From the NCBI GenBank assembly GCA_021808545.1, contig JAKBBM010000011.1:1-47784 (forward strand): 47,784 bases of DNA. Reading direction: 5' to 3'. This stretch comes from Pseudomonadota bacterium (GTDB lineage: Bacteria > Pseudomonadota > Alphaproteobacteria > Acetobacterales > Acetobacteraceae). Positions 1 through 47,784 of this stretch are shown here, piece after piece (within the stretch, counting starts at the first letter, position 1; the number at the start of each line of letters is the position of its first letter). The notes under the pieces are model-generated. The model made no database searches and had not been told where the DNA came from. It was given only the letters and a program-made list of their open reading frames with translations. The translations under genes were made by a program, and so were the position numbers.

Positions 1-2
1 CT

Positions 3-518
3 TTGCGCGGCTCCGGTGTGGCCTGGGACCTGCGCCGCGCCCAGCCTTACGACAAATATGCCGAAGTGGAGTTCGACATACCGGTCGGCCGCCATGGCGA
101 TTGTTACGACCGTTACCTCGTGCGTATCGCCGAGATGCGCGAGAGCGTGAAGATCGTGAAACAATGCCTGGCTAAAATGAAACCCGGCCCGGTGAAGGTG
201 CAGGACCGTAAATTCGCCCCCCCCACCCGCGCCGAGATGAAACAGTCGATGGAAGCGCTGATCCATCATTTCAAGCTCTATACCGAGGGCTATCACGTGC
301 CCGCCGGGGCCACCTACACGGTGGTGGAAGCGCCCAAGGGCGAGTTTGGCGTGTATCTCGTCTCAGACGGCACGAACCGCCCCTACCGCTGCAAAATCCG
401 CGCGACCGGATTCTCGCATCTACAGGCGACGGAAAAATTGACGAAAGGCCACATGCTGGCCGACATGGTGGCGATTCTCGGGTCGCTGGATATTGTTTTT
501 GGTGAGATCGACCGGTGA
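3..518 (+). CDS. nuoD: NADH-quinone oxidoreductase subunit D (NuoD), 3' part
   Basis: C-terminal ~171 residues of the 49-kDa subunit of complex I, part of the peripheral arm that forms the quinone-binding cavity at the inner membrane. The window opens inside the gene: the frame is open from base 3 and the true start (about 230 residues upstream, from the family's usual ~400 aa) is outside. The sequence [17 protein letters not shown] and the ending DIVFGEIDR are typical of NuoD. Its stop overlaps the nuoE GTG start by four bases (GTGA), indicating translational coupling in the nuo operon. The family assignment is certain; only the extent is incomplete. Confidence 0.97.
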
Positions 519-1150
519 GTAATCAGCAAGCGCCCCAGCAAGAGCCGCAGCATTTCGCGTTCGATGAGATCTCCGAGGCGGCCGCGCGCAAGGCCATTGC
601 CCCCTATCCTGAAGGGCGGGAGATCAGCGCGGTGAAAACGCTGCTCGACATCGCCCAGCGCCAGATGGCGCGCACCACGGGCTCCGCCTGGCTGCCGCGC
701 GCGGCGATGGATATGGTGGCCGCGCGCCTGGGTGTTGCGCCCATCCGCATTTACGAAATCGCCACCTTCTACACCATGTTCAACACCAAGCCGGTCGGCA
801 AATATCATTTGCAGGTCTGCACCACCACGCCCTGCTGGCTGCGTGGGTCTGATGATATCGTGCAGGCGTGCAAAAATACGGCTGGAATCGGGCATTTTGG
901 TGAAACCAGCGCGGACGGGCTGTTCACCCTGACCGAGGTGGAATGTCTGGGGGCGTGTGTGAATGCGCCCATGATGCAGATTAACGATGATTATTACGAG
1001 GATCTGGACGGCGCGCGGACGCAAGCGCTGTTGAACGATCTAAAGGCCGGCAAGCCCTTGCCGCCGGCAGGTTCCACCACAGGCCGCAAGGCGTCAGCCC
1101 CGGCCAGCGGACAGACCACGCTTCTGCCCGCCAACGATCCAGCGGAGTAA
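515..1150 (+). CDS. nuoE: NADH-quinone oxidoreductase subunit E (NuoE)
   Basis: 24-kDa subunit of the NADH-oxidising module of complex I, carrying the [2Fe-2S] cluster N1a. The four ligands are visible: Cys102 and Cys107 (VCTTTPC) and Cys144 and Cys148 (ECLGAC). The protein has 211 residues, slightly longer than many homologues because of a low-complexity Pro/Ala/Thr-rich tail after about residue 175, which is common in alphaproteobacteria. Translation starts at a GTG that overlaps the nuoD stop. nuoF follows after 2 bases, so the gene is inside one long operon. Confidence 0.97.
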
Positions 1151-1152
1151 GC

Positions 1153-2448
1153 ATGCTCAAGGATTCCGACAGGATCTATCAGAATCTTTACGGCCAGCAG
1201 GATTGGCGGCTGCCCGCCGCGCGCGCGCGCGGCGACTGGGATGGCACGAAGGACATCATCGCCCGCGGGCGCGATGCGCTGATCGAGGAGATGAAGACGT
1301 CCGGCATGCGCGGGCGCGGCGGGGCGGGTTTCCCCACCGGCATGAAATGGTCCTTCATGCCCAAGCAGAGCGATGGCCGCCCGTCTTATCTCGTCATCAA
1401 CGCCGATGAAAGCGAGCCCGGCACCGCCAAGGACCGCGATATCATGCGCCATGAGCCGCAAAAGCTCATCGAGGGCGCGCTGATCGCAAGCTTCGCCATG
1501 GGGGCGAACGCCGCCTACATCTATATTCGCGGCGAATATTATAACGAGGCGCAGCGCCTGCAGGCCGCGATCGACGAGGCCTATGAAGCCGGGCTGTTGG
1601 GCAAGAACGCGGCCGATTCGGGCTGGGATTTCGATCTGTTCCTGCATCGCGGTGCCGGCGCCTATATTTGCGGCGAGGAATCCGCCCTGCTGGAGAGTCT
1701 GGAAGGCAAGAAGGGCATGCCGCGCATGAAGCCGCCCTTCCCGGCGGCGATGGGGCTGTATGGCTGCCCGACCACCGTGAATAATGTCGAGACCATTGCC
1801 GGCGTGCCCACCATCATGCGCCGGGGGGCGGCCTGGTTCTCTGGCCTCGGCCGGCCCAAGAACGCGGGTACCAAGATTTTCTGCATCTCGGGCCATGTGA
1901 ACAACCCGTGCAATGTCGAGGAGGAGCTGGGCATTCCGCTCAAGGATCTCATCGAGAAACATGCGGGTGGCGTGCGCGGCGGCTGGGAGAATCTGCTGGC
2001 CGTGATTCCGGGCGGGGCCTCCATGCCTGTCCTGAACAAGGAGATGTGCGACACCCAGCTGATGGATTTCGACAGCCTGGCCGCCGTGAAGAGCGGCATG
2101 GGCTCGGGTGCCATCATCGTCATGGATAAATCCACCGACGTGGTGAAGGCGATCTGGCGTCTGTCCAAATTCTTCAAGCATGAGAGCTGCGGGCAGTGCA
2201 CGCCCTGCCGCGAGGGCACGGGCTGGATGATGCGCATGATGGACCGCATCGTGCAGAACAAGGCGAGTCTCGCCGATATCGCGCTGCTCGAACAGGTTAC
2301 CACCCAGGTTGCGGGTCATACGATCTGCGCCTTTGGCGAGGCATCCTCCTGGCCGATCCAGGGGATGATGCGCGCTTTTGGGCCGCTCGTGCGGTCCCGC
2401 GCCACAGATTATCAGCCGCCGCAAAACGTGGCGCAGGCGGCGGAGTAA
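1153..2448 (+). CDS. nuoF: NADH-quinone oxidoreductase subunit F (NuoF)
   Basis: 51-kDa subunit of complex I. It binds NADH and FMN and the [4Fe-4S] cluster N3, and is the entry point for electrons. The glycine-rich NADH/FMN stretch [10 protein letters not shown] lies at residues 54-63. The cluster ligands are Cys346, Cys349 and Cys352 (ESCGQCTPC) with Cys392 (HTIC). At 431 residues it is full length for the family. The ATG lies 2 bases after the nuoE stop; nuoG begins 4 bases after its own stop. Confidence 0.98.
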
Positions 2449-2452
2449 GGCC

Positions 2453-4516
2453 ATGGCAAAACTCACGATTGACGGTATCGAGGTCGAGGTTCCGAACGGG
2501 TCTACCGTGCTGCAGGCGGCCGAGGCGGCGGGGCGCGAAATTCCCCGTTTCTGCTATCATGAGCGGCTGTCGATCGCGGGCAATTGCCGCATGTGCCTGG
2601 TCGAGATCGAGAAGATGCCACCCAAGCCGGTGGCGTCCTGCGGCATGCCGGTGTCTGATGGCATGGTGGTGCATACCGATACCGAGATGGTGCGCAAGGG
2701 ACGGCGCGGGGTGATGGAGTTTCTGCTCGTCAACCATCCGCTGGATTGCCCGATTTGCGACCAGGGTGGGGAGTGCGACCTGCAGGACGAGGCCATGGCC
2801 TATGGCCGCGACCATTCCCGCTACGATGAATCCAAGCGCGCCGTCTCCCAGCCCGATTGGGGGCCTCTGGTAAAAACCACGATGACGCGCTGTATCCATT
2901 GCACGCGCTGCATCCGCTTCACCACCGAGGTGGCCGGGGTGGCCGAACTAGGTGCGACCCAGCGCGGCGAGAGTACCCAGGTCGGCACCTATGTGCAGAA
3001 GGCGCTGAGTTCCGAACTTTCCGGCAATATCATCGATCTGTGCCCGGTCGGCGCGCTGACCTCCAAGCCCTATGCTTTCACCGCCCGCTCCTGGGAATTG
3101 CGCAAGACCGATTCCATCGACGTGCTGGACGCCATGGGTAGCGCGATCCGCGTGGATGCGCGCGGGGCCGAGGTGATGCGTATTCTGCCGCGCCTGAATG
3201 ACGATGTGAACGAGGAATGGCTGGGCGATAAATCCCGTTTCGCCGTGGATGGGCTCAAGCGCCGCCGGCTGGACCGCCCCTGGCTGCGCGAGAATGGCAA
3301 ATTGCGCCCCGCGAGCTGGGAGGAGGCGTTTGCCGCCATCGCCGCCAAGGTAAAGGGGCTGGCGCCGGAGAAGCTGGGCGCCATTGCCGGGGATTTGTGC
3401 GACGCCGAGAGCATGTTGGCGCTCAAAGACATGATGGGCGCGCTGGGCGCGGCCAATCTCGATTGCCGGGCCGATGGCGCGGTGTTCGACACCACCAACC
3501 GCGCTTTCTATCTGTTCAATACCAGCCTTGCCGGGATTGAGGAGGCGGACGCGCTGCTGATCATCGGCGCCAATCCGCGCCATGAGGCGCCGGTGTTGAA
3601 TGCGCGTATCCGCAAGGCGTGGCTGTCCGGCGGGCTGAAACAGATTGGTGTGATCGGTCCGGCGCGGGATTTGACCTACCCGGCCGAGATTGTGGGCGAT
3701 GGCCCGGGCGCGCTCAAGGCCCTGGTCGATGGCGCGCATCCGTTCGCCGCGGCGCTGAAAGCCGCCGCGCGCCCGATGATCATTCTGGGATCTGGCGCGC
3801 TGGCCAGGGCCGATGGCGCGGCCCTCCAGGCGGCCGCCTGGGCGCTGGCCGGGCAGGCGGGTGCGCTGCGGGCGGATTGGCACGGTTTTAACATTCTGCA
3901 CCATGCGGCGGCGCGCGTCGGCGGGTTGGATCTGGGCTTTGTGCCTGGCCCGGGTGGCAAATCCACCCGCGCCATGCTGGGCGGCGGGGTTGATGTTTTG
4001 TGGCTGCTGGGCGCTGATTCGGTGGATGTGGATGCCATCGGCGCGGACACATTCGTGATCTATCAGGGCCATCATGGCGATGCCGGGGCGGCCCGGGCGG
4101 ATGTGATTCTGCCAGGGGCGGCCTATACGGAAAAAGACGGCACCTATGTGAACATGGAAGGGCGCGTGCAGCGCGGCTATCTGGCCGTGAAGCCGCCGGG
4201 CGATGCGCGGGAGGATTGGCGGATTATCCGTGCGCTCAGCGCCTATCTGGGCCATGCCCTGCCCTATGACACGCTGGAGCAGCTGCGCGCGCATATGGGT
4301 GAGCTGAACCCGCTTTTCGCGGCGAATGCGCCCTTCCGCCGTTTAGGGGTGAGCGATGGCGTTGCCCCTTCGGCCGATGGCGTGGCCCTGGGCGAGGCGC
4401 CCTTTGCGCCGCTCTTGAAGACTTATTACCAGACAGACCCGATCAGCCGGGCCAGCCCGACCATGGCGGCCTGTGTCGCGGCGCATGCGCCGGCCCTGGC
4501 GGAGGCAGCGGAATGA
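2453..4516 (+). CDS. nuoG: NADH-quinone oxidoreductase subunit G (NuoG)
   Basis: 75-kDa iron-sulfur subunit that wires electrons from NuoE/F towards the quinone site. Starting at ATG 2453 ([13 protein letters not shown], just after the nuoF stop) gives 687 residues; the frame is open upstream but a longer start would lie inside nuoF. Visible ligands: Cys34, Cys45, Cys48 and Cys63 for [2Fe-2S] N1b; His95, Cys99, Cys102 and Cys108 for N5 (with the typical His ligand); Cys147, Cys150, Cys153 and Cys197 for N4. The remainder is the molybdopterin-oxidoreductase-like domain. No extra N7 cluster motif of the E. coli type was noticed. The stop overlaps the nuoH start (ATGA). Confidence 0.97.
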
Positions 4517-5526
4517 ACGCGTTTTTCGAGACTAATATCGGCATCCTTATCCTCACGGTGCTGGAGTCGCTGGCGCTGATCGTGCCGCTGCTGATTGGTG
4601 TGGCCTATCTCACCTATGCCGAGCGGCGGGTGATGGGCGCGATCCAGCTGCGCAAGGGCCCCAATATGGTTGGCCCGTTCGGCCTTATGCAGCCCTTCGC
4701 CGATGCGCTGAAGATGCTGATGAAGGAGACGATCATCCCCACCGGCGCCGACCGTATTTTGTTCGTGCTGGCGCCGATGATCACGTTTGGCCTGGCCGTC
4801 GTCGCCTGGGCGGTGATCCCGGTGAATAATCATTGGGCGATTGCCAACATCAATGTTGGCATCCTGTATCTGTTCGCGGTCTCCTCGCTCGGTGTTTATG
4901 GCATTATCATCGCGGGCTGGGCGTCCAACTCCAAATATGCGTTCTTTGGCGCGCTGCGTTCGGCGGCCCAGATGGTGTCTTACGAAGTCTCCATGGGCTT
5001 TGTCATCGTCACCGTTCTGCTTTGCGTCGGCAGCTTGAATTTGAACGATATCGTGCTGGCCCAGCGGCATATCTGGTTCGCCATTCCGCTGTTTCCGCTG
5101 TTCATCATCTTTTTCATCTCCGGCCTGGCCGAGACCAACCGCGCGCCGTTCGACCTCGCGGAAGGTGAATCGGAAATCGTGGCCGGGTTCTTCGTGGAAT
5201 ATAGCGCCATGTCGTTCGCGCTGTTCTTCCTTGGCGAATATGCGAACATGATCCTGATCAGCGCCATGACCACCACCTTGTTCTTAGGCGGCTGGCTCTC
5301 GCCGATTCCGTTTGCCCCCTTCACCATGGTGCCGGGCGTGCTCTGGTTTCTGCTTAAGGTGATGATCTGCCTGTTCGTGTTCATCTGGGTCCGCGCCACG
5401 CTGCCGCGCCTGCGCTACGACCAGCTGATGGCGCTGGGCTGGAAAGTGTTTTTGCCGATCACGCTCGTCTATCTCGTACTGGTTGCCGGGGTGATGGAAT
5501 ATTGCGGCTGGCTACCCCATGCGTAA
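4513..5526 (+). CDS. nuoH: NADH-quinone oxidoreductase subunit H (NuoH)
   Basis: Membrane subunit that joins the peripheral and membrane arms of complex I and forms part of the quinone chamber. The 337-residue protein is very hydrophobic, with about eight predicted membrane spans. It holds the family signatures [15 protein letters not shown] near residue 37 and the acidic loop [19 protein letters not shown] near residue 215. ATG overlaps the nuoG stop by four bases, consistent with coupled translation. Confidence 0.98.
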
Positions 5527-5541
5527 GGGAGGAGCAAAACA

Positions 5542-6030
5542 ATGAATCGTCTCGGACGGATGGCATGGGGGCTCGTGCTGTGGGAAATATTGAGCGGACT
5601 CGCTTTGACCCTGCGGTATTTTTTCAGCCCCAAGGCCACCATCAACTACCCGTATGAAAAAAACCCCACGCGCGCCCGCTTTAAAGGCGAGCATGCGCTG
5701 CGCCGCTACCCCAATGGCGAGGAGCGCTGCATTGCCTGCAAATTATGCGAGGCGGTGTGCCCAGCCCAGGCGATCACCATCGAGGCCGAGCCGCGCGAGG
5801 ATGGCTCGCGCCGTACCACGCGCTACGATATCGACATGACCAAATGCATCTATTGCGGGCTGTGCGAGGAAGCCTGCCCGGTGGATGCCATCGTCGAGGG
5901 GCCGAATTTCGAGTTCGCCACCGAGACGCGCGAAGAGCTTCTGTATGACAAGGCCAAGCTGCTGGCCAATGGCGACCGGTGGGAACCGGAGCTGGTCAAG
6001 CGGCTCGAACTTGACGCCCCTTACCGGTAA
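5542..6030 (+). CDS. nuoI: NADH-quinone oxidoreductase subunit I (NuoI)
   Basis: 23-kDa ferredoxin-like subunit holding the two [4Fe-4S] clusters N6a and N6b between NuoG and NuoB. Two ferredoxin motifs are intact: Cys63, 66, 69, 73 ([12 protein letters not shown]) and Cys102, 105, 108, 112 ([12 protein letters not shown]). The protein has 162 residues, the usual alphaproteobacterial length, with an N-terminal amphipathic or membrane-associated segment. A strong ribosome site (gggagga) sits 7 bases before the ATG, the clearest internal ribosome site in the operon. Confidence 0.98.
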
Positions 6031-6039
6031 GAGCCCGCC

Positions 6040-6678
6040 ATGATCGCAAATATCGTCTTCGACATCGTGGCGCTCATCCTCCTGGTTTCGGCGGTCATGG
6101 TGGTGACCAGCCGTAACCCGGTGCATGCGGTGCTGTTCCTCATCGTCGCCTTCCTCAACGCGGCCGTTTTGTTCCTGCTGGCGGGGGCGGAATTCCTCGC
6201 CTTTATCCTGGCCATTGTTTATGTCGGCGCCGTCGCGGTGCTGTTCATGTTCGTGGTGATGATGCTGGATGTGGATTTTTCCGCCTTGCGGCAGGGGTTT
6301 CAGCGTTATGCGCCGATTGGCGCGCTGGTGGCGCTGGCCTTGTTTGGCGAGCTGGCGCTGGTGTTTGCCGCGTTCCAGCTTTCGCCCGGGGCCGCGGCCA
6401 GCCGGCTCTATCCGGCACCTCAACATGTCACCAACACGGTGGCGCTGGGTGAGCTGATCTATACGCATTACCTGGTTCTGTTTCAGCTTTCGGGCATTAT
6501 CCTGCTGGTGGCGATGATCGGCGCGATCGTGTTGACCCATCGCGAGCGCAAGCGCGCCAAGCGGCAGGATTTGTTGGCCCAGCATGCCCGCACCCCGGCG
6601 CAGACGCTCAGCATGGTGCGCGCCGGGCTGGGGCAGGGGGCCGAGATCCCGGATGAGAAGAAGGAGACGATCCGATGA
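6040..6678 (+). CDS. nuoJ: NADH-quinone oxidoreductase subunit J (NuoJ)
   Basis: Small hydrophobic subunit of the complex I membrane arm, involved in coupling through its bent third helix. About five membrane spans are seen (roughly residues 2-22, 28-47, 53-75, 90-112, 142-165), followed by a charged C-terminal tail. The stretch [28 protein letters not shown] is a recognisable family core. The stop overlaps the nuoK start (ATGA). Confidence 0.96.
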
Positions 6679-6986
6679 TGACGGTGCCGCTCTCGCATTT
6701 TCTGCTGGTGGCGGGGCTTTTGCTCGTCATCGGCGTGTTCGGGATTTTCATGAACCGCAAGAACATCATTGTCATCATGATGTCGATCGAGCTGATCCTG
6801 CTGGCCGCCAATTTGAATTTCGTGGCCTTTTCCGCAGCGTTGCATGACATGGTGGGCCAGGTCTTCACCATGTTCGTGCTGACCGTGGCGGCGGCGGAAT
6901 CCGCCATTGGCCTTGCGATTCTCGTCATTTATTTCCGCAATCGCGGCTCGATCGAGGTCGAGGACGTGACCATGATGAAGGGCTAA
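6675..6986 (+). CDS. nuoK: NADH-quinone oxidoreductase subunit K (NuoK)
   Basis: Three-helix membrane subunit (103 aa), related to MrpC, in the proton-translocating arm of complex I. The buried glutamates needed for coupling appear as Glu39 ([18 protein letters not shown]) and Glu76 ([12 protein letters not shown]), matching Glu36 and Glu72 of the E. coli protein. Two adjacent ATGs (6675 and 6678) could serve as start. The first overlaps the nuoJ stop and is chosen. nuoL begins 2 bases after the stop. Confidence 0.97.
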
Positions 6987-6988
6987 AG

Positions 6989-8911
6989 ATGCTCACGCTG
7001 ATCGCTGTTTTCGCCCCGCTCATTGGCGCCATTCTCGCTGGCGTTGGCCGTCCGTTTTTGGGCAAGACCCTGTCCATTGGCGCCAGCGTGTTCTTCATGC
7101 TGGTGTCGGCTGCCGCCGGTGTCGGCACACTCCTGGCCGGGCTGCAACATGGGGTGGCGCCGCCGCTGCATCTGTTCAACTGGTTTTCGGTGGGCGGCTT
7201 TACCGCCGACTGGACTCTGCGCCAGGACATGCTGACCCTTGTCATGGTCGCCATGGTCAGCGTGGTGTCCATGGTCATCCATGTCTATAGCATCGGCTAT
7301 ATGGGGCATGACCGCACGGTGCCGCGCTTCTTCGCCTATATTTCGCTGTTCACCTTCGCCATGCTGATGCTGGTGACGGCCAATAACCTGCTCCAGCTCT
7401 TTTTCGGCTGGGAGGGGGTGGGCCTCGTTTCTTACCTGCTGATCGGGTATTGGTATGAGCGTCCGGCGGCCAACGCGGCGGCGATCAAGGCGTTCATCGT
7501 CAACCGTGTCGGCGATCTCGCTTTTGCCGTCGGCATCGCGCTGATTTATTTCATTTTCCACACCATTTCCTTCGACGCGATCTTTAGCGCCATCAGCGCC
7601 CATACGGGTGACCATTACCGGCTGTTCGGCACGTCCTTTTCGGCGTTGGAAGTCATTGGCGTGCTGCTATTCATCGGCGCCATGGGCAAGTCGGCGCAGT
7701 TTTTCCTGCACACCTGGCTGGCTGATGCCATGGAAGGCCCCACGCCGATCTCCGCCCTCATTCATGCCGCCACCATGGTCGCGGCCGGGGTGTTCATGGT
7801 CGTGCGCTTCTCGCCGCTGTTCAACGCCGCTCCGGTGGCGCTGGGCATGATCACCCTGATCGGCGGGACCACGGCTTTCTTCGCCGGCACGGTTGGCTGC
7901 GTGCAGAACGACATTAAGCGCATCATCGCTTATTCCACCTGCTCGCAGCTGGGCTATATGTTCCTGGCGGCAGGCGTGGGCGCTTACCCGGTGGCGATTT
8001 TCCATCTGATCGACCACGCCTTCTTCAAGGCGCTGCTGTTTTTGGCGGCGGGCTCGGTCATCCATGCCATGTCTGACGAGCAGGATGTGCGGCTGATGGG
8101 CGGGCTGGCCCGCAAGCTGCCGGTCACCTGGGCCATGATGCTGTTTGGCGGGCTCGCCCTTGCCGGTATTCCGCCGTTCTCCGGCTATTATTCAAAGGAT
8201 GCGATCCTGCGCGCCGCCTATGTCGCGCATGATCCGGTGGCGATGTATGGCTGGGTGCTGGGCGTGGCCACGGCCGGGCTGACCGCCTTTTATACCGCGC
8301 GCCTGTTCCTGCTCACCTTTCATGGTCCTTCGCGCGCGCCGCGGCATGTGCAGGAGCATGTGCATGAAAGCCCGTGGGTGATGCTGGTGCCACTTCTGGT
8401 GCTGGGCTTTGGCGCGCTGACCAGCGGTTTCCTGCTGAACAATATTTTCATCGGCACTGGGTTCGCGCAGTTCTGGGGCAGCAGCATTCAGGTTGCCGCC
8501 AACTCGCCGATGCATCATCTCGACGCGCTGCCGGGCTGGGCCTCGCTGGCGCCGCTGGTTTGCGCCATTCTGGGGCTGGCCGTGGCCTTCTTGTTCTATG
8601 TGCTGGTGCCGTCCCTGCCGGGGGCGCTGTCACAGAATTTTGGCGGGCTGTACCGGTTCTTGCTCAATAAATGGTATTTCGACGAGATTTACGACGCGCT
8701 TCTCGTGCGCCCCTCGCTGCGGCTGGCGAAATTCGCCTGGCGCTTCGGTGACGAGCAGGTGATTGACGGTGTGCCCAACGGGCTGGCCTCTCTCACCGCC
8801 GACGCCGCCACGCAGACGGTGAAGCTGCAGACCGGCTCCATCGCCCTGTATGCCTTCATCATGCTGATCGGCCTGCTCGGCTTTCTCAGCCTCTTTCTCT
8901 GGGTACGGTAA
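6989..8911 (+). CDS. nuoL: NADH-quinone oxidoreductase subunit L (NuoL)
   Basis: Distal antiporter-like proton-pumping subunit of complex I (640 aa), related to MrpA. It has about 14-16 membrane spans and the long C-terminal lateral helix that clamps the membrane arm. Key charged residues are kept: Glu142 (FFGWEGVGLVSYLLIG) and Lys234 (GAMGKSAQFFLHTWLADAMEGPTPISAL). It follows nuoK after 2 bases and precedes nuoM by 6 bases. The length is normal and there is no break. Confidence 0.98.
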   Translation: MLTLIAVFAPLIGAILAGVGRPFLGKTLSIGASVFFMLVSAAAGVGTLLAGLQHGVAPPLHLFNWFSVGGFTADWTLRQDMLTLVMVAMVSVVSMVIHVYSIGYMGHDRTVPRFFAYISLFTFAMLMLVTANNLLQLFFGWEGVGLVSYLLIGYWYERPAANAAAIKAFIVNRVGDLAFAVGIALIYFIFHTISFDAIFSAISAHTGDHYRLFGTSFSALEVIGVLLFIGAMGKSAQFFLHTWLADAMEGPTPISALIHAATMVAAGVFMVVRFSPLFNAAPVALGMITLIGGTTAFFAGTVGCVQNDIKRIIAYSTCSQLGYMFLAAGVGAYPVAIFHLIDHAFFKALLFLAAGSVIHAMSDEQDVRLMGGLARKLPVTWAMMLFGGLALAGIPPFSGYYSKDAILRAAYVAHDPVAMYGWVLGVATAGLTAFYTARLFLLTFHGPSRAPRHVQEHVHESPWVMLVPLLVLGFGALTSGFLLNNIFIGTGFAQFWGSSIQVAANSPMHHLDALPGWASLAPLVCAILGLAVAFLFYVLVPSLPGALSQNFGGLYRFLLNKWYFDEIYDALLVRPSLRLAKFAWRFGDEQVIDGVPNGLASLTADAATQTVKLQTGSIALYAFIMLIGLLGFLSLFLWVR

Positions 8912-8917
8912 GACACC

Positions 8918-10438
8918 ATGAATCAGGCCGGGTTTCCCCTTCTGTCGCTCATCACCTTCCTGCCGCTGGCGGGGGTATTCTATATCGCCACCCTGCGCGG
9001 CGACGATGCGGCCGTGCTCTGCCGCGTGCGCGCCGCCGCCCTGATCACCAGCCTCGTGGTGCTGGGGCTGGGCATCTATTTATGGTCGCAATTCAAGCCG
9101 GATCTGGGCGGGTTTCAGTTTGTCGAGGCCGCACCCTGGCTGTCGGGGCTGAATGTCGAGTACCGGATGGGCGTGGACGGGATCAGCCTGTTCCTCATCC
9201 TGCTCACTTTGGTTCTCACCCCCATCGCCATCCTTTCCAGCTGGTCGGTCACCACGCGGGTGCGTGGCTTCTTCTCCGCCCTGCTGCTACTGGAGACGAT
9301 GACCACCGGCATGTTCGCCGCCACCGATTTTGTGCTGTTCTATATTTTCTTCGAGGCCGTGCTGCTGCCGATGTATCTCATCATCGGCGTGTGGGGCGGT
9401 GAGCGGCGGATTTACGCGGCGGTGAAATTCTTCCTCTTCACGCTGGCCGGCTCGCTATTCATGCTGCTGGCGGTGGTCTGGGTGTGGTACCATGCCGGAA
9501 CCACCGATATTCCCACCCTGCTGCACACGCATTTCTCTGCCTCAGCGCAAATGTGGCTGTTCCTCGCCTTCCTCGCCTCCTTCGGGGTGAAGGCGGCGGT
9601 GTGGCCGCTGCATAGCTGGCTGCCGGATGCTTATGGCGAGGCGCCGTTGCCCGGCACCATCATGCTGGCGGCCGTGCTCTCCAAAATGGGCGCTTACGGG
9701 TTCCTGCGTTTTGCCGTGCCGATGCTGCCCAACGCCGCCACGGCGGCCGAGCCGCTGATGTTTACGCTGGGTGTGGTCGCGGTCATTTATATCTCTTATG
9801 TCGCCCTGGCGCAGACCGATATGAAACGCATGATCGCCTACTCCTCGGTCGCGCATATGGGGGTGATCATCATCGGCATCTTCACCTTCACGGTGGAAGG
9901 CATTGAGGGCGCTTTGTTCCAGATGCTGAGCCATGGCATTGTCATTGCCGGGCTGTTCGTCTGCACCGGCGTCTTGCTGGCGCGCGGCGAGGGGCTGGCG
10001 CTCTCGCGCCTGGGCGGGCTGGCGGCGCGCATGCCCGCTTATGCCGCGCTGCTCATGCTGTTCACGCTGGCCAATGTGGGGCTGCCTGGCACGTCCGGCT
10101 TCATTGGTGAGATCTTGGTGATTGTCGGCGCGTTGAAGGTGAATTTCTGGGTGTCGCTGTTGGGCGGTGCCGGCATGATCCTGGGCGTGGCCTATATGCT
10201 GGTGCTGGTGCGCGCTGTTCTGTTCGACAAATTCACGCATCCAGAGCTGGCGAAACTGCCAGATCTGCGGCCGCGTGAATATGCCATGCTGCTGCCGCTG
10301 GCCGCCATGGTGCTGTGGATGGGCATTTATCCTGACAGCTTTACCCATGCGTTCGACGCGCCGGTTACCGCCCTGGTGCAGGCGCATGCGGCGTCCCTTA
10401 CCCCTCACACGGCGCTGGCCATGGTGACGACAAAATGA
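8918..10438 (+). CDS. nuoM: NADH-quinone oxidoreductase subunit M (NuoM)
   Basis: Second antiporter-like proton-pumping subunit of complex I (506 aa), with about 14 membrane spans. The channel residues expected for the family are present: Glu146 (FYIFFEAVLLPMYLIIG) and Lys225 (SFGVKAAVWPLHSWLPDAYGEAP). The stop codon overlaps the nuoN start (ATGA), so translation of the last two pump subunits is probably coupled. Confidence 0.98.
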   Translation: MNQAGFPLLSLITFLPLAGVFYIATLRGDDAAVLCRVRAAALITSLVVLGLGIYLWSQFKPDLGGFQFVEAAPWLSGLNVEYRMGVDGISLFLILLTLVLTPIAILSSWSVTTRVRGFFSALLLLETMTTGMFAATDFVLFYIFFEAVLLPMYLIIGVWGGERRIYAAVKFFLFTLAGSLFMLLAVVWVWYHAGTTDIPTLLHTHFSASAQMWLFLAFLASFGVKAAVWPLHSWLPDAYGEAPLPGTIMLAAVLSKMGAYGFLRFAVPMLPNAATAAEPLMFTLGVVAVIYISYVALAQTDMKRMIAYSSVAHMGVIIIGIFTFTVEGIEGALFQMLSHGIVIAGLFVCTGVLLARGEGLALSRLGGLAARMPAYAALLMLFTLANVGLPGTSGFIGEILVIVGALKVNFWVSLLGGAGMILGVAYMLVLVRAVLFDKFTHPELAKLPDLRPREYAMLLPLAAMVLWMGIYPDSFTHAFDAPVTALVQAHAASLTPHTALAMVTTK

Positions 10439-11853
10439 ACCTCCTCGCCTCTCTTACCCCTGGTCTGCTGCTCGCCCTGGGCGGCATGGTATTGCTGATG
10501 ATCGGCGTGCTCAGCCGCAAGGAGCATGCGGCGGGCATTACCGTTACCACCATTTTGTTGCTGCTGGCCGCCCTGGTCTGTAATTTCCTCACTCCCACGG
10601 GCTTGTTGTTTGGCGGGCTGCTGCGGATCAGCCTGTTCACGCAATTCGCCGATGCGCTGGTCTATCTGGGTGCCATCGCGGCGCTCATGCTCTCGATCGA
10701 CTATAATAAGCGCGAGGGCATCGCCCGATTCGAATATCCGATCCTCGTCCTGTTCGCGGTACTGGGGATGATCGTGATGATCTCGGCCGCCGATCTGATG
10801 ACCTTGTATGTCGGGTTTGAGCTGCAATCGCTCGCCCTCTATATCGCGGCTGCCTTTGCCCGCGATTCCATCCGCTCCACCGAGGCAGGACTGAAATATT
10901 TTGTCCTGGGCGCGCTCGCCTCTGGCCTGCTCATTTATGGCATTTCGCTGGTTTATGGCTTTACCGGCACCACGCGCTTTGCCGCGCTTGCAGGCGCGTT
11001 AACCCAGGGCACGGATTATGGCGCGATTATCGGGCTTGTGTTCGTGCTGGTCGGGCTGGCCTTCAAGGTCTCGGCGGCACCGTTCCATATGTGGACGCCC
11101 GATGTGTATGAAGGTGCCCCCACCCCGGTGACCGCCTTGTTTGGCACGGCGCCCAAGGTCGCGGCCATGGCGCTGTTCGTCTCGGTCATGCTGGGGCCGT
11201 TTGGGCATTTGCTGCTGCAATGGCGCCTGCTGATCGAGATTCTGGCCGTCATTTCCATGGTGCTGGGCGCGCTCGCGGCCATTGGTCAGCGCAATATCAA
11301 GCGGCTGATGGCCTATTCCTCGATCGGCCATATGGGCTACGCGCTGATGGGTCTGGCGGCGGGCACCGTGGCCGGCGTGCAGGCCACCTTGCTGTATCTC
11401 GCCATTTACGTGGTCATGTCGTTTGGCGCGTTTGCCTGCATCATCGCCATGCGCCGGCAGGGTCAGGCGGTTGAGAGCATTGCCGATCTGGCCGGGCTGG
11501 CCGGTGAGCGCCCTGGCTTTGCCCTGGCCTTCGCCATCTTCATGTGGGCCATGGCTGGCATTCCGCCGCTCTCCGGCTTTTTTGGAAAATTCTATGTGTT
11601 TGCCGCCGCCATGGCCAACGGGCTCGATGTCCTGGCCATCATCGGTGTGATTACCAGCGTCATCGGCGCGTTCTATTATCTGCGCGTCATCAAGGTGATG
11701 TATTTCGATAATGGCGCGCCGCAATTCGATGTCACACCCGGCAGCGTGCGCTTTGTTATGGGCGCGGGGGCCGTGGTGACCGCTTTGTTCGTGCTGCTGC
11801 CTGGGCCGCTGGTTGTGGCTGCGGCTGCTGCCGCCCGGGCCTTGATGGGGTGA
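10435..11853 (+). CDS. nuoN: NADH-quinone oxidoreductase subunit N (NuoN)
   Basis: Third antiporter-like proton-pumping subunit (472 aa), next to NuoK in the assembled arm. Glu129 (YVGFELQSLALYI) is the conserved membrane glutamate. The lysine-bearing stretch GLAFKVSAAPFHMWTPDVYEGAPTP is seen near residue 205, and KRLMAYSSIGHMGYALMG near residue 290. It is the last nuo gene; its TGA overlaps the GTG of birA by four bases, so birA-coaX-rnj are likely read on the same transcript. Confidence 0.98.
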   Translation: MNLLASLTPGLLLALGGMVLLMIGVLSRKEHAAGITVTTILLLLAALVCNFLTPTGLLFGGLLRISLFTQFADALVYLGAIAALMLSIDYNKREGIARFEYPILVLFAVLGMIVMISAADLMTLYVGFELQSLALYIAAAFARDSIRSTEAGLKYFVLGALASGLLIYGISLVYGFTGTTRFAALAGALTQGTDYGAIIGLVFVLVGLAFKVSAAPFHMWTPDVYEGAPTPVTALFGTAPKVAAMALFVSVMLGPFGHLLLQWRLLIEILAVISMVLGALAAIGQRNIKRLMAYSSIGHMGYALMGLAAGTVAGVQATLLYLAIYVVMSFGAFACIIAMRRQGQAVESIADLAGLAGERPGFALAFAIFMWAMAGIPPLSGFFGKFYVFAAAMANGLDVLAIIGVITSVIGAFYYLRVIKVMYFDNGAPQFDVTPGSVRFVMGAGAVVTALFVLLPGPLVVAAAAAARALMG

Positions 11854-12563
11854 GCCCCTGGCGGCTGGAGGTTTTTGACGAGCTGGGCTCCACCGCCGAT
11901 GAATGTGCCGCCCGGGCCCGGGCGGGCGCGGCGGCGGGGCTGGCTATTCTTGCCCTGCGCCAAACCGCCGGGCGCGGCTCGCGCGGGCGGCGCTGGCAAG
12001 CGCCGGTGGGCAATCTCAACCTTTCTGTTCTGTTGCGCCCTACACGCCCCAGCCCAGAGGCCGGGCTGTTTGCCCTGGCCGCCGGGCTTGCCGTGGCCGA
12101 GGCGCTGGCGCGTTATTTGGCCCCGCCAACCTGCCTGAAATGGCCCAATGACGTGCTGATCGGCGGCGCCAAGATCGCTGGCATTTTAATTGACGCGGCC
12201 GCCAACGGCGCGCGGCTGGACTGGCTGGCGGTGGGTATTGGCCTTAATCTGCGTCATGCGCCTGACATTGACGGACGGCGCACCACCGCGCTGGCCGATC
12301 ATGGTGTGGATGTATCGCCACGCGACATGGCGGCCGCGATTCTCGACAATCTGGCCCATTGGCAGGAAGCGCCGGGAGCGGCTATTTGCGCGGCCTGGCT
12401 GGCGCGGGCCCATCCCGTAGGCACATCGCTTAGCGTGCAGAGTGGCGGCCGCTTGCGCGAGGGGCGCTTTGCCGGGCTTTCCGAGAGAGGGGAATTGCTG
12501 CTGTCCGGGGCTGAGCGTATCGAGACCATCAGCACCGGTGAGGTGCTGCTTGGCCACGCATAG
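11850..12563 (+). CDS. birA: Biotin--[acetyl-CoA-carboxylase] ligase (BirA, ligase only)
   Basis: Attaches biotin, through biotinyl-AMP, to the carrier lysine of acetyl-CoA carboxylase. The 237-residue protein has the biotin/adenylate loop GRGSRGRRW at residues 41-49 and KWPNDV at 97-102, followed by the C-terminal SH3-like segment. It begins directly with the catalytic domain, so the N-terminal winged-helix repressor domain of E. coli BirA is absent and it should be monofunctional. GTG start overlaps the nuoN stop. The nuo-birA-coaX-rnj order recurs in alphaproteobacteria. Confidence 0.95.
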   Translation: MSPWRLEVFDELGSTADECAARARAGAAAGLAILALRQTAGRGSRGRRWQAPVGNLNLSVLLRPTRPSPEAGLFALAAGLAVAEALARYLAPPTCLKWPNDVLIGGAKIAGILIDAAANGARLDWLAVGIGLNLRHAPDIDGRRTTALADHGVDVSPRDMAAAILDNLAHWQEAPGAAICAAWLARAHPVGTSLSVQSGGRLREGRFAGLSERGELLLSGAERIETISTGEVLLGHA

Positions 12564-12575
12564 GGGAATAGACCG

Positions 12576-13385
12576 ATGTTGCTTGTGATTGACGCGGGGA
12601 ATACCAACATCGTCTTTGCCGTGCATGATGGCGCGGAATGGCGTGGCACGTGGCGGCTGGCCACTTCCGCGCAGCGCACATCGGATGAATATGGCGTCTG
12701 GCTGCAGGCCCTGCTGGCACGCTCTGGCATTCTGCCGCACCAGATCCACCGCGCCGTGATCGGCACGGTGGTACCGGCGGCACTTTATCATTTGCGCCGG
12801 CTGTGCCGGGAATGGTTCACGGTGGAACCGCTGGTGGCGCGCGCGCCGCTGGATTGGGGGTTCGAGATCCGGACCGACAGCCCCGACGAGGTCGGCGCCG
12901 ACCGTTTGCTGAACGCGCTGGCCGCACATCATTATTACAAAGGCCCGCTGGTGGTGGTGGATTTTGGCACCGCCACCACGTTCGATGTTGTCGATGCCGA
13001 CGGCGCCTATCTGGGCGGCGCCATTTCGCCGGGCATTAATCTGTCCATCGAGGCGCTGCACCAGGCGGCCGCGCGCCTGCCGCGCATCGGCATTGGCCGG
13101 CCGCAAGCGGTCATTGGCCGGGGTACCGTGCCGGCCATGCAATCGGGCACGTATTGGGGCTATGTCGGGCTGATCGAGGGGCTGCTCTCGCGCATCGAAC
13201 AGGAATATGGCCAGCCGCTGAAGGCGATCGCGACCGGTGGCCTCGCCCCACTTTTTGCCGAGGGTACGGCGCGCTTTACCGCCATCGCCCCCGATCTCAC
13301 GCTGGATGGGCTGCGCCTGCTCTCATTGCGCAACCCCTCCCCCCCCTTGCCGCGCGAGCGCGCGCGTTTCACCGATCCCGAATGA
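12576..13385 (+). CDS. coaX: Type III pantothenate kinase (CoaX)
   Basis: Catalyses the first step of coenzyme A synthesis, phosphorylation of pantothenate; the type III form is not feedback-inhibited by CoA. Signatures in the 269-residue protein are DAGNTN at residues 6-11 (phosphate loop), GADR at 107-110 and [11 protein letters not shown] starting at Asp129. It lies 12 bases downstream of birA. Its last codons and stop form part of a hairpin (13375-13392) described separately. Confidence 0.96.
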
Positions 13386-13396
13386 TCGGGATTTTT
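13375..13396 (+). terminator. Hairpin plus T-run at the coaX stop / rnj leader
   Basis: A perfect 7-base stem, ATCCCGA (13375-13381) with TCGGGAT (13386-13392), has a 4-base loop that contains the coaX TGA. Five Ts run through 13392-13396. This looks like a weak intrinsic terminator or attenuator between coaX and rnj. The ribosome site of rnj (cagg-agc, about 13397-13404) follows directly. Whether it ends transcription, or only protects or tunes the rnj leader, cannot be told from sequence. Confidence 0.45.
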
Positions 13397-13413
13397 CAGG
13401 AGCTTTACATCAG

Positions 13414-15102
13414 ATGACAAATTCCACCGGCAAGGCCGCGGGTCCTGTCCGGGGCGACGAGCAGGGCGGATTTATTTTCGTGCCGCTGGGTGGCACGGGC
13501 GAAATCGGCATGAATTTCAACCTTTATGGCTGCGATGGCGCCTGGATCGCGGTCGATTGCGGCATGGGATTCTCAGGGCCGGACACGCCCGAGGCGGACA
13601 TCCTGCTGCCCGATCCCGCCTTTATCGCCGAACAGCGCGACGCGTTGCGCGGGCTCATCGTCACCCATGCGCATGAAGACCATATTGGTGGCATCGCCCG
13701 GCTCTGGCCGCAATTGCGCTGCCCGGTTTATGCCACGCCCTTTGCCGCCGCGGTTCTGCGCCGCAAGCTGGCGGAGGCGGGCATTGGCCGCGCGCTGAAG
13801 TTGCATGTCATCCCCTGCGGCGGCGCATTCACCATCGCGCCGTTCAATCTGCGCTTCATCGCCATGACCCATTCCACGCCCGAGGCGCAAGCCCTCGCCA
13901 TTACCACATCTTATGGCACGGTGCTGCATACGGGCGATTGGAAGTTCGACCCCGCCCCGGTGGTGGGCGGGCTGTCGGACGAGGCGGGTCTGCGCGCGCT
14001 GGGCGATGCGGGGGTGCTGGCGTTGATCTCGGATTCCACCAATGCCACGGTGGAAGGCCATTCCGGCTCGGAGCTGGATGTGAAGAACAGCCTGGAAGCG
14101 CTGATCCAGGATTTGCCCGGGCGCGTGGCGGTTACCTGTTTTGCCAGCAATATCGCGCGGGTGGCCAGTGTTATCGCCGCGGCCGAGGCGGCGGGGCGCC
14201 ATATCGCCCTGGTTGGGCGCAGCCTGGGCAATTACATCGCCGCGGCGCAGGAGGCCGGGTATTTGCGGGATGTGCCGGATTTCGTGCCGGAAGAGGAAAT
14301 CGGCTCGATCCCGGATGAAAACCTGCTTCTGCTGGTCACCGGCAGCCAGGGCGAGCCGCGCGCGGCACTGGCGCGCATCGCGGCCGATACGCACCGCCAT
14401 GCCGTGCTGGGCGAGGGCGACACGGTTATCTTCTCCTCGCGCGTGATTCCAGGCAATGAGCGCGCCATCCGCACCGTGATTGACGGGCTGGCCCGGCGCG
14501 GGGTGAATGTGATCACCGATAACGATGAGTTCACCCATGTTTCCGGCCACCCGGCGCGCGATGAGCTGCGCCGGCTCTATCAGCTGGTCCGGCCCGCGCA
14601 TATCGTGCCCACCCATGGCGAGTGGCGGCATCTTTCCACCCAGGCGGCGCTGGCGCGCGAGCTGCAAATTCCCACAGTGCTGATGGAAAATGGCGATGTG
14701 CTGCAATTCGCCCCCGGCCGGCCGATGATCGTGGATTCCGTGCCCACCGGGCGGCTGGCGGTGGATGGCGAACGGGTCGTGCCGCTTAAGGGCGGGGTGA
14801 TGTCAGCGCGCCGGCGCATGTTGTTCAATGGCGTGGTCGTGGGCAGCGTGGCGGTGGATGGGCGCGGCCAGATTCTGGGCACGCCGCGCATTTCCGCCCC
14901 CGGCCTGCTGGATGATGAGGCCGATATCAGGCTGTTGCGCACCTGCGAGACGGAGTTTCGCGAGCTGCTGGACGATCTCGCCCCCGCTTTGCGCGCTGAA
15001 GAACATGCCTTGACCGATGCCGCCCGCGCTGGGCTGCGGCGGATTGTGGGCAAGCGGCTGGGCAAGCGGCCGCTGGTGGAGGCGCACATCTTGTATCTTT
15101 GA
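13414..15102 (+). CDS. rnj: Ribonuclease J
   Basis: Metallo-beta-lactamase/beta-CASP ribonuclease with 5' exo- and endonuclease activity, the usual substitute or partner for RNase E in alphaproteobacterial RNA turnover. Starting at ATG 13414 (MTNSTGKAAG, after a ribosome site at about 13399) gives 562 residues; a longer frame upstream lies inside coaX. The zinc motif HAHEDH is at residues 85-90, TGDWKFDP supplies the next metal residues, and HVSGHPARDEL with PTHGEWRH forms the beta-CASP part. It ends the nuo-birA-coaX-rnj run. RNase J commonly controls its own messenger. Confidence 0.95.
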   Translation: MTNSTGKAAGPVRGDEQGGFIFVPLGGTGEIGMNFNLYGCDGAWIAVDCGMGFSGPDTPEADILLPDPAFIAEQRDALRGLIVTHAHEDHIGGIARLWPQLRCPVYATPFAAAVLRRKLAEAGIGRALKLHVIPCGGAFTIAPFNLRFIAMTHSTPEAQALAITTSYGTVLHTGDWKFDPAPVVGGLSDEAGLRALGDAGVLALISDSTNATVEGHSGSELDVKNSLEALIQDLPGRVAVTCFASNIARVASVIAAAEAAGRHIALVGRSLGNYIAAAQEAGYLRDVPDFVPEEEIGSIPDENLLLLVTGSQGEPRAALARIAADTHRHAVLGEGDTVIFSSRVIPGNERAIRTVIDGLARRGVNVITDNDEFTHVSGHPARDELRRLYQLVRPAHIVPTHGEWRHLSTQAALARELQIPTVLMENGDVLQFAPGRPMIVDSVPTGRLAVDGERVVPLKGGVMSARRRMLFNGVVVGSVAVDGRGQILGTPRISAPGLLDDEADIRLLRTCETEFRELLDDLAPALRAEEHALTDAARAGLRRIVGKRLGKRPLVEAHILYL

Positions 15103-15184
15103 CCACAAAATAGCCGACTGCCACAAAAATGAAATTTATTGGGTAAATTTTATGCAATCAAAGACTGAATGGCTAAAATTAACC

Positions 15185-15340
15185 CGCAATGCTGTTTGTT
15201 TTTTATGGACGCGCTCTTTTGCTGCGGTGCATGATCACCTTCAGGATGGGGTTGGCGCTTCATCCTGCCGTGTGACTGGCGTTTCCTCCCTGAACTTGGC
15301 CCGCCGCCCTTTAACGGGGCTGGCGGGCTTCTTTCTATTT
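15185..15340 (+). ncRNA. Candidate structured small RNA or leader
   Basis: The 255-base gap between rnj and the acyltransferase gene is AT-rich at its left end and then holds ordered structure. There is a hairpin AGGATG/CATCCT (15243-15248 with 15261-15266) and a small GCCG/TGGC hairpin (15267-15270 with 15277-15280). A likely single-stranded stretch gtttcctccctgaactt (15281-15297) follows, which contains an anti-Shine-Dalgarno-like CCTCCC, and then a strong terminator. The layout resembles alphaproteobacterial anti-SD small RNAs, but I did not recognise a known family. The 5' end is a guess. It could instead be an attenuated leader of the acyltransferase gene. Confidence 0.35.
15299..15340 (+). 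terminator. Intrinsic terminator upstream of the acyltransferase gene
   Basis: The stem GCCCGCC (15299-15305) pairs perfectly with GGCGGGC (15322-15328). GCCC (15306-15309) can pair inside with GGGG (15316-15319), and a pyrimidine tract ttctttctattt follows. It points along the plus strand and lies about 200 bases after the rnj stop and 18 bases before the acyltransferase ATG, so it ends either rnj read-through or a separate small transcript. Confidence 0.7.
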
Positions 15341-15357
15341 GGTTAGGACGGGGGTGG

Positions 15358-16491
15358 ATGATTATGAAACAGGAAATCACCGACCTGACGATCGCCCGCG
15401 CCATTTTCGCGGCCTGGGTGTTTATCTACCATGTCGATCTGTACCTGAATTTCTCCGCCTGGCTGGGGCCGTTCGCGGGCCTCATCCGGCATGGCTATAT
15501 GGGGGTTGATGGGTTTTTTATCCTCTCGGGCCTCATTCTCGCGCGCGTGCACCCCGAGCTGGGGGCCTCGCTTCGCGCGCAATGGGGGGCTGTGAAGTTC
15601 CGCCCGCCGGCTTTTCGCCTGGTCCTGGCTTTTTGGGGCAAGCGTCTGGCGCGCATCTATCCGGTGCATCTGGCCACCTTGTTCATTCTGGGCCTGCTGG
15701 TGGCGGGGGGAATCATGCATGGGGTGGTGCCGCGCGATCCGGGGCGGTTTGGCTTGCCCGCCTTGGTGCAGAATCTGTTTCTGGTGCAGGGCTGGGGCGA
15801 TGCCAGCCAGGGTGCCTGGAATTACCCGTCCTGGTCGGTCAGCGCGGAATGGGCGGGGTATTTGCTGTTTCCGGTGCTTTGGTATCTGCTCTCCTACATG
15901 ATCGATTATGTCGCCATCCAGATCCTGATCGTGGCGTTCGCGGTGATGGTGCTGATCACCCTGCTGCATCATGGCAGCTACAATCTCACCTTCTCGCTGG
16001 GGCTGGTGCGGTTTTTTCCGGAATTTATCATCGGCATCTGTTCGGCGCGTTTTGTCGCGCTGTGCGCCGATATGGCGGCACTCCGGCGCGCCGCCTTGTG
16101 GGGCGGCGTGGGATTTTGGTTTATTGGCGCCGCCACCGGGGTGGATGGGCTGGCCTTGCTTGGCATCTGGCTGGTTTTGTTCGCCTTTCTCATGCAGGCG
16201 GATACGCAATTGCCGCCCGTGCTGGGCCAGCGCCCGCTTTTGCACCGGTTCGGCCTGCTCTCTTATTCGTTTTATATGAGCTTCGCGGTCGCCGAATTGG
16301 TGACGTGCCAATGGTTCCGCCACCAGGGCTGGACACCAGCCAGCCATGGCGGGCTGTTCGCGTTGCTTATGCTGGGTCTGACCCTTGCCCTGGCCTTGCT
16401 GCTGCATGTGGGGGTGGAATTGCCCGCCCGGCGCTTGGCCGGACGCTGGCTGGCCTCGCCGCCGCCGCCGGTTCACGCTAAAGCCGGTTAA
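15358..16491 (+). CDS. Acyltransferase family 3 membrane protein
   Basis: Integral membrane acyltransferase of the OafA/NodX type, which moves acyl groups (often acetyl) onto cell-surface sugars or other extracytoplasmic acceptors. The 377-residue protein has about ten membrane spans. Near its start are the family marks ARAIFAAWVFIYHVD (catalytic-type His25) and GYMGVDGFFILSGLILAR, and WSVSAEWAGYLLFP follows later. A second in-frame ATG at 15364 is an alternative start. The acceptor is unknown and neighbours give no help: proS follows 27 bases later. Family call firm, substrate open. Confidence 0.88.
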   Translation: MIMKQEITDLTIARAIFAAWVFIYHVDLYLNFSAWLGPFAGLIRHGYMGVDGFFILSGLILARVHPELGASLRAQWGAVKFRPPAFRLVLAFWGKRLARIYPVHLATLFILGLLVAGGIMHGVVPRDPGRFGLPALVQNLFLVQGWGDASQGAWNYPSWSVSAEWAGYLLFPVLWYLLSYMIDYVAIQILIVAFAVMVLITLLHHGSYNLTFSLGLVRFFPEFIIGICSARFVALCADMAALRRAALWGGVGFWFIGAATGVDGLALLGIWLVLFAFLMQADTQLPPVLGQRPLLHRFGLLSYSFYMSFAVAELVTCQWFRHQGWTPASHGGLFALLMLGLTLALALLLHVGVELPARRLAGRWLASPPPPVHAKAG

Positions 16492-16518
16492 GCCTGTCTC
16501 TTTTTCCTAAGGTAGAAG

Positions 16519-17811
16519 ATGCGCCTGTCCCAAAGCCTGATCCCGACATTGAAGGAAACCCCCGCCGAGGCGCAAATTGCCTCGCACCGGCTGATGCTGC
16601 GCGCTGGCATGATCCGGCAGATGGCATCTGGCATTTATGCCTGGCTGCCGGCCGGGCAGCGCGTGCTCTCGCGCATCGCGCAGATCGTGCGGGAAGAGCA
16701 GGATGCCGCCGGCGCCCAGGAAGTGTTGATGCCGACCATCCAGTCGGCCGATCTGTGGCGCGAGAGCGGCCGGTATGAGGCTTACGGCAAGGAGATGCTG
16801 CGCATCACCGACCGGCATGAGCGCGAATTGCTCTACGGCCCGACCAATGAGGAAATGATCACCGCCATCGTCCGCGATTCGGTGAAAAGCTACCGCGACC
16901 TGCCGCAGCTGCCCTACCATATTCAATGGAAATTCCGCGACGAGGTGCGCCCGCGCTTTGGCGTGCTGCGGGGGCGCGAATTCCTGATGAAGGACGCTTA
17001 TTCCTTCGACTTGGATTACGCCGGCGCGCTGGCCGCCTATAAGAAGATGATGCTGGCCTATATGCGCACCTTCCAGCGCATTGGCATCACCGCCATTCCC
17101 ATGCGCGCCGATACGGGCGCGATTGGCGGCGATCTCAGCCATGAATTCCACATTCTCGCCCCCACGGGTGAATCCGGCGTGTTTTACGATTCCGCGTTCG
17201 AGACTGGCGATGCCGCGCAGGCCACCGACATCGAGGCGTTTTACGAGCGCATGACCAGCATTTACGCCGCAACCGATGAAAAGCATGACGAGGCCGTCTG
17301 GGCGCAAATTCCGCCCGAACGCCGGCGCGAGGGGCGGGGCATTGAGGTTGGGCAGATTTTCTATTTTGGCACCAAATATTCCAAGGCCATGGAATTTGCC
17401 GTCATCGGGCCGGACGGGCAGAAAATTTACCCCGAAATGGGCTCCTACGGCATTGGCGTGTCGCGCCTGGTCGGCGCCATTATCGAGGCCAGCCATGACG
17501 AGGCGGGGATTATCTGGCCGGATGCCATCGCCCCTTGGCGCGCGGCCATTCTGAATCTGCGCCCGGGCGATGCCGCCACCGATGCGCTGTGCGAACAGCT
17601 TTACGCCGCCCTGGGTGCGCAAGCGTTGTATGACGACCGGGCCGAGCGTGCTGGCCATAAATTCGCCGAGGCCGATCTGATGGGCCATCCCTGGCAGCTC
17701 ATCGTCGGCCCGCGCGGCGCGGCCAATGGCATGGTCGAGCTCAAGCGCCGCGCCACGGGCGAGCGCCTAGAGCTGCCGGTGGATGCGGCCCTGGCCCGGG
17801 TGTGCGGCTGA
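16519..17811 (+). CDS. proS: Prolyl-tRNA synthetase, short form
   Basis: Class II aminoacyl-tRNA synthetase that charges tRNA-Pro. At 430 residues it is the short alphaproteobacterial type lacking the editing insertion of the E. coli enzyme. Motif 2 spans residues 138-162 ([17 protein letters not shown]), motif 3 is [13 protein letters not shown] (308-320), and a C-terminal anticodon-binding domain follows from about residue 335. The ribosome site is ggtag before ATG 16519. The stop overlaps the next gene's ATG by one base (TGATG), linking it to the Lol genes. Confidence 0.96.
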
Positions 17812-19061
17812 TGTTTAACGCGTTCGAACGCAAGGTGGCGGCCCGTTACTTGCGCGCGCGGCGGGGGGAGCGGTTTGTCTCGGTCATCGCGATTTTCTCG
17901 CTCATCGGCATCGCACTTGGGGTGGCCACACTCATTATCGTGATGAGTGTGATGAACGGGTTCCGGCAGGAATTGCTGTCGCAGATTCTGGGGCTGAATG
18001 GCGATATCAGCGTTTATGGCCAGCAGGCCCCGCTGACCGATTATAACGCGATGGCGGCCAGGATCCGCCAGATCCCCGGCGTGACCGCGGCGTTTCCCAT
18101 CTCTCAGGGCGAGGTGTTGCTCTCCGGCCCGCAAGGCGGGGCGGTGGGCGGCATTGTGCGCGGCATTACGCCAAAGGGGCTGGCCAGCCTGCCCACCGTC
18201 TCTAACCATGTGCTGGCGGGCAGTTTGGATGCGCTGAAAGGCGGAGACAGCATCGCCATCGGGGCGGGGCTGGCCAGCCAGTTCGGGCTTGGCGTGGGCT
18301 CCACCCTCACCCTCATCCTGCCGCAAGGCAAGGCGACCGTGATCGGCACCATCCCCTCCATCCAATCCTTCCATGTGGTGGCGATTTTCCGCACCGGCAT
18401 GGCGCAATATGATTCAAGCTTTGTGTTCCTGCCGCTGGCCGCCGCCCAGACCTTGCTGCAGCAAAACAAGGCGGTCACGCAGATCCAGATTTTCGTGAAA
18501 GATCCGGACCATGATTCCGCGATCAAGCAGGCAATTGCCGACGCCTTTCCGCAAACCCCGCTCAACATCCAGGATTGGCGGCAGAATAACGATTCCTTCC
18601 TGGCCGCGGTCACGGTTGAGGGGAATGTGATGTTCCTCATCCTCACCCTCATCATTTTGGTGGCGGCGTTCAACGTGATCTCCTCGCTGATCATGATGGT
18701 GAAGGACAAGGCGAAGGACATTGCCATTCTGCGCACCATGGGGGCGAGCCGAGGGGCGGTGATGCGCATTTTCCTGATGTGCGGGGCCTCGGTGGGGGTG
18801 CTGGGCACGTTTATTGGCTTTGGGCTCGGCGTGCTGTTCTGCACCTATATCGAGCAGATCAAGCAATTCGTGCAGCGCCTGCTGGGGGTCAAATTGTTCG
18901 ATCCCACAGTTTATTATCTGGAATCCCTGCCCGCCAAGCTCAACTGGCACCAGGTGGGCGAGGTGCTTGTGATGGCGCTGGTGCTGTCGCTTCTGGCCAC
19001 TTTATATCCGAGCTGGCGCGCCGCTCGGATCGACCCGATCGAGGCGCTGCGCAGTGAGTGA
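17811..19061 (+). CDS. lolC: Lipoprotein-releasing ABC transporter permease (LolC/LolE family)
   Basis: Membrane subunit of the Lol transporter that lifts outer-membrane lipoproteins out of the inner membrane for LolA. From ATG 17811 ([22 protein letters not shown]) it has 416 residues; a GTG at 17802 inside proS is a possible longer start. Topology is the MacB/FtsX pattern: one helix at about residues 22-48, a large periplasmic domain, then three helices in the last 150 residues. The cytoplasmic stretch [18 protein letters not shown] is typical. One permease gene with LolD suggests a homodimeric LolF-like arrangement, as in many alphaproteobacteria. Confidence 0.93.
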
Positions 19062-19731
19062 CATGCCAATTCTCGAAATGCGGAATATCCGCCGCGTTTA
19101 TAAATCGGGCGCCGAGGCGCTCAGCGTGCTGGATGGCGCGGGCCTGGCCCTGCGCCAGGGCGAGATTGTCGCGCTGGTGGCGCCGTCGGGGGCGGGCAAA
19201 TCCACCTTGCTGCATCTGGCCGGGCTTTTGGAAAAACCCGATGCGGGCGAGGTGCTGATCGAGGGTGAGGCGGCGGGCATGTTGGCCGATGCCGCGCGCA
19301 CCAACATCCGGCTGCGCAAGATTGGCTTTGTTTATCAGTTCCACCATTTGCTGGCGGAATTTTCGGCAGTTGAGAATATCGCCCTGCCGCAGATGATGGC
19401 GGGCGTGCCACAGCCAAAAGCAGAGCGGCGCGCGATGGAATTGCTGGAGAAATTCGGGCTTGGCGCCCGCGCGCGGCATTTGCCGGGCAAGCTCTCGGGC
19501 GGTGAGAAGCAGCGCGTGGCCATTGCCCGGGCCCTGGCCAATGCGCCCGCTATTTTGCTGGCCGATGAGCCGACCGGGAATCTCGATGTCGCCACCGCGA
19601 ATATCGTGTTCGAGGAATTGCTGCGCGTGGTGCGGGCTGAAAATGTGGCGGCGCTGATCGCCACCCATAATCCGGATCTGGCCGCCAGGATGGACCGGCA
19701 GTTGACCTTACGCGCCGGGCAATTGGTGTAA
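19054..19731 (+). CDS. lolD: Lipoprotein-releasing ABC transporter ATPase (LolD)
   Basis: ATPase of the Lol lipoprotein-release complex, working with the permease encoded just upstream. In the 225-residue protein the Walker A motif is APSGAGKST (43-51), the Q-loop glutamine is Gln95, the ABC signature is LSGGE (147-151), Walker B is ILLADE (167-172) and the switch histidine is His205. The GTG start (19054) overlaps the permease stop by 8 bases; an ATG at 19063 is the alternative. The gene ends before a strong hairpin and faces the CLC gene tail to tail. Confidence 0.94.
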
Positions 19732-19739
19732 CGGCAAAC

Positions 19740-19766
19740 GCCCCGGACCCGTTCATGGTCCGGGGC
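19740..19766. terminator. Bidirectional hairpin between lolD and the CLC gene
   Basis: A perfect 10-base stem, GCCCCGGACC (19740-19749) with GGTCCGGGGC (19757-19766), and a 7-base loop lie in the 42-base gap between convergent genes. No good T-run follows on either strand, so it is a probable terminator by position and stem strength rather than a textbook one. Confidence 0.6.
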
Positions 19767-19773
19767 GGTCAGG

Positions 19774-21591
19774 TCAGTTCGGGTAGATCTTGATACTGTC
19801 GGCGACCGAATCGGCCACCTGATCCTTGCCGATAATGCCGATGACATCCGTGCCCCGGGGCGTGCCGCTGCCTTTCACCACCACGGCCAGTGCCGCATCG
19901 CGCGCCCAGATGCGCCGGATCACGTCGAACACCAGCGTGGTGTCGCGCACGATGGTGAATTTCAGCCCCGCCGCATCGCCCAGCGTCAGGCCCGTATCGG
20001 TCTGCGCCAGACCGCGCCGCAGGCCAGGATTGAGCCGCATGACCCCGGTGATGCGGTCATCCCTGGTCACCACCACATGGCGGATGGCGGGATTGTCGGC
20101 CTCGTGCTGGAGGAATTCATCGAGGCTGGTTTCGGCCGGCAGCACCAGCACATCGCGATGCGCCACCACCCCGGCGCGCTTAACCAGGAACATGTTGGCA
20201 TGCAGCGCCTTGGGAATGGGGTGTCCCCGGCGCACGAGCTTGAGCGTATAGATATTTTCGGACGAAAACATCCGCCGCACCTGCACGCTCACCGCAACCG
20301 CGATGATCATCGGCATGACGATGTTATAATCGCGGGTCATCTCGAAGATCATGGTCACGGCGGTCATCACCGCGCCGGTGCCCCCGCCCACCATGGCCGC
20401 CATGCCGACCATGGCGTAAACCGGCGTGTCGATCGGCAGCGGCACGTGCAGCATTTGCAGCAGCCCCGCGAACGCGCCGCCCACGGCCGCCCCCATGAAC
20501 AGCGAGGGCGAGAAAATGCCGCCCGAGGCGCCAGAGCCAAGGCTGGATGTGGTGGCAAAGAGTTTGGCCGCGAACAGCAGGAGCAGCAGCGGCCAGACCG
20601 AGAGCTGCCCGTTCAGGATGGCCTGGATGGTGGCATAGCCAACACCCTCGGCATAATAATGCCCGAAGCTGATCTGCAGCACATAAATCAGCACGCCCAC
20701 CAGCGCCATGCCGGCAATATGGCGGGTGTAGCGGCCCGGGATTTTCTCGAACAGATCCTCCATCCAGTGCAGCCCGTGGATGAAGCCGGTGGCCGCCAGG
20801 CCGGTGAGCGCGCCAAGCAGCGCGAACAGCAGCAGCGAGAGGGCGGCGGAAGCATTGGCGCCGGTGGAGCCCAGCGGCGGCACGACAAAGGCCGCCGACG
20901 GGCCAAAATAATAGCGCCCAACAAAAGTGGCCGCCCCCGTGGCCAGCGCCACTGGTAGGAAAGTGGTGACCGAGACTTCCGGCATCATCAGCTCGATGGC
21001 GAACATCACCCCGCCGATCGGCGTGTTGAAGGTGGCGGCAATGCCCGCCCCGGCCCCGGCCGCGACCAGGATGATGCGGCTGGCCGGCGGCATTTTGATG
21101 ATCTGCCCCAGGGTGGAGCCGAGTGCTGAGCCGATCTGGATGATGGGCCCCTCGCGGCCCACGGCGGCACCCGTGCCAATGGAAAGTGCCGAGGCAAGCG
21201 ATTTGATAACCGCGACCACCGGACGGATGATGCCGGATTTGTAATAGATCGCATCCATCACCTCCGGCACGCCGTGGCCTTTGGCCTCGGGCGCGAAATT
21301 GGAAACGAGGAAGGTTACACCAATACCGCCAATGACCGGAACCAGAATGACAAACGGCCCCCAATGCCCGACGGGGGTGAAATGGTTGGCATCGTAATGC
21401 GCGGTGAACTGGCCGAGGAAGAAGATATTATGGATTAGCCCGATCAGCGCGCGGAACAGCACCGCTCCATAGCCAGTGACAATGCCAATGAACAAGGCGA
21501 GCAGCGATAGCGGGCCGAGGCCGAGCAAACGGGCATCGGCCTCGTCTTCAGTTGCGGACGGGGCGGGGGACGATGCGGTAGGGCTGGTCAT
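19774..21591 (-). CDS. CLC-type chloride channel/transporter with CBS pair
   Basis: Anion channel or anion/proton exchanger of the CLC family. The start chosen is the ATG at 21591 (605 aa); a TTG at 21633 would run into the preceding gene. Filter motifs are AKGHGVPEV (103-111), GREGP (145-149, gating Glu147) and GSGASGGIFSP (about 365). Two CBS-like segments fill the last ~150 residues. Oddity: where the E. coli exchanger has two glutamates (202-203), this has Glu200-Leu201, so the internal proton glutamate is missing, as in true channels. It is last in the sulfide operon, 31 bases after the TauE gene. The anion is unknown. Confidence 0.9.
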   Translation of the reverse strand: MTSPTASSPAPSATEDEADARLLGLGPLSLLALFIGIVTGYGAVLFRALIGLIHNIFFLGQFTAHYDANHFTPVGHWGPFVILVPVIGGIGVTFLVSNFAPEAKGHGVPEVMDAIYYKSGIIRPVVAVIKSLASALSIGTGAAVGREGPIIQIGSALGSTLGQIIKMPPASRIILVAAGAGAGIAATFNTPIGGVMFAIELMMPEVSVTTFLPVALATGAATFVGRYYFGPSAAFVVPPLGSTGANASAALSLLLFALLGALTGLAATGFIHGLHWMEDLFEKIPGRYTRHIAGMALVGVLIYVLQISFGHYYAEGVGYATIQAILNGQLSVWPLLLLLFAAKLFATTSSLGSGASGGIFSPSLFMGAAVGGAFAGLLQMLHVPLPIDTPVYAMVGMAAMVGGGTGAVMTAVTMIFEMTRDYNIVMPMIIAVAVSVQVRRMFSSENIYTLKLVRRGHPIPKALHANMFLVKRAGVVAHRDVLVLPAETSLDEFLQHEADNPAIRHVVVTRDDRITGVMRLNPGLRRGLAQTDTGLTLGDAAGLKFTIVRDTTLVFDVIRRIWARDAALAVVVKGSGTPRGTDVIGIIGKDQVADSVADSIKIYPN

Positions 21592-21622
21592 GCCCAGGGA
21601 ACAGCGCGAACTGGCGCGCTTG

Positions 21623-22402
21623 TCAAACCCCAAAGCCCAGGCTGCGGACTAAAACATAGGCGGCAACCACAAAAATAAGGATGGCAAAGGCAGTGGTGAG
21701 CCGCCCGCGGCTGGCCGCCAGCCGGCGCGCGGCCAGTGTACCGCCCAGCGAGCCCACGGCGCCGCCCGCAATGAACAACCCCGCCAGCGGCCAATGCACC
21801 AGCCCCGAGGCCGCGTAATTCGCCGCCGTGGTCAGGCCAAAGGCCGTCACCGCGACAAGTGAGGTGCCGACGGCATTGATGATCGGCATGCCGGTGCTGC
21901 CCACCAGCCCGGGCACGATGAGAAATCCGCCGCCAATGCCAAAAAAGCCTGAGAACAAGCCGGTGGTAAAGCCAAATCCGGCGACCTTGGGCGCCTTTTC
22001 ACGGGTGCATTCGGCATTGGGGTGGCCCGGATTATGCCGGTTGCGCAGCATTAAAATCCCCACCGCGATCATCACTAGCGCGAACAAGGCAAGCAGGCTG
22101 CGCCCATCCACCGCCTTGCCCAATGTTGACCCAAACAGCGCGCCGATTATGCCTGCCGCCGCATACATGCCGCCGCAACGCCATTTCACGTGCCCGGCGC
22201 GGGCATGGCTGGCCAAGCCCAGCGCGGCGTTCACCGCCACCGCGAAGGCGCTGGTGCCGATGGCGACATGCGGGTCTTGCACACCGACCAGATAGACCAT
22301 CAGCGGGACCGCCAGCACCGAGCCGCCGCCGCCCACCATCCCCAGCGTGAAGCCGACCAGCCCGCCGGAGAGCACGGATAGAAGGCTGTGCAACAGATCC
22401 AT
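21623..22402 (-). CDS. TauE/SafE family sulfite/organosulfonate exporter
   Basis: Eight-span membrane protein (259 aa) of the family that exports sulfite and related sulfur anions. Duplicated glycine-rich helices mark it: GFTLGMVGGGGSVLAVPLMVYL near residue 17 and GLFSGFFGIGGGFLIVPGLV near residue 148. It lies 14 bases downstream of the metallo-hydrolase gene in the leftward sulfide operon. Homologues sit in BigR operons of plant-associated bacteria, where they remove sulfite made during persulfide oxidation; the same role is inferred here. Confidence 0.88.
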   Translation of the reverse strand: MDLLHSLLSVLSGGLVGFTLGMVGGGGSVLAVPLMVYLVGVQDPHVAIGTSAFAVAVNAALGLASHARAGHVKWRCGGMYAAAGIIGALFGSTLGKAVDGRSLLALFALVMIAVGILMLRNRHNPGHPNAECTREKAPKVAGFGFTTGLFSGFFGIGGGFLIVPGLVGSTGMPIINAVGTSLVAVTAFGLTTAANYAASGLVHWPLAGLFIAGGAVGSLGGTLAARRLAASRGRLTTAFAILIFVVAAYVLVRSLGFGV

Positions 22403-22416
22403 GCCCGCCAGGCCCC

Positions 22417-23334
22417 TTACAGCAGATCGAGCGGGAGTTTCAGGTAGCGCACGCCATTTTCCTCGGGCGGCGGCAGATGCCCGGCGCGTATATTCACCTG
22501 CACCGAGGGCAGCAGCAATCGCGGCATGCCCAGCGTTTTATCGCGCGCCTGGCGCATGGCGATGAAGTCAGCTTCGCTCACCCCGTCATGTACATGGATA
22601 TTATGTTGGCGTTCATCCGCGACACTGGTTTCGAAGACGAATGAATCCCGCCCCTCGGCTTTATAATCGTGGCACAGATAGAGTTTCGTGTGTTCCGGCA
22701 GGGCGAGCAGCCGGCGGATCGAGCGGTAGAGCTGGCCTGCATGCCCGCCGGGAAAATCCGCCCGCGCGGTGCCGTAATCGGGCATGAACAGCGTATCGCC
22801 CACGAACGCCACGCCGCCAATGACGTAAGCAAGATCGGCCGGGGTGTGGCCTGGCACATGCAACGCCAGGGCCGGCACATCGCCCAGCCTGAAGCTCTCG
22901 CCGTCGGTGAATAGATGGTCGAACTGGCTGCCATCGCGCTTGAATTCCGCGCCGAGATTGAAGATCTGGCCGAAATTCGCTTGCACGGTCAGGATCTCGT
23001 ATCCAATGGCGATGCGCCCGCCGCACGCCTTTTGGATATAGGCGGCGGCGGAGAGATGGTCGGCATGGGCATGGGTTTCGAGCAGCCATTCCAGCGTCAG
23101 CCCGGCCGCGCGCAAATAGGCGATCACCTGATCGGCCATATGGGTTGCGGTGCGGCCGGAGGCGGGGTCGAAATCGAGCACGCTGTCGATCACGGCGGCG
23201 CGCCCGGTGGATGGGTCGTGCGCGACATGGGTGGCGGTGAAGGTTTCGGGGTCGAAGAAGCTTTTCACCTCGGGCTGGCCGGGCGTGGCGGCCTTAATCT
23301 GCGCGGCGGCGGCGGCCAGGGCGATATCGGTCAT
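22417..23334 (-). CDS. blh: Blh-like metallo-beta-lactamase-fold hydrolase (probable persulfide dioxygenase relative)
   Basis: Metal-dependent hydrolase-fold protein (305 aa) of the Blh/ETHE1-like group, which oxidises glutathione persulfide to sulfite. Metal-site residues visible: HAHADH at residues 88-93, His163 (PGHTPAD) and Asp180 (VGDTLF), with a late histidine in LCHDY. The pattern THAHADHLSAA is that of the Blh family. The ATG overlaps the stop of the methyltransferase gene by four bases. Together with SQR, rhodanese, TauE and the regulator it makes up the classic sulfide-oxidation set. Persulfide dioxygenase activity is inferred from family and context. Confidence 0.87.
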   Translation of the reverse strand: MTDIALAAAAAQIKAATPGQPEVKSFFDPETFTATHVAHDPSTGRAAVIDSVLDFDPASGRTATHMADQVIAYLRAAGLTLEWLLETHAHADHLSAAAYIQKACGGRIAIGYEILTVQANFGQIFNLGAEFKRDGSQFDHLFTDGESFRLGDVPALALHVPGHTPADLAYVIGGVAFVGDTLFMPDYGTARADFPGGHAGQLYRSIRRLLALPEHTKLYLCHDYKAEGRDSFVFETSVADERQHNIHVHDGVSEADFIAMRQARDKTLGMPRLLLPSVQVNIRAGHLPPPEENGVRYLKLPLDLL

Positions 23335-23963
23335 GTTTCTGCTTCCGGTTTAATGGCGATCAGGTCGATCAGCGCCGACATGCCGGCATGGGCGGCGCCT
23401 TCGGCGATTTCCTCGTCATGCGCGCGTAAGGATACGATGCGCAGGCTGGAAAAGGCCGTGCGCAATTGCGCCTCGGTATAAAGCTGGCTGATCTCGGACG
23501 GGCCGCCCGTGCCATAGGCCAGCTGCTCGGGCCGGTAGCCTTGCAGCAGCAGCACCCCGCCAGGCTTGAGCGCGCGGGCGAGATTGGCAAAGAAGGCGGC
23601 TTGCTCATCGGCGGTGATGAATTGCACGAAAATCGCCGCCACCACGTCGAACGTTGACTGGGGCCAGGCCCAGCCTGTTACATCCGCCTGCTCCCAGGTG
23701 AGTGAGACACCACGCGCGGCGGCAAGGCGCTTAGCCTTGGCGATGGCGGTGGGCGAGATTTCAACCGCATGCACATCGGCCCCCAGGCTGGCGAGGTAAA
23801 CGCCATTGCGCCCCTCGCCATCGGCCACACTCAGCACCCGCATGCCGGGCTTGATCCGGTGCGCCTGGGCTTGCAGAAACGTGTTCGGGGCTTCGCCAAA
23901 CACGTAATCATCGGTGGCGGCGTAGCGCGCTTCCCAGAACGCGGCGCGGGATGGGGCAGCCAT
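23331..23963 (-). CDS. Class I SAM-dependent methyltransferase
   Basis: Rossmann-fold methyltransferase (210 aa). Motif I is VLSVADGEGRNGVYLA (about residues 43-58), the acidic residue ending strand 2 follows in VHAVEIS, and DVVAAIFVQFI is motif post-II. The N-terminus FWEARYAATDDYVFGEAPNTFL resembles TehB/thiopurine-type small-molecule methyltransferases. Its place between the DUF2892 and Blh-like genes, 1 base from one and overlapping the other, suggests it acts on a sulfur or related toxic species, but the substrate cannot be read from sequence. Confidence 0.82.
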   Translation of the reverse strand: MAAPSRAAFWEARYAATDDYVFGEAPNTFLQAQAHRIKPGMRVLSVADGEGRNGVYLASLGADVHAVEISPTAIAKAKRLAAARGVSLTWEQADVTGWAWPQSTFDVVAAIFVQFITADEQAAFFANLARALKPGGVLLLQGYRPEQLAYGTGGPSEISQLYTEAQLRTAFSSLRIVSLRAHDEEIAEGAAHAGMSALIDLIAIKPEAET

Positions 23964-23964
23964 T

Positions 23965-24168
23965 TCAGTTGAACGCGCAGCCGGGTTTCATGCCGAGTTT
24001 TTTGAGTACGAAGGCCGCCGGGCAGATGCCGGTAAAGCCGGTTTGCAGCAGGTTGAGGCCGATAAAGGCGGTGAGCAGCAGCCACCATTGCGAGACGATC
24101 AAGGTGAGCAGAATGCTCAGCAGCACCATGAAACCAGCGAAGGACAGAACGGCTTTATCGAGTGTCAT
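23965..24168 (-). CDS. DUF2892 small membrane protein
   Basis: A 67-residue inner-membrane protein with two spans (about residues 8-28 and 30-50) and the DUF2892 mark GICPAAFVLKKLG, in which a lone cysteine sits at the end of the second helix. DUF2892 also occurs fused to rhodanese in YgaP, so a sulfur-handling role is reasonable. The start is ATG 24168, 2 bases past the trxC stop; the longer open frame upstream overlaps trxC and is not used. It is 1 base from the methyltransferase gene. The biochemical function is unknown. Confidence 0.85.
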   Translation of the reverse strand: MTLDKAVLSFAGFMVLLSILLTLIVSQWWLLLTAFIGLNLLQTGFTGICPAAFVLKKLGMKPGCAFN

Positions 24169-24169
24169 G

Positions 24170-24616
24170 TCAGACTCCTGTGGGTGAGAGGTGAGGGGCC
24201 GCCCATTGGGCGATTTGCGCGGCCGACATTGCGCCCGCCTGGTTGGCCACGAGCTGGCCGCTGACAAAGAGCAGCAGCGTGGGGATGGATTGGATACGGT
24301 AGCGCGCCATGGTGGCGGGCGCGCGGTCGGCATCGAGCTTCAGCAACCGTGCCTGTGGTTCCAGTCGGGCCGCAGCCTGGGCGAATTGCGGCGCCATGGC
24401 CCGGCAGGGGCCGCACCAGGCGGCCCATACATCCACCAGAACCGGGATGCCATTATGCCGGATATGGCGCTCCAGCCCGGCTTCGTCCACCTCTACCGGC
24501 GCGCCGGTAAAAAGCGGCTGATGGCAGGCCCCACAACGCGGGCTTTGCGCCAGCCGGAGGACGGGCACCCGGTTGAGCGTGGCGCAGGCCGGACAGGCAA
24601 GGGTGATCATGCTCAT
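24170..24616 (-). CDS. trxC: Thioredoxin 2 (TrxC) with zinc ribbon
   Basis: Disulfide and persulfide reductase of 148 residues. An N-terminal zinc ribbon (Cys8, Cys11, Cys28, Cys31) precedes a thioredoxin fold with active site WCGPC (Trp67-Cys71), the usual TrxC layout. An ATG two codons downstream (24610) is an alternative start. It lies 12 bases after the SQR gene. In this setting it may release sulfide from protein or small-molecule persulfides, complementing SQR and rhodanese; that role is inferred from the neighbours. Confidence 0.93.
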   Translation of the reverse strand: MSMITLACPACATLNRVPVLRLAQSPRCGACHQPLFTGAPVEVDEAGLERHIRHNGIPVLVDVWAAWCGPCRAMAPQFAQAAARLEPQARLLKLDADRAPATMARYRIQSIPTLLLFVSGQLVANQAGAMSAAQIAQWAAPHLSPTGV

Positions 24617-24628
24617 AAAAGACGCGCC

Positions 24629-25909
24629 TTATTTTCCCTCATCCGCGAATTTTTCGATGTGCAGCTGCTTCAGCAGATAACGTTCATAGAACGGTTCGCT
24701 CTGGCCGTTCTTGATCTTGCGCAAGAAATATTTCTCGAATCCGACCTTGGCCAGATGCACCCATTTGCCCTTGGCCGCCCAGTTGGCGTTACGCGGCGGA
24801 ATTTGCGGCTGCGCCACGAAGGCTACCCCGCTATCGCCGAAATCGGCCAGGCAAATCGCGTTCCAGGAAGGTTTGACATGTGCCTGCCCGCCGCGCAGCA
24901 GCGCGCCGATATTATGCGCGGTCGCGGTGACCATGGATTCGATCATGAAGCCAGTTTTGGGCACGCCCACCGGCACCGGGGTTTTGCCCACGGGCGGAAT
25001 GGCCACGCAAACCCCAATCGAGAACACGTTGGGGAAGGTGGGGTTGCGCTGGTGGGAATCGGCCAGCACGAAGCCGCGCGGATTAACCAGCCCCTCGACC
25101 CCCGCCACCGCCTGCACGCCGCGGAAGGGCGGCATCATCATCGAAAAGCTGAAATCCAGCTCATGCGCGGCCTTCAGGCTCGCATCCTCGTTCAGCTCTT
25201 CCAGGCTCATATGGCCGGGCGTCACCTCTTTCACCCGCGCATTGGTGATCCATTTAATATGCCGCTCGCGCAGCTCGCTTTCCATCAGCCCCTTGGTGTC
25301 GCCCACGCCGTCGAGCCCGAGATGGCCGATATAAGGTTCGGGCGTGACCAGGGTCATCGGCACCTTGTTGCGGATCTTGCGTTTGCGCAGCTCGGTATCG
25401 AGGATGAAGGCGAATTCGTACATTGGCCCGAAGCAGGAAACACCCTGTGTCGCGCCGATCACCACCGGGCCGGGATTCTCGCAGAATTTTTCGAAGGCGG
25501 CGAAGGCCTGCTCGGCATGGCCCGTTTCGCAGATGGAGTGCGTGTGCGCACTGGGGCCAAGGCCTGGAATTTCATCGAAGCCAAGTTCGGGCCCGGTGGC
25601 GATGACGAGATAATCATACGTCACGGAATCGCCGCCATTGAGCTCCACCCGGTTCTCCTGCGGGTGCACGCGCTTTGCGCCCTCGGTGATGAAGCGAATT
25701 TTTTTCTTGTCCATTACCCGGGTCAGATCGACCTCGACCTCCTGGCGCTGGCGCCAGCCTACCGCAACCCACGGGTTGGAGGGGGCGAATTGATAAGCTG
25801 GCCCTTGTCCGATGACGGTGATGTGGTCTTCCGCCCGGATTTGCCCGGCCAGTTCATACGCCATCAGGGTACCGCCCAAGCCCGCGCCCAAGACAATGAT
25901 TTCAGACAT
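24629..25909 (-). CDS. sqr: Sulfide:quinone oxidoreductase, type I
   Basis: Membrane-bound flavoprotein that oxidises sulfide to sulfane sulfur and passes electrons to quinone. From ATG 25909 (MSEIIVLGAGLGG) it has 426 residues; the frame is open further upstream but crosses the divergent promoter region. The FAD loop is GAGLGG (8-13). The three cysteines of type I enzymes align: Cys127, Cys159 and Cys301/Cys353 candidates, with Cys127-Cys159-Cys353 matching the 128-160-356 spacing of the Acidithiobacillus ferrooxidans enzyme. It is the first gene of the leftward operon, behind a promoter that interlocks with the bigR promoter. Confidence 0.93.
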   Translation of the reverse strand: MSEIIVLGAGLGGTLMAYELAGQIRAEDHITVIGQGPAYQFAPSNPWVAVGWRQRQEVEVDLTRVMDKKKIRFITEGAKRVHPQENRVELNGGDSVTYDYLVIATGPELGFDEIPGLGPSAHTHSICETGHAEQAFAAFEKFCENPGPVVIGATQGVSCFGPMYEFAFILDTELRKRKIRNKVPMTLVTPEPYIGHLGLDGVGDTKGLMESELRERHIKWITNARVKEVTPGHMSLEELNEDASLKAAHELDFSFSMMMPPFRGVQAVAGVEGLVNPRGFVLADSHQRNPTFPNVFSIGVCVAIPPVGKTPVPVGVPKTGFMIESMVTATAHNIGALLRGGQAHVKPSWNAICLADFGDSGVAFVAQPQIPPRNANWAAKGKWVHLAKVGFEKYFLRKIKNGQSEPFYERYLLKQLHIEKFADEGK

Positions 25910-25937
25910 GATTTCCGTTCCCTTCGGGATTTTGCTG

Positions 25938-25966
25938 TTGCATGTATATTCTATTATTCGTATATT
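25938..25966 (+). promoter_or_regulatory. Predicted bigR promoter (leaderless start)
   Basis: The -35 box TTGCAT (25938-25943) and the -10 box TATATT (25961-25966) are exactly 17 bases apart. Transcription would start near 25973, directly at the bigR ATG (25974). No Shine-Dalgarno sequence precedes that ATG, so the messenger is probably leaderless. Confidence 0.6.
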
Positions 25967-25971
25967 CGCAA
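25943..25971 (-). promoter_or_regulatory. Predicted sqr operon promoter
   Basis: On the minus strand, the -35 box TTGCGA (25971-25966) and the -10 box TATACA (25948-25943) are exactly 17 bases apart. Transcription would begin near 25936, about 27 bases before the sqr ATG, leaving room for its gaagggaac ribosome site. The elements lie inside those of the opposing bigR promoter. Confidence 0.6.
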
Positions 25972-25973
25972 CT

Positions 25974-26339
25974 ATGAAAATAGATCCGACCCTCATGCAC
26001 ACGGCCGCCGGCCAGGCAAGTGAGCTGCTGAAGTCGCTCTCTAATCCGCATCGGCTCATGATCCTTTGCCAGTTACTGGAAGGTGAACGTTCTGTCGGAG
26101 ATCTCGCCGCGTGCCTTGATTTACGTCATTCCACCATGTCGCAGCATTTGGCATTGCTGCGCCGCGAAGGGCTTGTTTCAACCCGGCGGGAGGCGCAAAC
26201 AATTTATTACGATATCGCAAGCCATGCCGCGCGGCGTATTCTGGAAACCCTGTTCGAGCTGTTTTGCGCGCCCGGGAGCCCGCATGCCGGGCAGGGTAAA
26301 ATCTGCCCCGGTGAGGGGCGTGCCGACTCTTCTTCCTGA
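25974..26339 (+). CDS. bigR: BigR/SqrR-type ArsR-family persulfide-sensing repressor
   Basis: Winged-helix repressor of 121 residues from ATG 25974. The recognition helix region is DLRHSTMSQHLALLRREGLV. Cys32 (LMILCQLLEGE) and Cys98 (LFELFCAP) fall at the positions of Cys42 and Cys108 of BigR (Cys41/Cys107 of SqrR) with the same 66-residue spacing. These form the disulfide or polysulfide bridge that releases DNA. Cys47 and Cys111 are extra, and a short Gly/Ser-rich tail follows. It is divergent from sqr across 64 bases and is the first gene of the rhodanese-RND operon. Sensing of persulfide is inferred from the conserved pair. Confidence 0.9.
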   Translation: MKIDPTLMHTAAGQASELLKSLSNPHRLMILCQLLEGERSVGDLAACLDLRHSTMSQHLALLRREGLVSTRREAQTIYYDIASHAARRILETLFELFCAPGSPHAGQGKICPGEGRADSSS

Positions 26340-26361
26340 ACTCTTCACGAAAGGCTGAGCC

Positions 26362-26733
26362 ATGTTCTTCCGCAATAAAACCACCGATCTGCGTGACATT
26401 ACACCCGCCGAGCTGCACGATCTGCTCGCCCGCCATGCCGTAACCCTGGTGGATGTGCGCGAGCCGGGCGAGTTTGCCGCCGCGCGTATTCATGGCGCGG
26501 TGCTGTTCCCGCTCTCCAGCTTCGACCCCGCCGCCCTGCCGCATGATCCCGAACGGCCGATCGTGCTGCAATGCGGCTCGGGCAAGCGCTCGCGCACCGC
26601 CGCCGCCTTATGCGCGAAGGCCGGGGTTGAGGTGGCCGGGCATCTGGCGGGCGGCATTGGCGCCTGGGCGCAGGCGGGCTTTGCGGTCACCAGTGTCGAT
26701 CCCGCCACCGGTCAGACGATCGACCGCACCTGA
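26362..26733 (+). CDS. Single-domain rhodanese sulfurtransferase
   Basis: A 123-residue sulfurtransferase with the active-site loop CGSGKRS beginning at Cys71 and the usual DVREPGEF (residues 31-38) and GGIGAWAQAGF signatures. It moves sulfane sulfur between thiols, for example from SQR product to glutathione or thioredoxin. It lacks a signal peptide, so it should be cytoplasmic. The ATG lies 22 bases after bigR with a ribosome site cgaaagg. The short tail after residue 112 is not part of the domain. Confidence 0.93.
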   Translation: MFFRNKTTDLRDITPAELHDLLARHAVTLVDVREPGEFAAARIHGAVLFPLSSFDPAALPHDPERPIVLQCGSGKRSRTAAALCAKAGVEVAGHLAGGIGAWAQAGFAVTSVDPATGQTIDRT

Positions 26734-26751
26734 TATAAGAAGGGGCCTGTC

Positions 26752-27771
26752 ATGCGCATCTCCCACTGGGCCGCTTTGCCGGGGCTTTGCCTCGGGCTTT
26801 GCTTGGGCGCCGTTGCTGCCCAGGCCGCACCGGCCAGCTTTACCGTCTCCGCCTCGCGCATTGCCGAGCAAAAGGCGGTGTTCGCCACGGTGGAGAGCGC
26901 GCATGTGGTGCCCGCCCGGGCGCGCATTGGCGGCACCATCACCAGTTACGAGGTGCGCGATGGCGACATGGTCAAAGCCGGCCAAGAGATCGCGATGGTC
27001 GCCGATCCCGCCATGGTGCAGCAGCTCAACGCGCTTGAGGCCGGAATCGCCGCTGCCAAAGCCCAGCTTGCCCAGGCCAATATCGATTTCACGCGGGCCA
27101 AATCGCTGATCCGCTCGGGCGCTGTTTCGCGCTCGGTCTATGATCAGGCGAAAACCGGTGTCGAGGTCGCTACCAATACGTTAAAGGCGAAAGTGGCGGC
27201 GCATGCCGCCCTGGCGCAGCAAATCGCCGAGGGCGCGGTGCTAGCCCCCGTTTCTGGCCGGGTGCTGCAAACGCCCGTGACCCAGGGCACGGTGGTGATG
27301 AATGGCGACACGGTGGCCCGCATCGCCGAGCAGGATTACGTGCTGCGGCTGGATATACCGGAATTTCACGCCGCCTATCTGCATGTCGGCGATCCGGTGC
27401 GGTTCGACCCGCTTGATCCCACCACCGGCAAGCCGCTTTTTGGCAAGATCACCCTGATTTACCCGCAAATCATCAATGGCCGGGTTGAGGCCGATGCCAC
27501 GGCCCCGGATGTGGGCACGTATTTTGTGGGTGAGCGCGTGCGCGTGTGGGTTTATGCCGGATCGCGCCCTGGAATCGTGATTCCGAAAAGCTTTATCGAT
27601 ACGCGCTTTGGCCTGGATTATGCCGATTTGCGCACCAAGGATGGTCAGGCGGTGGCCGTGCCGATCCAGCGCGGTGAGCCACACCCGACGCCCGCGATGC
27701 CCGACGGGATTGAGATCCTTTCTGGCCTGAAGCCAGGTGATGTTCTGCTGCCGCCGGGCAGCGCGCCATGA
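26752..27771 (+). CDS. RND efflux periplasmic adaptor (membrane fusion protein)
   Basis: Adaptor linking an inner-membrane RND pump to an outer-membrane channel. Of 339 residues, the first ~26 form a signal peptide (cleavage near AQA-AP). A lipoyl half-motif (GTITSYEVRDGDMVKAGQEI), a coiled-coil hairpin (about 85-150) and the second lipoyl half (VLAPVSGRVLQTPVTQGTVV) follow, then the beta-barrel region. Its stop overlaps the pump's ATG (ATGA). No outer-membrane TolC-like gene is nearby, so the channel must be encoded elsewhere. Placement in the bigR operon suggests induction by sulfide or persulfide. Confidence 0.9.
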   Translation: MRISHWAALPGLCLGLCLGAVAAQAAPASFTVSASRIAEQKAVFATVESAHVVPARARIGGTITSYEVRDGDMVKAGQEIAMVADPAMVQQLNALEAGIAAAKAQLAQANIDFTRAKSLIRSGAVSRSVYDQAKTGVEVATNTLKAKVAAHAALAQQIAEGAVLAPVSGRVLQTPVTQGTVVMNGDTVARIAEQDYVLRLDIPEFHAAYLHVGDPVRFDPLDPTTGKPLFGKITLIYPQIINGRVEADATAPDVGTYFVGERVRVWVYAGSRPGIVIPKSFIDTRFGLDYADLRTKDGQAVAVPIQRGEPHPTPAMPDGIEILSGLKPGDVLLPPGSAP

Positions 27772-30700
27772 GGCTGGGACTGTCCGGCGCGCTGACGCGC
27801 TATTTCATTCGCTCCAAACTCACCCCGCTCTTTCTGCTCGCGGCCATGCTGGCGGGCGGCATTGCGCTCAAGACCATCCCGCGCGAGGAGGACCCGCAGA
27901 TTCACGTGCCCATGGTGGACGTGATCGTGAACACCAATGGCCTGAAGGCCTCCGATGCGGTGGAGCTGGTGACCAAGCCGCTGGAGGTGGTGCTGCGCGC
28001 CATTCCGGGGGTGAAGCATATTTACAGCACCACGGTGGATAATCACGTTACCGTCACCGCGCGGTTTGTGGTTGGCACCAATGAGGACAAGGCGGTGCTG
28101 CTGGTCAACGACAAAATCCGCGCCAATATGGACCGTATTCCCATTGGCATTCCCAAACCGCTGGTGGTGGGGCGCGGGATTAACGATGTCGCGATCGTGA
28201 CGCTGACGCTGAGCCCCAAACTGGATGCGGCCCAGCATTGGAGCGAGGCGGCGCTGACCGATCTGGCCCAGAAGCTGCAGGGTGAGCTGATCAAGGTGCC
28301 TAATGTCGGCCTCACCTATATTGCGGGTGAGGACCCGGAGGAAATCCGCATCGAGCCCGAGCCCGAGAAGCTGATGCTGTATGGCGTTACGCTGCAGCAG
28401 CTGGTGGGGCGGCTGCGCGAGGCTAATGATGTGTTTTCCACCGACCCGATCCGCGAGGATGGCAAGATGTACGGTATCGAGGTCGGGCACACGCTGCGCG
28501 GCATTCCCGATATCGGGCTGTTGCTTGTTACCACGCGCGATAACCGCCCGGTTTATGTGCGCGATGTGGCAAAAGTGGTGTTCAGGCCGGCCCCGGTTGA
28601 GCACCGGGTATGGGCCTTTACGCGCGAGGGGGTGAAGTGGACGCAAGCGCCCGCCGTCACACTCGCCATCGCCAAGGTGCATGGCGCCAATGCCGTGAAT
28701 GTCGCGCGCGATGTGCTGGCGCAGCTGAAAATTCTGCGCGGCCAGCTCATCCCCGGCGATATTAACGTGCAGGTGACGCGCGATTACGGACAGACGGCCT
28801 CGCAAAAAGCCAATGAGCTGTTGTTCCATCTGAGCCTCGCCACACTCTCCATCGTGCTGCTGATCGGCTTCGCCATCGGCTGGCGCGAGGCGGGGGTGAC
28901 GCTGTTCGTGATCCCCACGACCATCCTGCTTACCCTCTTCGCCGCCGAGATGATGGGCTACACGATCAACCGTGTCTCGCTCTTCGCGCTTATCTTCGCC
29001 ATCGGCATTTTGGTGGATGACGCGATCGTGGTGGTGGAGAACATCACCCGTCATTGGGCGATGCGCGATGGCCGCCCGCGCCTGACCGCCGCCATCGAGG
29101 CCGTGGCCGAGGTCGGCAATCCCACCATCATCGCGACTCTCACCGTGGTCGTGGCCCTGCTGCCGATGATGTTCGTCAGCGGGCTGATGGGCCCTTACAT
29201 GGCGCCGATTCCAGCCGTCGCCTCCGCCGCCATGGCATTCTCCTTCTTTGTCGCCATGATCATCGCCCCCTGGCTGATGATGAAATTCGGCGGCAACGGG
29301 GCGGGCGTGCATAGCGAACATGCCGATAGCCGGCTGGCGCGGCTGTATATGCGCATCGCCATACCGGTGATCAGAACCCGCAAACGCGCGCTATGGTTTT
29401 TGCTGCTGGTGGGAATGGCGACCATTGCCGCCTGCTCGCTATTTTATTTCGATCTCGTTAAAGTAAAGCTATTGCCGTTCGACAATAAATCCGAACTGGA
29501 TGTGGTGCTGAACCTGCCGCCCGGCGCCACACTTGAGGATACCGAACGCAAGCTCGACCAGATTGCCAGCATTGCCGGGCGCATGCACGCGGTGCGCTCG
29601 ATGCAGGAATATGCTGGCACCGCCGCGCCGTTCGATTTTAACGGGCTGGTACGGCATTATTACGCGCGTAAATCGCCCAATCTGGGTGAGCTGCATATTG
29701 TGCTCGTCGGCAAGGATGAGCGTTCCCGCCAGAGCCACACCATTGCGATGGCTTTGCGCCGCACGCTGGATAAAGGCGTGACGCTGCCGCCGGGTGGCGT
29801 GCTGAAGGTGGTGGAAGTGCCGCCCGGCCCGCCGGTCATCGCCTCGCTGCTTGCCGAAATTTACGGGCCGAACCAGAAAATCCGGCTCGCGGAGGCCGAG
29901 AAGGTCAAGAAAATCTTCAAATCCATTCCCTTCATCGTGGATGTGGATGATAGTTATGGCCGCCCGCCACCGCGCCTGTGCCTGACCGTGAACCAGGATG
30001 AGCTGGAATATTTCGGTGTGCGCCAGGCGGATGTGAACGCCACCATCCGTGACCTGTTTGATGGGGTGGGCATTGGCTATTCCTATCGCGGGCCGGGCCA
30101 TCCGCCGCTGGAGATTGTGGTTGGCCTGCCCAAATCCGGCATGACCTGGAATCAGGACATCGCTTCCACCCCGGTGCCGGCCAATGCCTTGCCAGGCGCG
30201 CGCGGGGTGGTGGAGCTGGGCCAGCTTGTCAGCGCGCAGAAGGTGGAAGGCTCGCGCGCGATTTACCGGCGCGATGGCCATTTTGCCGACATGGTCACGG
30301 GCGAAATGGCGGGCCGCTTTGGGGCGCCGATTTACGGCATGCTGGCCGTGGATAAGGCGATTGAGAAGGCCGATTGGGGCAATCTGCCCAAGCCGCAAAT
30401 CCGCTTTTTCAGCCAACCCAAGGACGAGGCCAAGCCCTCGCTGCTATGGGACGGGGAATGGGAGATCACCTATGTCACCTTCCGCGACATGGGCATTGCC
30501 TTTGGGGTGGCCATTATCGGCATTTACATTCTGGTTGTGGGGCTGTTTGGCAGCTTCAAACTGCCGCTGGTGGTGCTGACGCCAATTCCGCTGACGCTGA
30601 TCGGCATTATGCTCGGCCATTGGCTGCTGGGGGCCGATTTCACCGCCACCTCGATGATCGGCTTCATCGCGCTGGCGGGCATTATCGTGCGCAATTCCAT

Positions 30701-30968
30701 CCTTTTGGTGGATTTCATCCGCTGCCGGCAATCGCCGCACCGGCCGCTGCGCGAGGTGCTGCTGGAAGCGGGCGCGATCCGTGCCAAACCGATTCTGCTG
30801 ACCGCGCTGGCCGCCATGATCGGGGCCGCCACCATCCTGCCGGACCCGATCTTCCAGGGGCTGGCGGTCTCGCTGCTGTTTGGTCTTGCCTCATCCACGC
30901 TGCTGACGCTGCTCGTTATCCCGGCGATTTATGTGGTGCTGCGCGATGACGGCAAGCGTTTCGATTGA
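27768..30968 (+). CDS. RND efflux pump (AcrB/HAE-like permease)
   Basis: Proton-driven inner-membrane pump of 1066 residues with the 12-span, two-loop RND layout. The N-terminus has TIPREEDPQIHVPMVDV, a common mark of the HAE-like group. The proton-relay aspartates are Asp417 and Asp418 in ILVDDAIVVVENI, and the second half ends with IALAGIIVRNSILLVDFI. It is translationally coupled to the adaptor. The substrate is unknown; the sulfide-responsive setting hints at a thiol- or sulfur-related toxic compound, which is inference. The gene is intact and not frame-shifted. Confidence 0.92.
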   Translation: MRLGLSGALTRYFIRSKLTPLFLLAAMLAGGIALKTIPREEDPQIHVPMVDVIVNTNGLKASDAVELVTKPLEVVLRAIPGVKHIYSTTVDNHVTVTARFVVGTNEDKAVLLVNDKIRANMDRIPIGIPKPLVVGRGINDVAIVTLTLSPKLDAAQHWSEAALTDLAQKLQGELIKVPNVGLTYIAGEDPEEIRIEPEPEKLMLYGVTLQQLVGRLREANDVFSTDPIREDGKMYGIEVGHTLRGIPDIGLLLVTTRDNRPVYVRDVAKVVFRPAPVEHRVWAFTREGVKWTQAPAVTLAIAKVHGANAVNVARDVLAQLKILRGQLIPGDINVQVTRDYGQTASQKANELLFHLSLATLSIVLLIGFAIGWREAGVTLFVIPTTILLTLFAAEMMGYTINRVSLFALIFAIGILVDDAIVVVENITRHWAMRDGRPRLTAAIEAVAEVGNPTIIATLTVVVALLPMMFVSGLMGPYMAPIPAVASAAMAFSFFVAMIIAPWLMMKFGGNGAGVHSEHADSRLARLYMRIAIPVIRTRKRALWFLLLVGMATIAACSLFYFDLVKVKLLPFDNKSELDVVLNLPPGATLEDTERKLDQIASIAGRMHAVRSMQEYAGTAAPFDFNGLVRHYYARKSPNLGELHIVLVGKDERSRQSHTIAMALRRTLDKGVTLPPGGVLKVVEVPPGPPVIASLLAEIYGPNQKIRLAEAEKVKKIFKSIPFIVDVDDSYGRPPPRLCLTVNQDELEYFGVRQADVNATIRDLFDGVGIGYSYRGPGHPPLEIVVGLPKSGMTWNQDIASTPVPANALPGARGVVELGQLVSAQKVEGSRAIYRRDGHFADMVTGEMAGRFGAPIYGMLAVDKAIEKADWGNLPKPQIRFFSQPKDEAKPSLLWDGEWEITYVTFRDMGIAFGVAIIGIYILVVGLFGSFKLPLVVLTPIPLTLIGIMLGHWLLGADFTATSMIGFIALAGIIVRNSILLVDFIRCRQSPHRPLREVLLEAGAIRAKPILLTALAAMIGAATILPDPIFQGLAVSLLFGLASSTLLTLLVIPAIYVVLRDDGKRFD

Positions 30969-30994
30969 TCCTGAATAACCAAAGGAGAGAGCGA

Positions 30995-31354
30995 ATGATT
31001 CAAGATTGGCAGAAGCTGATCGAGGCCATGGATGGCGGCGTGGGGGCTTTGCGCGCGGGGGCGCCAGAGGTGATGAAGAGCTTCTCCGCCATGGCCCGGG
31101 GCGCCCATGGCGGCACGGCGCTGGATGCGCAAACCAAGGAGCTGATCGCGTTGGCGATTGCCGTGGCCACGCGCTGCGCGCCCTGTATTGCCTATCATGC
31201 CGAGGCTGCCGCCCGCGCGGGGGCAAGCCGCGCGGCGGTGCTGGAGGCCATGAGCATGGCGATTTACATGGGGGCCGGCCCCGCGGTGATGTATGCGGCG
31301 CAGGGGCTGGAGGCGTTCGACCAGCTTGCCGAAAAGCAAGCCTGCTCAGCCTGA
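30995..31354 (+). CDS. AhpD-like carboxymuconolactone decarboxylase family protein
   Basis: Small alpha-helical protein (119 aa) with the AhpD-type redox motif: Cys61 and Cys64 (RCAPCIAYH), His68 and Glu49. AhpD-like proteins reduce peroxides or feed electrons to peroxiredoxins; many CMD-family members remain uncharacterised. The start ATG 30995 has a strong aaaggagag ribosome site 6 bases upstream. It is the last gene of the bigR operon, 26 bases after the pump. Its final 9 bases overlap the tail of the convergent DUF2147 gene. A role in thiol or persulfide redox balance is suggested by position only. Confidence 0.85.
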   Translation: MIQDWQKLIEAMDGGVGALRAGAPEVMKSFSAMARGAHGGTALDAQTKELIALAIAVATRCAPCIAYHAEAAARAGASRAAVLEAMSMAIYMGAGPAVMYAAQGLEAFDQLAEKQACSA

Positions 31355-31801
31355 AGTCTGGCCGGGCATTTGGCAATCCGTCAGGCGCGGGCCGGCATAG
31401 GGCTGCCAAATCTGCGTCTGCCCGAACAAGGGCAGGCCGATATAGCCATGCAGATGCAGCCTGTTCAGACTGTCTAGCCGCAAGGTGGCATCATAGATGC
31501 TGCCGTCGCGCGGGTCGGTGACGGTGCCGCGCCAGGCGGCCTGGCCCGGGCTAGGCGGTGAGGCGCGGATAATGATTTCGCCACATTGCGGCTGGCCTTG
31601 CCAGTTGCGCGGCATGGGGGCGCCTGCTTGGGGGAGCGTCATGCCGACAATGCGGCCGCAAACCTGCCCGCCGCACGGGGCAAGGGCGATAACGGTTTGG
31701 CCATCGGCGGTGAGCCAGCGGCCAGTGGGCGGGGTAAAGCCAGCGGCACTGGTTAGCGCCAAGGCGCTGAACCAGGCGGCAAAAAGCCAAAGGCGAAGCA
31801 A
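31346..31801 (-). CDS. DUF2147 secreted protein
   Basis: Periplasmic protein of unknown function. The family mark is clear: GRWLTADGQTVIALAPCGGQVCGRIVG, with the conserved CG-x4-CG cysteine pair, and a C-terminal GYIGLPLFGQTQIWQ. The chosen start is TTG 31801: it gives a clean signal peptide (MLRLWLFAAWFSALALTSAAG) and has gggaga 6 bases upstream. A longer frame from another TTG at 31921 would bury the signal peptide and is unlikely. With this start it has 151 residues, usual for the family. It lies downstream of the response regulator, separated by a hairpin. Confidence 0.78.
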   Translation of the reverse strand: MLRLWLFAAWFSALALTSAAGFTPPTGRWLTADGQTVIALAPCGGQVCGRIVGMTLPQAGAPMPRNWQGQPQCGEIIIRASPPSPGQAAWRGTVTDPRDGSIYDATLRLDSLNRLHLHGYIGLPLFGQTQIWQPYAGPRLTDCQMPGQTSG

Positions 31802-31861
31802 GAAAGTCTCCCAGACGGTGCCGATTCTTGTGCTATCCGTCCACTCCGGACTAACAGTAAA

Positions 31862-31888
31862 GCCCCGCGTCGCAAACGCCGCGGGGGC
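31862..31888 (-). terminator. Probable terminator after the response-regulator gene
   Basis: GCCCCGCG (31862-31869) pairs with CGCGGGGGC (31880-31888) with one bulged G and a 10-base loop. On the minus strand it lies about 50 bases after the response-regulator stop and is followed by tttactgtt. The T-tract is weak, so partial read-through into the DUF2147 gene is possible. Confidence 0.4.
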
Positions 31889-31937
31889 GGGATGAAACGG
31901 TTTTTTTCGAACTGTTGCCAAAAAGCCGCATCAATAG

Positions 31938-32870
31938 TCAGCCGCCTTCCAGCGCGCGGATGGCAAGCGCCACCGCGGCGGTGCGGGTTTCCACCCCGAG
32001 CTTGGGGTAGATTTGTTCCAGATGCTTGTCGATGGTGCGGTAGCTGACTTCCAAAATCTGTGCGATGTCGCGGTTGGATTTGCCGCGCGCAAGCCAGAGC
32101 AGCACTTCGGTTTCGCGCCGGGTGAGTTTGACCCGCGCTTGCAGGCGGCGAATCGCGTCGTCTTGGTCCTGTTCGGTCACGCGCAGCAAATATTCATCCT
32201 GGCCAAGTTCGCCGATCAGCGCGAATTCCACCCGCTGGCCCGCCTCGGCGGGGCTGCCAGGTATTGGGATGAGCAGCGTGTTGCCGCCAGCCCCTGGCGG
32301 CCCGGCCCGGCGGGTTTGCAGCCAATCCTGTAGTTCAGCTGGCAATGGCGCGCCGGGGGCAAGGCTGCCCAGCAGCCGCCCGGCTTGGTGTGTGCACCAG
32401 CGCAGCCGCCCGTGCGAATCCACGGCCAGAAGATAACGCCCGGCCGCGTCCATGGCCTGCTGGGCGCTGCGGGTGAGCTGGGCATTGGCCAGATGCACGC
32501 GGATGCGCGCGACCAGCTCGCCCGGCTCCACCGGCTTGGTTACATAATCCACCCCGCCGGCCTGTAGCCCGCTCACCACGCTTTGCGTATCGGTCAGCCC
32601 AGTCATGAAAATGACCGGCACCAGGGCAAGGCTTGGATTCTGGCGGATGCGGCGGCAGGTTTCGAACCCGTCCAAGCCGGGCATCAGCGCGTCCAGCAGA
32701 ATGACATCAGGCGTGATTTGCTGCAGCAGGGTGAGCGCCATATCGCCCTGCAGCGCCACCAGAACATTAAAGCCGGCGGGCTCCAGCGTGTCGATCAGCA
32801 GGCGCAGGGCGGTGGGCTCGTCATCCACCACGAGGATGGTGGCGCGCGGGGTTGGCTCAGCGCGGGTCAT
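31938..32870 (-). CDS. LuxR/NarL-type response regulator (partner of the permease-fused kinase)
   Basis: DNA-binding response regulator of 310 residues. The receiver domain occupies about 10-125 with Asp16, Asp17, phospho-acceptor Asp60 and Lys112. A PAS-like middle segment (about 145-235) and a LuxR-type helix-turn-helix (247-305, LTRRETEVLLWLARGKSNRDIA) follow. The ATG lies inside the 3' end of the kinase gene (14-base overlap), so the two are translationally coupled and almost certainly a pair. Probable targets are the divergent fmdAB and the amidase/permease genes; this is inferred from position. Confidence 0.9.
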   Translation of the reverse strand: MTRAEPTPRATILVVDDEPTALRLLIDTLEPAGFNVLVALQGDMALTLLQQITPDVILLDALMPGLDGFETCRRIRQNPSLALVPVIFMTGLTDTQSVVSGLQAGGVDYVTKPVEPGELVARIRVHLANAQLTRSAQQAMDAAGRYLLAVDSHGRLRWCTHQAGRLLGSLAPGAPLPAELQDWLQTRRAGPPGAGGNTLLIPIPGSPAEAGQRVEFALIGELGQDEYLLRVTEQDQDDAIRRLQARVKLTRRETEVLLWLARGKSNRDIAQILEVSYRTIDKHLEQIYPKLGVETRTAAVALAIRALEGG

Positions 32871-35800
32871 GTTCGATCTCCTCCAGCGCGCGCAGAAATT
32901 CGGGCAGGCGCACCTCCTCCGCCAGCTTGTTCAGCTGGCTGGTGAGTGGGCGGGCCGCAGGCTCATCCGCCGCAATCCGGGCCAGACATGCCGTGAGCCC
33001 GCTGATAAAGCCGATTCCGGCCAGGTCGCGCAACTGCGCCAGATGCGGGCGCAGCGCGCGGCGGGCGGCGGCGGGCTCATCCGCGCACGGCGGCGCGGGT
33101 GGAGCGGCGAGATCCCCCCATTCCCACTCCAGCCGCAGCAATTGGCCGATGGTTGTGAACAAACGCGCAATATCCACCGGCTTGGCCAAGGCGGCATCGT
33201 AGGGCGCATCGGCCGTTGGGCGAAGCTGCGGCGCATGCGCGGAGAGGATGATGATGGGGATCTGCCCCCGCCGTCCGGCGCGCAAGCGGCGGGCCAGGTC
33301 CAGCCCATCCAGCTCGGTCCCGCCCTCGTGCGGCATGGACAAATCCAGCAGAAACAAATCCGCCTCATGTTCCGCGGCCAGGCGCAGGCAGCTCGGGCCA
33401 TCAGGTGCTGTGAGCAGGGTAAAGCCGGCCGGGGTCAGCGCATCGCGCAGCAGGGCGCGGTGCAGGGCGTTATCCTCGGCCGCGATGATGGTGCGCCGCC
33501 GCCCCGCATAGCCGGTGATGCGGCTGGGCGGAGGGGGGGCCGCGCGCGGTTGCGATGCCGCCGGCAGGCGCAGCTGCACCTTGAACCGGCTGCCCACGCC
33601 CAGCGTGCTTTCAACTGAAATATGCCCGCCCAAAATCTCCACCAGCAATTTGGTGATGGTCAGGCCAAGGCCAATGCCCTGTACGGGGCCGCCATGATCC
33701 TGAGCCACGCGCTCGAACGGCTCAAAAATGCGGGTGAGATTGCCGGGGGCGATGCCAGGGCCGGTATCGCTGACCTCGAATTCCATGACCTCGCCGGGGG
33801 CGCGCAAGGTCAGGGCGATGCCGCCTTTTTCGGTGAATTTAAGCGCGTTGGAGAGCAGGTTGATGAGGATCTGGCGCAGGCGGATTTCGTCAGTGAATAC
33901 GCGGCCGGGCAGGCGGGCGGGATAATCAAACCGGAAGTCCAGCCCCTTGGCCGCAGCCTGCAGGCGGAACATGTCGGCGATCTGGTTGAGAAAATCCATC
34001 AGCCGAATTTCGCGCCGGTCGATCTCGATACGACCGGCCTCGATCTTGGAAATGTCCATCAGCCCCTCGATCAGCCCGTGCAGATGCTCGCCGCTGCGGC
34101 GGATGATGTGCAGGGCCGCGCGCCGGTGGGGTGGGATTGACTCGTCATTTTCCAAAAGCTGGGCATAGCCCAGCACGGCATTCAACGGCGTGCGCAGCTC
34201 GTGGCTGACGCCGACGACAAAGCGGGTTTTGGCGAGGTTGGCGGCTTCGGCCACTTCACGCGCGCGGGCGAGCTTGGCGTCGGTGCGGCGGTGGGCGTCG
34301 ATCTCGGTGAGCAGGAGCTGGGTCTGGCGGCGGCTTTCCTCCTCGGCCGCGAGGCTTGATTCGCGCGCGAGCACTTGCAGCCAGGCGAATACGCCCGCGA
34401 CCAGGAGCAGGCAGATGAAGGCGCGCACCAGGGTGGTGGCCAGCGGGTCAGCCGCCGCATGGGGCAGACTGCCCGCCTGCCAGTAAAGGGCGAGGAAAAT
34501 CATCCCCAAAGTGAGCCCGGTGAGGCTGAATACGCCAAGGAAGCGCAGCAGTACTGGGTCCAGTTTCTGGCGTAAGGAGGCCGGTAGAAGCTGGTGCATC
34601 AGCGCTGAGAGTTGCGCGCTGTAGCGGGCATGGGGCTTGCAAGCATCGCGGCAGCGGGAATCGAGCGTGCAGCAGAGCGAGCAGATGGGCGCGGCATAGG
34701 CCGGGCAATAGGCGATATCTTCCGGCTCGAACGCATTGCCGCAAACGCCGCAGGCGCGCGGGCCGGCACTCTGCCAAGAACGGCGCGGCTTGCGGGCAAA
34801 ATAATAGCGCCCGCGCGTCATCCAGGCGATGAAGGGCACCAGCAGGCAGGCGGCGGCCAGCGCCAGAAAAGGTGCAAAGGCATGGGCATGGGAGCCAAGC
34901 GGCCCGGCCAGGGCGGCGGTGCCGATGAGCGTTGCCCCGGCCATGGCGCCGGTGCCGACGGGGTTGATATCATACAGATGGGCGCGCTTGAACTCGATGG
35001 CGCGGGGCCCAAGCCGCAGACCCTTGACCAGCACGAGATCGGCGAAAATGGACCCGACCCAGGCGCAGGCCAGCACGGAATAGAAGGTCAGCAGCGGCTC
35101 GATGGCGTGGTAGATGCCAAGCTCCATGAGCAGCAGCGCGAAGGCGGCGTTGAAGATGAGCCAGACCACCCGGCCCGGATGGCGGTGGGTGAGGCGGGAG
35201 AAGAAATTGGACCAGGCGATGGACCCGGCATAGGCGTTGGTGACGTTTATTTTGGTCTGCGCCAGGGCAATGAGCAGGGCCGCCGCCGCCAATGCACCCC
35301 CTGGCGGCAGGAATTGCCCGTAAACAAGCCGGTACATGACCATGGGTTTGCCCGCCATGTCCGCCGGCAGGCCCGCTTGCAGGGCGAGCACGGCCAGGGC
35401 CGAGCCCGCCGCCATTTTCAGCATGCCGGGCACGATCCAGCCCGGCCCAGCCAGAATGAGGGCGGCCCACCAGCGCAGTTTGCGCCGTGGCGGCGGGGGT
35501 GGGAGGAAGCGCAGATAATCCACCTGCTCGCCAATTTGCGCGAGCAGCGAGACGATGACCGAGGCGCACGCGCCAAAAGCCAGCAGCGAAAACCCGGTCT
35601 GCCCGGTGCTGCCCGCAAAATGCCGCCAACCCGCCAGCAGGGCCGGGTGCGTGAACAGAAACAAGATGGGCAGGAAATTGAGCAGCAGCCAGGCCGGCTG
35701 GGTCCAGCCCTGAAAGCGGCTGATGAAGGTGATGCCGTAAGCGACCAGCGGGATAACGCCCGCCACGCTGACCATATAGCCGAGCCAGAGCGGGATGCTG

Positions 35801-36234
35801 AAGACGAGTTGCAGCATGAAGGCGAAGATCGAGGCTTCGATAGCGAAGAAGATGAAGGTGAAGGAGGCGTAGATCAGCGAGGTGATGGTGGAGCCGATAT
35901 AGCCAAAGCCGGCGGCGCGGGTGAGCAGGTCAATATCCACGCCCGCGCGCGCCGCCACATAGGCGATGGGCCCGGCGGTGAGCGCGATGAGCAGCCCCAC
36001 GGCGAAAATCGCGGCCAGCGCGTTGAGCGTGCCATATTGCAAGGTGATGGCGCCGCCGATCGCCTCCAGCGCCAGAAAGGAGGTGGCGCCAAAGGCGGTG
36101 TTGGCGATGGTGCCGTTGGAGAATTTGCGCGCCGCGCGCGCGGTGAAGCGCAGGGCGTAATCTTCCATCGTCTCGTCGGCGACGAACTGGTTGTAGGACC
36201 GGCGGACCGATGAAATACGCTGTGGCAGTGCCAT
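32857..36234 (-). CDS. NCS1 permease-fused hybrid sensor histidine kinase
   Basis: An 1125-residue fusion. Residues 1-480 form a complete purine/cytosine-permease-like (NCS1) transporter with about 12 spans, closely matching the stand-alone permease at 39214-40893; shared stretches include [20 protein letters not shown] (329-347 region) and AQIGEQVDYLRF. Residues 495-532 hold eight cysteines (495, 498, 510, 518, 521, 522, 528, 532). Two more helices (about 562-590, 600-622) and a coiled coil lead to the kinase: His678 (VSHELRTPLN), N-box near 792-796, DTGPG (823-827), GIGLGL (853-858). The receiver has Asp964, Glu920, Asp921 and Lys1018. A helical tail (1040-1125) follows. Likely a transport-like sensor of a short amide; the ligand is inferred. 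Confidence 0.92.
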   Translation of the reverse strand: MALPQRISSVRRSYNQFVADETMEDYALRFTARAARKFSNGTIANTAFGATSFLALEAIGGAITLQYGTLNALAAIFAVGLLIALTAGPIAYVAARAGVDIDLLTRAAGFGYIGSTITSLIYASFTFIFFAIEASIFAFMLQLVFSIPLWLGYMVSVAGVIPLVAYGITFISRFQGWTQPAWLLLNFLPILFLFTHPALLAGWRHFAGSTGQTGFSLLAFGACASVIVSLLAQIGEQVDYLRFLPPPPPRRKLRWWAALILAGPGWIVPGMLKMAAGSALAVLALQAGLPADMAGKPMVMYRLVYGQFLPPGGALAAAALLIALAQTKINVTNAYAGSIAWSNFFSRLTHRHPGRVVWLIFNAAFALLLMELGIYHAIEPLLTFYSVLACAWVGSIFADLVLVKGLRLGPRAIEFKRAHLYDINPVGTGAMAGATLIGTAALAGPLGSHAHAFAPFLALAAACLLVPFIAWMTRGRYYFARKPRRSWQSAGPRACGVCGNAFEPEDIAYCPAYAAPICSLCCTLDSRCRDACKPHARYSAQLSALMHQLLPASLRQKLDPVLLRFLGVFSLTGLTLGMIFLALYWQAGSLPHAAADPLATTLVRAFICLLLVAGVFAWLQVLARESSLAAEEESRRQTQLLLTEIDAHRRTDAKLARAREVAEAANLAKTRFVVGVSHELRTPLNAVLGYAQLLENDESIPPHRRAALHIIRRSGEHLHGLIEGLMDISKIEAGRIEIDRREIRLMDFLNQIADMFRLQAAAKGLDFRFDYPARLPGRVFTDEIRLRQILINLLSNALKFTEKGGIALTLRAPGEVMEFEVSDTGPGIAPGNLTRIFEPFERVAQDHGGPVQGIGLGLTITKLLVEILGGHISVESTLGVGSRFKVQLRLPAASQPRAAPPPPSRITGYAGRRRTIIAAEDNALHRALLRDALTPAGFTLLTAPDGPSCLRLAAEHEADLFLLDLSMPHEGGTELDGLDLARRLRAGRRGQIPIIILSAHAPQLRPTADAPYDAALAKPVDIARLFTTIGQLLRLEWEWGDLAAPPAPPCADEPAAARRALRPHLAQLRDLAGIGFISGLTACLARIAADEPAARPLTSQLNKLAEEVRLPEFLRALEEIEHDPR

Positions 36235-36335
36235 TTTACCTCTTCGCTCAAAATTCGTTCCGAGGCGCTGTTCCCTGATGGTGGCCGGGTGAGACGGTCC
36301 CTTATGTGGCTCAGTCCCAGATTAGCCGGAAAAAC

Positions 36336-36351
36336 GCGTAAGGAAATACGC
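36336..36351. promoter_or_regulatory. Candidate operator in the kinase-fmdA divergent region
   Basis: A perfect inverted repeat, GCGTA (36336-36340) and TACGC (36347-36351), has a 6-base spacer AGGAAA. It sits in the 217-base gap between the sensor-kinase gene (leftward) and fmdA (rightward), about 100 bases before the fmdA start. A degraded neighbour, CCGTATTCCGTTCGG (36358-36372), lies 6 bases further on. Dyads of this size suit a LuxR/NarL-type dimer such as the regulator encoded at 31938-32870. No experimental support. Confidence 0.4.
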
Positions 36352-36451
36352 AACCCCCCGTATTCCGTTCGGCGGGCCGATTTTCGAGGCTGGTTAAGGC
36401 GCGCAACCGCGCCCGTTTATCAACGCCTGCAGTCCGAATGGAGACAAGCCC

Positions 36452-37684
36452 GTGCCAGAGACGCTGATTAAAGTCGATCTTTCAAGCTCGCCGCTGACCA
36501 ATGACATGGTGCATAATCGCTGGCACCCGGAGATTCCGATGGTGGCCAAGGTCAAGCCCGGCGACGATTTCATTCTGGAATGTTATGACTGGACCGGCGG
36601 GTTCATCAAGAATAACGACAGCGCCGATGATGTGCGCGATGTGGATTTGTCCACCGTGCATTATCTCTCTGGCCCGATCGAGGTGGAAGGCGCTGAGCCG
36701 GGCGATCTGCTGGTGGTCGATTTTCTCGATATCGGCGTGCTGCCCGGCCATGAATGGGGGTTTAACGGGTTTTTCTCCAAGCAGAATGGCGGCGGGTTTT
36801 TGACCGATCATTTTCCGCTCGCGCAAAAATCGATCTGGGACATCAAGGGCATGTTCACGAGCTCGCGCCATATTCCAGGCGTAAGCTATGCCGGGCTGAT
36901 CCATCCCGGCTTGATTGGCTGCCTGCCGGATGCCGACATGCTGGCGGCCTGGAATAAGCGCGAGGCGGCGCTGATTGCCACCAACCCCACGCGCGTGCCG
37001 GGCCTGGCCAACCCGCCTTATGCCCCGACGGCGCATATGGGCCGCATGAGCGGGCCTGCGCGCGACAAGGCCGCGGCCGAAGGGGCGCGCACCGTGCCGC
37101 CGCGCGAGCATGGCGGGAATTGCGACATCAAGGATCTCTCACGCGGGGCGCGGGTTTACTTCCCGGTTTATGTGAAGGGGGCGGGCTTGTCGGTGGGCGA
37201 TCTGCATTTCAGCCAGGGCGATGGCGAGATTACCTTTTGCGGCGCGATCGAGATGCCGGGCTTCATTCATCTGGGCATTCATTCGCTGATCAAGGGCGGC
37301 ATGGCGAAATACGGGATCAAGAACCCGATCTTCAAGCCAAGCCCGATCAAGCCCAATTACCAGGATTATCTGATCTTCGAGGGGATCTCGGTGGATGATG
37401 CGGGCGAGCAGTATTATCTGGACGTGTTCACCGCCTATCAGCAGGCTTGTTTGAACGCGATCAATTATCTCACCAAATTCGGCTATTCGCGTGCCCAGGC
37501 TTATTCCATTCTCGGCACCGCGCCGGTGCAGGGGCATATTTCAGGCATTGTGGACGTGCCCAATGCCTGCGCGACCTTGTACCTGCCGACCGAGATTTTC
37601 GAGTTCGACATCAACCCCACCGCCGCCGGGCCGGCCAAGATTATCACCGGCGGGGTGGATCTGCCAATTTCGCCGGATAAGTGA
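36452..37684 (+). CDS. fmdA: Formamidase (FmdA, acetamidase/formamidase family)
   Basis: Hydrolyses formamide, and more weakly other short amides, to the acid and ammonia. The 410-residue sequence matches the Methylophilus-type FmdA over its full length (HNRWHPEIPMV, HPGLIGCLPD, PREHGGNCDIKDLSRGARVYFPVYV, GDGEITFCGAIEM). GTG start with ggag 8 bases upstream (36440-36443). fmdB follows after 6 bases. It is divergent from the permease-kinase gene. Nothing is truncated. Formamide is the leading substrate; acetamide-like amides are the alternative. Confidence 0.94.
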   Translation: MPETLIKVDLSSSPLTNDMVHNRWHPEIPMVAKVKPGDDFILECYDWTGGFIKNNDSADDVRDVDLSTVHYLSGPIEVEGAEPGDLLVVDFLDIGVLPGHEWGFNGFFSKQNGGGFLTDHFPLAQKSIWDIKGMFTSSRHIPGVSYAGLIHPGLIGCLPDADMLAAWNKREAALIATNPTRVPGLANPPYAPTAHMGRMSGPARDKAAAEGARTVPPREHGGNCDIKDLSRGARVYFPVYVKGAGLSVGDLHFSQGDGEITFCGAIEMPGFIHLGIHSLIKGGMAKYGIKNPIFKPSPIKPNYQDYLIFEGISVDDAGEQYYLDVFTAYQQACLNAINYLTKFGYSRAQAYSILGTAPVQGHISGIVDVPNACATLYLPTEIFEFDINPTAAGPAKIITGGVDLPISPDK

Positions 37685-37690
37685 GGCCGC

Positions 37691-38023
37691 ATGCCGATTT
37701 ACGATTATCTGTGCGATGCGTGCGGGCCGTTCACGGCGCTGCAACCCATGTCGGCCTATGAGGCCGACATGAATTGCCCCGAATGCGGGGGTGCCGCGCC
37801 GCGGGCCTTGCTGAGCGTGCCGCATTTCGCGGTTATGGATGCGGGACGGCGTAAGGCGCATGCGCTGAATGAGCGTAACGCCCATATGCCCGCGACCAGT
37901 GCCGGCACCGGGCGGCATCCGCGCGGCTGTGCGTGCTGCAAGCCCGCGGGCAAACGCCAGGCTGATGCGCCGGCCGCGATGAAAACGGCAACCGGCCCCA
38001 GGCCCTGGATGATCAGCCACTAA
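37691..38023 (+). CDS. fmdB: FmdB-like zinc-ribbon protein
   Basis: Small protein (110 aa) with an N-terminal FmdB-type zinc ribbon: Cys8, Cys11, Cys29, Cys32 (MPIYDYLCDACGPF and NCPECGG). FmdB is encoded next to formamidase in Methylophilus, where a regulatory role was proposed; its true activity is not settled. The C-terminal half is basic and probably disordered, with an extra GCACC cluster near residue 80. The ATG is 6 bases after fmdA. It ends facing amiE, with a shared terminator between them. Confidence 0.88.
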   Translation: MPIYDYLCDACGPFTALQPMSAYEADMNCPECGGAAPRALLSVPHFAVMDAGRRKAHALNERNAHMPATSAGTGRHPRGCACCKPAGKRQADAPAAMKTATGPRPWMISH

Positions 38024-38043
38024 CTCCGTAAGACAGGGCCATG

Positions 38044-38080
38044 AAAAAACCGGCGCGGGGCAACCCTGCGCCGGTTTGCG
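38044..38080. terminator. Bidirectional intrinsic terminator between fmdB and amiE
   Basis: AAACCGGCGC (38047-38056) pairs perfectly with GCGCCGGTTT (38068-38077), extended inside by GGG/CCC around a short loop. On the minus strand it ends in a run of six Ts, a textbook terminator for amiE. On the plus strand three Ts follow, giving a weaker stop for fmdAB. Confidence 0.8.
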
Positions 38081-38092
38081 TTGGCGGCTGGT

Positions 38093-39139
38093 TTATTCAG
38101 CCGCTTTTGTCAGGCTGTCTGCGTGCGGGATGCCCTCGATCGGGCATTCCGCCGTGCCCAGCGTGGTGCGGGTTATGGCTTCCACCTTGGCGCGCGTGGC
38201 TTCGGGGTCGGTCACCCATTCACGGTAAAAATCGAACGGGCAGACCGCCATGCCGGGCTGATTCTCGCGCGAATTGAGCATGCCCGTATAGCCGCGATGC
38301 AGAAGCTTGAAGAGATGGTTTTGCGATTGCAGATTCTTGCGCGCATCGCGGATGAGGAATTTGGACAGGGCCGCGTATTGGATGCCGTAATCCTCCTCGC
38401 CGCATTCGCCGAGCGTACGGCCATCAAACCCGATGATGGCGGAATGGCCGAAATAGGAATACACGCCGTCAAACCCCGTGGCGTTGGCCACCGCCACATA
38501 AACATTATTGGCCCAGGCCATGGTTTTGGCCATGAGCACCTGCTGCTCCTTGGCCGGGTACATATAGCCCTGGCAACGCACGATCAGCTCCGCCCCCTTC
38601 ATCGCGCAATCGCGCCAGATTTCGGGGTAATTGCCGTCATCGCAGATGATGAGGCTGAGTTTGAGCCCTTTGGGGCCTTCCGTCACATAGGTGCAGCCGC
38701 CGGGATACCAGCCCTCGACTGGCACCCAGGGCATGATCTTGCGGTATTTCTGCACGATCTCGCCTTGATCGTTGATCAGCACCAGCGTGTTGTAGGGTAC
38801 TTTATTGGGGTGGTCTTCGTGCCGCTCGCCGGTGAGGGAGAATACGCCCCAGACCTTGGATTTGCGGCAGGCGGCGGCGAAAATCTCGGTTTCCGCGCCA
38901 GGGATGGTGGCGGCGGTTTCCATCATCTCGCCGGGATCATACATGATCCCTTGCGTGGAATATTCCGGAAAGACGACAAGATCGAGCCCGGGCAGACCAA
39001 GCTTCATACCCGGAATCATGTCGGCGATCTTTTGCGCGTTCTCCAGAACCTCGGCCTTGGTGTGCAGGCGGGGCATTTTGTAGTTGACGACGGCAACGCC
39101 GACCGTATCGGCGCTGCTGGAAATATCTCCGTGCAGCAT
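38093..39139 (-). CDS. amiE: Aliphatic amidase (AmiE)
   Basis: Nitrilase-superfamily amidase (348 aa) that hydrolyses short aliphatic amides (acetamide, propionamide, acrylamide; formamide in AmiF variants) to acid and ammonia. It aligns without gaps to Pseudomonas AmiE over most of its length, with the catalytic set Glu59, Lys134, Glu142 and Cys166 at the same positions. Sequences such as [19 protein letters not shown] and [17 protein letters not shown] are diagnostic. It lies 74 bases downstream of the permease gene on the same strand, with a terminator between, so it may have read-through or its own promoter. Confidence 0.96.
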
Positions 39140-39164
39140 GAAAAAGCCCTTTCTTTGGCAAGAT

Positions 39165-39198
39165 AAATGAAAAAGCCGGGCACCTGGTGGCGCCCGGC
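39165..39198 (-). terminator. Intrinsic terminator after the NCS1 permease gene
   Basis: On the minus strand GCCGGGC (39198-39192) pairs with GCCCGGC (39181-39175) around a 10-base loop and is followed by tttttcattt. It lies 15 bases after the permease stop and about 26 bases before the amiE ATG, so it probably sets amiE expression below that of the permease. Confidence 0.75.
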
Positions 39199-39213
39199 CG
39201 CAAGAGGGAGATG

Positions 39214-40893
39214 TTAGTGGTTGAGATCAGCCGGTGTGCCGTAAGAGAGCGCCGGCTCGGCGTGGGGTTTCTTGCACTCATCATGGCAGGCGGAATCGAG
39301 CGAGCAGCAGAGCGAGCAGATATTACCCTTATGGAAGGGGCAGCCTGTCATGTCCTGCTTTTCATATTCAAAGCCGCAGGCCACGCAATTCATCGTGTCG
39401 TGATGCACGCCGGCATGATAGTTGGCGTCACGCGCGATGTAGTATTTGCCCTTGGTGACGATTGCGATAACCGGCGAAAGGATGAAGGCCACACCAAGTG
39501 CTATGAAGGCGGAATAGGCTTGCGCATATTCACCAAAGGCGCCGAAGAAGGCGAGCACCGAGATGGTCGAGGCGATCATCATGGAGCCAAAGCCGACCGG
39601 GTTGAAGTTGAACAGATGCGCGCGCTTGAACTCAACATAAGACGGGCTGAGCTTGAGGATGGGCTTGTTGATGACGAGATCGGCCGTGACCGCGCCGATC
39701 CAGGCCACCGCCACGTTGGAGTAGAAGCCGAGAATGTGCCCGAGGAACGAGAACATGTTCAGCTCCATCAATGTGAGCGAGATGCCGACATTGAAGAAGA
39801 TGTACACAACGCGGCCCGGATGCGCGTGCAGCAGGCGTGAGAAGAAATTAGACCAGGAGAGCGAGCCGGAATAGGCGTTGGTGACGTTGATCTTGATCTG
39901 CGAGAGAATGACGAAGAAGGTGGCGACGCTGATGGCGGCGAAACCCGCCCCCAAAATATAAGTGAAGCCGGCATGGTACATCTGGATTGGCTCATTGGCC
40001 TTGGCCAGGGGCGTGCCGTGCGCAACCGCAACCGAGGCAAAGAACGAGCCCATGAGCTGCTTGGCCGCCCCCAGAATCACCCAGCCCGGGCCAGCACCGA
40101 GCACGGCGAGCCACCAGCCAAAGGAGCTTTTTTTGGTTTTATCCGGCATGAAGCGCAGATAATCCGCCTGCTCGCCGATTTGCGCGATGAGCGAGAGCGC
40201 GATGCCAGCGGCCGAGCCGAACAGAAGCGGGTTGAAGCCCGAGCCGCTGGGCGAGGAGCCCGCAAAGCTGGTCCAGTTGGAGATGGCGTGCGGGTCGATC
40301 GCCAGTACCGCGATGGGCGGGGCGAAGAGCAGGGTGAGCCAGATTGGTTGGGTCCAGACCTGCAGCTTGGAGAGCAGCGTCATGCCGAAGGCAACCAGCG
40401 GAATGATCATCAGCGAGCCGATGGCATAACCAATGGGCAGCGGGATGCCGAAATAAAGATTGAAGGCCTGCGCCATGATCGAGCCTTCAAGGGCGAAGAA
40501 GATGAAGGTGAACGAGGCGTAGATGACCGAGGTGATGGTGGAGCCGAGATAGCCAAAGCCCGCCCCGCGGGTCAGCAGATCGACATCGACATTATATTTG
40601 GCGCAGTAATAGGCAATGGGAATGCCGGTGAGGAAGATGATGGTGGCGGCCGCGATAATGCCCCAGAACGCGTTGGTGAAGCCATATTGCACGGCGAGCG
40701 AGCCGCCAATGGCCTGGTCGGCGAGATAGGCGATGCCGCCAAGCGCCGCCGAGAACACCGCGTATTGCGACCAGGTGCGAAAGCTCTTGGGCGCATAGCG
40801 TAGGGAGTAATCCTCGAACACCGGGTTGGAGACGAGCTTGTTGAATTTCCGTCGCGGCGGGCCGCTGCTGGTGGCCGGATTTGTTGTAGACAT
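39214..40893 (-). CDS. NCS1-type permease (purine-cytosine permease family) with C-terminal cysteine module
   Basis: Twelve-span symporter-like membrane protein of 559 residues, strong ribosome site aggagg before the ATG. The core matches the sensor domain of the fused kinase, including DLLTR-x-[18 protein letters not shown] and [20 protein letters not shown] (334-353 region). After the last span comes a cysteine module: Cys503, 506, 518, 526, 529, 530, 536, 540 ([20 protein letters not shown]), spaced exactly as in the kinase. Upstream of amiE, it is the likely importer of amide or a related nitrogen compound. The family includes cytosine, allantoin and hydantoin carriers; the true substrate is not known. 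Confidence 0.92.
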
Positions 40894-41018
40894 GATAACC
40901 TCCTAGGCGCTGAACGCGTGAATGTGCCGTGGCCGTGTTGGGGCGTTTCTTTACGGACACATTCACCGGTGAGGCGCATACTTGGGAATAAGGCGGTTAC
41001 CGGGGGGGATGCGGTATT

Positions 41019-42401
41019 CTACGTATAAGCCGGGCTGAGGCGGATGGCTGGCTCGTCCGCGCCCAGGAACGGGGCGAGCAGGGCGGCGGCGGTGTCCGCC
41101 CAGGCGGGCGGGGTAAAGCCCGTGGCGATGCGCGCGCTTAAAGCGGCGACCGGTGTGGGGTTTTCGATCCAGCCGCGGATCAGCTCATAGGCGCTGTTCA
41201 GATCGTCCGGGTCGAAATAACCGCAGAACGCGCCGCCCGCCTCGGGGATGGAAGCGCGCATCGAGGCCGCCACGGGCTTGCCGAAACAAAGCGATTCCGT
41301 GACCGGCAGACCCCAGCCCTCATACAGGGAGGGGAACAGCGTGAACAGACAATGCTGGTACAGGCTGGCCAGATCGGTATCCGAGGGCTGGTCGATAAAG
41401 CGGATCTTGCCGTTCAGGTAATTGGCGTTGGCGAGCTGCTGCATCAGATCGGCGGTCAGCCAGCCAACCTTGCCCGCGAACACCAAGGTAGGCACGAGGT
41501 CGGGCGGGCAGGTGGCCAGCAGGCGGCGCCAGACGCGCAACATGCCGGCGTGATTCTTGCGCGCCTCTATGGTGCCGACCATCAGCACATAAGGCCCGCG
41601 CAGGAGCGGCGGCAGAAAGCTGCGCGCCTGGCACATGGCGCCTCCTGCCGGCAGCACCACGCAAGGCGGGACGTGTTTGCCCCGGCGGGCGAGGCTGGCG
41701 GCAAGATCCTGCGCCGTGTTCTGCGAGACCGCGAACATAAGATCGGCGCGCGGGACCGCGCCGTCCAGCCACAAATCAAAATCCCGGACCATGGAGGCCG
41801 TACACCATTCGGGGAACAGATCGGGGATCATGTCATGCGCGAGGAAAGCAAGGCCGGCGCCGCGCTGGGCCAGGGAGTCGAGAAAAGCGGGATCGTACGG
41901 GCGCTCCCACGAGGCGCCGAGATTGAGCAGCCAGTCGCCCGGGCCAAATTCGATGGCTGGGCCGTTCGTATCGAACACATGCCCGCCTAAGCGGGCGGCA
42001 CCGGGGCGGGTGCGCGCCAGATCGGACAAGGCGGTCCGCGCCAGATCCCGCGTACTTCGCAGCCCCGCCCCGCCCGCGCGCAGCATGGCGCCAAGCGGCA
42101 GCCGGTAGCGTGGCGCCACATGCCGGGCCACCCCAGACCAAGGCCGGGCTTTGTGCCGCGGTGGGGCGGATGCTGCTGGCGCGCGCTCGGCCAGGGCGCG
42201 GATGCCCGATTCCAAAGCCGGGAAATGCACGCGCCTGAACTGGCCGCTGGCGGTGCGCCGGCAAAACCCAACCTCGCCATGGGGCCCGGCCAGACGCAGG
42301 GCCGCGCCGCATGTCTCGAAACTGAAGCGCTGAATGCCCGTGGGGCGCGACGCGCTTTGGAAGAAACGAATCAGATCCTCGACGTCGAGCCAGATGGTCA
42401 T
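41019..42401 (-). CDS. Family 4-type glycosyltransferase
   Basis: Cytoplasmic glycosyltransferase of the GT4/group 1 (GT-B) kind, probably building a surface polysaccharide. Start ATG 42401 (MTIWLDVEDLIRFF, with ggggggag upstream) gives 460 residues; a GTG 8 codons earlier is possible. The C-terminal donor domain is clear: YVLMVGTIEARKNHAGML and, near residue 360, EGWGLPVTESLCFGKPVAAS with the conserved E-x7-E type pair. No other polysaccharide genes lie nearby, so it is an isolated gene; donor and acceptor are unknown. The stop lies 125 bases upstream of the permease start. Confidence 0.85.
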   Translation of the reverse strand: MTIWLDVEDLIRFFQSASRPTGIQRFSFETCGAALRLAGPHGEVGFCRRTASGQFRRVHFPALESGIRALAERAPAASAPPRHKARPWSGVARHVAPRYRLPLGAMLRAGGAGLRSTRDLARTALSDLARTRPGAARLGGHVFDTNGPAIEFGPGDWLLNLGASWERPYDPAFLDSLAQRGAGLAFLAHDMIPDLFPEWCTASMVRDFDLWLDGAVPRADLMFAVSQNTAQDLAASLARRGKHVPPCVVLPAGGAMCQARSFLPPLLRGPYVLMVGTIEARKNHAGMLRVWRRLLATCPPDLVPTLVFAGKVGWLTADLMQQLANANYLNGKIRFIDQPSDTDLASLYQHCLFTLFPSLYEGWGLPVTESLCFGKPVAASMRASIPEAGGAFCGYFDPDDLNSAYELIRGWIENPTPVAALSARIATGFTPPAWADTAAALLAPFLGADEPAIRLSPAYT

Positions 42402-42533
42402 GTGCCGGAAGCTCCCCCCAACCACAGGTTGTCACGGTAAAGCTTTTGTTTGCTAATTTAAAGTGGTGGCGTTTAAAATTTCCATGGGCCCGCGCGTTGC
42501 CCCAATGCGGTGCCTCGCGCTAGCGTGCGGCGC

Positions 42534-43034
42534 ATGAAACAGCGGATATTCCCGGCCCTGATGATGCTGGCGCTGATCGCGCCGCCAACATATGCAGCCA
42601 GCCTGCCGGCGCGCGCGCCGGGATTGTGGAAAAGTGTCACCACGGTGCTTGGGGCCAATGGCCAGCCCATGGCTGGGGCGGGCCATGTGGTGACGGTGAG
42701 TTGTGTTGACGCGCTGACCGACCATAAATTTTTCATGGACGATGCCAGTGCGTGTTCCAGCTTGAAGCTTTCAGGTGCCGACGGACATTACAAGATCGAG
42801 GGCACGTGCCAGCGCCAGGGGCGGCCCGCTAAAATCAGCGAGACGCTGGATTATGTGGGTGCCAAGGCGGTGACATTGTCGGCGCGGCTGGTTGATGGCG
42901 GGCAGAGCATGACCGTGACCTCGAAGCTGAGCTGGCAGGGGGCCTGCCTGCCGGGGATGAACCCTGGCGATATCGGCATCATCGCGCATGGCGTGTTCCA
43001 CAAGGCCGGGAATATCGAGGATCAGAATCATTAG
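42534..43034 (+). CDS. DUF3617 secreted protein
   Basis: Putative periplasmic protein of 166 residues with a signal peptide (MKQRIFPALMMLALIAPPTYA, residues 1-21). The start of the mature part, PARAPGLWKSVTTVLGANGQP, and the paired cysteines in VSCVDALTD, ACSSLKLSG, EGTCQRQGR and GACLPGMNPG fit DUF3617, an all-beta family of unknown function common in proteobacteria. Start ATG 42534 is favoured over an in-frame ATG at 42510. It is divergent from the glycosyltransferase gene and just precedes the AmpG-like gene. Confidence 0.75.
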   Translation: MKQRIFPALMMLALIAPPTYAASLPARAPGLWKSVTTVLGANGQPMAGAGHVVTVSCVDALTDHKFFMDDASACSSLKLSGADGHYKIEGTCQRQGRPAKISETLDYVGAKAVTLSARLVDGGQSMTVTSKLSWQGACLPGMNPGDIGIIAHGVFHKAGNIEDQNH

Positions 43035-43059
43035 CCGCAAGCCGGCGCTGGGCGACATA

Positions 43060-44319
43060 ATGGGCCGCGAGATCGGCGATCTCGCGCTGATGACCATGCT
43101 TGGCTTTTCATCCGGTCTGCCATTTCTGCTCTCGGGCTATACGCTCAGCATGTGGCTCTCCACCGCGCATCTGGGGTTGGAGGTGATTGGGCTGACCGCC
43201 AATCTGGGCTTGCCTTATCTGCTGAAATTCTTGTGGGCGCCGGTGTTTGATGAGGTGCGGCCCCTGTTTTTAGGGCGCCGGCGCGGCTGGCTGTTGCCGG
43301 TGCAGGCGGCGTTGATCGCCTGTATCGTGGGGTTGGGACTCTCTAACCCGGTGGCGCATGTCTGGCGCACGCTGGGGCTGGCCGCCGCGGTCGCTTTTTG
43401 TTCGGCAAGCCAGGATATTCTCATTGATGCCTGGCGTATCGAGAGTTTCGCGCCCCGGCTGCAGGGCATGGCGCTGGCCTGCGAGATTTGGGGTTACCGG
43501 GTGGCGGCGCTGATCTCGGGTGCGGGGGCGATTGCGCTTTCGGCCCATATTGGCTGGCATAAGGCGTTTTTGCTGATGGCGGCGCTGGGGCTGGTGGGGC
43601 CCGTTGCGGTGCTGCTGGCGCGCGAGCCGGTGGTGACGCGCGCGGTGATGGCCAAAACCGGCCTGCGCGCGCGGCTGGGAATGGCGGTGTGGGCGCCGCT
43701 GGGCGAGTTTTTGGCGCGGCGCGGGGCGGTGCTGGTCATCGCCTTCATCGTGCTGTTTCGCTTGGGCGAGGCGCTGGCCGGGGTGATGCTGCCGCCTTAT
43801 TATGTGCATCTTGGCTTCAATCGTAACGCCATTGCCTTGGCCACGGGGCCAGCTGCCTTGCTGGCGGCGCTGGCCGGGGCGGGTTTGGGTGGCGTGCTGG
43901 TGGCGCGGCTTGGCATGGGCCGCGCGCTGGTGGTGAGCACCTTGTTCCAGACCCTGGTGATGGCGATGTATCCGGCGCTGGGGCTGTTTCCGGGCCATGC
44001 GTCCATGCTGGTGGCGACCTCGCTGGTGGAATCCTTTGCCGGCACGCTGGCTTATGCCGCGTTCCTCACCTACCTCTCCAGCCTGTGCGATCCTGAACAT
44101 ACGGCCACGCAATATGCGCTGCTCTCCTCGCTCTCGCCGTTGGCGCTGCATACGGTGGGCGGCGTGTCCGGCGTGTTGGCGGACTGGTTTGGCTTCATCC
44201 CCTTCTTCGTGTTCACCACCCTGGCGACCTTGCCCGCCCTGGGCGTGATGCTGGTGATTTTGCGCCGCTACCCGCCCGCACCACGGCGCGAGGTGCTTAC
44301 GCAAGCCGCCGGATGTTAG
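43060..44319 (+). CDS. ampG: AmpG-like major facilitator (muropeptide permease family)
   Basis: Twelve-span MFS protein of 419 residues from ATG 43060 (MGREIGDLALMTMLGFSSGLPF). The N-terminal pattern LGFSSGLPFLLSGYTLSMWL and LGLPYLLKFLWAPVFDE is that of AmpG, which imports peptidoglycan fragments for recycling, with EGF-like motifs ASQDILIDAWRIE. An in-frame ATG at 42988 would overlap the DUF3617 gene by 47 bases and is less likely, though no strong ribosome site marks either start. No beta-lactamase regulator gene is nearby. Family call good; muropeptide specificity inferred. Confidence 0.8.
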   Translation: MGREIGDLALMTMLGFSSGLPFLLSGYTLSMWLSTAHLGLEVIGLTANLGLPYLLKFLWAPVFDEVRPLFLGRRRGWLLPVQAALIACIVGLGLSNPVAHVWRTLGLAAAVAFCSASQDILIDAWRIESFAPRLQGMALACEIWGYRVAALISGAGAIALSAHIGWHKAFLLMAALGLVGPVAVLLAREPVVTRAVMAKTGLRARLGMAVWAPLGEFLARRGAVLVIAFIVLFRLGEALAGVMLPPYYVHLGFNRNAIALATGPAALLAALAGAGLGGVLVARLGMGRALVVSTLFQTLVMAMYPALGLFPGHASMLVATSLVESFAGTLAYAAFLTYLSSLCDPEHTATQYALLSSLSPLALHTVGGVSGVLADWFGFIPFFVFTTLATLPALGVMLVILRRYPPAPRREVLTQAAGC

Positions 44320-44347
44320 CGCCCGGGTGGGGGCGGTTTTCATCTTT
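44320..44347 (+). terminator. Possible terminator after the AmpG-like gene
   Basis: A short stem, CGCCC (44320-44324) with GGGCG (44331-44335), has a 6-base loop and is followed by gttttcatcttttc. Only five pairs, but it is correctly placed directly after the stop codon and before the clpB heat-shock promoter. Confidence 0.45.
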
Positions 44348-44356
44348 TCTTCATGA

Positions 44357-44385
44357 CTTGAGACAAATCATGTCCGTGCCCATAT
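44357..44385 (+). promoter_or_regulatory. Sigma32 (RpoH)-type heat-shock promoter for clpB
   Basis: A -35 element CTTGAGA (44357-44363) and a -10 element CCCATAT (44379-44385) are separated by 15 bases, close to the RpoH consensus CTTGAAA-N13-17-CCCCATnT. It lies about 84 bases before the clpB start. ClpB is a classical RpoH target, which supports the reading. Confidence 0.75.
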
Positions 44386-44468
44386 TGGCTTGGCAAGGTT
44401 TTCGTCGCCTATATGAGGGGCGGAACTTGGCGTTGCCTTTTTTAAGGGACGGATAAGGGAGCTAAAAG

Positions 44469-47048
44469 ATGGATTTTGAGAAGTTTACCGAGCGGGCGCG
44501 CGGATTCGTGCAAGCGGCGCAGACCATCGCCATGCGCGAATATAACCAGCAGGTCACGCCCGAGCATCTGCTGAAGGCGTTTTTGGACGATGAGGACGGG
44601 GCCGCGAGCGGGTTGATCCGCATGGCGGGTGGCGATCCGGCGGCGGCCAAGCAGGCCGTGGACGCGGCTGTTGCGAAAATTCCCAAAGTGCAGGGCGCTG
44701 GTGCGGGCCAGCCTAATGTAACGCCAGACTTGGTGCGCGTGCTCGATGCCGCGCAGCAGGCGGCGACAAAGGCGGGCGACAGTTTTGTGGCGCAGGATCG
44801 GCTGCTGGTGGCGCTGGCGGCATCCGACACGCCAGCCGGGCGGGCGCTGAAGGGGGCGGGCGTGTCCGCCCAGGCGCTGGAGCGCGCGGTGAGCGAGATG
44901 CGCAAAGGCCGCAAGGTGGATAGCGCCACGGCGGAGCAACAATTCGATGCGCTGAAGAAATATGCGCGCGATGTGACCGCGCTGGCGCGCGAGCAGAAGC
45001 TGGATCCGGTGATCGGGCGCGATGAGGAAATTCGCCGGACCATTCAGGTGCTGGCGCGCCGGACCAAGAATAATCCGGTGCTGATCGGCGAGCCGGGGGT
45101 GGGTAAGACCGCCATTGTGGAAGGGCTGGCGCTGCGCATTGTGAATGGAGACGTGCCTGAATCGCTGCGCAATAAGCGGGTGCTGTCGCTCGACCTTGGC
45201 GCGCTGGTGGCGGGGGCGAAATTCCGCGGCGAGTTCGAGGAACGGCTGAAGGCGGTGCTGAAGGAGATCGAGGCCGCCGAGGGCGAGGTGATTCTGTTCA
45301 TCGATGAGATGCACACGCTGGTGGGGGCGGGCAAGGCGGATGGGGCGATGGATGCCTCTAACCTGCTCAAGCCCGAGCTGGCGCGCGGCGCGCTGCATTG
45401 CGTGGGCGCGACCACCCTGGATGAATACCGCAAGCATGTGGAGAAAGACGCGGCCCTTGCCCGGCGCTTCCAGCCCGTGTTCGTGGATGAGCCGTCGGTG
45501 GGCGATACCATCTCCATCCTGCGCGGGATCAAGGAGAAATACGAGCTGCATCATGGTGTCAGGATTGCTGATGCGGCGCTGGTCGCGGCGGCGACATTGT
45601 CCAACCGCTACATCACCGACCGGTTTTTGCCCGATAAGGCGATTGACCTTGTGGATGAGGCGGCTTCGCGCCTGCGCATGCAGGTGGACAGCAAGCCCGA
45701 GGCCCTGGACGAGCTGGACCGGCGGCTGATTCAGCTGAAGATCGAGCGTGAGGCGTTGCGCAAGGAGACCGATGCGGCCAGCCGCGACCGGCTGGAGAAG
45801 CTGGAGCAGGAACTGGCGGCGCTGGAAGAGGAATCCGGCGAGATGACCGCGAAATGGCAGGCCGAGAAGGCGCAAATCGCGGATGTGCAGAAGGTGAAGG
45901 AACAGCTTGACCAGGCGCGCAACGATGTGGAGGTGGCGCAGCGTAAGGGTGATCTCGCCCGGGCATCCGAGCTGCTTTATGGGCGGATCCCGGAGCTTGA
46001 GAAGCAACTGGCCACGCAGCAGGACGGCCATATGCTCAACGATGCGGTAACGGAAGAGCAGATTGCCGCCGTGGTATCGCGCTGGACCGGCGTGCCGGTA
46101 GAGAAGATGTTGGAAGGCGAGCGCGCCAAGCTGCTGCATATGGAGGATAATCTGCGTGCGCGCGTGGTGGGGCAGGAGGCGGCGCTGGTTGCCGTGTCCA
46201 ACGCCGTGCGGCGCGCGCGGGCCGGGTTGCAGGATCCGGGACGGCCGATTGGCAGTTTCCTGTTCCTGGGGCCGACCGGTGTGGGTAAGACCGAGCTGAC
46301 CAAGGCCCTGGCGGAATTTTTGTTCGATGATGAACGGGCGATGGTGCGCATCGACATGAGCGAATTCATGGAGAAACACGCCGTCTCCCGGTTGATTGGC
46401 GCGCCGCCCGGCTATGTGGGTTACGATGAAGGCGGCGTGCTGACCGAGGCCGTGCGCCGGCGGCCCTATCAGGTCATCCTGTTCGACGAGGTCGAGAAAG
46501 CGCATGAAGATGTGTTCAACGTGCTGCTTCAGGTGCTCGATGATGGGCGGCTGACCGATGGGCAGGGGCGGACGGTGGATTTTAAGAACACCATCATCGT
46601 GCTGACCTCCAATTTGGGCAGTGACATTCTGGCCGCCCAGGCCGAGGGCGAGGATGTGCGCATGGCCGAGGCCGGGGTGATGGCGCGGGTTCGCGAGCAT
46701 TTCCGGCCCGAATTCCTCAACCGGCTGGATGAGATCGTGCTGTTCCGCCGCCTGCAACGCGCGGATATGGAGGCAATCGTGACGATTCAGCTGCGGAATC
46801 TGGAGCGGCTGCTCGCGGACCGGAATATGCGGGTCGAGCTGGACCAGAGTGCCCGCGACTGGCTGGCGAATGCCGGGTACGATCCCGTTTATGGCGCCAG
46901 GCCCTTGAAGCGGGTGATCCAGCGCAACCTGCAGAACCCGCTGGCCGGGCTGATATTGGAAGGCGCGGTCAAGGAGGGGGAGACGGTGAATATCTCCGGC
47001 TCCGATGCCGGACTGGTGATCGCCGGACATCTGGCCGAAGCCGCGTAA
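44469..47048 (+). CDS. clpB: ATP-dependent disaggregase ClpB
   Basis: Hexameric AAA+ chaperone that, with DnaK, pulls proteins out of heat-induced aggregates. The 859-residue protein is complete: N-domain (1-145), first ATPase with Walker A GEPGVGKT (207-214), coiled-coil M domain (about 400-525), and second ATPase with Walker A GPTGVGKT (601-608) and sensor/arginine motifs to the end. The M domain and lack of a ClpP-binding loop separate it from ClpA. A sigma32 promoter lies upstream and a strong terminator directly downstream, so it is a single-gene heat-shock unit. The ribosome site aagggag precedes the ATG. Confidence 0.98.
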
Positions 47049-47052
47049 AGAT

Positions 47053-47088
47053 AAAAAACACCCCGGGAGATTTCCGGGGTGTTTTTTT
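47053..47088 (+). terminator. Intrinsic terminator of clpB
   Basis: AAAAAACACCCCGG (47053-47066) pairs with CCGGGGTGTTTTTT (47074-47087) around a 7-base loop, ending in a run of seven Ts, 4 bases after the clpB stop. It is the clearest terminator in the window. Confidence 0.9.
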
Positions 47089-47258
47089 AAGGTGTTGTTT
47101 TTGTTTGGTTTTGTGGGGTTTGGTAGCATTGTCTTCGTTATGCAAAAAATGCATGACGATCATGTTGCGTTGCAAAAAGCGGTGGTTTTGCCGGGAAAGC
47201 CGCAGTCCGCCTGAAAAAAGCCGGGGTGAGGGGGGTGAAAAAAGACGATGAGCCTGCG

Positions 47259-47288
47259 TTGACAGGTGGGGTCAGTCAGACGTAGAAG
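47259..47288 (+). promoter_or_regulatory. Candidate rRNA promoter P1
   Basis: A perfect -35 box TTGACA (47259-47264) with an 18-base spacer to TAGAAG (47283-47288), which keeps 4 of 6 consensus positions. It lies about 380 bases before 16S. A strong -35 with a weaker -10 suits a growth-rate-controlled rRNA promoter. Confidence 0.45.
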
Positions 47289-47322
47289 CCGCTCCACGCT
47301 TTGACGCGGACGGCGCTTCCCG

Positions 47323-47350
47323 AAAGGTACCGGAAACGGTGCCTTTTATG
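47323..47350 (+). terminator. GNRA-capped hairpin with T-run in the rRNA leader
   Basis: AAAGGTACCG (47323-47332) pairs with CGGTGCCTTT (47337-47346), with one G-U pair and a GAAA tetraloop, followed by tatgttt. It may be a leader attenuator, a processing site, or the end of a short transcript from P1. It lies between the two promoter candidates. Confidence 0.45.
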
Positions 47351-47385
47351 TTTCGCCAGAAAGGTTGAAGCAAAGACTTTGTTAT

Positions 47386-47414
47386 TTGACAATTATATAG
47401 GCTGGGAAGGGATA
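47386..47414 (+). promoter_or_regulatory. Candidate rRNA promoter P2
   Basis: A perfect -35 box TTGACA (47386-47391) is followed after 17-18 bases by GGGATA/GGATAC as a poor -10. The AT-rich spacer and the place about 260 bases before 16S fit a second rRNA promoter, but the -10 is weak, so this rests mainly on the -35 box. Confidence 0.35.
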
Positions 47415-47670
47415 CGCTGGTGGCGTTTCGGTTTCTTGTGGTTGGGTTTTTTGGCCTGGCTGTGGGGAGCTTCTGGTTCGTTTGGACTGGGTCTTGGATT
47501 GGTGGATGGTTTATTCTGTTCACTGATGTCGTGATGAAGCGTTGTGGTGTATTTCTTTTGATTTACGTACAGAACGCTTTGAATTTTGTGTACCTGACTA
47601 TTGAGGTACGCGACCGACATGTGAGCGGGAATTCGTTTTGTTTGATGTCAGTGATGACTGAGAACGGGAT

Positions 47671-47784
47671 GAACTTGAGAGTTTGATCCTGGCTCAGAGC
47701 GAACGCTGGCGGCATGCTTAACACATGCAAGTCGCACGGTCAGCAATGGCAGTGGCGGACGGGTGAGTAACACGTAGGAATCTA
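47671..47784 (+). rRNA. rrs: 16S ribosomal RNA, 5' part
   Basis: First ~114 bases of small-subunit rRNA, cut by the window edge. The universal 5' region AGAGTTTGATCCTGGCTCAG begins at 47678 (E. coli position 8), placing the mature 5' end near 47671. AACGCTGGCGGCATGCTTAA, a common alphaproteobacterial string, and GGCGGACGGGTGAGTAACAC follow. The short first variable region and GTAGGAATCTA resemble Acetobacteraceae such as Acidocella; that genus hint is from memory and the stretch is short. The exact mature end is approximate. Confidence 0.97.

Follow-up and report, generated by a model that had tools for sequence, protein, structure and literature searches.

The window, the whole 47,784-nucleotide stretch of an Acetobacteraceae contig (JAKBBM010000011.1), contains a gene, P0001, whose product joins an NCS1-like permease, an eight-cysteine cluster, two extra helices and a hybrid histidine kinase in one chain (Table 1). 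The first 14 bases of the P0003 gene are also the last 14 of the fusion gene, and P0003 has both the receiver and the GerE helix-turn-helix of a LuxR/NarL response regulator. Beyond the fusion lie genes for the formamidase FmdA, an FmdB-family protein and the aliphatic amidase AmiE; the last is on the same strand as the stand-alone permease gene P0002 and downstream of it. P0002 is probably an amide/urea carrier. On the plus strand at 26752-30968, translations alone indicate genes for a membrane-fusion protein and an RND-type efflux pump near the locus.

Table 1 Genes, domains and candidate sites. Plain numbers are window positions; numbers after a locus handle belong to that locus.
Feature	Position	Strand	Remark
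NCS1-like permease/Cys cluster/2 TM/hybrid histidine kinase fusion (P0001)	32857..36234	-	1125 aa
P0001 permease domain	34795..36162	-	about residues 25-480
P0001 eight-cysteine cluster	34639..34752	-	residues 495-532
P0001 two extra helices into long signalling helix	34360..34557	-	about residues 560-625, span ends estimated
P0001 HisKA, phosphoacceptor His678	34033..34233	-	Pfam, residues 668-734
P0001 HATPase_c	33562..33894	-	Pfam, residues 781-891
P0001 receiver domain, Asp964	33148..33489	-	Pfam Response_reg, residues 916-1029
LuxR/NarL-type response regulator (P0003)	31938..32870	-	Pfam Response_reg + GerE
Candidate operator ATACGCAACCCCCCGTAT	36346..36363	.	112 bp before fusion gene, 89 bp before formamidase gene
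Formamidase FmdA (P0004), divergent from fusion	36452..37684	+	NCBIfam FormamaseFmdA 745.5 bits, cut-off 500
FmdB-family zinc-ribbon protein (P0006)	37691..38023	+	Pfam/NCBIfam
Aliphatic amidase AmiE (P0005)	38093..39139	-	NCBIfam aliphatic amidase 704.3 bits, cut-off 427
Stand-alone NCS1-like permease, same Cys cluster (P0002)	39214..40893	-	
Candidate operator ATGCGGTATTCTACGTAT	41009..41026	.	116 bp before stand-alone permease gene
Second-architecture fusions	L060:6612-9242, L201:6499-9156, L202:6663-9347	-	
Stand-alone permeases without Cys cluster, near urease	L063:9074-10684, L064:8699-10309, L062:8622-10379	-	

Integrity, domains and fold of the fusion protein

The original prediction, made from the sequence alone, had described an uninterrupted frame of 1125 residues without giving its strand; the frame is present on the minus strand, from 36234 down to 32857. 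A frameshift or an assembly join between the permease and kinase parts was looked for and none was found. The closest relative among the loci kept, L121, comes from a metagenome-assembled genome of a different study; its genes run in the order permease, amidase, FmdB/FmdA, fusion, regulator, as in the window, and its best segment is 71% identical. Permease, cysteine cluster, kinase and receiver lie in a single frame in 77 of the best 80 named loci that were kept, the exceptions being L133 and L148, which are interrupted, and L180, in which the receiver falls below the threshold. L121 keeps the locus and the single frame recurs in 77 of these 80 loci, and on these grounds an assembly artefact or a chance fusion was rejected.

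Pfam found HisKA, HATPase_c and Response_reg in P0001 but left the permease part, for which an NCS1 search had also been suggested, without a match. The predicted positions of His678 and Asp964 were correct, and each is kept in all 99 aligned long fusions, which were picked for a long tail after the permease, broken or short copies being excluded. The N and G boxes (N792/N796; D823, G825, G827, G855 and G857) and all eight cysteines are likewise kept in 99/99 of these sequences. P0001 therefore has the three domains of a hybrid histidine kinase together with their catalytic residues. In the AlphaFold2 model (mean pLDDT 84.3, pTM 0.61), the permease helices fall within residues 40-472, where we read 12 transmembrane segments, in agreement with the full 12-span domain originally proposed. 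The cysteine cluster and the two extra helices are also present in the model, the former as a small strand/helix domain and the latter as two long helices at residues 560-587 and 592-695. The cluster, which P0002 has as well, is a putative metal site and probably binds a metal. The Pfam listing had no match at E up to 1 for residues 480-668, with the library's STAC coverage not assured, and a defence library search gave no match. After the receiver there is a helical tail (residues 1036-1125; window 32860-33129, minus strand), with no Pfam match and no histidine that by eye was obviously that of an HPt domain.

A permease fold of residues 1-480 had been set beforehand as a point on which the prediction could fail, and residues 23-475 aligned to the CodB structure. 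The best fold matches of the permease domain were NCS1 and other LeuT folds, the nearest solved structures were CodB and Mhp1 (18% identity in those alignments), and the predicted structure has the NCS1 version of the LeuT fold. With the whole fusion as query, Foldseek gave kinases only among the 50 best matches listed, and searching the solved structures by sequence gave no usable relative. When the permease was compared by hhalign with seven NCS1-related sequences, including CodB and L067 (which is over the PF02133 cut-off), the probability was 99.9% (E 1.2e-35, 406 columns), showing homology at the profile level; with CodB alone it was 53% (E 0.00013). Structure prediction and profile comparison together support the NCS1-type assignment. 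At its curated cut-off, PF02133 (Transp_cyt_pur) matched neither P0001, P0002 nor any of 32 members, and we therefore file P0001 as an NCS1-like branch only, not as a PF02133 member. The Pfam Amt domain had no match in P0001.

Stand-alone permeases and a second kinase type

It had been proposed that the pocket regions of the fusion and of the neighbouring stand-alone permease are nearly identical. The proposal held for TM3 (33/45 positions, 73%) and TM6 (17/27, 63%) and to a lesser degree for TM8 (23/39, 59%), but not for TM1 (10/26); the identity is 49% in the cysteine region and 253/545 overall. The core motifs of TM3, TM6 and TM8 are common to sensors and stand-alones, and 87 positions, including Q326, K328, N330, N333 and Y335, are conserved in all five groups that were compared. 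Twelve positions differ between 102 fused and nine stand-alone permease domains while each side is at least 85% uniform. The sensor and stand-alone residues are S/A at 52, F/Y at 53 and L/D at 56 in TM1, and A/S at 336 in TM8; F53, L56 and A336 occur in 100%, 95% and 99% of the sensors, the stand-alones having Y53, D56 and S336. Residues 53, 56 and 336 are, we assume, around the substrate and ion binding place of NCS1 carriers. Because the TM3, TM6 and TM8 motifs are shared and candidate operators precede both genes, it is plausible that the sensor binds the same compound as P0002, but the differences at 52, 53, 56 and 336 speak against it.

The hybrid fusions sampled form one clade (SH-aLRT 91 in a quick tree of 69 rows; 82/75 in a careful tree of 39 rows). 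In the careful tree both fusion types group together (89/73) and so do the stand-alones (87/66), neither grouping being strongly supported. Fusions and stand-alones may thus be separate clades, and the residue differences are therefore expected partly from ancestry. Of the nine outgroup rows, four (L207, L067, L215 and L216) carry S336, L211-L214 having L and CodB A, and none carries D56, so either state may be the older one. The differences may mark a receptor uncoupled from the ion, or only ancestry. With up to 56% identity between P0002 and some fusions, we considered that P0002 might be a sensor that lost its kinase; this was not supported, P0002-type sequences standing outside the fusions in both trees.

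In three loci (L060, L201 and L202) the permease, cysteine cluster and helix pair are joined to a different kinase, which lacks a receiver and whose best NCBIfam match in L060 is AtoS, below the cut-off. By eye, a receiver-kinase gene comes after the fusion gene there, with an OmpR-type regulator gene as well in L060 and L202, and all three fusions are near FmdA. The sensor residues at 52, 53, 56, 171 and 336 are common to both kinase types. No palindrome of the kind described below was found before these three fusions among the four best weight-matrix sites of each, as expected with another regulator. Two kinase types on one permease unit are what a portable input module would give, and support that view of it. 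Six other fusions (L203-L206, L208 and L209) form one clade and lie beside urease genes; the L210 fusion is outside this clade, yet also beside urease. Among stand-alone relatives without the cysteine cluster, UreC is in the same 19-kb stretch in three of four loci (L062, L063 and L064; not L066), and these three permeases may be NCS1-like urea carriers unseen by Pfam. The L063 stretch also has a NicO nickel transporter.

Gene linkage and a candidate operator

By our count, a matching open frame of at least 850 aa is present in 35/200 genomes of a family sample, 25/385 of a class sample and 52/398 of a phylum sample; these samples overlap, and the counts include the window's own genome and the second kinase type. 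A scan of named genomes gave at least 598 candidate stretches, 596 of them coding for a relative; one gene may account for two of them. The 80 loci kept are the best matches to the fusion query and are therefore biased to close relatives; all 80 have permease, cysteine cluster, kinase and receiver matches. The hosts include Bradyrhizobium, Methylobacterium, Pseudomonas, Alcanivorax, Marinobacter, Vreelandella and Methyloversatilis.

A homologue of the LuxR-type regulator follows on the same strand in 78 of the 80 loci, within 300 bases of the fusion stop in 76, and it is missing from L136 and L173, both of which stop soon after the fusion. This supports the proposed pairing of sensor and regulator. 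The regulator also adjoins the fusion in 26 of 29 further hybrid-fusion neighbourhoods (L032-L059 and L065); L035 and L038 end at a contig edge and L055 differs. In L055 (4594-10764, minus strand) the kinase fusion stops short of the receiver; the latter has a frame of its own ~2 kb away, with the regulator adjoining it on the far side, some 2.5 kb from the kinase.

Genes for amide and urea use surround most of these pairs. Among the best 80 loci, UrtA was found in 74, UrtB in 72, UrtC in 70, UrtD in 69 and UrtE in 68 (one representative of each passes its NCBIfam cut-off), and FmdA in 55, FmdB in 54, AmiE in 28 and UreC in 8. As to the question raised at the outset, whether the fusion always neighbours amidase or formamidase genes, such neighbours are frequent, but FmdA was not found in 25/80 loci (and UrtA not in 6/80), some loci ending at contig edges. 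No codA homologue was detected at E 1e-5 in the 80 loci and 17 further ones. The presence of both FmdA and AmiE in the window favours amides as the ligand here. For the whole family we keep the ligand as urea/amide, because in the available part of one paper a Bradyrhizobium transporter beside FmdA/AmiE is argued to carry amide rather than urea (PMC3098086), and in that of another the fmd cluster of Methylophilus methylotrophus is reportedly induced by both formamide and urea (PMC10781810). The idea that P0002 has taken the place of the Urt transporter was set aside: genome G000 (93% complete) has no PF13433 protein and G153 weak matches only, but G096 and G179 have strong ones.

A palindrome with the consensus ATACGTCAnnTGACGTAT recurs in the gaps between sensor and UrtA genes. 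For the motif, 73 loci were taken in which UrtA is divergent and no more than 1.5 kb away; thinning by k-mer similarity left 54. Discovery used 57 regions that included 150 bases of UrtA coding sequence; the commonest gapped pair occurred in 38 of them, the maximum in three block-shuffled sets being 14 or 15. At least 12 of 16 positions were matched in 49/54 non-redundant gaps (68/73 of all), where shuffles expect 0.4/54, and in 4/1040 random segments of the same loci. The 7-2-7 inverted form of the consensus is one that we take to resemble NarL-family sites.

The window's two best weight-matrix sites are those at 41009 and 36346. The former scored 17.2, a value that none of 20 shuffled windows reached, and has one mismatch to the operator arms. 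The latter scored 7.0, which is weak (best of shuffled windows, 3.5 to 16.2); it is the only exact ATACG-N8-CGTAT in the 2.4-Mb genome, a 5-bp-arm pattern chosen after seeing this site, and with one mismatch allowed the genome has 17 matches, fewer than the 33 of the reversed control. A third one-mismatch arm match on the contig, at 44150-44167 inside long open reading frames, is probably due to chance. The weight-matrix scan covered 24 loci, of which 14 hybrid-fusion loci were outside the matrix training (L121, L032, L033, L203-L206, L208-L210, L135, L052, L074 and L057). By our reading the top site lies in an expected promoter gap in 12 of these 14, some of which may be close kin of training loci; L206 and L210 had no good site. 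In L061, which has a stand-alone permease with an amidase, the top site was not at the permease.

Proposed mechanism and relation to known systems

P0001 adjoins genes for amide/urea uptake and breakdown, and these bacteria therefore probably detect such nitrogen sources through it. P0001 and P0003 are likely, in our view, to form a two-component system: short amides (formamide, acetamide), urea or both would be sensed, and the genes for their uptake and hydrolysis switched on. In this scheme, in which we infer the ligand, the direction of the signal, the regulator-DNA pairing and whether transport occurs, the NCS1-derived domain would bind its ligand from the periplasmic side, like its transporter relatives, and a conformational change would reach the kinase by way of the cysteine-cluster domain and the two extra helices. 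The kinase would then phosphorylate the LuxR-type regulator, with the fused receiver probably tuning this step. The phosphorylated regulator would bind palindromes like the consensus and activate its own operon, the hydrolases FmdA and AmiE, and the uptake genes, which would be of the UrtABCDE type in most loci and here probably the stand-alone NCS1-like permease. The NCS1 fold, the complete hybrid kinase, the regulator pairing and the amide/urea linkage all agree with the transporter-like sensor originally proposed; flux reporting, the other part of that proposal, is hypothetical.

The permease domain might instead both transport the amide or urea and inform the kinase of flux or occupancy; CbrA likewise transports histidine and signals. 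Such a true transceptor would account for the core motifs and the 87 positions that sensors share with stand-alones, and the SLC5 domain of CbrA does transport histidine according to the text available of PMC7096432. We nevertheless regard it as rather unlikely, since sensors differ from stand-alones at TM1 52, 53, 56 and TM8 336 (which ancestry alone may explain), separate uptake genes such as UrtA are usually nearby in the best loci, and Ks-Amt5 lost transport on becoming a sensor, as far as the accessible part of PMC5764959 describes it.

It is also conceivable that the permease is a membrane scaffold and that the signal is cytoplasmic, either the metal or redox state of the cysteine cluster or a protein contact, the nitrogen genes being output only. 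The SLC5 domain of CbrA is reportedly not essential for signal perception (available text of PMC9100948), and the P0001 permease therefore need not be the sensing part; the invariance of the eight cysteines points the same way. This seems improbable to us, because the cluster is also carried by stand-alone permeases without a kinase, sensor and carrier agree more in TM3, TM6 and TM8 than in the cysteine region, and none of the neighbours noticed points to metal or redox control. A nucleobase or hydantoin sensor would be expected from the NCS1 relatives CodB and Mhp1, the nearest solved structures, but the Pfam NCS1 model matches 0/32 members, the neighbours are amide/urea genes, and no homologue of codA, the nucleobase gene sought, was found in the 97 loci, which makes a ligand of this kind very improbable.

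A wider history can be sketched tentatively for the sensing of amides or urea by P0001 and its relatives, although we would sooner bet against it as a whole. An NCS1-type urea/amide carrier may once have become a dedicated, non-transporting receptor, spread through the Pseudomonadota and been coupled to at least two kinase types, with TM1 and TM8 losing polar residues (Y53F, D56L and S336A in alignment terms); its sister group would be NCS1-like urea/amide carriers invisible to Pfam. Since a sensor and a sister carrier occur in one locus, this change from transporter to receptor is directly testable. If the proposed system is real, urt-fmd operons would have a specific regulator, and NCS1-like carriers would join SLC5 and Amt as transporter families used as histidine-kinase input. 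The amiC/amiR regulators are reported to be absent from a urt-fmd-type cluster of Pseudomonas veronii (PMC13209695, available part).

The class of transporter-kinase fusions is known, SLC5/STAC kinases and Ks-Amt5 being precedents for transporter folds as kinase inputs in the parts available of PMC9100948 and PMC5764959, and its NCS1-like branch appears undescribed in the open literature searched. No NCS1-kinase fusion was found there among the matches listed, subscription journals being largely outside the search. The fmd/urt operons of M. methylotrophus, Bradyrhizobium and Pseudomonas resemble the window neighbours, and the accessible portions of the papers on them (PMC10781810, PMC3098086, PMC13209695) name no permease-kinase sensor; in what is available of a 2026 genome paper (PMC13296017), the label of such a neighbour goes no further than a hybrid kinase and a LuxR regulator. 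Two other candidate relatives were set aside on their partial texts, the ammonia sensor GrtK having a different membrane domain (PMC12918730) and the S-component/5TMR "transceptor" another fold (PMC11109136). CodB and Mhp1 themselves differ from P0001, which is 18% identical to them, unmatched by the Pfam NCS1 model, fused to a kinase and linked to amide/urea genes. Ks-Amt5, like P0001, uses a member of a transporter family as kinase input for a nitrogen compound, but it has an Amt domain and a DHp/CA kinase part of 269 residues (PMC5764959, in part), whereas P0001 has an NCS1-like fold, a cysteine cluster and a receiver.

Among the closest parallels are CrbS/MxtR and CbrA, in which, as in P0001, a whole LeuT-fold transporter domain is fused to a histidine kinase; CrbS also shares the receiver and the LuxR-type partner (available sections of PMC9100948 and PMC7918813). 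The partner of CbrA is CbrB and that of CrbS is CrbR, whose site, an imperfect inverted repeat in the part available of PMC5715377, is like the palindrome found here. P0001 differs from these SLC5/STAC kinases in that its transporter domain is NCS1-like and probably not SLC5, its linker is an eight-cysteine cluster with two helices, its Pfam listing contains no PAS or STAC domain (within the STAC coverage noted above), and the genes linked to it are those of amide and urea use.
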